DNA from: Allomuricauda sp.
GTDB taxonomy: Bacteria > Bacteroidota > Bacteroidia > Flavobacteriales > Flavobacteriaceae
Assembly: GCA_030148305.1 (NCBI GenBank)
Contig: JASBTS010000228.1
Span: 1 to 39,952 of the forward strand
Length of the DNA stretch: 39,952 nucleotides
Direction of reading: 5' to 3'
Part shown: positions 1 to 39,952 of the stretch, in pieces
Layout of the letters: each line of letters starts with the position of its first letter
How positions within the stretch are numbered: position 1 is the first letter of the stretch
Position numbers and translations under genes: made by a program
The notes under the pieces: generated by a model
What the model was told of the DNA's origin: nothing
Database searches by the model: none
What the model saw: only the letters and a program-made list of their open reading frames with translations

Positions 1-2
1 TT

Positions 3-1658
3 AATGGTCAGTGGATTACAAAGAAGCTTGAAAGCAAACTTCAAGAAGGATTTGGTATAAGCGTAGACAACATGGCCGAAGATGTTGTTGTTCTTAGTCC
101 TAAATGGTCGGATCATGCATTGGATTCAATAAACGGCTCAAAAATTACAATGGCTATTTTTAACCTTAACAATGTTCCATTCATTCATCAGTATGAGCTC
201 GATAGAGACAAAAATGCCATCTCTGTAAATCGAAATCAAATCCCAATTGGAATAAATACAGCTGTGATTTTGGATGAAAAAATGAAACCGCTCTCACAGC
301 GTATGTTCTTCAATAAACGTTCAACTAGTACAATGGTCCATGCAGTAGAGGTGAGATATTGCCTGACCAAAAATCAAGATTCCCTACAGTTGGATCTAAT
401 ACTGCCTGAAGGAATGACGATGGCCAATTTAAGCATGTCAGTGCTTCCTGCTGAATCAAGTGCATATTTGCCAAACAATTCTATTGGCTCCTCATTTTTA
501 GTACAGCCTTACCTCAAGCAGCAGTTTGTTGATGGCAACTATTTTTTTGAAGCGACAAAACGTTCAAAGGATTATCAGTTGGATACAAGATTGTTAATGG
601 AGGGCACAGAAAAGTTTAATTGGAATCTTAGGGCGAATAATATCCAAAATCTCCTTTTTGAAATGGAAAATAACATTGCCATAAAGGGAAAGATTTTAGA
701 TGCAGATACAAGTATTGAAACACAGGTTTCATTAATGTCCCAATCATTTGGCACTGTCAATCTTTTTGATCTTTCCTCCGATAAGAGTTTCCAGGGTAAC
801 CTTCCAGTTTTCGAGGGGGATTCTATTTTGATCAGTGTTCTGAACAATAAAGGAAAACTCAGAAAGCCAAAAGTGGAGCTCAATTTTAACAATGACCACG
901 ACCCTTTTGATTACAACAACTGGTTAAGCAATGTAAATCAGGTTGGTAAGGAACCTGTACAATTGGATACGGATGAAAATACGGTTCTAACGGATAGGAC
1001 CATATCTTTGGACGAAGTTGTGGTTTCGGAAAAGGCGAAGGAGATCAAAAAATATCAAATAACCGCAAACACCGAAATACGGATTATTGATGAAGCAGCT
1101 TTAAAACGATACACTTTTGAAAGTTATATCCGCATGTTGGGCTTTAAGATACTTCCAAATTATGTTAAAGGGGAAGGCGGTATCAATATTTATATATCAA
1201 ACCCTCCTGGATTGCAACAAGTGCCAGTATTTATTGACGGCTTGTCGAGTAGTCCTGGAGAACTGATTTCCAGACCTCTTTCATCCATAAAATCAGTTGT
1301 TTACAATAAAAGTAGGCCAACACCTTTCATTTCGATGTATTTGCGAAACAATTATGATCGATTGTACGGCAGAGGAGGGAAATTTTTAAGTTTGACAATC
1401 CCAAATGGATTCAGTCGAGCACAAGACTATTTTACTCCAAATTACCCTGATTATAGTTCATTTTTATATAAGAAGTACGGTGCAATTTGGTGGGAAAGTC
1501 AACTTGAAGTCAACTCAGAGGTACCCAACTCAATCATTGTGCCCTTAAATGAACAGAAAGAGGTGAAAGTCATTGTTGAGGGTATGTCCGCCGATGGGTA
1601 TTTGTACTATACTGAACTAATTTGTAGTCCTTTTGAATATAAATATTCAGCTAATTAA
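3..1658 (+). CDS. Secreted/outer-membrane protein with degenerate TonB-plug-like region (5' partial)
   Basis: The frame is open to the left window edge (upstream of the listed ATG at 72 it reads ...WITKKLESKLQEGFG), so the true start lies outside and ATG 72 is probably internal. The visible part begins with beta-rich sequence, including a 'PLSQRMFFNK' segment like the folded MG-type domains of large Bacteroidota surface proteins. Residues around 315-420 (counting from ATG 72) contain 'LDEVVVSEK' followed by 'VPVFIDGLSSSPGELISRPLSSIKSVVY', which resembles the linker and plug of TonB-dependent receptors, but no beta-barrel follows and the protein ends about 100 residues later. It may be a plug-only protein that interacts with TonB or the peptidoglycan, as seen in Bacteroidota 'TonB-dependent receptor plug domain' proteins. 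Substrate unknown. Confidence 0.7.
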   Translation, partial: NGQWITKKLESKLQEGFGISVDNMAEDVVVLSPKWSDHALDSINGSKITMAIFNLNNVPFIHQYELDRDKNAISVNRNQIPIGINTAVILDEKMKPLSQRMFFNKRSTSTMVHAVEVRYCLTKNQDSLQLDLILPEGMTMANLSMSVLPAESSAYLPNNSIGSSFLVQPYLKQQFVDGNYFFEATKRSKDYQLDTRLLMEGTEKFNWNLRANNIQNLLFEMENNIAIKGKILDADTSIETQVSLMSQSFGTVNLFDLSSDKSFQGNLPVFEGDSILISVLNNKGKLRKPKVELNFNNDHDPFDYNNWLSNVNQVGKEPVQLDTDENTVLTDRTISLDEVVVSEKAKEIKKYQITANTEIRIIDEAALKRYTFESYIRMLGFKILPNYVKGEGGINIYISNPPGLQQVPVFIDGLSSSPGELISRPLSSIKSVVYNKSRPTPFISMYLRNNYDRLYGRGGKFLSLTIPNGFSRAQDYFTPNYPDYSSFLYKKYGAIWWESQLEVNSEVPNSIIVPLNEQKEVKVIVEGMSADGYLYYTELICSPFEYKYSAN

Positions 1659-1847
1659 GCTTGGCTTTTTGGTTGTTCAAATTTTGGTAAAAATTGCATC
1701 AATATGATTGAAAATGGCAAAAAAAGTAAGACAATATCCGAATAGTTCGTTTACAGTTTTAAAGAAAAACTTTTCGAGAAATCAAAGCAATATTTAACCA
1801 ATGATGTCATCTTAAAGCTAAAAAAAAACAATGGTCCAAATCTAGAT

Positions 1848-2942
1848 TTAGCTAAAAAAGCGCATTAATTTCTTATTTGCCATTAAAACAATAGAACAAA
1901 TAGCGATAAGGAAAAGCACTGCCCCAAGGAAAACATGTAAAAGGGATAGGGAGTGATGGTAATATCTGCTTAAGCCATATCCCGTGATACTGCCGTATAG
2001 AACAATGGCATGAAGAATATAAATGGACAATGTATTCCGACCAATATCAAGTAAAATCTTCTGGTTCAGAATGTTTCTCAAGCAAATGAAAATGGCAAAA
2101 ACCGAAAGAACCACGCCCAAACGGGCAAAAAGGTAACTGTCGTCAAGTGCAACATGAAAAAACTGGATATCGATCAGGTTTCCAAGGTACTTTACGAAAC
2201 CATAGGATTGAAAGATCAGTAGTGCCCCAATGGACAGGGTTATTAAAATTGCCTTCAAGTAGAACCTCTTTTTACTGAGATGAATATGGAAGAACCCGGA
2301 AATAGATGCTCCGGTCGTTGCAAAACCAAACCAAGGGACAATGGTAAAAACGGAACCGTTATCACGTGTAATATAATTCGAGAGCCAATCGGGCAATACA
2401 CCAAATTCCCATTGTTCAAATGTGGCGTTTGACAGGAAAAGTAAAATGGTAATGGAGCCTAACAAAATCAGGAACACATACTTATTGAACCTAAATGTCA
2501 TCAAGTAAAGCGCTATAATCAATAATATGGAGAGTCCCAGACATTGGAGTACGTGGACGATATCAAAATCAGGGTTGGCGGAACCGCTAAACAATTTATC
2601 TAACCGGACCTGCAACAAATAGCCGATGAAAATGAGGAGAACACCTCTTTTTATTCCCTTCTTTACGCGTGGATTTGACCATCCCATTTCATATTTCTTG
2701 AAGAGCAAATAAGTGAATATAAATCCCGATACAGTAAAGAACACAGGAGCAGTCACTCCTCTAAGGTATGCCCAAATGAAATAGATGTAACTGTCTTCTT
2801 CACGATATCTGTCTGCCAATAATGCGGACACAAAATGTCCCTGAAGCATCATTAAGATGGCCCAGCCACGAAGGGCATCAATAAAGTATAGCCTTTCTGT
2901 TCCTGATCGATCATGTGGAGAAGTTGTTATATGGTTTTTCAA
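1848..2942 (-). CDS. Membrane acyltransferase-like protein (DUF1624/HGSNAT-catalytic type)
   Basis: A 364-aa integral membrane protein with about ten hydrophobic segments. The N-terminal 'RLYFIDALRGWAILMMLQGHF' is the typical opening of DUF1624/heparan-alpha-glucosaminide N-acetyltransferase-like and related YeiB/OpgC-type acyltransferases, and 'GVTAPVFFTVSGFIFTYLL' is also characteristic. Such proteins move acyl groups across or onto molecules at the cytoplasmic membrane; the acceptor here cannot be deduced. The only usable start in frame is TTG at 2942, because a stop lies five codons upstream and the next Met is inside the conserved motif. It is transcribed away from the Lgt-like operon, with a 185-base divergent gap. 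Confidence 0.75.
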   Translation of the reverse strand: MKNHITTSPHDRSGTERLYFIDALRGWAILMMLQGHFVSALLADRYREEDSYIYFIWAYLRGVTAPVFFTVSGFIFTYLLFKKYEMGWSNPRVKKGIKRGVLLIFIGYLLQVRLDKLFSGSANPDFDIVHVLQCLGLSILLIIALYLMTFRFNKYVFLILLGSITILLFLSNATFEQWEFGVLPDWLSNYITRDNGSVFTIVPWFGFATTGASISGFFHIHLSKKRFYLKAILITLSIGALLIFQSYGFVKYLGNLIDIQFFHVALDDSYLFARLGVVLSVFAIFICLRNILNQKILLDIGRNTLSIYILHAIVLYGSITGYGLSRYYHHSLSLLHVFLGAVLFLIAICSIVLMANKKLMRFFS

Positions 2943-3127
2943 GGGGAATTTGTTTTATCCATTTCAAGGGGCATGGGTTGCTAGAAATACGTAATTATTG
3001 GACAATCGGACTATTCAGCATACCTTTAATGAAAGGTACTTTCAAATTCTTTGATGTACAGGAAAGGTACAATTATGTTATGTAAACGTTTGAATAAAAA
3101 TTAAAGATCAAATAAACAATCAATACT

Positions 3128-3871
3128 TTGACCATACCCTTCGAGCCTTCCCTTTTCGGAATTAAGATCAATGTCCATCTCATACTGGAATATCTGGCTT
3201 TCTTTATTGGTTTTAGATATTATATCAGGTTGCGAAGGTCGTCCAAAGACAACATATCCAACGGGAACAGGCTTTCGATTATACTCGGAGCCATTGTTGG
3301 CGCTTTTATAGGTTCAAGACTTATGGGATTTTTGGAAAATCCATTGATCCCAATGAACACCGATAATCTGTTGCAGTTGCTCAACACAAAGTCAATAATG
3401 GGAGGTTTGTTTGGCGGATTGATCGGAGTTGAATTATCAAAAAAAATAATACGGGAAAAACAATCATCAGGCGACCTATTCACTTTTCCGATTATCGTAG
3501 GAATACTTATTGGCCGTTTAGGTTGTTTTTTAAGCGGCACCAACGAATTTACCTATGGTAAGGAAACCCGTTTTTTTATAGGGATGGACTTGGGCGATGG
3601 CTTGCTAAGGCATCCAACCTCACTTTATGAAATGCTATTTTTAATACTACTGTTCGTCCTTTTGAAGCGATTTTCGAATTACCTTGAACAGGAAAATGGA
3701 TTACTGTTCAAGGTTTTTATGTTGGCGTACTTTGGATTTCGTTTCTTTATAGAGTTCCTTAAACCCAATGTTTTTTATGTTTTGGGATTGAGCAGTATTC
3801 AATGGCTTTGTGTAGTGTGCTGGATGTATTACCTGCCCACTTTAAATAAATTGGTTAGAAATGCCTACTAG
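3128..3871 (+). CDS. Divergent prolipoprotein diacylglyceryl transferase (Lgt) family protein
   Basis: A 247-aa polytopic membrane protein that matches the Lgt fold: 'GGLFGGLIG' (about 92-100), 'GRLGCFLSG' (129-137), 'RHPTSLYE' (161-168) and 'FRFFIEFLKPN' (204-213). Lgt normally transfers diacylglycerol from phosphatidylglycerol to the lipobox cysteine. Compared with E. coli Lgt as I remember it, Arg143 and the Arg/Glu of the last helix are kept (R130, R205, E209), but the His of the HGG motif is Met (M91) and the Asn of GRLGNF is Cys (C133). That points to a specialised paralogue rather than the housekeeping enzyme. The start is TTG at 3128; a stop sits just upstream. Its 3' end overlaps the radical SAM gene by 11 bases, so the two are very probably co-translated and may share a lipid substrate. 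Confidence 0.8.
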   Translation: MTIPFEPSLFGIKINVHLILEYLAFFIGFRYYIRLRRSSKDNISNGNRLSIILGAIVGAFIGSRLMGFLENPLIPMNTDNLLQLLNTKSIMGGLFGGLIGVELSKKIIREKQSSGDLFTFPIIVGILIGRLGCFLSGTNEFTYGKETRFFIGMDLGDGLLRHPTSLYEMLFLILLFVLLKRFSNYLEQENGLLFKVFMLAYFGFRFFIEFLKPNVFYVLGLSSIQWLCVVCWMYYLPTLNKLVRNAY

Positions 3872-5255
3872 AAAATATACCTATTACGATTATACGATCA
3901 GCTTGTGCCCTGAATGCCTAAAGCGCATTGATGCAAAAATAGTATTTGAAGACGGGAAGGTCTACATGTTGAAAAGATGTCCGGAACATGGCAACTCAAA
4001 GGTTTTGATAGCCGATGATATTGAGTATTATAAAAACATCAGAAACTACAACAAGCCTTCCGAAACACCCTATAAGTTCAATACAAAAACCCATTATGGG
4101 TGTCCGTATGACTGTGGGCTTTGTCCGGATCACGAGCAACATTCTTGCCTAACCATTATTGAAATAACGGACCGATGTAACCTCACATGTCCCACGTGCT
4201 ATGCTGGTTCTTCCCCAACCTATGGAAGACATAGAACCTTCGAGGAAGTGAAAACCATGCTGGATACCATTGTCGCAAACGAAAAGGAACCGGATGTGGT
4301 GCAGATCAGCGGGGGTGAACCCACCATACACCCTCAATTTTTTGAAATCCTGGATTATGCCAAAACCCTACCCATAAAGCATATTATGGTAAACACCAAT
4401 GGGTTGGCAATTGCAAAGGATTTTGAATTTGCAAAGCGGTTAAAAAGCTACTCGCCCGACTTTGAAATTTATTTGCAATTTGATTCCTTCGAAGAAGATG
4501 CCTTGGTAACGTTGCGAGGGGCAAACCTGAAGAAAATCAGGGAGAAGGCCATTGACCACTTAAACCAACTCAATCTTTCAACCACGTTGGTGGTTACCCT
4601 TCAAAAAGGGTTGAACGATCATGAGATTGGGAAGGTAATCGATTATGCCCTTCAACAAAAATGCGTAAGGGGCGTTACTTTTCAACCTACACAAATTGCG
4701 GGCAGGCTGGATAATTTCGATGCGGAAAAAGATAGGATTACCCTAACGGAAGTGAGACGGAAGATACTGGAACAAACACCCATTTTCACTCCGGATGATC
4801 TCATACCCGTGCCCTGTAATCCTGATGCATTGGTAATGGGCTATGTATTAAAACTGGATGGCAACAACATTCCGCTTACAAGATATGTGAACCCAACAGA
4901 TCTGCTGGACAATGGGAAAAATACCATTGTGTATGAACAAGATGAGGCCTTACATCAAAAAATGTTTGAAATATTCAGCACAGGTACCTCCACGGACAAG
5001 GCATCATCCAAATTGCACAGTTTACTTTGTTGCCTCCCCTTTGTGGAGGCACCCAATCTCGGGTATGACAATTTGTTCAGGATAATCATCATGCAGTTTA
5101 TTGATGCCCATAACTTTGATGTGAGGGCCATAAAAAAATCATGTGTCCATATCGTTAACAAGGACTATAAAATAATTCCATTTGAAACCATGAACCTATT
5201 TTATAGGGATGACAAAGTGGAATACTTGGAAAAACTTAAGGAAAATGCAATTTAA
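3861..5255 (+). CDS. Multi-cluster radical SAM enzyme, MJ0619/Tes-like family
   Basis: 464 aa. The radical SAM motif is 'CNLTCPTC' (C106, C110, C113), followed by 'ISGGEPTIHP', the SAM-binding GGE region. Before it lie a zinc-ribbon or rubredoxin-like segment (CPEC at 16-19, RCPEHG at 39-44) and a second Cys-rich stretch 'CPYDCGLCPDH' plus C96, enough for an extra metal cluster. The C-terminus has 'SCVHIVNKDYKIIPF' and 'NLFYRD'. This arrangement is that of the archaeal MJ0619 family, annotated as pterin methyltransferase and later tied to tetraether lipid synthesis (Tes). Sitting in an operon with an Lgt-like lipid transferase and a small membrane protein, it more likely modifies a lipid or lipid-linked product than a pterin; that is inference. 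Confidence 0.82.
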   Translation: MPTRKYTYYDYTISLCPECLKRIDAKIVFEDGKVYMLKRCPEHGNSKVLIADDIEYYKNIRNYNKPSETPYKFNTKTHYGCPYDCGLCPDHEQHSCLTIIEITDRCNLTCPTCYAGSSPTYGRHRTFEEVKTMLDTIVANEKEPDVVQISGGEPTIHPQFFEILDYAKTLPIKHIMVNTNGLAIAKDFEFAKRLKSYSPDFEIYLQFDSFEEDALVTLRGANLKKIREKAIDHLNQLNLSTTLVVTLQKGLNDHEIGKVIDYALQQKCVRGVTFQPTQIAGRLDNFDAEKDRITLTEVRRKILEQTPIFTPDDLIPVPCNPDALVMGYVLKLDGNNIPLTRYVNPTDLLDNGKNTIVYEQDEALHQKMFEIFSTGTSTDKASSKLHSLLCCLPFVEAPNLGYDNLFRIIIMQFIDAHNFDVRAIKKSCVHIVNKDYKIIPFETMNLFYRDDKVEYLEKLKENAI

Positions 5256-5266
5256 ACTTTCAACCC

Positions 5267-5452
5267 ATGGATGAAACTATGATACTATTGCTGTTTTTGT
5301 TGTTGATTGTTTATTGGTTGACCCCGATACTATTGTTCATCATTGGCATTGTAAAACTAAAGTCGAAACCAAAAACCGCAAAAATCCTTTTTATTGTTGC
5401 AGCGGTCATGTTGGTAGTTGGTTTTGGGGTTTGCGGAGCGATGTTGTCTTAA
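5267..5452 (+). CDS. Small two-helix membrane protein of the radical SAM operon
   Basis: A 61-aa protein with two hydrophobic helices (about 4-28 and 39-60) separated by a basic loop 'KLKSKPKTAK'. Start ATG at 5267 lies 11 bases after the radical SAM stop on the same strand, so it belongs to the same transcript. No family recognised. Its size and composition fit a membrane subunit or anchor for the upstream enzyme. The clear alternation of hydrophobic and basic residues and the tight spacing support a real gene. Confidence 0.65.
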   Translation: MDETMILLLFLLLIVYWLTPILLFIIGIVKLKSKPKTAKILFIVAAVMLVVGFGVCGAMLS

Positions 5453-5627
5453 AATGGGAGTATACCAAACTATTCCGTCACCTTTTGTTCTAAACTCAAA
5501 AAGTGGAAACTCCAGTAAATATGGGGGGATCTAGGAAATAGTTAGATTCTTACCTAGGCTACTATTCTACAACCGAATGAAAGCAATAAAATATTGTTTC
5601 CGCAACGGGTGACCTGCACTCTAAGTA

Positions 5628-7292
5628 TCATATAGCAAAAGGAATTTCTGTTGTGATTTTCATCGGTTTTTTGGTCATTGGATGCATAAATTCCACCTGT
5701 TGCGCATGCAAACAAAGTCGCTCTGACGGGGTGCCATATAAATTATCCCCAACAATAGGTGCATGTAGGCCCAATTTATGCGCACAATGCACCCGCAATT
5801 GATGCGAACGTCCCGTTACAGGATTCAATTTGATCATAGTTTGGGTGGCTGTTTTTTGTATCACTTCATAAAGTGTCAATGCCGGTCTGCCATGTTCATA
5901 ATGTACCATTTGCATGGGTCTGTTGTTAATGTCCAAAACAAGTGGGAGCTCAATTTGTCCCAACGTTTCATCAATGGGTTTCTCCAGTAATGCATAATAG
6001 GTTTTGTGAATGGTACGTTCCAGGAATTGCTGTTGTAGCAACTTGTGCGCTTTTTTAGAAAGGGCAACAATCATGATTCCCGAGGTATCTTGATCCAACC
6101 GATGTACGATCATTGGGCCATTGGCATTGGCATATTTTTCCAGAATACGGGACTTGACCGAGTCCTTTATGTGCCTTCCCGGAACAGACAGCATGCCGGC
6201 TGGTTTGTTCACGACCACCAAATGTTCGTCCTCAAAAAGAACTTCCAGTTTCTTTCCTGCTCCAAAATTTTCCAACAAGGGGTTTGGTTTTACTGGAATT
6301 CCCTTGAGCATATGTGCCAAAATAGGGCGGCATTTACCTTTGCAGGCAGGGTAAAACTTACCATGTTCCCTTATCTCCGAATTTGGGGAAGACCCCCACC
6401 AAAACTCAGCCAGTGCCACGGGTTTCATTCCTTGTTGAAAAGCGTACTGAAACAGTTTTGGAGCAGCACATTCACCAGCTCCGGCTGGTGGCACATCTAC
6501 CCCAAAATCGGAAAAGACCGTCTTGACATCTTTGCCTTCTCCGATGCTGTTCAAAAAAATGTAGGATTTAAAAATGGCATCCTGCAGTTCTATGGACTTG
6601 ACTTTTCGTTGGGTTTTCAGCGCTTCAATGCGTTCATGGAACTCTCCATATGCTGTTATTGCCTTCTCTAGTCGCAAGTTCTCTGAACGGGTAAAACGTC
6701 TCAGGTCCATTCCTTCATTGGCTCCTTGATTTGCCAATTCTTCCAGGAGTTTCTTGCGTTTTTTTTCAGGAAGTTGAATGGACTCTTTTCTAAGTCTATC
6801 GCGTTCCGATTTGCTCTTTTTTGCCGCTTTCTTGGCTACCAGTATATTTTCCTTGGTCTCTTCGATGATTTTTTTTAATTGCTGCTTGGCATTGATGAAC
6901 CCATCACTTTCTTCCAACGCCATAACTTCTTTGTTAATGGTATTGATAGTGGCCATTTCTGGAAAATCCTTTCCTTTTGGTAATTGATGAACGGGCGGTA
7001 CAAAGGGTAAGATTTCCAGTTCAGGTTGTAGCTCCCCCGAATAAGCACTGAGATATCCAAGTCCAGCGTCTTTGGGTTGAACCACAAGCACGCCCAACAT
7101 ACGTCCGGTTGGTTGATCCATCAATTCCGGTAGATTTTGTTTCAATCTATGTTGAAGGTCTTGTGCCGCTTTTTTGGCAATAGCAATCGGTGTATAAAAA
7201 TGGGGATATTCAAATGAATCAGGAAGTGGGTCCTGTTCATTCGTTGTCAAATAAACTATTTTGGAATCTTCGAAAGGTGAACCAGTTGCCAA
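5628..7292 (-). CDS. RluA-family RNA pseudouridine synthase with long N-terminal extension
   Basis: 554 aa. The C-terminal 210 residues are a complete RluA-type catalytic domain: 'VVVNKPAGMLSVPG' (359-372), 'HRLDQDTSG' (397-405, catalytic Asp about D400), 'VTGRSHQLRVHCAH' and the final 'ICLHA'-like 'RLCLHAQQVEFMHP'. It isomerises uridine to pseudouridine in rRNA or tRNA. The N-terminal 340 residues hold a charged, coiled-coil-prone stretch (about 120-235) and a Cys-containing segment 'YPACKGKCRPILAHMLKG' (314-331). The same long-headed variant is known among proteobacterial and Bacteroidota RluA relatives. The first in-frame start after the upstream stop is TTG at 7292; the first ATG would remove conserved-looking sequence, so TTG is preferred. 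Confidence 0.88.
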   Translation of the reverse strand: MATGSPFEDSKIVYLTTNEQDPLPDSFEYPHFYTPIAIAKKAAQDLQHRLKQNLPELMDQPTGRMLGVLVVQPKDAGLGYLSAYSGELQPELEILPFVPPVHQLPKGKDFPEMATINTINKEVMALEESDGFINAKQQLKKIIEETKENILVAKKAAKKSKSERDRLRKESIQLPEKKRKKLLEELANQGANEGMDLRRFTRSENLRLEKAITAYGEFHERIEALKTQRKVKSIELQDAIFKSYIFLNSIGEGKDVKTVFSDFGVDVPPAGAGECAAPKLFQYAFQQGMKPVALAEFWWGSSPNSEIREHGKFYPACKGKCRPILAHMLKGIPVKPNPLLENFGAGKKLEVLFEDEHLVVVNKPAGMLSVPGRHIKDSVKSRILEKYANANGPMIVHRLDQDTSGIMIVALSKKAHKLLQQQFLERTIHKTYYALLEKPIDETLGQIELPLVLDINNRPMQMVHYEHGRPALTLYEVIQKTATQTMIKLNPVTGRSHQLRVHCAHKLGLHAPIVGDNLYGTPSERLCLHAQQVEFMHPMTKKPMKITTEIPFAI

Positions 7293-7450
7293 TACCCGTT
7301 AATTTTCTAGCCGATTACTTGTCCTGTATGGACTTGATCATTCTTGCAAATTTAATGCTCTTATGTGGATAAGCTATTTTTGGGTTTAAAAGTAAGACTT
7401 GACTTTTGCCGGGACATCAAAATGCGATTAAACGAAGGATAAGGTCGGGG

Positions 7451-8095
7451 TTATTGAATCAATCCCCAGTCCACGGCTTTCTTGATCATCCCAACGGAGT
7501 TTTTCACATCCATTTTTACAAAGAGGTTGCGTTTGTGGGTCACTACCGTATTGGTGCTTACAAATAAAAGATCGGCAATTTCCTGTGTGGTATGTTCCTT
7601 GGCAATCAATTTAATCACTTCTATTTCCCGTTTGGTAATCATGGGAATGGAACCCTCCTTTGGTTTGGGTTCTTCGGTGAGACTCTCGATCATTTTAGCG
7701 GTTAAATGGGAACTGATGACCTTTTTGCCTTCATGGGCATCCTTTATTCCTTGGATGAGGTATTCCTTGGAGGCATTTTTGAGCAAATACCCATTGGCCC
7801 CTATTTTGAACAGGGAGGTGATGATGCTGCCTTCGTCATTGGTGGTGAGCATGATCACTTTTACTTCCGGGTATGATTTTTTTACATGCATGGTGGTTTC
7901 CAGCCCATCCATTACCGGCATTTGAAGATCAAGCAGCAAGACATCCACAGGTTCTTTTTTGAGAAACTCCAGAACTTCAAGACCATTACTGGCCGTACCT
8001 ACAATGCTCAGTTCCCTGTCTTTTGCAAATATGGCCTTTAAACCATCCAACATGATTTGGTGGTCATCCGCTAGCAATACCTTGATCTTTTCCAT
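7451..8095 (-). CDS. Two-component response regulator, NarL/LuxR type
   Basis: 214 aa with an N-terminal receiver domain: acidic pair 'ADDH' (9-12), phospho-acceptor D56 in 'LLLDLQMPVMDG', the conserved Thr in 'IMLTTND' and Lys in 'GYLLKNAS'. A LuxR-type helix-turn-helix follows: 'ITKREIEVIKLIAKEHTTQEIADLLFVSTNTVVTHKRNLFVKMDVKN' (150-196). It binds DNA when phosphorylated. The gene lies 20 bases downstream of the TPR histidine kinase on the same strand, so the two form a cognate pair. Target genes are not visible. Confidence 0.93.
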   Translation of the reverse strand: MEKIKVLLADDHQIMLDGLKAIFAKDRELSIVGTASNGLEVLEFLKKEPVDVLLLDLQMPVMDGLETTMHVKKSYPEVKVIMLTTNDEGSIITSLFKIGANGYLLKNASKEYLIQGIKDAHEGKKVISSHLTAKMIESLTEEPKPKEGSIPMITKREIEVIKLIAKEHTTQEIADLLFVSTNTVVTHKRNLFVKMDVKNSVGMIKKAVDWGLIQ

Positions 8096-8115
8096 ACTAT
8101 TTTCAATTTATAATG

Positions 8116-10029
8116 CTAAGTATTGTGCTTTTTGTTTAATGGAATGTTTATGGTTACCAATGTTCCCATGCCTTCTCGGCTGTTGATGTCGAAAGTGCCC
8201 CCAATAAATTCTGTCCTGAACGCGATGCTTTTCAATCCCATACCTTTATCCGCTTTTAGGCTATTGGGGTCAAAACCGACGCCATCGTCCTCAATGGTAA
8301 GGTCAAACCAGTCATCGCTATAGGTAATCTGCACCAATACTTCCTTTGCATCGGCATACTTTACAATGTTGTTCAAAGATTCTTGTACAATCCTGAAAAT
8401 CATGATATTGGTATTGTCATCAAATACCTTCTCCGTGCCATGTACCTGAAATTCGGCATGGAAAGGATGAATGGCATCCATTTTTTTCACCAAGTCCTCA
8501 ATGGCTTTTCTCAATCCCAGTTTCTTTAGGGACTGCGGCATCATTTCGTGGGCGATCTTTCGGACTTCGGTGCAGGCCTCATCGATCATTTGACTGGCGG
8601 AAACATATATTTTTTTGGAATTGTTGTCATCAAAATTGATCTGCAAACTTCCGATGTTCACTTTTAAACTCGATAACAGATTCCCCAATCCATCATGTAG
8701 GTCCCTAGCAATTCGGGTGCGTTCCTTTTCTTGCCCTTCCAACATGGAGCGCATGGAAACGATCTGCTGCTCCCGCTGTGCCTCGTGCAGCTCCAGCTTG
8801 GCGGTATTCATCCTGTTTTTATAATATAAAAAACCGACTAATGTAATCAACAAGAGTCCTCCCAAAGAGAATAGCAACATGTTCACGTGATCTTGTTTTT
8901 TTTGGTTCAATACTTCTTCTTCCAGCAATTGGATCTTTAATTGATCCTTTTCAAATTTTATCTTCATGTCGGCCAGGGCCTCAATACTGCTTTCACTCAG
9001 TTTATATTCTTCCTCCATTTGCTTTTGCTTTAGGAGAAGGTCATAGGCGGCCTTATAATTCTTGTTCATTAAAAATTGTTCCCGCCTCACATCCATGATG
9101 TAATTCTTTAGTCCGATCCTGTCATCAAGCCCAGGAGTTTGCTCTGCTTTTTGGATTATATCATTTGAACTTAAGAAGCCATATTCTTTGATCAAATCCG
9201 AAATAGCAGCGGTGTCTATTTTTTTTTGCGCCGCTTCATACATCATGGAAACAATACTCATCATGGATTCCACAACACCAACATCCTCTGCATCTTTTCG
9301 GTGTTCATATCCTTTTAAGTAGTTGGTTGCTGCCGATTCCAGGTTACCGTTCATCTTATGGCATTCTCCCAAACCTTGATAGAGCCTCGCAATCTCTACA
9401 TGGGCAACAGGAATTTCCGTCAACCTATATTCCAAAGCTTCCTGATATTTCTTTAATCCTTCTTCGGCATTCCCAGAAGTGTATTCCGCAACGGCCCAAT
9501 TGTTCAATATGCCTGCTTTCCGTTCCTCGTTGGGTATCTGGGCGAAGTAATCATACGCTTTTTTGAAGGCCATCTTTGAATCTTCCAAAGAGCCATAGGT
9601 TAATAGGATTACCCCCCGCGTATCATAAACATTCCCTAATCCGTACAAGTCCTTGATTTGGAAAAAATAGACTGAAGCACTATCCAAATAAGCCGTCTTT
9701 TTCTCCATTTCGTCAAAACCTGTGCACCAGCCCAACCGGTGAAACGACTTTCCAATAAGTCTAGGGCTACCCAATTTTTTGGCCAAGGCCAAACCAGATT
9801 TTGACTGCTGCACCGCCTCTTCACCATCATACAACAGATATGCGATTCTTAAATGAGTTTCACATTTAAGGGAGTCATCCGGCATGTTAATGACCACTGC
9901 CCGCAGACTATCCAATTCCTGCGATTGTCCAAGGACCATCTCGCTGCCCAGTAGCACGAAAAGAATCAATAATCGTGTACTTCGGATGGCAATCTTGTAT
10001 TTGGATGGAATAATATCCTCCACAGACAT
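8116..10029 (-). CDS. TPR-containing sensor histidine kinase (HisKA_3 family)
   Basis: 637 aa. An N-terminal hydrophobic segment ending 'EMVLGQ' (about 19-35) is a signal peptide, so the TPR-like helical repeats (about 55-340) are periplasmic. A coiled coil (about 340-380), one membrane helix (382-403, 'MLLFSLGGLLLITLVGFLYY') and a cytoplasmic kinase follow. The phospho-acceptor is H445 in 'ARDLHDGLGNLLSSLK', the HisKA_3 signature paired with NarL-type regulators; the ATPase has 'IVQESLNNIVKYADAKEV', 'EDDGVGFD' and 'GMGLKSIAFR'. It is the probable partner of the regulator 20 bases downstream. The start is ATG at 10029, facing the ferredoxin-cyclase gene across a divergent gap. The signal sensed is unknown. 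Confidence 0.92.
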   Translation of the reverse strand: MSVEDIIPSKYKIAIRSTRLLILFVLLGSEMVLGQSQELDSLRAVVINMPDDSLKCETHLRIAYLLYDGEEAVQQSKSGLALAKKLGSPRLIGKSFHRLGWCTGFDEMEKKTAYLDSASVYFFQIKDLYGLGNVYDTRGVILLTYGSLEDSKMAFKKAYDYFAQIPNEERKAGILNNWAVAEYTSGNAEEGLKKYQEALEYRLTEIPVAHVEIARLYQGLGECHKMNGNLESAATNYLKGYEHRKDAEDVGVVESMMSIVSMMYEAAQKKIDTAAISDLIKEYGFLSSNDIIQKAEQTPGLDDRIGLKNYIMDVRREQFLMNKNYKAAYDLLLKQKQMEEEYKLSESSIEALADMKIKFEKDQLKIQLLEEEVLNQKKQDHVNMLLFSLGGLLLITLVGFLYYKNRMNTAKLELHEAQREQQIVSMRSMLEGQEKERTRIARDLHDGLGNLLSSLKVNIGSLQINFDDNNSKKIYVSASQMIDEACTEVRKIAHEMMPQSLKKLGLRKAIEDLVKKMDAIHPFHAEFQVHGTEKVFDDNTNIMIFRIVQESLNNIVKYADAKEVLVQITYSDDWFDLTIEDDGVGFDPNSLKADKGMGLKSIAFRTEFIGGTFDINSREGMGTLVTINIPLNKKHNT

Positions 10030-10212
10030 AGTTGGTTTTTATGGTTTACAGCAAGTATGTTTTGCCAAGGATAAAGTTATCGAATTAAAAAAGTCGCACA
10101 ACACATAAAACCATGATTATCAATATCACACAATTGTGTGATGCTGGATACAACAATAGGATGATTTTTAAAAATCATAGAATAGGGTGTAAAATAGCCG
10201 AAAGTGTGGTTC

Positions 10213-10220
10213 TAACTTTG
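10213..10220 (+). promoter_or_regulatory. Bacteroidota -7 box (TAACTTTG) for the cyclase operon
   Basis: TAACTTTG matches the Bacteroidota sigma-ABfr -7 consensus TAnnTTTG exactly. A transcript starting about 7 bases downstream would leave ATG 10230 almost leaderless and give ATG 10266 a leader of roughly 40 bases, so it also argues against translation from ATG 10113. No clear -33 TTG is seen at the right distance. Confidence 0.4.
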
Positions 10221-10265
10221 GCACTATCGATGAGCAGAAAAAATAACCTCTTTAATTCCAAAGCA

Positions 10266-11606
10266 ATGACCAATAAGATTACGTATGCCGCAATTAATAG
10301 ACAGGTTGAATCTAATTCCACCACCGATTCGTTGTTGGATATATCGATCAAGAACAAAATACCACATTTGCACGAATGTGGGGGTAACGGGGTGTGTACT
10401 ACTTGTAGGGTAAGGGTGCTGGAAGGCATTCAAAACCTAACCCCTAAGACCCAATACGAAAATGCGAGCTGTAATGCCAGACAATGGGATCCCTCCATTC
10501 GCTTGGCCTGCCAGGCTCGTCCGAAGGGAGATGTGACCATTCAGAGGTTGATCTGGTCCAGCGGCGAGGTCAATACGCTACAAAAAGAATTGGTCCCAAC
10601 AGGATTAGCGGAGGAAAGACCGATTGCTATATTATTCTGCGACCTTAGGAATTTTACCAACCTATCTTCCAACAACTTGAATTTTGACATCGCCTATATG
10701 TTGAACAAGTTCTATACCGCATTGGGTGAACCCATTTTAATGAACAACGGCATCATCTATCAATATGTAGGGGATGAAATTATAGGAGTTTTTGGCACCA
10801 CTGGTGGAACCGCCCAAAAAAATTGTGAGGATGCCATCCGAGCCGCTTTGGGCATGCAATACGCTTTGGAGTTTTTGAACCGTTCCGATTTAAAAGATAT
10901 TGGTGTGAAATTGAAATCGGGGATCGGCATCAATTTCGGGAATGCATTCATTGGTCATTTGGGTCATCCTACCCATAAGCAGTTTTCGGTAATCGGGGAT
11001 CCGGTAAATGTGGCCAGTAGGATACAAAATGAGACTAAGGTTACTAATACCGACATCCTAATTTCCGATACCGTATTTGAGAATATTAACAAGGAAACTG
11101 TTGTAGTCGGAAAAAATTTCCTCAACAAATTGGCGGGGAAAGACGATCCCTTAAGCTTGTATGAATTGATCGGGTTCAATGACATGGACCTTCAGTTGGA
11201 ACTCCAGTCTTCCATGAACATTATGCTGGCCGATGAGGAGGGATTTGCAAAAGTCTTTTATGATAAAGTTTTTGCCCTGGCTCCTTTTGTGAGGCAGTTG
11301 TTCAAGAGCAATATGGCCGATCAAGGCAGGTTGCTCACCCATATGTTGGGCGGAATTGTTTATTCCCTTTCCCGACCCGAGCACCTTAAAAAAGGGTTGA
11401 TGAAATTAGGTCAAAGCCATGTTCAATATGGGGTGAAAGAAGAGTATTATCCAGTGGTAAAGCAAGCCATGATGGAAACCATTGAAGAGGTAATGGGTGA
11501 AAATGGTACCTCCCAATGCCTTAAAGCATGGAACGCCGCCCTTGATTTTGTGATAGATACCATGAAATCCAGTGCAAGGCCCAATGTTGAACATGTTTAT
11601 GCTTAA
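10266..11606 (+). CDS. [2Fe-2S] ferredoxin - class III nucleotide cyclase - globin fusion
   Basis: The listed ORF starts at 10113, but the first 51 residues are not ferredoxin-like, so ATG 10266 (446 aa, 'MTNKITYAAIN') is preferred; ATG 10230 is possible. ORF numbering is used below. Ferredoxin domain: C89, C95 and C98 in 'CGGNGVCTTC' plus C133 in 'LACQARP', the Cx5Cx2C...C pattern of adrenodoxin-type clusters. Class III cyclase: metal Asp in 'FCDLRNFTNL' (D177), 'YVGDEIIGVFG' (D221) and the catalytic Asn/Arg in 'DPVNVASR' (N299, R303). Gln218 occupies the place of the usual adenine-selecting Lys, so the base is uncertain. The C-terminal ~120 residues look like a flavohaemoglobin-type globin with proximal-His candidate H436 in 'GQSHVQYGVKEEYYPVV'. 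A PycTM-like gene follows 15 bases later. Likely a redox- or gas-controlled cyclic nucleotide source. Confidence 0.87.
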   Translation: MTNKITYAAINRQVESNSTTDSLLDISIKNKIPHLHECGGNGVCTTCRVRVLEGIQNLTPKTQYENASCNARQWDPSIRLACQARPKGDVTIQRLIWSSGEVNTLQKELVPTGLAEERPIAILFCDLRNFTNLSSNNLNFDIAYMLNKFYTALGEPILMNNGIIYQYVGDEIIGVFGTTGGTAQKNCEDAIRAALGMQYALEFLNRSDLKDIGVKLKSGIGINFGNAFIGHLGHPTHKQFSVIGDPVNVASRIQNETKVTNTDILISDTVFENINKETVVVGKNFLNKLAGKDDPLSLYELIGFNDMDLQLELQSSMNIMLADEEGFAKVFYDKVFALAPFVRQLFKSNMADQGRLLTHMLGGIVYSLSRPEHLKKGLMKLGQSHVQYGVKEEYYPVVKQAMMETIEEVMGENGTSQCLKAWNAALDFVIDTMKSSARPNVEHVYA

Positions 11607-11621
11607 TGAATTTCATAGCTG

Positions 11622-12209
11622 ATGTATAAAAACCACAAAAAAAGAGTGCCCAACTTTCAAAATGAACTCCTTAAAAGCATTGAGACAAGGGGTCATGCGG
11701 AAGAGCTTGTGGACCACTATTGGGGTAGCATCAACTATGTGCTGGGATTAATCAGAGCCTCCGAAATAAAGGCAGGTTTGTTACTTTCCTTCTACGGGAT
11801 CCTTATCAATTTTATCTTTCAAAAAATAGATTTGATCATTTCTGAAGGACCACAACAATTCATGCTCTACATTCTTTTAGGTTTTTGGTTCCTATCCACG
11901 GTGGTGTCCATCTATTACAGTATCCGGTGCTTTATGCCCTCTATTGAAGGCAAGTTTGAGAAGAATGTCTTCTTTTACGCAGATGTCATCACCAAATTTG
12001 GAACGATCAATGACTTTTCAAAAACCTTTTACAAATTAAGTTTGAAGGAGGAGGAATTGTTTGACCAGTTGGGACAACAGATTTTTATCATCTCAAAAAT
12101 CGCAGACCAAAAATTTCGATGCGTCAATAAATCGTTACGTTTTTTGGCCATAGGTCTTCTCTTGTTTTTGCTAGTGGTGATCGTGTATACCATTCATGTA
12201 ATTTTATGA
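11622..12209 (+). CDS. PycTM-like (Pycsar effector family) membrane protein
   Basis: 195 aa with three hydrophobic helices (about 49-67, 81-101, 172-193). The first is preceded by 'LIRASEIKAGLLLSFYGILI', which fits the 'aD.KA..ll..n.l' signature of PycTM/DUF5706 proteins. The central stretch 'NVFFYADVITKF...FYKL...LGQQIFIISKIADQKFRCVNKSL' then the last helix follows the same family layout. In Pycsar anti-phage defence such proteins disrupt the membrane when cCMP or cUMP binds; cyclic nucleotide binding here is inferred from family and neighbour only. The ATG lies 15 bases after the stop of the cyclase fusion, on the same strand, so they form a cyclase-effector pair. No other partner gene is evident. 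Confidence 0.75.
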   Translation: MYKNHKKRVPNFQNELLKSIETRGHAEELVDHYWGSINYVLGLIRASEIKAGLLLSFYGILINFIFQKIDLIISEGPQQFMLYILLGFWFLSTVVSIYYSIRCFMPSIEGKFEKNVFFYADVITKFGTINDFSKTFYKLSLKEEELFDQLGQQIFIISKIADQKFRCVNKSLRFLAIGLLLFLLVVIVYTIHVIL

Positions 12210-12404
12210 TCATTCGGGAGCGATCGATTGCACCATATCCCGGATATTGGATTTGGAGTCTAAAATGCATCGTTCATGGTTGTTAAATTCTTCGGGTTTT
12301 GAAGAAGACAATACAATAACTTCCTACTTTTATTGGTTGTATTCCAAATAGATTACAACACATTTAATTTGTTGTTCATACAAAAAGTAGAACGGACCTA
12401 CCAT

Positions 12405-13487
12405 ATGGAAGTGAAGCAGCTAAATCCAACGAACCTGCAATTGGACCCTTTTTTTGACCTATCCAAGGATTGCCTCTGTATAGCCGATTACGAAGGCTAT
12501 TTTGTTAAAATCAACCCAGCTTTTATAGCATTATTGGGCTATTCCGAAGAGGAACTAAAGTCGAGGTTGATCTCTGATTTTATTTACCATGAAGACAGAC
12601 AGCTTACCGCATCCCACAGGCAGCGATTGAAGGATAATGTTCCATTGATCAATTTTGAAAACAGATACGTGTGCAAATCCGGGGATTTGGTTTGGTTGCA
12701 TTGGACATCTACCCCAATGGAGAATGAACGGTTGATTTACGCCATTGCTAAGGATATCACCCATAAAAAGAAACTTGAGGCCGACCGAATATCGCACTTG
12801 GGTGAACTTTCCGAGGCAAATGACAAGCTTAAGCAACTCAACTATACTACTTCGCATGATCTAAGATCACCGTTGAACAACTTGTTGTCCCTCATGGATT
12901 TAATCGATTTGACGAAAATAGATGATGAGGAAACCTTGGAACTGATCCGTTACATTAGGCTTTCCGCTGAGGGGTTGAACACATCCTTGAATTCATTTGT
13001 AGATACCTTCAAGGAAAATGATATTTCAAGAAAAAACTTGGAAGAAGTCGATTTTAAGGCCTCGCTTCAAAAAGTCCGGAATTCGATTGGCACTTTGATT
13101 CAAAATGCGGAAGCCAAATTCCATCTGGATTTTTCAGGTTTGGAAAGTGTGCGCTTCAATAAAGCCTATATGGAAAGCATTTTCCTGAATTTCATCACCA
13201 ATTCCATTAAATATGCACGGCCAAATGTTGCCCCGTCCATTTCAATCGTTACGGAACAAAGAGACGGGGTACAGACATTGACCTATTCCGATAACGGGCT
13301 TGGCATTGATTTGGAGAAAGTGGGACACCTTATTTTCAACTTGAACCAAAAATTCCATGACAATGAAGACAGTAAAGGGGTTGGCCTTTATTTGATATAT
13401 AATTACATCACTGGCCTTGGGGGTACCATTGAAGTGGATAGCAAGGTCAATGAAGGAACTACTTTTACCATTCAGTTCAAAGCATAA
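12405..13487 (+). CDS. Soluble PAS-domain sensor histidine kinase
   Basis: The ORF is open from a TTG at 12333, but ATG 12405 (360 aa) immediately precedes recognisable sequence and is the better start. A PAS domain occupies about 12-122 ('DCLCIADYEGYFVKINPAFIALLGYSEEEL', ending in the PAC-type 'AIAKDITHKKKLE'). HisKA: H151 in 'TTSHDLRSPLNNLLSL'. ATPase: 'FLNFITNSIKYARP' (N box), 'YSDNGLGIDL' (G1) and 'SKGVGLYLIYNYI' (G2). There is no membrane segment, so it senses a cytoplasmic signal. No response regulator is adjacent, so it is an orphan kinase. It starts 195 bases after the PycTM-like gene; whether it belongs to that module is open. Confidence 0.9.
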   Translation: MEVKQLNPTNLQLDPFFDLSKDCLCIADYEGYFVKINPAFIALLGYSEEELKSRLISDFIYHEDRQLTASHRQRLKDNVPLINFENRYVCKSGDLVWLHWTSTPMENERLIYAIAKDITHKKKLEADRISHLGELSEANDKLKQLNYTTSHDLRSPLNNLLSLMDLIDLTKIDDEETLELIRYIRLSAEGLNTSLNSFVDTFKENDISRKNLEEVDFKASLQKVRNSIGTLIQNAEAKFHLDFSGLESVRFNKAYMESIFLNFITNSIKYARPNVAPSISIVTEQRDGVQTLTYSDNGLGIDLEKVGHLIFNLNQKFHDNEDSKGVGLYLIYNYITGLGGTIEVDSKVNEGTTFTIQFKA

Positions 13488-13638
13488 AGGTTTCATATGC
13501 TTGAGCTTTGGCGCCCGCCGAAATAATCCGATGTAAGGTGTTTCAGCGTAAAAACATCAGATTATCATCTAAATTATCGGTTTATAAATACCTTTATATA
13601 GGTTGAAATCATTCCCATTGTATAAAGAATCTTTTAGG

Positions 13639-16554
13639 ATGAAATTGAAATTTGCTTTTCGGGTACCACTTCTTCTCTTCTCATTGGCCGTACTTCAGGT
13701 TGCGGCACAAAAAAAAGAGACTGCACAGATATCAACTTTAATACAAAATCTAAAAAAGGACATCCGCGGCCCATACAAGGACATTCGATGGTTCTGTACC
13801 GATGGAAGTATTCGTGCCCCAAAAGATCCCTGTCCAGATGAAATTGGACCAGGTGTGCAGCATGCCCGTTATAAGGATGAGGTAGAAGCCTTGGGCAAGG
13901 CCAATCACATCTATTTGGGCCAGATTTTGGCATACACCGATCAAGAACCTTTTTGGGATGCGGCCAATGACCATTCCCGATTGAAGCAATATCAACTTGA
14001 TAAATATTTAAGAAGTGTAGACAACGGTTGGATCAATCAAAAGGGACAATACTATCGTGGTGCCATCCAGTCCGAAGATGAGGAAGCATGGGGCATCGAA
14101 TTCTACAAATGGGTTTTGGCGAATGATGAGTTCCTAAAGAATGAATTTTTCTTGGTTCGCCAGTCATTGAAGGATATTCCACATAATGGGGACGACAATG
14201 TGGCCCAGAAAATGCGGAGTGAATCCAAGGTCATTTCCGACCTGTATGAACCCTTCATGGATCTTAGAACGAAAATCCACAGTCAACCTGAAGATAGTGA
14301 TATCCAAAAAGTGCTTCAATTCAAGCAAAAACATAGCACCAAGTTAACAACGGATCTGTCCAAAAAATTGGACGAACTGGTGGCCACCATGAGGGAATTC
14401 CACAAACCAGTGGATATTACCTCTTTGCCCAAAAGGGCCTCGCTCACAAAAGGTACTCCTTTGGGAAAGGCCATCGAAAGCTTTGCTTCCAACAAGGAGT
14501 TAATGGGTAATCCCAAACTGTTGATGGAACAGGCTTCACAGCTATTGTTCGATATCAGGAACGGACTTTTGGAGGAAAAGCGACCCATGGCCAGATTGCA
14601 ATTGCTCGATATTTCCTTAAAATTGGAAGAGATTGTTTTCAAAAGCTCACCCGATTACCAGCCTGAAAACTTAAAGGAACTGCTGCATAAAATCTGCTAT
14701 TTAGGAATGGCCGTTACAGGTTCAGGGTACTTGGAGCAATGGGAGTGGGGACAATTGGCTAGCAACCTTACCAATTACGAAGCAGACGAACGCTCCCTGG
14801 GCGAATTGACCGAAGTGTTGAACCGAGCCCGTTCCGCAGTGGAATGGAGTGCGGCCATGGTAAAGGCCAATTATGATGCGATCGTGAAGGAATATGTTGC
14901 TTTTGAGCCGCTTACCGCGGGTTTTGTGGACGACAAGATCAGAGGTTCTGTTGCTTTACATTTGGGCCAAAGTGTCGGGGAATTGGGCAATCTCATTTCT
15001 GCTGAATCCCAATTGGCCAATAAAGTGATGGATATCCAAAACCAGAGTACTATACGCGGTCTGAATCCTGGCTATGCCTTTGGGGAATTGGTCGTAGTAG
15101 GTGGCAGTTCGGATGATATTGAGGTGTCTTCGGACAAGATCTACGTGTTCCAACGGCCCCCATCCGATTTAAAGCCCGTTGCAGGTATTGCCACGGTTGC
15201 CGAAGGCAATATGGTTTCCCACGTGCAATTGTTGGCCCGTAATCTCGGAATCCCGAATGCGGCATTGTCGGACCAAAACCTTCAAGACCTTAAAAAGTAT
15301 GATGGCTCAAGGGTGTTTTATGCCGTTTCCAATAAAGGGAATGTGATTTTGAAATCCGAAAGCCAAATGACCAAGGACGAATTGGCCCTTTTTGAAAAAA
15401 AGGAACGCAAAGAGGAACGCATCGAGGTACCCATTCAACAGATTCGTTTGGATGAAAACAAGGTGCTGAACATGCGGGATGTGGATGCCGATGATTCCGG
15501 AAAATTGTGTGGACCCAAAGCTGCCAACCTAGGCCAGCTTAAAAAAATGTTTCCCGAAAAAGTAGTGGAAGGTTTGGTGATTCCCTTCGGGATTTTCAGA
15601 ACACACATGGACCAAAAAATGCCCGATCAGGAAGGATCTTATTGGAATTTCCTCACCAAAATGTTCGAAGAGGCCAATCGCATGTTGGCATCCGGTATTT
15701 CCGATAAGGAAGTAGAAAATTATCAATTGCGCCAACTGGAAATTTTGAGGGATGCCATTAAAAAAATGCAGCTTAGGGATGATTTTATCAATCAATTGGA
15801 AACAGGTTTTAAAGACGTTTTGGGTTCTGAATTGGGTTCCGTTCCCGTGTTTCTGCGTAGCGACACCAATATGGAAGATTTAAAGGATTTTACCGGGGCC
15901 GGACTCAACCTGACCATTTTCAATTCGGTGGAAAGGGAAAAGATACTGGAAGGAATCAAGGATGTTTGGGCCTCTCCCTACACCGAACGCAGTTTCAAAT
16001 GGCGTCAAAAATACCTATTGAATCCCGAAAACGTGTTCCCGTCCATTTTGGTCATCCCTAGTGTGGATGTGGATTATTCTGGAGTGTTGATCACCAAGGG
16101 CATCAGTATGGGCACGGATAAGGACCTGACTGTGGCATTTAGCAGAGGTGCAGGCGGTGCTGTGGACGGACAAGCTGCTGAACAGTATCTCATCAAAGAT
16201 GAGGGCGGTTATGTTTTGTTGGCGCCCGCACGGGAACGTTTTTATAACGGACTGCCCAAAACCGGTGGCACCGAAAAGAAGAAAGCCACCTTTCAAGAGC
16301 GTGTGCTGAACGAACGCAATATCGATGAGATTAGAGGATTGGCCCATCAGATTCGGGAGCGCGTTCCGAAAGAAACGCATTCGGACTACCAAGGGGCCTA
16401 TGATGTAGAACTGGGTTTTAAGGACAACAAGCTTTGGCTGTTCCAGATCAGGCCTTTTGTGGAGAATAAAAAAGCGTTGGGTTCCACCTATCTGGAGTCC
16501 ATCACGCCAAAAATCGACCTGACCAAACGAATTTCACTTTCCAAAAAAATCTAG
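13639..16554 (+). CDS. Secreted dikinase-like protein (phosphohistidine domain plus PEP/pyruvate-binding ATP-grasp)
   Basis: The ORF runs from a TTG at 13603, but ATG 13639 (971 aa) starts a classic signal peptide 'MKLKFAFRVPLLLFSLAVLQVAAQ'. About 450 helical residues of unknown function come next. Then 'GNMVSHVQLLARNLGIPNA' (His about 528) resembles the phosphohistidine swivelling domain, particularly the 'SHV..RARN' of glucan water dikinase. 'GPKAANLGQL' (about 625) and 'VFLRSDTNMEDLKDFTGAGL' (Arg about 740) mark a PEP-synthase/PPDK-type nucleotide-binding domain, ending with 'LWLFQIRPF'. The order His domain then nucleotide domain is that of glucan water dikinase, not PPDK. An ATP-dependent dikinase fold behind an export signal is unusual. 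It abuts a serine hydrolase gene with no gap. Confidence 0.85.
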   Translation: MKLKFAFRVPLLLFSLAVLQVAAQKKETAQISTLIQNLKKDIRGPYKDIRWFCTDGSIRAPKDPCPDEIGPGVQHARYKDEVEALGKANHIYLGQILAYTDQEPFWDAANDHSRLKQYQLDKYLRSVDNGWINQKGQYYRGAIQSEDEEAWGIEFYKWVLANDEFLKNEFFLVRQSLKDIPHNGDDNVAQKMRSESKVISDLYEPFMDLRTKIHSQPEDSDIQKVLQFKQKHSTKLTTDLSKKLDELVATMREFHKPVDITSLPKRASLTKGTPLGKAIESFASNKELMGNPKLLMEQASQLLFDIRNGLLEEKRPMARLQLLDISLKLEEIVFKSSPDYQPENLKELLHKICYLGMAVTGSGYLEQWEWGQLASNLTNYEADERSLGELTEVLNRARSAVEWSAAMVKANYDAIVKEYVAFEPLTAGFVDDKIRGSVALHLGQSVGELGNLISAESQLANKVMDIQNQSTIRGLNPGYAFGELVVVGGSSDDIEVSSDKIYVFQRPPSDLKPVAGIATVAEGNMVSHVQLLARNLGIPNAALSDQNLQDLKKYDGSRVFYAVSNKGNVILKSESQMTKDELALFEKKERKEERIEVPIQQIRLDENKVLNMRDVDADDSGKLCGPKAANLGQLKKMFPEKVVEGLVIPFGIFRTHMDQKMPDQEGSYWNFLTKMFEEANRMLASGISDKEVENYQLRQLEILRDAIKKMQLRDDFINQLETGFKDVLGSELGSVPVFLRSDTNMEDLKDFTGAGLNLTIFNSVEREKILEGIKDVWASPYTERSFKWRQKYLLNPENVFPSILVIPSVDVDYSGVLITKGISMGTDKDLTVAFSRGAGGAVDGQAAEQYLIKDEGGYVLLAPARERFYNGLPKTGGTEKKKATFQERVLNERNIDEIRGLAHQIRERVPKETHSDYQGAYDVELGFKDNKLWLFQIRPFVENKKALGSTYLESITPKIDLTKRISLSKKI

Positions 16555-17817
16555 ATGAAAAAGATTGTTGCACTCGGGATATTGGGGTTAATAGGATTGG
16601 GTTTCACCGAGTTTGTAGAATATCCCATCGATGGATACGAACGAACGGGAATCAAAAGGCTCAAAAGGCTGGAAATGATCAAAAATGGGGAGTTGAAAGA
16701 TACTTCACCTTTGCCCGAAGGCGCCAAAAAATCATGGGAAGACATTGAGTTGAACCTGCTTTCCAGAAAAGGGGACAGCGTGGGCAGTTTTTTTGTGGTG
16801 GATGAAACCTTTCAAAAGGAAATCAATGGGCTTTTCCGAGGACTGGACAAAAGTTATTCCTTGACCATTCTCGATATTTCCGAACCGGATAGTGTTCGGT
16901 ATGCGGAACGCAACAAAACCTTGGGATACCAACCGGGGAGTGTAGGCAAATTGGCGGTATTGACAGCCCTTTTTGAGCAATTGGCCAAAATTTACCCTGA
17001 TTCCTTTGAGCTACGAACCCAATTGCTCAAAAATAAGGTGGTAAAAGCAGGGGTATGGGGGCTAACGGATGAACACACCATTCCCATTTTTAATGTGGAA
17101 AAAAACACCTTGGTAAAACGGCAGGTCATTGCCAGTGATGTGTTCAGTTTGTACGAATGGGCCGATCATATGCTTTCCGTGAGTAACAATGGTGCGGCCA
17201 GCATCGTATGGCGCGAGGCCCTTTTAATGGCCGCTTTCGGGGAAAAATATCCTGATCTTACCGAAGAGGAGGCCATGGCCTATTTTAAGGAAACCCCTAA
17301 AAAGGACCTGACAGATCTGGCCAACGATGTGGTCAATCTTCCCCTGCGAAGCTTGGGCATCACTTCAGATGAATGGAGGTTGGGCAGTTTCTTTACCACC
17401 GGGGCCAATACCTATGTGGGCGACAAGGGTGGAAGCATTGGTACGCCCTATGGATTGATGAAATTTTTGATCCAATTGGAACAGGGCAATGTTATTGATG
17501 AGGTCAGTAGTCTGGAAATGAAGCGGTTGATGTACATGACTGACCGAAGGATCCGTTATGCACAATCCCCTGCATTGAAGGATGCAGCCGTTTATTTTAA
17601 ATCGGGAAGTTTGTACAAATGCGACAGGAGCAAGGGCGAGGAATGTGGAAAGTACATGGGCAACGTGCAAAATTTCATGAACTCTGTCATCATTGTGGAG
17701 CATCCGGACAATTGTAGGTATATGGTGGTGTTGATGACCAATGTACTGCGAAAGAATTCCGCTTCGGACCACATGTATTTGGCCTCGGCAATAGATAAGA
17801 TCGTTAGGAAGGGTTGA
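16555..17817 (+). CDS. Class A beta-lactamase-like serine hydrolase (PBP-related)
   Basis: 420 aa. An N-terminal hydrophobic segment 'MKKIVALGILGLIGLGF' serves as a signal or anchor. The three serine beta-lactamase/PBP motifs are visible: SxxK as S129-V-G-K132 in 'QPGSVGKLAVL', SxN as 'SVSNNGAAS' (about 210-212) and KSG at 349-351 in 'YFKSGSLYKC'. It is longer than a class A beta-lactamase (about 290) through insertions between motifs, so resistance is not implied; a periplasmic hydrolase or esterase is more likely. The ATG follows the dikinase stop with no spacer (TAGATG), so the pair is translationally coupled. The last 14 bases overlap the 3' end of the convergent transporter gene. Confidence 0.8.
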   Translation: MKKIVALGILGLIGLGFTEFVEYPIDGYERTGIKRLKRLEMIKNGELKDTSPLPEGAKKSWEDIELNLLSRKGDSVGSFFVVDETFQKEINGLFRGLDKSYSLTILDISEPDSVRYAERNKTLGYQPGSVGKLAVLTALFEQLAKIYPDSFELRTQLLKNKVVKAGVWGLTDEHTIPIFNVEKNTLVKRQVIASDVFSLYEWADHMLSVSNNGAASIVWREALLMAAFGEKYPDLTEEEAMAYFKETPKKDLTDLANDVVNLPLRSLGITSDEWRLGSFFTTGANTYVGDKGGSIGTPYGLMKFLIQLEQGNVIDEVSSLEMKRLMYMTDRRIRYAQSPALKDAAVYFKSGSLYKCDRSKGEECGKYMGNVQNFMNSVIIVEHPDNCRYMVVLMTNVLRKNSASDHMYLASAIDKIVRKG

Positions 17818-20605
17818 TTTCCGCCAAGGCGTTTTGGGCAAAATCCCTTATTTTTTGGTTTTCGTCCGTGGCAAATCTTTTCAATAGAGGTTCGTACTTA
17901 CTTTCCTTTTGTTTTCCGATTAGATAAAGCACTGCCAGTTTTAAGTTCACGTCCGGCACTTGGAGCAATTGCTCAAAGCATTCCATTTCGGATGGAATGT
18001 TGTGTTTGATTTTCTGAATTGCTTCCTCCGATGAAAAATCCATGGTGGCTTCTTCAATAATAGGCAGCAATTTCTGTTTCAGGTTTCCAGTCAATAGGTT
18101 ATCCAAAAACTCGATGGATTTGTTCCGCGCCTCTTGTTTTGGGCTTAAAAGTCCCAAATAGGCATTCTGTACATCCTCCTGTACATATTTTAATCCCAAA
18201 AGCTTAAAAATACGTTCAAGACCTGCATCCAATCGTCGTTCCAAAAGTTCCAAAAGCGAAGCCCTGGCATCCCTTTCTTCTACATCGATTCCTGTCCCCG
18301 ACTTTTTCCTGTTGCGATACGAAATGATAATCTGCGTATGCATGGCCGATAAAGTCTGGTGGTACAACCTGCATTCGTCAAAAACTTTGGAAGCCACTTT
18401 AAAACGGTTGAAACGTAGGTTAGGACGCTCCTTTCTGATATCGCTGAGCGCACGGACCACTTCCAACCGGATACTCAGATCTACATCATCAAAAAGCTGG
18501 AACAGACAGTGTACCGCTTCCTTCGATTTAAAGGATTTGATGACCAAGGGTACAAACCGGCATGTTTCCAAATCTATCGTCCTTTTACTGACCTGTGAAA
18601 CCAAAATGGGCAAAATACCCGGGCCATAATTGTTCAACGATTCAATTACGATTGGGCGATAGGCTTTATGGGGCAATAAATGCAGCAATTTGTCGATGAA
18701 CATCGGATGCATGCTGATTCCTGCTGCAGTGATGGCCGCTTTTTTCAAAACTTCGTCATGGTTGTCCAGACCATCTATGATCACTTGGTAAAACTGTGGG
18801 TAACCAGAGGCGCCAACGGCTTTTAAAACAAGTGGATTGATGGGGTTTTCGTTATCGGATAAACGCTTTTCCAGCCTTCCTTGGAGGTTATGGTTCGTTC
18901 TTAAGGTCATGTTGCCGGCACTTTCCCTTGCCAAACAGAATAGGGCCGTGTCCCGGACCAATGCATTTTCGGAATCCAAGAACCGATCAAAGACATATTC
19001 TTCCTTCTGATCGGAATGTAGCAAGAGGTATTCAAAAGTGGCCAAAGTGAGGTCTTCATCCCCATATTCCAACAATTCGTTGATCTGTACCACCATAGAA
19101 GAGCTGTTCAAAAAATACAGGTTGCGCATGGCGGCGGCTTTCACTTTTAGGGATGGATGGTCCAGTAATCGCAATACATCGCTGGTAAACCGCCTGTCGT
19201 TGATTTCCATTAGCTTGTTGAGCATGAACAAAATCTGATCCTCATTACCGGATGAGAAGACACTTTTCATGCCCTCCACTACGGACACATTTTTGGCTTT
19301 TGATACCGATGCGTTCTTGTCCTTGGCGGTGGCAGATTCCAAATTGTTTTTGAAGGTGGCGTAATATTCCTTCCGCAATTCCCCGATGAAAAAAATCCAG
19401 ACCAAAACCAAACCAATGATTAGAAGGGTTACACTCAAAGTACCCAGCTCAAGTCCATTGACAAAGAAAACCAGCAAAAGCCCCGCAAAGCCAGTTGCAA
19501 TGCTATCCACTACCACATCAATGAACGATTTGGTCCGGTTCTTCAGGTCGAATGGAAGGGGCAAAGCCAGTAATTCGGAGGCACTTTTGTTGATGGATTG
19601 CTTCATGATTCCATCCATGGCCTTTATGGCCACAATGGCGGAAAGCTCCGGAAGAAAGAGGAAAAAAACAGCTCCAAAAAGAATGCCCAACGGTAAGAGC
19701 AACAAGGAAAAACCAACTCCCCAGATGCCTACGATCCGATGCGTTAAAAATAACTGTACGGCCAAGGAAAGCAAATTGAAGGTAGAGAACCAAAACGCAA
19801 AAAACGAGGTGAGCTCCTCAGGGTCTTCAATGGATTTGGCCGCAAAATCGCTGAAAAGATAATCCACCAGTTTGGCCACCAAAACCCCAACGGCAACGGT
19901 TAATGCCATATAGGTAAGGTGTCTGGACTTTTTGATGAGTTTATAAGGGTGTCCATCGGTGAGGGAGATCCTTTTTTTTTGTTTAAACTCATCCAGTTTG
20001 TTCACGCGCAATCTCCAAATGTAACGTAGTATTGGAAAACAACCCATCAACAAAACCGCGGCAATAAAGATCATGGCGTCGTTGCCGAACACAGGGGCAA
20101 ATATGGAAGTCAAATAGCCACCGAAAATACCTCCCAAAATGGCCCCAGAACCTATAAATCCGAATAGTCTTTTGGCATCCCTAACGTTGTAGACCAGATT
20201 GGCCAAAACCCAAAACTGGGAAGCGGACAACACCGCATAGATCGATACCCATATATAGAAGAAAAACAAAAGGTAGGTATTCATCAACCCAAAAATCAAC
20301 AGAAAGCCGAGTGCGATCAAAATGATAATCGAGGTTGAAAGGGTAGTTTTTATAATGCGGTTCAGTTCAAACTTGGCAAGTATCTTGGTGTAGAACATGG
20401 AACTTGCCACCGCGGTAAGGGCTACTAAAATATAGGCTAATGACAATTTTTCGGCACCGAGTTCGGAAAGGAACAGGGCATTGATGGTCGGTTTAATGAT
20501 CAACAATACCGAAATGATCAAAAAAATATAGCAGAACATAAAAAGGGAGATTTTGTATTCTCCCTTTCGTATATCAAAAAATTGATTTGCCAGTCTATAG
20601 ATCAT
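17804..20605 (-). CDS. ATP/ADP-translocase-like (NTT/Npt family) membrane protein fused to HEAT repeats
   Basis: 933 aa. The first ~415 residues form about 12 membrane helices; 'VLLIIKPTINALFLSELGAEKLSLAYILVALTAVASS', 'SQFWVLANLVYNVRDAKRLFGFIGSGAILGGIFGG' and the later 'NKSASELLALPLPFDLKNRTKSFIDVVVDSIATGFAG' are typical of NTT/Tlc nucleotide transporters and their free-living relatives. Residues from about 445 to the end are HEAT-like helical pairs ('LLDHPSLKVKAAAMRNLYFL', 'DENQKIRDFAQNALAEI') probably in the cytoplasm. Transported substrate is not proven; nucleotide exchange is the family activity. It is 22 bases downstream of a serine hydrolase gene on the same strand and converges on the dikinase operon with a 14-base 3' overlap. 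Confidence 0.83.
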   Translation of the reverse strand: MIYRLANQFFDIRKGEYKISLFMFCYIFLIISVLLIIKPTINALFLSELGAEKLSLAYILVALTAVASSMFYTKILAKFELNRIIKTTLSTSIIILIALGFLLIFGLMNTYLLFFFYIWVSIYAVLSASQFWVLANLVYNVRDAKRLFGFIGSGAILGGIFGGYLTSIFAPVFGNDAMIFIAAVLLMGCFPILRYIWRLRVNKLDEFKQKKRISLTDGHPYKLIKKSRHLTYMALTVAVGVLVAKLVDYLFSDFAAKSIEDPEELTSFFAFWFSTFNLLSLAVQLFLTHRIVGIWGVGFSLLLLPLGILFGAVFFLFLPELSAIVAIKAMDGIMKQSINKSASELLALPLPFDLKNRTKSFIDVVVDSIATGFAGLLLVFFVNGLELGTLSVTLLIIGLVLVWIFFIGELRKEYYATFKNNLESATAKDKNASVSKAKNVSVVEGMKSVFSSGNEDQILFMLNKLMEINDRRFTSDVLRLLDHPSLKVKAAAMRNLYFLNSSSMVVQINELLEYGDEDLTLATFEYLLLHSDQKEEYVFDRFLDSENALVRDTALFCLARESAGNMTLRTNHNLQGRLEKRLSDNENPINPLVLKAVGASGYPQFYQVIIDGLDNHDEVLKKAAITAAGISMHPMFIDKLLHLLPHKAYRPIVIESLNNYGPGILPILVSQVSKRTIDLETCRFVPLVIKSFKSKEAVHCLFQLFDDVDLSIRLEVVRALSDIRKERPNLRFNRFKVASKVFDECRLYHQTLSAMHTQIIISYRNRKKSGTGIDVEERDARASLLELLERRLDAGLERIFKLLGLKYVQEDVQNAYLGLLSPKQEARNKSIEFLDNLLTGNLKQKLLPIIEEATMDFSSEEAIQKIKHNIPSEMECFEQLLQVPDVNLKLAVLYLIGKQKESKYEPLLKRFATDENQKIRDFAQNALAEINPS

Positions 20606-20627
20606 TGGTCAATATGCTATCCAATGT

Positions 20628-21530
20628 CTAAATTTCGGGTTTTTTCAATACTTTTTCCACTGGTTTTACCAGATTTCGGATGATTTGCTCGCCATCCGGA
20701 TCATCAACAAGGGCCACCAATATGTATCTGCGATTGGATTCTTTTCCCCAGACTAAAATGGAATCGGAGTGGAACGTTTTCCAGGATCCCGATTTTCGGA
20801 ACAAGCGTGCCGAAGGGGCAATGATGTCCAAAGTATTCACGAATTTATGGTGCAACTCAGGGTTTTCCATGATGTTCAACATCTGTTTGGACCTTTTTTC
20901 GTTCACCAATTGGCCATTGGCCAAAAGATAATAGAACCTACAAACCTGGGTTACCGAAGCGGCATGGCTTAGATTTTTCAAGGGTTCCCTATTGGTGTCA
21001 CCACCACCGCCATACCGTTTGCCTACCCAAAGTCCTCCGCCGTTTTCCTCATCGTAAAAGGCATATTTGGGGTCCGTCATAACCGATTCTATTTTAGCAT
21101 ACCCAACACGGTCTATCATTCGGGTGGAGGCTGCATTGTCCGACTTGCTTATCATCAACCTCATATCCTTTTTCACCTCTTGGGTTTCCACCAGCTCTCC
21201 CTTTTCAATGGCGTCCATGGCTGAAAGGAGAATGGCTATTTTAGGCAAGCTTGCGGCATACATCATGTAATTGCCATTGATCCTTGCAAATCGAACATTT
21301 TCGGGATTGCTAAGATCCACAATCCCAACGGCCATCTTTTTTTGTGAAATCAAATGGGACCAGGTTTCGTTGCTCATAATTTCCTCTTCCAAACTGTTTT
21401 GAAGGGAAGTGTCTACCAACTTGGTGAGCGGCTTCATGTTTTGGCTTCCCATTTTCAGAGGCAAAGCTTGTTGTCCTGAAACGGATGGGATTAGGCCGGA
21501 AAAAAATAAAACAACAAAAAAGTTCCTCAT
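20628..21530 (-). CDS. Class A beta-lactamase-like serine hydrolase, second copy
   Basis: The track starts at a TTG (21533), but the next codon is ATG (21530), giving 300 aa with the signal peptide 'MRNFFVVLFFSGLIPSVSGQ'. Motifs: SxxK as S94-L-P-K97 in 'AASLPKIAIL', SDN at 130-132 in 'SKSDNAAS', and KSG at 246-248 in 'FRKSGSWKT'. The size and spacing are close to true class A enzymes, though the omega-loop Glu is not obvious, so catalytic type is uncertain. It is the first gene of an operon with the NTT/HEAT protein and has a good promoter upstream. It shares the family, but not close sequence, with the 420-aa hydrolase across the convergent junction. Confidence 0.83.
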   Translation of the reverse strand: MRNFFVVLFFSGLIPSVSGQQALPLKMGSQNMKPLTKLVDTSLQNSLEEEIMSNETWSHLISQKKMAVGIVDLSNPENVRFARINGNYMMYAASLPKIAILLSAMDAIEKGELVETQEVKKDMRLMISKSDNAASTRMIDRVGYAKIESVMTDPKYAFYDEENGGGLWVGKRYGGGGDTNREPLKNLSHAASVTQVCRFYYLLANGQLVNEKRSKQMLNIMENPELHHKFVNTLDIIAPSARLFRKSGSWKTFHSDSILVWGKESNRRYILVALVDDPDGEQIIRNLVKPVEKVLKKPEI

Positions 21531-21556
21531 CAATAAGTGGGGTATAAAAAACTAAC

Positions 21557-21584
21557 CAAAATTATATAATCCAAAGATGTACAA
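21557..21584 (-). promoter_or_regulatory. Bacteroidota-type promoter for the hydrolase/transporter operon
   Basis: Read on the minus strand, TTG (21584-21582), 17 bases, then TAATTTTG (21564-21557). The -7 element fits TAnnTTTG exactly and the spacing suits the sigma-ABfr consensus. It lies about 27 bases ahead of ATG 21530. Confidence 0.5.
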
Positions 21585-21741
21585 TGTGTTAAAAATTAAA
21601 TTTTAGATGAAATGTCAACGCGAGCAACGGTGCAGGCTTTGTTTCGATTTCATCAAATCAATTGTTAAAAAAACACGTTGAGTCATGAACAACGCACTTC
21701 AGGTAAAACGCTGTCCCTGTTACTTTTATTTTTCAATTAGG

Positions 21742-24036
21742 CTATAGTAATGGCATTTTAATTCCTAATGAAATATTCCGCCCAGGACTGTAGATCTCGT
21801 ACGACCGGAATCGGCTCATGTGATCTAAATATTTATGATCCAACAGGTTGTTGGCGTTCAGGAAAAATTCCATTTTACGGTAGTGGGTGTCCAACCCCAA
21901 ATGTACCAAGGTATAGCCAGGAGTTTCCATTTCGTTGGATGCCACTTGGTGCTGCTCAAAACTTGTGTTGGTGCCAATATTGAACGTCCATTCGGTCAAT
22001 TTGCCCCAGTGGTCCCAAGTGATAAACAGGTCGTTGTTCCATTTGGTGGGTGGCATTTGGTAGAGGTACTCGTCCTCATCGGCCAATTTTCCTTTTAAGG
22101 AAGAAAGGGATGTTTCCAAATGCCCCCATGAAATGGCAGTTGGATGGAGATTTAACATGAACTCACCCCCATAAATATTCGCATCGTGTTGCTGAAATTC
22201 ATGCAGGGGAACCAATACTTCCGGATCCAAATTGCTGTTGGTTTCATCTCCGGTGGGAGTTATGTATATATAATCGTTTATGCCATTATAAAATAGGCTT
22301 CCTTCCAAGGAAATTTGTTTGCCTTCATAAGAAATGCTAGCGTCCCATTCGGTATTGGTTTCCTTCTCAAAATCTGGGTTGCCAACTTCATACCGTTGAC
22401 TTTCCAGTTTTACGCCATTGGACATCAACTCGTTGAGGTTCGGAGATCGGTAACCAGTGGCTACACTTGCCCTTAATACCACATGTTTCATAGGCTCAAA
22501 AGCGGCACCCAAGGAATAACTAAGATTGTTATAGGTTCTGGAAACGGCAGGTTGGGTCACGGTTGTGTTTGTGCGTTCCTCCGTATCCAGGTTTCGGTGA
22601 TCATAACGGGCCCCAATGCTGAGGGTGAAATGATCTTCTTCCCATCGGCTGACCCCAAAAAAGCCAATATCGTTAATATCGGCATCCGGAATCAATTGTG
22701 TAGTGCCCTTATTGCCGTTCGTGTTGTTCTTGTGCATGCCCTGTGAACCTACAATGGTGTGGAAATGCCCCATTTCTGGAAGTAACCATTTTACATCATA
22801 GGTGTAGGATTTTAGGATCATGTCCAGATACGTATATCCTTTTTTGTTGCCTGCGAGTTCCTCGTTTTCGGTGCGGTGGTTGTTCTGGTAGCCCAAAGTG
22901 GCTTTTATGGTGGAGGCACCGGCCAAAATAGTGGTTTTGGATATGATTCTATGGTCTACGACCCCATGGAAAGGCGCTTCGGTCTCAAAGGGAAATTTTT
23001 CCTTTTCCAAACTATCAATGTTGATGATGCGGCCGTCTTCGTCCTTTACAATATCCTTTCCGTCCAAAATGCCATAAAAAGCTTGGTTGAAGGTGTACGA
23101 AAGCTTGGAATTCCCCCAAGACCTGTTGATTCCCGCAAAACCTTTGGCACCATATTCCAAAAGACGTGTATTGGGCACCCTAAAATCAAATCCGTCATAA
23201 AAGTAATCGGAGAGCAATTTGCCAAGGGCGCTGACGCCCCAATTGAATTTTTCTGTGGAACTTTTTACCCCGGCCTCGGCTCTTCCTCCCCGGTTGTTGG
23301 AGTAGGCCATGGCCTCCATGTCGGCTTCCGTAGCGCCCACTTCGGCTGGTTTTTCTTCCACAAAACGAACAATGCCACCCATGGCTTCAGGACCATAAAG
23401 TAACGAGGATGGGCCTTTGATGATCTCAATATGGTCCATCCCCAATTCGTTAACACCGATACCGTGTTCGTCATCCCATTGTTGCGTCTCAAAACGGATT
23501 CCGTCCACCACGGTCAAAACGCGGTTGCTGGAAAGTCCCCTGATCACCGGTCTGCTGACCAATGGCCCTGTGGAAACGGCACTTACCCCAGGTGTTTTGG
23601 GGATGATGTCCATAACGCTCATACCACCGGTCTTGGCCAATTGTTGCTTGGGGATCACATCAATTTTAAAGGTTTCCTCTTGTTGGGGTTTTTCGTAAGC
23701 TGCGGCTACCACCACTTCATTGATAGCAAAAGGTTGTGGTTCAAGGGCAATGTTCAGGTTGAGTTCCTGTTCATCATCTATTTCAAAGGTTTCCACTTCT
23801 GTTTCAAAACCCACAAAGCTCACTTGTATGGCATAAACGCCTTTCCCAAAGCCTGAAAGGCGAAAATTTCCCGAGGCATCCGTTGCGGTTGCCTTGTTGA
23901 TGGCACTCACATAAATGGATGCGCCCTCCAAAGGTTGGTTAGTTTCATTATTGGTGATAGTGCCTTTTATTGTGGTTTGGGCCTGGATTGAGAACATGGT
24001 GCCCAAACAAAGTAGGACAGATAAAAATTTGGTCAT
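21742..24036 (-). CDS. TonB-dependent outer membrane receptor with carboxypeptidase-regulatory domain
   Basis: 764 aa. Signal peptide 'MTKFLSVLLCLGTMFSIQAQ'; a carboxypeptidase-regulatory-like domain (about 22-110, 'GTITNNETNQPLEGASIYVS'); a plug (about 125-235) with 'GVSAVSTGPLVSRPVIRGLSSNRVLTVVDGIRFETQQWDDEHG' and 'HIEIIKGPSSLLYGPEAMGGIV'; then a beta-barrel of about 500 residues with 'SVATGYRSPNLNELMSNG' typical of the family. It imports a ligand through the outer membrane using TonB energy. The 'QQWDDEHG' plug motif is common in receptors of the ZnuD-like metal group, so a metal ligand is a reasonable guess. No Fur- or Zur-like site or riboswitch was recognised upstream, and no periplasmic partner is adjacent. 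Confidence 0.93.
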   Translation of the reverse strand: MTKFLSVLLCLGTMFSIQAQTTIKGTITNNETNQPLEGASIYVSAINKATATDASGNFRLSGFGKGVYAIQVSFVGFETEVETFEIDDEQELNLNIALEPQPFAINEVVVAAAYEKPQQEETFKIDVIPKQQLAKTGGMSVMDIIPKTPGVSAVSTGPLVSRPVIRGLSSNRVLTVVDGIRFETQQWDDEHGIGVNELGMDHIEIIKGPSSLLYGPEAMGGIVRFVEEKPAEVGATEADMEAMAYSNNRGGRAEAGVKSSTEKFNWGVSALGKLLSDYFYDGFDFRVPNTRLLEYGAKGFAGINRSWGNSKLSYTFNQAFYGILDGKDIVKDEDGRIINIDSLEKEKFPFETEAPFHGVVDHRIISKTTILAGASTIKATLGYQNNHRTENEELAGNKKGYTYLDMILKSYTYDVKWLLPEMGHFHTIVGSQGMHKNNTNGNKGTTQLIPDADINDIGFFGVSRWEEDHFTLSIGARYDHRNLDTEERTNTTVTQPAVSRTYNNLSYSLGAAFEPMKHVVLRASVATGYRSPNLNELMSNGVKLESQRYEVGNPDFEKETNTEWDASISYEGKQISLEGSLFYNGINDYIYITPTGDETNSNLDPEVLVPLHEFQQHDANIYGGEFMLNLHPTAISWGHLETSLSSLKGKLADEDEYLYQMPPTKWNNDLFITWDHWGKLTEWTFNIGTNTSFEQHQVASNEMETPGYTLVHLGLDTHYRKMEFFLNANNLLDHKYLDHMSRFRSYEIYSPGRNISLGIKMPLL

Positions 24037-24311
24037 ACGGTTGAATTTAGAAGGTTGGTCTGTTTTGGAAGGGAAATTACAAAACGAAAAACCAAAATAT
24101 AATAGGTTTTTGAACTTTGTGGAGATGCGCGCATCATCAAAAAAGGATAAAAAATGATATCGATGTAAACAGGATACTCCCCTCTGTTTCTGCTAGTTTG
24201 AGCTTTACTGAAATGGCAAAAATTGGTAGCGAACGATTTTTTTCATAATTTTTTTCCGAGGAATCAGTTTTATTCTAATTTTAGCTCGATCATTTAGATA
24301 ATACAAGCACC

Positions 24312-24737
24312 ATGAACAACAACCTCAGAAGAGTGATAGTGGATTATAAGAAGTTGACCCCAGAGGTACTTAAACTATTGGTGGAAAAGTACCCCGACGG
24401 TTATGGGGACAATGATGTAATTACCTTCCGCAACTTAAAGGGCGAATTGATAGAAGCCGTTGAAGTGTCTACCGATGACACCAAATATTTGGTGAAGATC
24501 AGTTTGAAATTGGAACATAGTATGGCCAATTATGACGAAGACGAGGACGACGTTGATCTTGACTCCGAAGATTTGGGCAAAATTCCAGGTAACGATGATG
24601 ATTTCTCCGGGTCAGACGGTGATGATGTAGATGCCGATGATGATGACGATCGTGATGATGTTGACAACGACGATGACGACGATGTGGATGATGTTGCGGA
24701 CGACATCGACGAGGATGACGACGAAGACGACTATTGA
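24312..24737 (+). CDS. Small protein with extremely acidic C-terminal tail
   Basis: 141 aa. Residues 1-75 look folded ('VIVDYKKLTPEVLKLLVEKYPDGYGDNDVITFRNLKGELIEAVEV'), a layout seen in conserved Flavobacteriia hypothetical proteins. From about residue 76 the sequence is almost only Asp, Glu, Gly and Val, encoded by GAT/GAC-rich DNA. No catalytic motif is seen. The tail could bind cations or basic proteins; sometimes such proteins are mislabelled as DNA primase. ATG 24312 follows an AT-rich 275-base gap that otherwise holds nothing recognisable. Only 7 bases separate its stop from the stop of the convergent dehydrogenase gene. Confidence 0.75.
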   Translation: MNNNLRRVIVDYKKLTPEVLKLLVEKYPDGYGDNDVITFRNLKGELIEAVEVSTDDTKYLVKISLKLEHSMANYDEDEDDVDLDSEDLGKIPGNDDDFSGSDGDDVDADDDDDRDDVDNDDDDDVDDVADDIDEDDDEDDY

Positions 24738-24744
24738 TCAGTCC

Positions 24745-25686
24745 CTAATTCCCTAAGTTTTTTAGCATTTCCTCGGTAGTCTGATCCAAATCGAACCTAG
24801 GCTCCCATCCCCATTGTTCACGTGCTTCGGTATCATCAATGCTGCCTGGCCATGAATCGGCGATTTGTTGCCTGAAATCTGGGGCATAACTCATTTTAAA
24901 ATTGGGGATGTGTTTTTGGATGCTGTCGGCGATTTCCTCCGGTGCAAAACTCATACCTGCCAAATTGTAGGAGGAACGGACCTTGATCTGTTCCGCCGGA
25001 CTGTCCATCAAACTGATGGTGGCCCTAATGGCATCGTCCATATACATCATTGGCAATTTGGTGCCCATTTTCAAAAAGCTTTCATATTGCCCATTTTTAA
25101 GGGCTTCGTGGTAAATCTCCACGGCATAATCCGTAGTGCCGCCACCGGGCATGGTCTTCCAACTGATCAATCCGGGATATCGAACACTTCGCACATCCAC
25201 CCCATATTTTTTAAAATAGTATTCGCACCAACGTTCCCCTGATTGTTTGCTGATCCCATACACAGTGCTGGGTTCCATGATAGTGCTTTGGGGAGTGTCC
25301 TCTTTTGGGGTGTTCGGCCCAAAGACGGCGATGCTCGATGGCCAAAAAATCTTGTTGATCTTGCTTTCCTTGGCCAAATTGAGCACATTGAACAGGGAAT
25401 TCATGTTCAGGTTCCAAGCCCGCATCGGGAATTTCTCCGCGGTGGCACTGAGCATGGCGGCCATTAGATAAATTTCATCAACATCATAATGCATCACTAC
25501 ATCTTCAATGGCGGCATAATTGGTGGCGTCCAATAGCTCAAAGGGTCCGGATTGCATCAGGGAATCGTTACCTTCACGGATATCGCTGGCAATCACATTG
25601 TCCGCACCATATTTGTTCCTAAGTTCAATGGTAAGTTCTGTGCCGATTTGGCCACAAGCGCCAATAATAAGTATAGGTTTGTGCAT
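24745..25686 (-). CDS. SDR-type L-threonine 3-dehydrogenase-like (NAD-dependent epimerase family)
   Basis: The ORF extends upstream to 25839, but that part is non-homologous; ATG 25686 (313 aa) starts directly before the Rossmann motif 'ILIIGACGQIGTEL' (GxxGxxG at 9-15). The catalytic YxxxK is 'VYGISK' and the upstream Ser lies in 'IFWPSSIAVFGPN'. 'GMSFAPEEIADSI' and 'DFRQQIADSWPGSIDDTEAREQWGWEP' are as in the short-chain threonine dehydrogenases of Flavobacterium and relatives, which oxidise L-threonine to 2-amino-3-oxobutyrate. UDP-sugar epimerase is the alternative. A glycine-forming lyase partner is not adjacent. Confidence 0.85.
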   Translation of the reverse strand: MHKPILIIGACGQIGTELTIELRNKYGADNVIASDIREGNDSLMQSGPFELLDATNYAAIEDVVMHYDVDEIYLMAAMLSATAEKFPMRAWNLNMNSLFNVLNLAKESKINKIFWPSSIAVFGPNTPKEDTPQSTIMEPSTVYGISKQSGERWCEYYFKKYGVDVRSVRYPGLISWKTMPGGGTTDYAVEIYHEALKNGQYESFLKMGTKLPMMYMDDAIRATISLMDSPAEQIKVRSSYNLAGMSFAPEEIADSIQKHIPNFKMSYAPDFRQQIADSWPGSIDDTEAREQWGWEPRFDLDQTTEEMLKNLGN

Positions 25687-25714
25687 TAAAATTGAAGTTA
25701 ATTCGGTTTGGGGG

Positions 25715-25722
25715 CAAAGATA
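25715..25722 (-). promoter_or_regulatory. -7 box (TATCTTTG) upstream of the threonine dehydrogenase gene
   Basis: On the minus strand this reads TATCTTTG, an exact TAnnTTTG match, 28 bases before ATG 25686. It supports the short start. No -33 TTG is present at the expected spacing. Confidence 0.35.
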
Positions 25723-25750
25723 CCCTTTATTAAAATTTGTACATTCGCCT

Positions 25751-26251
25751 ATGCAAAAATTGTTAGTTGTCCTTTTTGTTTTTTCAGTTTTGGCAGGATG
25801 TAAAAAAACTGATGAAGGTACTACGGACCAGTCCAACAATTTGGAATTGGTCTTTGACTACCAGAAATTACCTGCAAGGGCCACCATCAACCCCAAGGCT
25901 ACCGAAATTTTGGATGGCTGGGAGGAGTTCAAGGCGTTCGATACCAGTTTTGATGTGTTGTACAAGGCAACCAATACTGAAGATTTGGCGTTGGCTGTTG
26001 ACGACCTTATCGAAAAAGAGAAGAAATTGAATGCGAGCAATTATCCAGAATTATTCGATACTTTTCAGATTAAGAGTAGGCAACAAGTAATCAGAACCTA
26101 TCTGTACAAGGTAAAGGCCAGTATTCTGGAGAATCAGCCCACAACGGAACCAACCGTAGATATGTTACAGGCCTACAATGCCATGCGCAAACAATTCAAT
26201 ACCATAGTGAACAGTCAATTGGACAAAAAATTGATTTTGGATGAAAACTAA
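25751..26251 (+). CDS. Small lipoprotein, function unknown
   Basis: The track ORF begins at 25520, antisense to the dehydrogenase gene, and its first 77 residues are a shadow. ATG 25751 (166 aa) opens a lipoprotein signal 'MQKLLVVLFVFSVLAGCKK' with the lipobox LAGC, so the Cys at 17 is the likely acylation site. The rest is mostly helical and charged, with no recognised domain ('EILDGWEEFKAFDTSFDVLYKATNTEDLALAVDDLIEKEKKL'). The 3' end overlaps the start of the SnoaL-like gene by 11 bases, so the two are co-translated. Confidence 0.8.
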   Translation: MQKLLVVLFVFSVLAGCKKTDEGTTDQSNNLELVFDYQKLPARATINPKATEILDGWEEFKAFDTSFDVLYKATNTEDLALAVDDLIEKEKKLNASNYPELFDTFQIKSRQQVIRTYLYKVKASILENQPTTEPTVDMLQAYNAMRKQFNTIVNSQLDKKLILDEN

Positions 26252-26750
26252 AACCGTTATTTTCTTTGGCTGTTTGTTGGCTACGTTAGCTGTTAGTGCT
26301 CAGGTTTCCGACAAACAAAAAATCAATGAAGTGTTGGATAACTGGCACCTAGCCGCCGCCAATGCCGATTTTGATACTTACTTTGGATTGATGACCAAGG
26401 ATGCCGTTTTTTTGGGGACCGATGCCATGGAAAATTGGCAGAATGAAGAGTTCAGAAGTTTTTCTAAACCCTATTTTGATAGGGGAAAGGCATGGAGCTT
26501 CACTTCTGTCCAGCGAAATATTTACATGAACGAAGGCAAGACCTTTGCTTGGTTCGATGAGTTATTGGACACCCAAATGAAAATATGCAGGGGTTCAGGG
26601 GTGCTCAAAAAAGTAAATGGGCAATGGAAGATTGCCCATTATGTATTGTCCATCGCCGTCCCCAATGAAAATGTGGACGAACTTATCCAGATAAAGGAGA
26701 AAAAGGATGATGAGTTGCTCCTTGAGCTAAAGGCCAAGCAGCAAAACTAG
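26241..26750 (+). CDS. Secreted SnoaL/NTF2-like domain protein
   Basis: 169 aa with the signal peptide 'MKTKTVIFFGCLLATLAVSAQ'. The mature part has the DUF4440/SnoaL-like order: 'INEVLDNWHLAAANADFDTYFGLMTKDAVFLGTDAMENW' then 'RGSGVLKKVNGQWKIAHYVLSI'. Such cone-shaped folds bind small ligands or act as calcium/calmodulin-kinase-association-like or isomerase domains; the activity cannot be read from sequence. It is the second gene of a pair with the lipoprotein (11-base overlap). Its stop overlaps the stop of the convergent TPR gene by four bases. Confidence 0.83.
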   Translation: MKTKTVIFFGCLLATLAVSAQVSDKQKINEVLDNWHLAAANADFDTYFGLMTKDAVFLGTDAMENWQNEEFRSFSKPYFDRGKAWSFTSVQRNIYMNEGKTFAWFDELLDTQMKICRGSGVLKKVNGQWKIAHYVLSIAVPNENVDELIQIKEKKDDELLLELKAKQQN

Positions 26751-27445
26751 TTTCCTTCGGTCGTTCCTTCTTTCTTTCTAGCTTCCAAAGCTTGTTTGCT
26801 CAAACTGGCCAAATTAAAATTGGGCGCAATTTTAAGGGCTTCATCAATAGGACCAATAGCGGCATCGAAATTGTTTCTGTCCTGGTTAAAGGCCACCAGA
26901 CCCTTAAGATGGAAGAATGCTGCTTTTAATGGTACTTCGTATGGTTGTTGTCTTTCATAAAAAGCATAGAGCATATCATCTTTGGCATTGGCGATACCGT
27001 ATTCAATATTAGTGGCTGCTCCGGCAATATCACCTGTCTGAATTTTAAGATCGGCCATTTCGTAGGCCACATAAGGAGACGGTTCTCTCTTATAAAGTTC
27101 TTCGAACTGTTCCAATGCCCTTTTGGGTTGGTTCAGGGCTTTTAAAGAAACGGCTTTGATCTGTACGGCCAAATCGGAATCGGTTGTGTTCGCCTCAATA
27201 CCAATAGTGTTCAAGGCCTGCATGTGCTGTCCGTTGTTCATGTAAACAAAGGCCAAGGTGTCCTTTCTTTCCTTCGATGGGGAAAGTACATTCAAGTGGG
27301 TCAAGGCCCCAATGATACCATTCACATCGCCTTGCAAGCGCATTTCGTTGTAAAAAGCTTCATAATGCTTCAATAGTTCGCTCTTGGTTTGAGAAAATCC
27401 ATTGATTCCCATGAATAACAACAGCACAAATACAATCTTTTTCAT
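26747..27445 (-). CDS. Secreted TPR-repeat protein
   Basis: 232 aa. 'MKKIVFVLLLFMGINGFSQ' is a signal peptide. The rest is made of TPR-like helix pairs ('SDLAVQIKAVSLKALNQPKRALEQFEELYKREPSPYVAYEMADLKIQTGDIAGAATNIEYGI', 'FHLKGLVAFNQDRNNFDAAIGPIDEALKIAPNF'). It probably mediates protein contacts in the periplasm; partner unknown. An exact -7 box (27466-27473) lies upstream. Confidence 0.83.
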   Translation of the reverse strand: MKKIVFVLLLFMGINGFSQTKSELLKHYEAFYNEMRLQGDVNGIIGALTHLNVLSPSKERKDTLAFVYMNNGQHMQALNTIGIEANTTDSDLAVQIKAVSLKALNQPKRALEQFEELYKREPSPYVAYEMADLKIQTGDIAGAATNIEYGIANAKDDMLYAFYERQQPYEVPLKAAFFHLKGLVAFNQDRNNFDAAIGPIDEALKIAPNFNLASLSKQALEARKKEGTTEGN

Positions 27446-27465
27446 TGATCTTCAAATTAGTGCGC

Positions 27466-27473
27466 CAAAACTA
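27466..27473 (-). promoter_or_regulatory. -7 box (TAGTTTTG) upstream of the TPR gene
   Basis: Minus-strand TAGTTTTG is an exact TAnnTTTG match 20 bases ahead of ATG 27445. No -33 TTG is visible at usual spacing, so support is partial. Confidence 0.33.
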
Positions 27474-27527
27474 AAAAAATTATTGCTACCCTCCTGTTAA
27501 GAATCCCATAAGTAAGGGTTATGCGCA

Positions 27528-28337
27528 TCAAGAAAGGATCGAAGTGGTAAATTGATGCCCTTTTTGAAGGAATTTTTCACTTTTTACGCGTTTGCCTTCA
27601 TCCTGAATCTGAAGATTTTGGTATTCAGGCGGAGGAACACCACGTTTTTTGGCCTCATTGGAATAATATTCTTTTTTACTGGGATGAAGTGGATACACCC
27701 CGTTGAAGATTTCACCCCAATACCCATCACTGATAATGATGTTGATCATGTGGATGCAATCTTCCAGTTGGATCAGGTTAACCGGATGATGCCCATTCTT
27801 CAAATCCTTTTTATCCGATAATTGTTTGATGGGATGCCGGTTTGGGCCAATCAATCCCCCGAACCTTAAAATAGTAGTCAATCGGTCGGAATCGTTGCTG
27901 AAAAGTTGCTCGCTGGCCAACAATTGCTTGCCCGACTGTGTAACGGGACTGGGAGGAGTGTCTTCGGTAACATCACCGTCTTTATCACCATACACGGCCG
28001 TACTGCTCACAAATAGGATTTTGGAAACGGAACTATTTTGAATCTTATAATGCAGTAGTTTCATTTTTTCAATAAAACTTTCGGCATTACCATGTCTTAG
28101 TTTGGGAGGCACGTTGAGGACCAAAATATCGACATGTGACAGAAAGCCTTCGATATCCCCATCGATTGCATTTTCGGACAGCGCAATCTGGTAAGGAACA
28201 ATTCCCAATTTCTGAAGTTGCTGCACTTTCTCCATGGAAGTCGTGGTACCGTGGACCTCGAATCCACTTTCAACCAAGTGTTGTGCCAAGGGTAATCCCA
28301 GCCAACCACAACCTAAAACCCCAATGCTGTTACTCAA
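27528..28337 (-). CDS. NAD(P)-binding Rossmann protein, YeeZ-like atypical SDR
   Basis: 269 aa. The Rossmann motif is 'IGVLGCGWLGLPLAQHLVESGFEVHGTT' (5-32). 'ILFVSSTAVYGDKDGDVTEDTPPSPVTQSGK' resembles the active-site loop of extended SDRs, yet the usual YxxxK is not clear, as in YeeZ-type proteins. Substrate unknown; nucleotide-sugar metabolism is often suggested. The start is TTG at 28337, because the next codons upstream lead to a stop without a better start. It overlaps the end of the M28 peptidase gene by eight bases, so translation is coupled. Confidence 0.8.
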   Translation of the reverse strand: MSNSIGVLGCGWLGLPLAQHLVESGFEVHGTTTSMEKVQQLQKLGIVPYQIALSENAIDGDIEGFLSHVDILVLNVPPKLRHGNAESFIEKMKLLHYKIQNSSVSKILFVSSTAVYGDKDGDVTEDTPPSPVTQSGKQLLASEQLFSNDSDRLTTILRFGGLIGPNRHPIKQLSDKKDLKNGHHPVNLIQLEDCIHMINIIISDGYWGEIFNGVYPLHPSKKEYYSNEAKKRGVPPPEYQNLQIQDEGKRVKSEKFLQKGHQFTTSILS

Positions 28338-30600
28338 ATTTTAAGGTTTTAATGGTCAATATGGCATCGTTCAGCACAAACGGCATGGGAATGCTGGTTT
28401 CGGGTCTTTGGGGAACACTGAACTCCTTGTTGGTGAGCAGGTCGTTGGATGCTTCATAAAAGCTAAGCTCCAAAACGGAATCTTTAGGAAAACTCAGTTC
28501 CAGTTCCGTGAAATCATTATTGGTGATGTAGTGGGTGATCAATCTGCTGTTCCGGTTTTGTAAAAAATAGGGCGACAGGGGAATACGGTTCACCGTGGCA
28601 GCATTTACTGGGGTGGCGTTCGTGTACACATCCAAGCGGTTTACATTTCGTTTTGGGGTAACACAAAGTTCAATAATGCGTTCTTCACCAATTACGGTGT
28701 CTTTTACCATATCGATTCGTGGAAGGGCAATATCCTTTTTAGGGGCATCCGAAATATAGTTCAATTTGGTCCTGTACTTGCTAAAAAGGGTCTCTGCTTC
28801 CGGTTTTCTTTTATCATTTCCCAAAAATTGGGCGTTCCAACCGATCAATTGTTGGTCATACGTGCCCCAAACCGAAGTATCGTTATCGGCATTGTAAATG
28901 TAGACCAAGCTACTGGGTTTTGGTCGTTTTTTGTTGAATTCGGATTGTAAATGACTCATGATGCCAAAAACAAAGAAGAGGAACAGAAATAGATAGGACA
29001 ACCGCCCTTTACTTTTCAATTGACCGAAAAAAGGGAGCACCAAAAGAAACAGTAATGTAGTGAATATAGTAGCGGCCACCATCATTTTAAGTCCGAGCCC
29101 CACAGGAAACATTTTGATGAAGGGCGAATAGATCAACACCGCTGGTAATGCCAAAAACACCAAAAGGTACGGACTTGGTTCTTCTTGGTTGATGGTCACC
29201 ATAAAAGCCGCCAACAAGCCGAATAACGGGATAATGAAAAAGCTGGCTCCTTTTAGATAGGCGGCCACCAATCCACAAATGATCAGCCAAATAACAATAG
29301 GGGCCACCAATATATTGGGAGTGCTTATTTTTTTGAACTTGTGATAGGTATAAAAACAAACGAACAAGGCAAAGGTCACATAAACAGCGATGTAGGTATA
29401 CCCATTATAAGTGAAGCCATGGAGCATATCCTTAAAACCGGGATACCACCAGGTGATAATGGTCCAACAGAAATAACCCACCACACCATTGACCACTACG
29501 GTGATCAACAGGGGCAAAAAACTTTTCAGGATTTCCTTGGCGTTCAGACGTTCTTTCTTAAAACCGAGTACGAGCAATGCCAAAAATGCCAAAGCTGCCA
29601 AGCCAAACATGGGCCAGATCCATTCGAAAGGGTAGGAGACCAACCTAAAAAAGGGAAGGTTGAAATAAATGTAATCATCCAGACTTTTTAGATCGTTTAA
29701 ATCGGCATTGCTGAAATATTGGAGCAAGGGCATCAGGTAGCTACCCTGATGGGCCAGCGTCTTCTTGTCCAACCGATCATAGGTGTCCAAAGCCGTGTGG
29801 TAGTCAAAATGGTCATCGATGAAGGCAAAATTAAAACCATCAATATCACCATCTTCCCTAAACACGGTAAGGTCGGTATCGTTGGGGAGCATCTTGTAAA
29901 TGCTATAGGCCAGCGAATTGGCTACGGGGTATTTGGGGTTTGCCTTGGTGAATTCCTTGATCAAGGTGCCATTGCCCCGGTTGGTTTCAATGAGCATGTA
30001 ACTCGGTCCCCCGCTGCCCCGTGCCTCAAAATTGAGCACAAGTCCCACATCTTTGGCCCAGGGATGGTTGTTCACAAAAAGGTCGGCCCCATTGAGGCCC
30101 AGCTCCTCCGCATCCGAAATAAGGATGATGATATCATTCTTTGGGGTTTCGTTACTGGCCAAAAGGGCGCGTACTCCTTCCAAGATGGTGGCCACCCCGC
30201 TACCGGCATCGCTGGCACCGTAGGATGAATGGGGACCGCTATCGTAGTGCGATAGCAACAGAAGTGCTTTCCCATCCCCGGAGCCTTTTATTCTAGCCAA
30301 AATATTGGTGGCCCGGCTCAGGTTGGCCCAATCCCCAGCGGTATAACCTTCTTGGGTGGTGGTCTCCAAGCCCATTTTTTTCAATTCAGCGATGATATAG
30401 CTTTTGACCCGGTCATGTCCGGGAAAACCCACTGCGTGGGGTTCCATGGATATGTTTTTCACATGCACCAATGCCCGATCTGTGGAAAATGATTCCTTGG
30501 AAATAGTGGAATCGGGGTGGTAAGTAGGCATCAAAGATGTAAAGCTCCAATATACGGCAATACAGAGGAGCAAAAGGGCAAGCGTTCGGGAGAATTTCAT
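28330..30600 (-). CDS. Membrane-anchored M28 family zinc aminopeptidase
   Basis: 756 aa. After an N-terminal membrane helix (about 7-24) comes an M28 peptidase domain (about 40-320) with the metal residues in 'LLSHYDSGP' (H118, D120), 'GASDAGSG' (D131), 'DAEELGLNG' (E165, E166), 'NFEARGSGGP' and 'DYHTALDTYDRL'. These make a two-zinc exopeptidase site outside the cytoplasm. About eight further membrane helices (roughly 325-555) and a C-terminal soluble region follow, similar to ER-type Fxna/ERMP1-like M28 proteins and bacterial relatives. It removes N-terminal residues from peptides by family analogy. The downstream NAD-binding gene overlaps it by eight bases. Confidence 0.9.
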   Translation of the reverse strand: MKFSRTLALLLLCIAVYWSFTSLMPTYHPDSTISKESFSTDRALVHVKNISMEPHAVGFPGHDRVKSYIIAELKKMGLETTTQEGYTAGDWANLSRATNILARIKGSGDGKALLLLSHYDSGPHSSYGASDAGSGVATILEGVRALLASNETPKNDIIILISDAEELGLNGADLFVNNHPWAKDVGLVLNFEARGSGGPSYMLIETNRGNGTLIKEFTKANPKYPVANSLAYSIYKMLPNDTDLTVFREDGDIDGFNFAFIDDHFDYHTALDTYDRLDKKTLAHQGSYLMPLLQYFSNADLNDLKSLDDYIYFNLPFFRLVSYPFEWIWPMFGLAALAFLALLVLGFKKERLNAKEILKSFLPLLITVVVNGVVGYFCWTIITWWYPGFKDMLHGFTYNGYTYIAVYVTFALFVCFYTYHKFKKISTPNILVAPIVIWLIICGLVAAYLKGASFFIIPLFGLLAAFMVTINQEEPSPYLLVFLALPAVLIYSPFIKMFPVGLGLKMMVAATIFTTLLFLLVLPFFGQLKSKGRLSYLFLFLFFVFGIMSHLQSEFNKKRPKPSSLVYIYNADNDTSVWGTYDQQLIGWNAQFLGNDKRKPEAETLFSKYRTKLNYISDAPKKDIALPRIDMVKDTVIGEERIIELCVTPKRNVNRLDVYTNATPVNAATVNRIPLSPYFLQNRNSRLITHYITNNDFTELELSFPKDSVLELSFYEASNDLLTNKEFSVPQRPETSIPMPFVLNDAILTIKTLKFE

Positions 30601-30722
30601 GGTTTGGTCATGTTGGAAGATAAATGTATGAATTTATGAAAGGTTCTCATATTTTAAGGTAAAAAATTAGGTTATTCGTTAAAAAAGGGTATATTTAATG
30701 TTCAACTTTAAATTCTAACCAT

Positions 30723-31193
30723 ATGGCAATCAAAAGTTTTCAAGGCGTACGATCCAAGGAGGAGAACAAGAAGAAATATAATGCCCCTATTTTGGTAGAA
30801 GATTATATGACCAAAAAATTGATCACTTTTTCCCCTGATCAATCCATTTTGGAAGTTATGGAGACTTTTGCAAAACACCATATTTCTGGAGGACCAGTTA
30901 TTGACAATAATGGTTTTTTGGTGGGAATCGTTTCCGAAGCGGACTGTATGAAGCAAATTTCAGAGAGCAGATACTTCAACCAACCCATATTGGATAAGAG
31001 CGTGGAACGTTTTATGACCAAAAACGTGGAAACCATTCCCCACGATATGTCCATTTTTGATGCGGCAGGTGTTTTTGCCCGTCATAACAGGCGTAGGCTG
31101 CCCGTCATGAAAAACGACATTCTGGTGGGGCAGATCAGCCGAAAGGACATCGTGGTGGCGGCCCTTAAACTGACGGCCCATAGTTGGAAATAG
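30723..31193 (+). CDS. CBS-domain pair protein
   Basis: 156 aa with two CBS domains in tandem: 'LVEDYMTKKLITFSPDQSILEVMETFAKHHISGGPVIDNNGFLVGIVSEADC' (about 25-76) and 'VERFMTKNVETIPHDMSIFDAAGVFARHNRRRLPVMKNDILVGQISRKDI' (about 96-147). Paired CBS domains bind adenosyl ligands such as AMP or ATP and act as energy sensors. There is no attached effector domain, so it works in trans. A TATATTTA near-match to the -7 consensus lies about 25 bases upstream. Its stop codon is separated by one base from the stop of the convergent zinc-ribbon gene. Confidence 0.9.
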   Translation: MAIKSFQGVRSKEENKKKYNAPILVEDYMTKKLITFSPDQSILEVMETFAKHHISGGPVIDNNGFLVGIVSEADCMKQISESRYFNQPILDKSVERFMTKNVETIPHDMSIFDAAGVFARHNRRRLPVMKNDILVGQISRKDIVVAALKLTAHSWK

Positions 31194-31194
31194 A

Positions 31195-31548
31195 CTACTC
31201 CCTTTTCACGATCATATAAAAATCATTGTCAAGCGGCAGATAGCCCAGATCATACACAAAATAATAGGTGCTCCCTTTTTTTGTGGTGTACAGGTTGGTG
31301 ATGTATTCAAAATCAAAACCCTTATCGAGCAAGCGCATTTTGGTGGTCTTGGTCTTTCCTTCCTTTAAGGGAAAGCTATTGAGGATGCGGTAATTTTTCC
31401 TGAGTTTGTTGTTGATGTTACGAACCAAGTTCTTGCTATCGCGGTTCAGTTTGTTGTTGTAGGAGTTTCGGCAGTGGTCCGAGCAGAATTTTTGGTCTAT
31501 CCGCCCCACCAATTTTGCACCGCACTCCAAGCATTTTCTTTCAGACAT
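31195..31548 (-). CDS. Zinc-ribbon protein with basic coiled region
   Basis: 117 aa. Four cysteines (C6, C9, C22, C26 in 'CLECGAKLVGRIDQKFCSDHC') form a zinc ribbon of the MYM/DUF2116 kind; 'RNSYNNKLNRDSKNLVRNINNKLRKNYRIL' is basic and helical. The rest is a beta-rich segment 'YYFVYDLGYLPLDNDFYMIVKRE'. Related small zinc-ribbon proteins are frequent in Flavobacteriaceae with no known role; nucleic acid binding is plausible. It follows the pentapeptide gene by nine bases in the same operon. Confidence 0.8.
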   Translation of the reverse strand: MSERKCLECGAKLVGRIDQKFCSDHCRNSYNNKLNRDSKNLVRNINNKLRKNYRILNSFPLKEGKTKTTKMRLLDKGFDFEYITNLYTTKKGSTYYFVYDLGYLPLDNDFYMIVKRE

Positions 31549-31557
31549 GGCATAAGA

Positions 31558-32130
31558 TTAGGTGACCACCATCTCATACTTTTTCAACAAACCGATCAAT
31601 CCCTCTTTACTGAACTTGCTTTTTTTCAAATGGTTGACAGTCGGATCAATCGAAAAATTAAAGGCCGAGGTAAAATCCACTTGTTCCAATTGGGTGTTGT
31701 CGAAAATGGCATTTTCGAGGTCCGAATCAGGGAATTGCGACATTTTGAGATTGGCCTCGGAAAAATCCACTTGGTGCAGTTTGCAGTTGGAAAAAGTGGT
31801 TTTGGGTATTTCCATGCCATAAAAAGAAGCTACCGAAAGGTTACATCCTTTAAATGTGAAAGCAAGCAAGAGTGGGTTACAGGTCTCGAACTGGACCCCG
31901 ACCATTTTGCAGTCCACAAAGGTTGCCCCATTAAAAATGGTATGGGTAATATTCGTATTGGTGAAGTCGCAACCCTCAAAGGTACATTCCACAAAATTTT
32001 GGTTGTCCAAAAGCCCCTTGGAGAACAGGCAGTCCACAAAACGGCAATTCTCATAATCGCCCTTGGGCAATTTGTTTTGCGAATAATCCTGCTTTGTGAA
32101 CTCCTGATCGAACCAAAAGGGTTGTGCCAT
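31558..32130 (-). CDS. Pentapeptide repeat protein (Qnr/McbG-like)
   Basis: 190 aa built of pentapeptide coils: 'YENCRFVDCLFSKGLLDNQNFVECTFEGCDFTNTNITHTIFNGATFVDCKMVGVQF' and 'SEANLKMSQFPDSDLENAIFDNTQLEQVDFTSAFNF'. Such right-handed quadrilateral beta-helices can mimic DNA and protect gyrase, as in Qnr and McbG; resistance is not proven for this one. Start ATG 32130 overlaps the stop of the VPS10-like gene in TAATG, so they are coupled, and the zinc-ribbon gene comes nine bases later. Confidence 0.85.
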   Translation of the reverse strand: MAQPFWFDQEFTKQDYSQNKLPKGDYENCRFVDCLFSKGLLDNQNFVECTFEGCDFTNTNITHTIFNGATFVDCKMVGVQFETCNPLLLAFTFKGCNLSVASFYGMEIPKTTFSNCKLHQVDFSEANLKMSQFPDSDLENAIFDNTQLEQVDFTSAFNFSIDPTVNHLKKSKFSKEGLIGLLKKYEMVVT

Positions 32131-35100
32131 TATTCTTCAGATAATATGATGGCCGGAATTTCCAGAGATTTGAACATGTCGTTGTACGCTTTCATGCCAT
32201 CGTTTACAATGGCATTTTTTTCATCCTCGTAGGTTTTCCATTGGGCCAAAAGATCTCTTAGGCGTTCCTTGGCACCGTTGGTAACCTTGGGCTCGGCCAC
32301 ATCCACAAAATCTTTTAGGTTCATGAACTCGGCATTCAACTGGTTACGGAAGTTGATCACATCCTGAAAAGTCTTCTGATTGGGCTGAATCAATTTTTCT
32401 TCCCAAACGGTGATGCGCTCCAAAAGTTTGTCCCCATTTTCTATCAAGCCTTTGGCTTTCTCATTGTCCTTCAATAAGTCTTTGTAGGTTTTAAGCTGAT
32501 TTTTGGCCTTTCTGATCTGGTTGACCCCCTTGTGCATATTGTTGATGCTCTCATCAATTTTAACAAGGACGGACTGTTGTTCCGCGTAATCTGCGGGCGT
32601 TCCTTCCACATTGGGATCGGCCAAAACTACCGCGTTGGTCTCTACGGATGCATCACCCAAAGAAAGGCGTAACGTGTAGGTGCCGGGTGCCACACGGGCC
32701 CCTCGATACCCGCCATAGGCGAAAACCTGATCCACGGGAATCACAGACTCCCGGCTAAAATCCCAGGTAAATCGGTTATATCCTTTTATGGAAGGCAAAA
32801 CCGCTGGTTTGGAAGGTCCACCAGGCCAACTTTTGAAATCTTTTGGTGCTTGATTGGTGATGGTTCGGATGACTTTTCCTCCGGAAAGCACTTCCAGTTT
32901 TAGCTCTGTGGAGTCCAATTTGATGGGCAGGTAATAATCAAAAGTTACCCCCGATTTTGGATTTTGCCCCAACCCTTGAACGGGTTTATCGGTACTGCCA
33001 TTAAAAATTCGATAGGAAGGTTTTGGGGTCACAATACTCAACTTTGTGGCTGGGTTCAAACTGGTTTGAATGGCCCCAAGGTCGTCCAAGATCCAAAAGG
33101 AACGTCCTGCCGTGGCAGCGATCAAATCGTTGTCATGGATGGCCAAATCGTTGATGGGAACAATCGGTAAATTGAGTTGTAGGGGTTGCCAGTGTTGTCC
33201 GTCATCCAAAGAGACAAACAACCCTGTTTCGGTACCCGCATACAGGAGCCCTTTTTGTTTTGGATCTTCCCTTACCACACGTGCAAAGGTGTGTTCGCCA
33301 TCAATGCCTTGGGTGATTTTGGTCCAAGTTTGGCCATAATCGGAGGTCTTGAAGATATAGGTGTCCAAATCCATGAACTTGTATCGCATGGCCACCATAT
33401 AGGCCGTTGCAGGATCATGGGGAGATACCTCAATGCTGTTGATGATACTTTCCTTTAAATTGGGAGGGGTAATGTTTTCCCAGCTTTGGCCACCGTTTTT
33501 GGTGATGTGCACCAAACCATCATCCGATCCGGCATAAAGCACCCCTTTTTCATGTGGGGATTCCACTAAGTACATCAGGGTGTTGTAGTTTTCGCCTCCG
33601 GCTGCTTCGTTGGTGTACGGACCACCTCCTGGGCCTTGTTGTTTCGGGTCGTTGCGGGTAAGATCAGGACTCACTACTTCCCAGGTGTTGCCACCATCCT
33701 GTGTTTTGAAGACCACATTCCCGGCATGGTAAATGATGTTCGGGTCGTGTGGCGAACTGATAATGGGTGCATTCCAATTGTACCGGAACTTAAAATCTTT
33801 CGGCACTTTACTGAGTCCCAACTCAGGATATTCCTGGATGGGTTTAGCTTCTCGGGAAGCACGCACCCATTTCTCGATGATCCCTTGGTAACAGCCCCCA
33901 TAAATAAACTCGGGATTGTTGGGATCAAAGGCCAAATAGGCACTTTCACAACCCGAAACGGCATACCAATCCTTCCAATCGATGCCATCGTCATGGGTCC
34001 TGCTGGCAATGGCTACCGAAGTATTGTCCTGCTGGCCACCATACACATGGTAAGGCACCAAATTGTCCGTGATCACCCGATAGAATTGGGAAGTGGCCTG
34101 GTTCTCCTGTGAACTCCAGCTTTTACCGCCATTATTGCTGATGTTGGCACCTCCGTCGTTGGAGTTGATCATGATGTTGTTGTCGTGTGGATGGATCCAA
34201 AGATCATGGTTGTCGCCATGCGGGGTGGATAAAGGCGCGAAGGTCTTTCCACCGTCAATGGATTTGGTCACGGGGGCGTTCAACACGTACACTACGTTTT
34301 CATCTTGGGTATCGGCAAAAATTTCCATGTAGTACCAGGAACGGGCAATGTTGATGCGGTCCTTGCTGGTCTGTTGCCAGGTCTTTCCGGCATCCACGCT
34401 TTTGTACACCCCGCCTTTTTCCCCTTCGGCCTCCAAAACGGCATAAACAATATCGGAATTGGCCCTGGAAACCGAGATACCCGATTTGCCAAATTCCTTT
34501 GGAAGTCCCTTGTCCATTTTGGTCCAAGTGGTACCCCCATCGGTGGATTTGTACAGTCCGGACGAAGCTCCGCCAGATTCCATGGTCCAAGGATACCTAC
34601 GGTGTTGCCACATGGCGGCATACAGGATCAAGGGGTTGTTCATATCCATGGAAAGGGAGGAAGCCCCTGTGTTTTCATCCACATAAAGGACTTTTTCCCA
34701 AGTTTCGCCCCCATTCAGGGAGCGATACACGCCCCGGTCTTCGGATGGGCCATATTGTGCACCTTGGGCGGCCACAAAAAGGATATCGGGATTGGTTGGG
34801 TCGATGATCACATCACCAATATGTCGGGTGTTGTCCAACCCGATATGTTTCCAGGTTTTGCCCGCATCGGTGGATTTATACACCCCATCTCCCATGGAAG
34901 TCATCACCCCACGGGCAGGATGTTCTCCCATACCCACCACAACTAGGTTAGGATTGGTTTCGGAAACGGCAATGTCGCCCACGGTGCCAGTCTTCAAGAA
35001 ACCATCGGAAATGTTCTCCCACGTAATGCCATCATCCGTGGTTTTGTAGATGCCACCACCGGTAGAACCCATGTAATAGGTGTGTGGTTGACCCACTACC

Positions 35101-35279
35101 CCGGTAGAGGTAACACTTCGACCTCCACGGTACGGCCCAATGTTACGCCATTTCAGTCCCGGGAAAAGGGAATCGTTGACGACAACTGCGGGAGTGTCGG
35201 ATTTTTTGTTTCGTTTTTGGGCATGCGAAGGGTAAATGGCCAGCAACAGGGCACATAGGAATAGTAGTCTTGGTTTCAC
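32130..35279 (-). CDS. Secreted VPS10/sortilin-like beta-propeller protein ('glycosyl hydrolase' type)
   Basis: 1049 aa. Signal peptide '[21 protein letters not shown]'. Starting with '[53 protein letters not shown]', it carries many BNR/Asp-box-like repeats ('[11 protein letters not shown]', '[11 protein letters not shown]', '[11 protein letters not shown]', '[11 protein letters not shown]') of the VPS10 propeller found widely in Bacteroidota and often labelled glycosyl hydrolase without evidence. The C-terminal third (about 800-1049) has a beta-sandwich-like part and a coiled coil. Start GTG 35279; the only alternatives before the upstream stop are non-start codons. It leads an operon with pentapeptide and zinc-ribbon genes. 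Confidence 0.9.
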
Positions 35280-35379
35280 GAGTGTTGGAATTAGTTATCC
35301 TGTTAAAGATACTAATTCAAAGCCATTAGTGGCACAACAAGCATCGTAAAACTAGCGGTAAAACAGCAGCAAAAAAAGG

Positions 35380-35871
35380 TCAGGGCTTTCTTGTATAGGC
35401 AAAAAGGATTTCCTCGGCTTCGCCATTTTCCTCGATGAGCACGTAGACGTTCATGTGGTTTTTATCCACTAACTCCATGGTAAGCCCTTCAAAGTACACC
35501 TTGTTCTTTTCCAGTTTCACCAATTTGAAGTCGACGGTCTCGATTTTGTCCTCCCAGCCCTTCAAATTGCCATCAAAATGTTTTAGCTGGAGAATGAGGG
35601 AATTCTCCAGCTGTTGAATGTGTCCCACTTCATAAAAGGAGACCTTATTGTCGTTCACCAAACGGAACACGAACATCATGGAGTCGCCCAAAGGCGCGCT
35701 CCAAATCTCTTCCGCGGTGCCGCCAAAGGCTTCTCCTCCCCAATGCCCCTCTATCCATGCAACATCGTTCAAGGAAGCTCTGGGCGATTCCTGTCCTTCG
35801 GACAGTTGCATGGTTTTTTGGGCGGAAACGATTCCGGTGCCCATCAATAAAAGGAACAATAAGCGTCTCAT
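35380..35871 (-). CDS. Secreted DUF6265-like protein
   Basis: The track start (35907) adds 12 non-conserved residues; ATG 35871 (163 aa) opens the signal peptide 'MRRLLFLLLMGTGIVSAQ'. The mature part has 'DVAWIEGHWGGEAFGGTAEEIWSAPLGDSMMFVFRLV', the signature of DUF6265, a lipocalin-like beta fold. Ligand unknown. It lies in the same direction as the SIMPL gene, about 20 bases downstream of it. Confidence 0.85.
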   Translation of the reverse strand: MRRLLFLLLMGTGIVSAQKTMQLSEGQESPRASLNDVAWIEGHWGGEAFGGTAEEIWSAPLGDSMMFVFRLVNDNKVSFYEVGHIQQLENSLILQLKHFDGNLKGWEDKIETVDFKLVKLEKNKVYFEGLTMELVDKNHMNVYVLIEENGEAEEILFAYTRKP

Positions 35872-35890
35872 GTGTGGTGGTTTTTGTGGT

Positions 35891-36592
35891 TTAGTTGGAA
35901 AGGGCAAACTTGACGTTCACCAAGGATTCCACTTTTATTTTTTCAAAATCGATATCCAAGGGTTGATTCATGCTTGCATCTGCGGCCATTTCCATTTTGA
36001 CCATCATAGCAGGCTGATTGTATCTGGGGTAATACGGCTGTGAATTGTCCACAATATGGATGGCCATGCCCACTTTTCGGCCCAATGGCTTGGTCAGGGC
36101 AACCGCTTTCTGCTGGGCTTTTTTCACGGCCCTGGATTTCAGTTCCAGTTCCAGTTCATCCATTTTGGAATATTCCGTCTTTTCCACAAAGGCGTTGGCA
36201 ATGTCGAGTTGTTCCAAGGCCACCATGACCTCCCCGACCTGCTTTCCGGAATGGACTTCCAACGAGTATTGTTTGCTTTTCAGCACTTCCTTGTCCCGCA
36301 GGAAGTATTTTTTAAAATCGCTGCTAAAATCCTTGACCACCAACTGTTTGTCTATATCAATGCCCATGGCCTTGAAACGCTGCGCCATTTTGTTCTCCTG
36401 CTCCTCCACGGACACACGGCCTTTGGTGTCCTTTTCTTGAATGGTAATGCTGAGGTAGATTTTGTCCGGTGTCACCAAGGTGTCCACTTGGGCGGACGTT
36501 TCCAGATAGGGCACATCTAAAAAGCTTTTGGTCTGGGCAAAAAAGGCGGTGGTGCATAGCAATGCGGCAATCGATAGGATACATTTTTTCAT
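35891..36592 (-). CDS. SIMPL-domain periplasmic protein
   Basis: The track start (36637) is a weak upstream option; ATG 36592 (233 aa) gives the signal peptide 'MKKCILSIAALLCTTAFFAQ'. The SIMPL/DUF541 domain is seen in 'TSAQVDTLVTPDKIYLSITIQEKD', 'SYS'-like 'SKQYSLEVHSGKQVGEVMVALEQLDIANAFVEKTEYSKMDELELELKSRAVKKAQQKAVAL' and the end 'VKVESLVNVKFAL'. Proteins of this family sit in the periplasm or outer membrane and form ring-like oligomers; their role is poorly known. It is the first gene of a pair with the DUF6265 protein. Confidence 0.87.
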   Translation of the reverse strand: MKKCILSIAALLCTTAFFAQTKSFLDVPYLETSAQVDTLVTPDKIYLSITIQEKDTKGRVSVEEQENKMAQRFKAMGIDIDKQLVVKDFSSDFKKYFLRDKEVLKSKQYSLEVHSGKQVGEVMVALEQLDIANAFVEKTEYSKMDELELELKSRAVKKAQQKAVALTKPLGRKVGMAIHIVDNSQPYYPRYNQPAMMVKMEMAADASMNQPLDIDFEKIKVESLVNVKFALSN

Positions 36593-36761
36593 AGTTTCAT
36601 TTTTGTTTAAAGGTAAATACTTCCCTGTGAGATACAAAACCTATACCACTTTACACATGCGAATACGCTATTCCGTAAAAGGGTTGGAATTGTTTGATTA
36701 TCTTGAGTACAGAATAGGGGATGCGGAAGGGGGTGATTGGATGCGTCGATAGTACTCCAGA

Positions 36762-36791
36762 TTTGGGGTACGGGGATGTGTTTTATATTTA
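36762..36791 (+). promoter_or_regulatory. Promoter for the HEPN-like gene (TTTG-N18-TATATTTA)
   Basis: TTTG (36762-36765), 18 bases, TATATTTA (36784-36791). The -33 element is perfect and the -7 element has one mismatch to TAnnTTTG. It lies about 28 bases before ATG 36819 and supports that start over TTG 36813. Confidence 0.45.
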
Positions 36792-36818
36792 TATAAACAA
36801 GTTGAGTGTAATTTGAAT

Positions 36819-37559
36819 ATGAGTAAAAAATCAGAAATAGTAAAGGAAATAAAAAACTTGATTGATGAGGCTAACCCAATTATTGAATTTCTTCAAGGAA
36901 AGAGCGATGATGGAAAATACTCTTTCCATATGAATTATCAACCGTGGTATACTAAAGCTATTAAAGTAGTAGAAGTTTTGGCACCTGATAGATATTTGGA
37001 ATTTAAAAGCTTTTATGAAATTGATCCTAAAAGGAAATCATTGGGCTATGGAACTTACGTAATTCAAGATTATATTAAAGGAATTGCTCCTTCATATTAC
37101 AGACATCCAGATTTTGACACTAAAAACGAAGCTTTGACTTGTATGTATAATCAATATACAATTCTAGTATCGTTGATTTCTCGAATTGACAGTATTTTGA
37201 CGGATATAGAAACAACACTCTTATCTGAATTACAAGAAGATGAACTTTCATCAGCAAGACAAGTAATGAAAGTAAGTTTAAGAGCCTCTGGAGCAATATG
37301 CGGAGTAATAATCGAAGGGCATCTTCAAAAGATAGCCAAAAATCATAAGTTGACCTTACGAAAAAAGAACCCTACTATATCTGACTTAAACGAGTTACTT
37401 AAGAGTAATGGAATTTACGACATTATTGAATGGAGAAAAATAGGCTACTTAGGTGATATCCGAAACATCTGTTCACATAAAAAGGATGTAGACCCTACCA
37501 AAGACCAAATTATTGAATTAATTGATGGAACTAATTGGGTGATGAAAACAATAAATTAA
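36819..37559 (+). CDS. HEPN-like protein (candidate RNase/defence gene)
   Basis: The track start (36813) is TTG; ATG 36819 (246 aa) is preferred. The C-terminal 90 residues are helical and carry 'IRNICSHKK' (R215, H220), which fits the R-x4-H catalytic motif of HEPN ribonucleases, and 'RASGAICGVIIEGHLQKIAKNHKL' resembles the preceding HEPN helix. The N-terminal 150 residues are helical with no recognised domain. HEPN proteins often act as toxins or nucleases in anti-phage and toxin-antitoxin systems. The DNA is visibly more AT-rich than the neighbours. It lies 165 bases ahead of a PD-(D/E)xK gene on the same strand. Family assignment rests on one motif and the helical context. Confidence 0.6.
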   Translation: MSKKSEIVKEIKNLIDEANPIIEFLQGKSDDGKYSFHMNYQPWYTKAIKVVEVLAPDRYLEFKSFYEIDPKRKSLGYGTYVIQDYIKGIAPSYYRHPDFDTKNEALTCMYNQYTILVSLISRIDSILTDIETTLLSELQEDELSSARQVMKVSLRASGAICGVIIEGHLQKIAKNHKLTLRKKNPTISDLNELLKSNGIYDIIEWRKIGYLGDIRNICSHKKDVDPTKDQIIELIDGTNWVMKTIN

Positions 37560-37724
37560 AAACTAGGCCTCAAAAGGCGATTATTTATTGTGGTCTTATG
37601 CCACGCTAAGATAAAAGTATAAATCAAACGGCAGGATTTCGGTGTAATAATCCTGTGGATGATTCCATAAATAAAATCATAGCTGAGACCATTAGCAGTT
37701 ATCTAAAAACCAATCTATAATAGA
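37560..37724 (+). other. AT-rich intergenic gap with hairpins between HEPN-like and nuclease genes
   Basis: A small hairpin GCCT-CAAA-AGGC (37567-37578) follows the HEPN stop and could be a weak terminator. A second perfect stem, CAGGATT (37632-37638) against AATCCTG (37649-37655) with a 10-base loop, has no U-tract, so it looks more like a binding site or structured leader. The nuclease gene probably has its own promoter here, although no clear -7 box was found. Confidence 0.4.
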
Positions 37725-39422
37725 ATGAAATATAGTGTTTCAATAACCTACAAAGATTTATTTGAAGATTACTCAACCGTCAATGTGAAAAAACTTTTGG
37801 CAGATATTCCAACGGAAAATGCTATACCACTAATTACATATTTTTTAGCGCAAATTCATATTGAGAAATTAGACGAAAGCTTACAAGTTGAATTAATTGA
37901 ATTTTGGTCACAAAGACTGCCGGCAGATTTAAAAAGTAAAATTCAAAAATTCACAACCCAAATAGTAGCAGACAAAAAAACAGAGTTCACGTTCATAAGT
38001 AATTTGTCTGGATTAATGTTCATCGAAACAATTTTAGAAAATCATAACGACTTAAAGAAATTAGACGATTTAACACCAGAACAGGAGCTAAATTTTTTTA
38101 AAGCATATTTGATTTCAACTCAGACTTGGATAGATAAGCAAGGAGAAGTTCTTTTTGATATTAAACCATTCGAAACTGATATGGACTTCGTCAAAACGTA
38201 CCTGCCTTCTCATATTGCAATTGACGAATTTCATACAGTCAAAGACTTTAGAACACAATTTATAAAGGCAAAATACTTTTTCCAATTTTGTGAACAAGAT
38301 GAAGAGTTTCAAGTTTATTTGGAAATTTTCCTCAAAGAATATGGATTAGATTCTTGGGCTACTTATTTGAAAAACATACTATCTCTTTATGTAAGAAAAT
38401 TTGCTCGATTGAAGACGCCTTCGGTAATAAATATTGATACTAAACATAAGGAACAAATAAATTTTTTGGAGCAATTAAGTATCGAAATAGAAGGTTTTTC
38501 CAAATCGGAAGATTTTCTTCAACTTAGAGAAAAGCCAATTTACAGATTAAGTGAAACTAATTTTGCCTTTTTAAATCTTAATTTTTTTGTAGATAAAATT
38601 TATCAAGGAATTCAGTTTGATTTTGCAAACGTTTTAGTTAAAAATTCTGCAACATTTAAGGGAAAAAAAATAATTTCAAGAGTTCAATTTTTGAGCATTT
38701 TTGGGGATGAATTTTCAGAAACTGGTTTATTCTATAAGATAATGGAATATTGTTTTGAAAAGTCAAAGTACAACATTCATACTGGACTTGATGTTAAGGA
38801 AATAATTATAGATGGAGAACCAGATTATTACATTAGAGATAAAGCAAAAGTTTATCTTTTCGAATTTAAAAATGTTTTTCTAAGTGGTAAAATCAAGCAT
38901 ACTTTTGACTACGAAACTATTAAGGCAGGAATTTATGAGAAGTTAGTTGAAAATTCAAAAGGTCATGCAAAAGGCATAAAACAACTAACTTCGGTTATTC
39001 AAAAAATCAGGGAAAAAGAATTCAATAAATTTGATGATTACAATTTCGACGACACCATAATCTATCCAATTATAGTATTTACAGATTTTGCATTTAATAC
39101 AGCTGGTGTTAATTATATGCTCAACAAAGAATTTCGCGAAGTCTTGCTAAATGAAAAAATCAAATTGGGGTCTAAAATCAAAAATTTAATATTAGTAGAT
39201 TTAGATGATTTCATTAAATATCAAGATTTATTCAGAAACAAAAAAATAAAGCTAAATAATTTATTTAACGGTTATCTTGATGATGTTAAAGGCTACAAGG
39301 ATTTTACAAAAAAATTCACGCCGTTTGAAATATATATTGAGAATCGCACTAATAAAATAAAGTCTGATTTATCTAAAAATACTATTGAAGAAATAGCAAT
39401 TTTATTAGGAATACCAGAATAA
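37725..39422 (+). CDS. PD-(D/E)xK nuclease-like protein (candidate defence gene)
   Basis: 565 aa, AT-rich coding sequence. The C-terminal third has 'GEPDYYIRDKAKVYLFEFKNV', which supplies P-D (367) and E-x-K (E380, K382) at the spacing of PD-(D/E)xK nucleases; 'TGLFYKIMEYCFEK' about 30 residues earlier can supply the first helix acid. The first ~330 residues are helical with no motif I recognise. Restriction enzymes, Holliday resolvases and many defence effectors share this fold. No methylase or ATPase is present, so if it is a defence nuclease it uses another self/non-self cue, perhaps with the HEPN-like neighbour. A short inverted repeat flanks the gene. Confidence 0.65.
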   Translation: MKYSVSITYKDLFEDYSTVNVKKLLADIPTENAIPLITYFLAQIHIEKLDESLQVELIEFWSQRLPADLKSKIQKFTTQIVADKKTEFTFISNLSGLMFIETILENHNDLKKLDDLTPEQELNFFKAYLISTQTWIDKQGEVLFDIKPFETDMDFVKTYLPSHIAIDEFHTVKDFRTQFIKAKYFFQFCEQDEEFQVYLEIFLKEYGLDSWATYLKNILSLYVRKFARLKTPSVINIDTKHKEQINFLEQLSIEIEGFSKSEDFLQLREKPIYRLSETNFAFLNLNFFVDKIYQGIQFDFANVLVKNSATFKGKKIISRVQFLSIFGDEFSETGLFYKIMEYCFEKSKYNIHTGLDVKEIIIDGEPDYYIRDKAKVYLFEFKNVFLSGKIKHTFDYETIKAGIYEKLVENSKGHAKGIKQLTSVIQKIREKEFNKFDDYNFDDTIIYPIIVFTDFAFNTAGVNYMLNKEFREVLLNEKIKLGSKIKNLILVDLDDFIKYQDLFRNKKIKLNNLFNGYLDDVKGYKDFTKKFTPFEIYIENRTNKIKSDLSKNTIEEIAILLGIPE

Positions 39423-39481
39423 AGACTACTGCTAACAATGTTTATAAGTAATTGCTTTTTTTCGGCCAACTCCCAAAACCC

Positions 39482-39592
39482 ATGAAATTCCTCCTCGCTC
39501 CCGATAAATACAAAGGCTCCCTAACCGGGCAGGAATTCTGCGAAGCAGTGGCCAGTGGTATCCAAAAGGTCTCTCAAGTCCTCTTAGCTTAG
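39482..39592 (+). pseudogene. Truncated glycerate kinase remnant (36 codons)
   Basis: ATG 39482 encodes 'MKFLLAPDKYKGSLTGQEFCEAVASGIQK', the characteristic N-terminus of bacterial glycerate kinases (GckA/GlxK type, normally about 370-380 aa, 'APDKFKGSLT'). Homology stops near residue 30 and a stop codon comes at 39590-39592. The rest of the gene is not in the window. It is too short for the ORF track. It marks the right side of the AT-rich insert, so it is probably a casualty of the rearrangement that brought the HEPN/nuclease genes. Confidence 0.8.
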
Positions 39593-39626
39593 GTGTTGTA
39601 CCGCATTTTGAAAACACAGACAACCC

Positions 39627-39653
39627 TTTGCATATTATGAACGTCTATAATTG
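39627..39653 (+). promoter_or_regulatory. Possible promoter of the last gene
   Basis: TTTG (39627-39630), 15 bases, TATAATTG (39646-39653); one mismatch to TAnnTTTG and spacing shorter than usual. ATG 39669 lies 15 bases downstream. Confidence 0.3.
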
Positions 39654-39668
39654 TAGATGTACTTTTTA

Positions 39669-39952
39669 ATGAAAAAAAACCAACTGATCATCCTTGTAGC
39701 CCTACTGACTTTTGGGGCCAACCTTGCCCAAACCTATAACGCTGGCTATAGATCTTTCCAACTAAAAGACAGTACAAGAACCTATAAACCAAACACGGTA
39801 CAGACGGACAAACTCCATTATAGACCAGTGGATTTGGACATTTGGTATCCATCAAATGACAAAAAGGCAAGCACCTTAAAATTCGGGAACCTGTTCAACC
39901 TTTTTGAACAGCGAGCGGTCAACTATCAAGATACCGAAGATTATTCTGGAAT
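39669..39952 (+). CDS. Secreted alpha/beta-hydrolase-like protein (3' partial)
   Basis: The ORF runs off the right window edge and is missing from the track because no stop is reached. ATG 39669 opens the signal peptide 'MKKNQLIILVALLTFGANLAQ'. The mature start, 'YNAGYRSFQLKDSTRTYKPNTVQTDKLHYRPVDLDIWYPS', resembles secreted dienelactone/PAF-acetylhydrolase-like alpha/beta hydrolases, where 'RP...IWYP' precedes the oxyanion strand. The catalytic residues would lie beyond the window, so function is tentative. Codon use looks like the main chromosome again rather than the AT-rich insert. Confidence 0.65.
   Translation, partial: MKKNQLIILVALLTFGANLAQTYNAGYRSFQLKDSTRTYKPNTVQTDKLHYRPVDLDIWYPSNDKKASTLKFGNLFNLFEQRAVNYQDTEDYSG

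Follow-up and report, generated by a model that had tools for sequence, protein, structure and literature searches.

The window analysed here, a stretch of 39,952 nucleotides from Allomuricauda sp. (contig JASBTS010000228.1), carries four intact open reading frames that form two convergent operons lying tail to tail, with coordinates from the ORF list (Table 1). On the plus strand, the start of hydrolase 1 directly abuts the stop of a dikinase-like gene (16554/16555). The first-pass annotation had reported that the 3' ends of the two operons overlap by 14 bases; this is exact, as given by the stop codons TGA at 17815-17817 on the plus strand and TTA at 17804-17806 (TAA on the minus strand). 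Its domain calls also hold at the scores listed in Table 1. Comparison of loci revealed that the 14-bp overlap is confined to 11 Flagellimonas-type loci and that elsewhere the operon ends are separated by anything from a few bases to some tens (median 19), indicating that the tail-to-tail order, rather than the overlap, is the conserved feature. No obvious regulatory motif common to the upstream regions of both operons was seen, clear conservation being found only for the hydrolase 2 promoter. In seven loci, under six genus labels, a TerC gene lies between hydrolase 1 and NTT-HEAT. Members of the TerC family have been shown to metalate exported enzymes (PMC10550928), and such a neighbour would be fitting for a metal-dependent enzyme outside the cytoplasm.

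Table 1. Features of the four-gene locus, with positions counted from the first nucleotide of the window.
Feature	Position	Strand	Basis or remark
Dikinase, alternative start TTG	13603	+	adds 12 aa
Exported dikinase-like phosphotransferase (predicted)	13639..16554	+	971 aa from ATG 13639; stop ends 16554; PPDK_N 88 bits
Dikinase signal peptide (predicted)	13639..13707	+	MKLKFAFRVPLLLFSLAVLQVAA, followed by Q; no lipobox; from sequence
Dikinase N-terminal domain, mainly helical, presumed acceptor-binding	13711..15012	+	residues 37-470 (TTG-start ORF); AF2 model
Swivelling phosphohistidine domain	15052..15372	+	catalytic His540 at 15220-15222; invariant SHVQLLxRNLGIPN
ATP-grasp (PPDK_N) domain	15505..16476	+	residues 635-958; PPDK_N 88 bits
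Hydrolase 1, beta-lactamase/DD-peptidase-like serine hydrolase	16555..17817	+	Beta-lactamase2 29 bits
Tail-to-tail operon overlap, 14 bp	17804..17817	.	stop positions of hydrolase 1 and NTT-HEAT
NTT-HEAT protein (transporter-HEAT)	17804..20605	-	HEAT_2 59 bits; NTT fold and profile
Hydrolase 2, beta-lactamase-like serine hydrolase, secreted (predicted)	20628..21530 (ATG)	-	Beta-lactamase2 76 bits
Probable Bacteroidota-type promoter of hydrolase 2/NTT-HEAT	21557..21584	-	TTG-N17-TAATTTTG; kept in 12 aligned Flagellimonas-group loci

Dikinase homologues occur in 22 of 121 genera, with 51-69% identity outside the own genome. The earlier description of this enzyme as secreted is well matched by predicted export signals that are conserved among 80 relatives, 71 of which have a hydrophobic N-terminus and 65 a signal-peptidase-like site, with a lipobox in none (0/80). 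The ATP-grasp domain carries K639, R752, E936, Q948 and R950 as invariants among 21 aligned sequences. The phosphohistidine domain scored below the Pfam cut-offs (PEP-utilizers, E=0.02; GWD1_pHisD, E=0.15). Because the PEP-utilizers match falls short, this call rests on the motif, the position and the second matching stretch on 8a8e in a phmmer search of the PDB, which covers the domain. Judged by these residues, the dikinase keeps all catalytic positions; dikinases release AMP and Pi, not ADP. The N-terminal domain has the invariant motifs RGPYxxIxWFCxDG and PC (C65 and C77), has no Pfam match at E<=10, and the PDB fold matches listed comprise dikinases and ATP-grasp proteins only, with no relative for the domain itself. 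Known acceptors of the family include pyruvate, starch, phenol and rifampin, and the dikinase here would add a wholly new acceptor domain to the family.

Among known enzymes, the domain order, with His540 N-terminal to the ATP domain, is that of glucan-water dikinases. As in GWD/PWD, a PPDK-type ATP domain at the C-terminus follows the phosphohistidine domain, an SHV..RARN-like motif surrounds the histidine and a PEP-binding barrel is lacking, as judged by the lack of a Pfam match and by fold matches limited to the ATP and His parts. Unlike GWD/PWD, however, the protein matches GWD1_pHisD only at the E value given above, carries a bacterial signal peptide, is unrelated in its N-terminal domain and yielded neither a starch-binding domain nor, in Pfam, any carbohydrate-binding module. 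The closest ATP-domain fold among the Foldseek matches is that of rifampin phosphotransferase (RPH-Lm, 5hv1 and 5hv6; TMt 0.84 to 5hv6), which likewise transfers the ATP beta-phosphate through a phosphohistidine. That enzyme is cytoplasmic and runs from ATP domain through rifampin domain to His domain, whereas the dikinase runs the opposite way and its presumed acceptor domain is new; its NCBIfam RPH score is 56 bits against a cut-off of 999. The ATP-grasp and His domains are homologous to those of PpsA/PPDK, from which the dikinase differs in lacking the PEP/pyruvate TIM barrel and in scoring far under all NCBIfam PpsA cut-offs (83 versus 883 bits).

The assignment of a class A beta-lactamase-like hydrolase to each operon is borne out by the SxxK, SxN and K(S/T)G motifs of both proteins: S129-V-G-K132, S210-N-N212 and K349-S-G, invariant in 21 sequences, in hydrolase 1, and S95-L-P-K98, S131-x-N133 and K247-S-G, invariant in 22 sequences, in hydrolase 2. 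The catalytic residues of both are intact. The two hydrolases are homologous (hhalign 95%), and hydrolase 1 has a predicted N-terminal membrane anchor or signal, with a hydrophobic N-terminus in all 80 relatives. Position 183 of hydrolase 2, a candidate for the deacylating omega-loop Glu of true beta-lactamases, is acidic (E or D) in all 22 sequences. Although both families share the invariant motifs of class A beta-lactamase/DD-peptidase-like enzymes (PF13354), they differ from these in their large conserved inserts, in the modest Pfam score of hydrolase 1 and in having no sequence relative in the PDB. Neither matches a known resistance family in NCBIfam.

NTT-HEAT is modelled by AF2 as a 12-TM part of NTT/MFS fold (residues ~1-426) followed by HEAT repeats (~442-931), the C-terminus being helical repeats in the model. 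Since PF03219 gave no Pfam match even at E=10, we based the NTT label on matches, in profile and in fold, to AtNTT1 and its Chlamydia counterpart (CpNTT1): the top three Foldseek hits of the model are 9j3n, 9j3l and 9j3m (TMt 0.71-0.74), and the profile matches have E=1.4e-13 (AtNTT1) and E=1.4e-11. By modelled fold the transporter is a true NTT, in agreement with the original naming of the gene. The proposal that it acts as an ATP/ADP exchanger fared differently. Since the dikinase makes AMP and Pi, exchange of ATP for ADP would leave its product unrecycled. The charged residues K155, E245, E385 and K527 are important in ATP/ADP exchangers (PMC3306366, PMC10654386), and in AtNTT1 mutation of K155, E245 or K527 abolishes or almost abolishes binding or exchange (PMC3306366). 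Only E385 is kept here, as D248; E245 is replaced by S121, K527 by T371 and K155 probably by L60, where the alignment is weak. The missing three of four charges and the release of AMP therefore leave the exchanger claim unsupported, and nucleotide supply through a different exchange mode is possible. The protein thus shares its best PDB folds and a significant profile match with the plastid and chlamydial translocases but differs from them in these charges, in its HEAT extension and in the unmatched PF03219. In 2017, Major, Embley and Williams described NTT-HEAT fusions from free-living bacteria, which they called widely conserved among bacteria and uncharacterised (PMC5381601). These have the same arrangement of NTT domain and HEAT repeats, whereas the neighbours reported there are cyclic-nucleotide-binding proteins rather than a dikinase/hydrolase module. 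The module proteins form a distinct subfamily (E<1e-200), set apart from the remaining NTT-HEATs of Bacteroidota (E about 1e-140 to 1e-157).

The first-pass annotation had suggested examining co-occurrence across Flavobacteriaceae. In 121 genomes, one for each genus of that family, each of the four genes is present in the same 22, and none of the 99 others carries any of them. These four are the only families that recur around the locus in 31-36 genus labels, the next neighbour family reaching at most 10; the upstream PAS-kinase and the downstream TonB receptor were excluded from the module because they are not conserved among genera. Outside Flavobacteriaceae, complete clusters are found in G344 and G184, and likewise in G182 across a contig break. 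All four genes are retained even where unlinked, with NTT 2 Mb away in G109 and the genes at four separate sites in G296. The divergent modules of G300 and G316 keep the dikinase and both hydrolases and lack this NTT-HEAT subfamily, so the core consists of these three and the transporter is not strictly required.

On a tree built from a single gene (rpoB, FastTree), presence and absence require 17 changes; at least 13 are well supported, and every change involves all four genes together (sign test on supported branches, p=0.00024). Given this patchy pattern, common ancestry cannot by itself account for the co-occurrence. The four genes agree with one another in their distances (rho 0.64-0.81, the highest for NTT-HEAT and hydrolase 2) and disagree with rpoB (-0.08 to 0.21); this shared, conflicting history implies that they move as a cassette. 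No plasmid record covers 80% of the dikinase, that is, none holds it at full length, and hydrolase 1 was not found in phages. Anti-phage defence was also considered and rejected, as PADLOC has no model for the dikinase or the hydrolases and its HEAT match (19.6 bits) is a repeat match. Taken together, these data strongly support that the four genes form one system; of the original proposal, the co-inherited unit stands and the ATP/ADP-exchanger role is unsupported.

Co-occurrence could also arise from linked transfer alone, and the unlinked cases are few. Strong linkage, cassette-like transfer, separate operon promoters without a shared motif and the best agreement in history between NTT and hydrolase 2 would all be compatible with two operons of independent function whose physical linkage alone makes them travel together. 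We nevertheless consider this quite improbable, given that dispersed genes are still kept together in one genome (G109, G296), that one operon never occurs without the other in the 121 genera, and that Maribacter loci whose two operons are separated by as much as 8 kb of inserted DNA still keep NTT where visible (L122, L124, L132).

Two functional alternatives accept a common role for the genes. The full earlier model, in which NTT-HEAT exchanges ATP for ADP and thereby feeds the exported dikinase, draws on the NTT fold and family and on the strict association of its gene with that of an exported ATP enzyme in Flavobacteriaceae, even when unlinked; it appears rather unlikely in view of the replaced residues equivalent to E245, K527 and probably K155, whose AtNTT1 mutants are impaired, the AMP and Pi product, the G300 and G316 modules without NTT-HEAT, and the lack of any characterised NTT-HEAT. 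A module for detoxification or scavenging is unlikely in our judgement. In it, a compound that enters the periplasm would be modified there by the dikinase and hydrolases, much as rifampin phosphotransferase modifies its compound in the cytoplasm, and NTT-HEAT would take up or expel the phosphorylated or nucleotide-like product. The patchy, horizontally moving distribution is typical of accessory modules, the closest ATP-domain folds are rifampin phosphotransferases and the hydrolases are beta-lactamase-like, whereas the absence of a rifamycin-binding domain, the reversed domain order, the hydrolases' lack of a match to resistance families and the plasmid result argue against it.

Our preferred reading, to which we give even weight for and against, is that the four genes constitute one horizontally exchanged cell-envelope module for periplasmic phosphorylation and hydrolysis. 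It rests on the all-or-none occurrence of the genes, their common history and conserved order, the export signals and the intact catalytic residues of the dikinase and hydrolases. Against it count the normal scarcity of ATP in the periplasm and, as read from the sequences, the three missing NTT charges and the absence of NTT-HEAT in G300/G316. In such a module, the periplasmic dikinase would take the ATP beta-phosphate onto His540 and pass phosphate to an acceptor on its new N-terminal domain, releasing AMP and Pi; the acceptor would probably be a glycan of the envelope or a small molecule that comes in from outside, and both serine hydrolases may act on the same substrate by cleavage or deacylation, either ahead of its phosphorylation or afterwards. 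NTT-HEAT would sit in the inner membrane with its HEAT repeats on the cytoplasmic side and move a nucleotide or phosphorylated solute, coupling periplasmic chemistry to the cytoplasm; the likeliest cargo would be adenine nucleotide for the dikinase, though not via AtNTT1-type ATP/ADP exchange chemistry. A bolder version, which we regard as unlikely, is that free-living bacteria have an extracytoplasmic pathway dedicated to phosphorylation and powered by ATP, in which NTT-HEAT in the inner membrane would export nucleotide in exchange for the dikinase product, the dikinase with its new acceptor domain would phosphorylate an envelope glycan or external compound, the hydrolases would process it and the cassette would spread through Bacteroidota.

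A search of the open-access literature for a secreted dikinase, for dikinases of Bacteroidota and for the combination of all four genes yielded nothing relevant, and the co-occurrence across marine Bacteroidota points to a single cell-envelope system that had gone unrecognised. As ATP is sparse in the periplasm, few ATP-dependent enzymes are exported, and the NTT family is known to exchange ATP for ADP across the membranes of bacteria and plastids; here, a predicted exported ATP-using enzyme is tied, across many genera, to an NTT-family member. The module thereby gives NTT-HEAT proteins, which are without a known job (PMC5381601), an enzymatic partner.

The four genes were present in the window as proposed by the first-pass annotation, with zero gap between the dikinase and hydrolase 1 on the forward strand, NTT-HEAT (an NTT transporter domain followed by C-terminal HEAT repeats) and hydrolase 2 on the reverse strand, and the expected 14-base overlap of the 3' ends of the two operons. 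The window is contig C35 of a 3.1-Mb genome in 239 contigs, and its closest named genomes are Flagellimonas/Allomuricauda (dikinase identity 94-95%).

Co-occurrence across Flavobacteriaceae, the check proposed for these genes, was borne out when we counted full-length genes in 121 genomes, one per genus: each of the four was found in the identical 22 genomes and was missing from the remaining 99. When mapped on an rpoB tree covering 20 module-positive and 60 module-negative genera, presence and absence changed 17 times, about the number obtained with shuffled labels, and 13 changes were forced by well-supported branches; the genes changed together in all 13 independent pairs (p=0.00024). Because sequence distances correlate among the four genes (Spearman 0.64-0.81) and not with those of rpoB (-0.08 to 0.21), and because the presence changes are joint, the set transfers between genera as a single unit.

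Around the 80 named loci and their relatives, just these four families recurred (31-36 genus labels); the next commonest neighbour family reached 10. A convergent NTT-HEAT lay inside the flanking DNA examined at 69 of 80 loci, the remainder being mostly Maribacter with large or unresolved spacing. Physical linkage is only part of the explanation for co-occurrence: genome G109 carries NTT-HEAT 2 Mb away from the other three genes, and G296, from another family, has all four at separate sites, so that both retain the set without linkage, as a joint function would predict. Locus L196 (genome G076) contains a 7-kb insert between the operons, encoding a GH63/MGH1-like glycoside hydrolase and an AraC-type regulator; large inter-operon spacing was also seen in other Maribacter loci, and in Maribacter polysaccharolyticus (L150) the two hydrolases stand tail-to-tail, with NTT-HEAT not between them. 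A TerC gene (PF03741, 179 bits) separates hydrolase 1 from NTT-HEAT at seven loci (six genus labels). TerC proteins of Bacillus metalate exported enzymes (PMC10550928), and the insertion would fit a metal-dependent enzyme outside the cytoplasm; TerC may supply metal to the exported dikinase.

Among 297 Bacteroidota genomes, the dikinase and hydrolase 1 occurred in the identical 11, and hydrolase 2 in all six dikinase-positive genomes outside the family. The module-type NTT-HEAT subfamily (E<1e-200) was found in nine of these 11 and nowhere else among the 297. G300 and G316 have the dikinase and both hydrolases adjacent, with no NTT between them; the sole NTT relative of G300 is without HEAT repeats, and G316 encodes elsewhere a more distant NTT-HEAT of a kind that genomes without the module also carry, for example G312 of the same genus. 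Since these two genomes keep the three genes without the module NTT-HEAT, the core is the dikinase plus both hydrolases, with the transporter a near-constant, not universal, partner. In G316 and G312, which belong to one genus, a second, shorter NTT-like gene (about 460 aa) adjoins the distant NTT-HEAT gene, and the pair is conserved between them.

At its C-terminus the dikinase carries a PPDK_N ATP-grasp domain (88 bits; K639, R752, E936, Q948 and R950 invariant); upstream of it lies a phosphohistidine region in which S539-H540 is invariant. A His domain ahead of the ATP domain is the order found in glucan water dikinases, and there is no PEP-binding barrel. In the AlphaFold model (mean pLDDT 82), residues ~37-470 fold into a mainly helical domain; this stretch has no Pfam match, and the PDB fold matches listed are all to dikinases and ATP-grasp proteins. 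Of 80 relatives, 71 have a hydrophobic N-terminus, 65 a signal-peptidase-like site and none a lipobox. The G092 dikinase (locus L016) has one in-frame TAA within the matched stretch; possibly its real start is further downstream or the gene is damaged. The hydrolases are mutually homologous, with invariant SxxK, SxN and KSG motifs in both. In hydrolase 2 the signal peptide is clear, and the N-terminus of hydrolase 1 is hydrophobic but shows no clear cleavage site in nearly all relatives. Three loci from Lutibacter carry hydrolase 2 as a tandem duplicate (two tblastn pieces each).

NTT-HEAT was not matched by the Pfam NTT model; however, it found the Arabidopsis plastid ATP/ADP translocase AtNTT1 in single-sequence (E=1.5e-6) and profile (E=1.4e-13) searches, and the best three PDB folds for its model were Chlamydia and Arabidopsis ATP/ADP translocators. 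In the profile alignment (chain numbering shifted by 84, as deduced from a four-residue fit), AtNTT1 E245, E385 and K527 align with S121, D248 and T371, and K155 with L60 in a weakly aligned stretch. The case for the proposed ATP/ADP exchange is therefore weak, since key charged residues are replaced and the dikinase reaction, by the well-established chemistry of that family, liberates AMP and Pi, as against ADP and Pi as the counter-substrate of AtNTT1. AtNTT1 exchanges ATP against ADP + Pi, and mutations at K155, E245 and K527 abolish or nearly abolish binding or exchange (PMC3306366); all four residues are reported to be crucial (PMC10654386). NTT-HEAT may still carry some other nucleotide or use a different exchange pair. 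Its positively charged loops, foremost the K/R-rich TM6-TM7 loop (about residues 198-225), suggest by the positive-inside rule that both termini, and hence the HEAT repeats, are cytoplasmic. NTT-HEAT proteins have been described before, without an assigned function (PMC5381601).

Elsewhere, the window encodes a radical SAM protein with an HMPTM zinc-ribbon domain, and an unusual [2Fe-2S] ferredoxin-nucleotidyl cyclase-globin fusion, after which comes a PycTM protein. Matches in PADLOC were to PycC and PycTM, and the pair looks like a Pycsar anti-phage system with built-in redox or gas-sensing domains.

Coordinates of features in the window and in compared loci
Feature	Location	Match
Dikinase	window 13639-16554 (+)	PPDK_N
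Hydrolase 1	window 16555-17817 (+)	
NTT-HEAT	window 17804-20605 (-)	
Hydrolase 2	window 20628-21530 (-)	
Operon overlap	window 17804-17817	
Cyclase fusion and PycTM	window 10113-12209 (+)	PADLOC
Radical SAM protein	window 3861-5255 (+)	
TerC insert (example)	L128 14242-15192	PF03741
Duplicated hydrolase 2, Lutibacter	L163 13518-15386	tblastn
Duplicated hydrolase 2, Lutibacter	L169 17057-18934	tblastn
Duplicated hydrolase 2, Lutibacter	L185 17141-19017	tblastn
Inter-operon insert	L196 8393-15243	
Distant NTT-HEAT and short NTT-like gene	G316:C7:47924-52234	
Distant NTT-HEAT and short NTT-like gene	G312:C1:855685-859836	

Searches of the open-access literature turned up no paper on the four-gene module. 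Each of its parts falls into a known superfamily; what appears to be new is the exported dikinase, with its new domain, and the fixed four-gene combination. Taken together, the idea of one periplasmic phosphorylation system stands on co-inheritance, export signals, intact catalytic residues and the NTT fold, apart from ATP/ADP exchange, and a periplasmic phosphorylation/hydrolysis module is the best-supported reading. In such a module, the beta-phosphate of ATP would pass through His540 to an acceptor held in the new N-terminal domain of the dikinase, the hydrolases would work on the same substrate, and NTT-HEAT may carry a nucleotide or phosphorylated solute connecting the two compartments.
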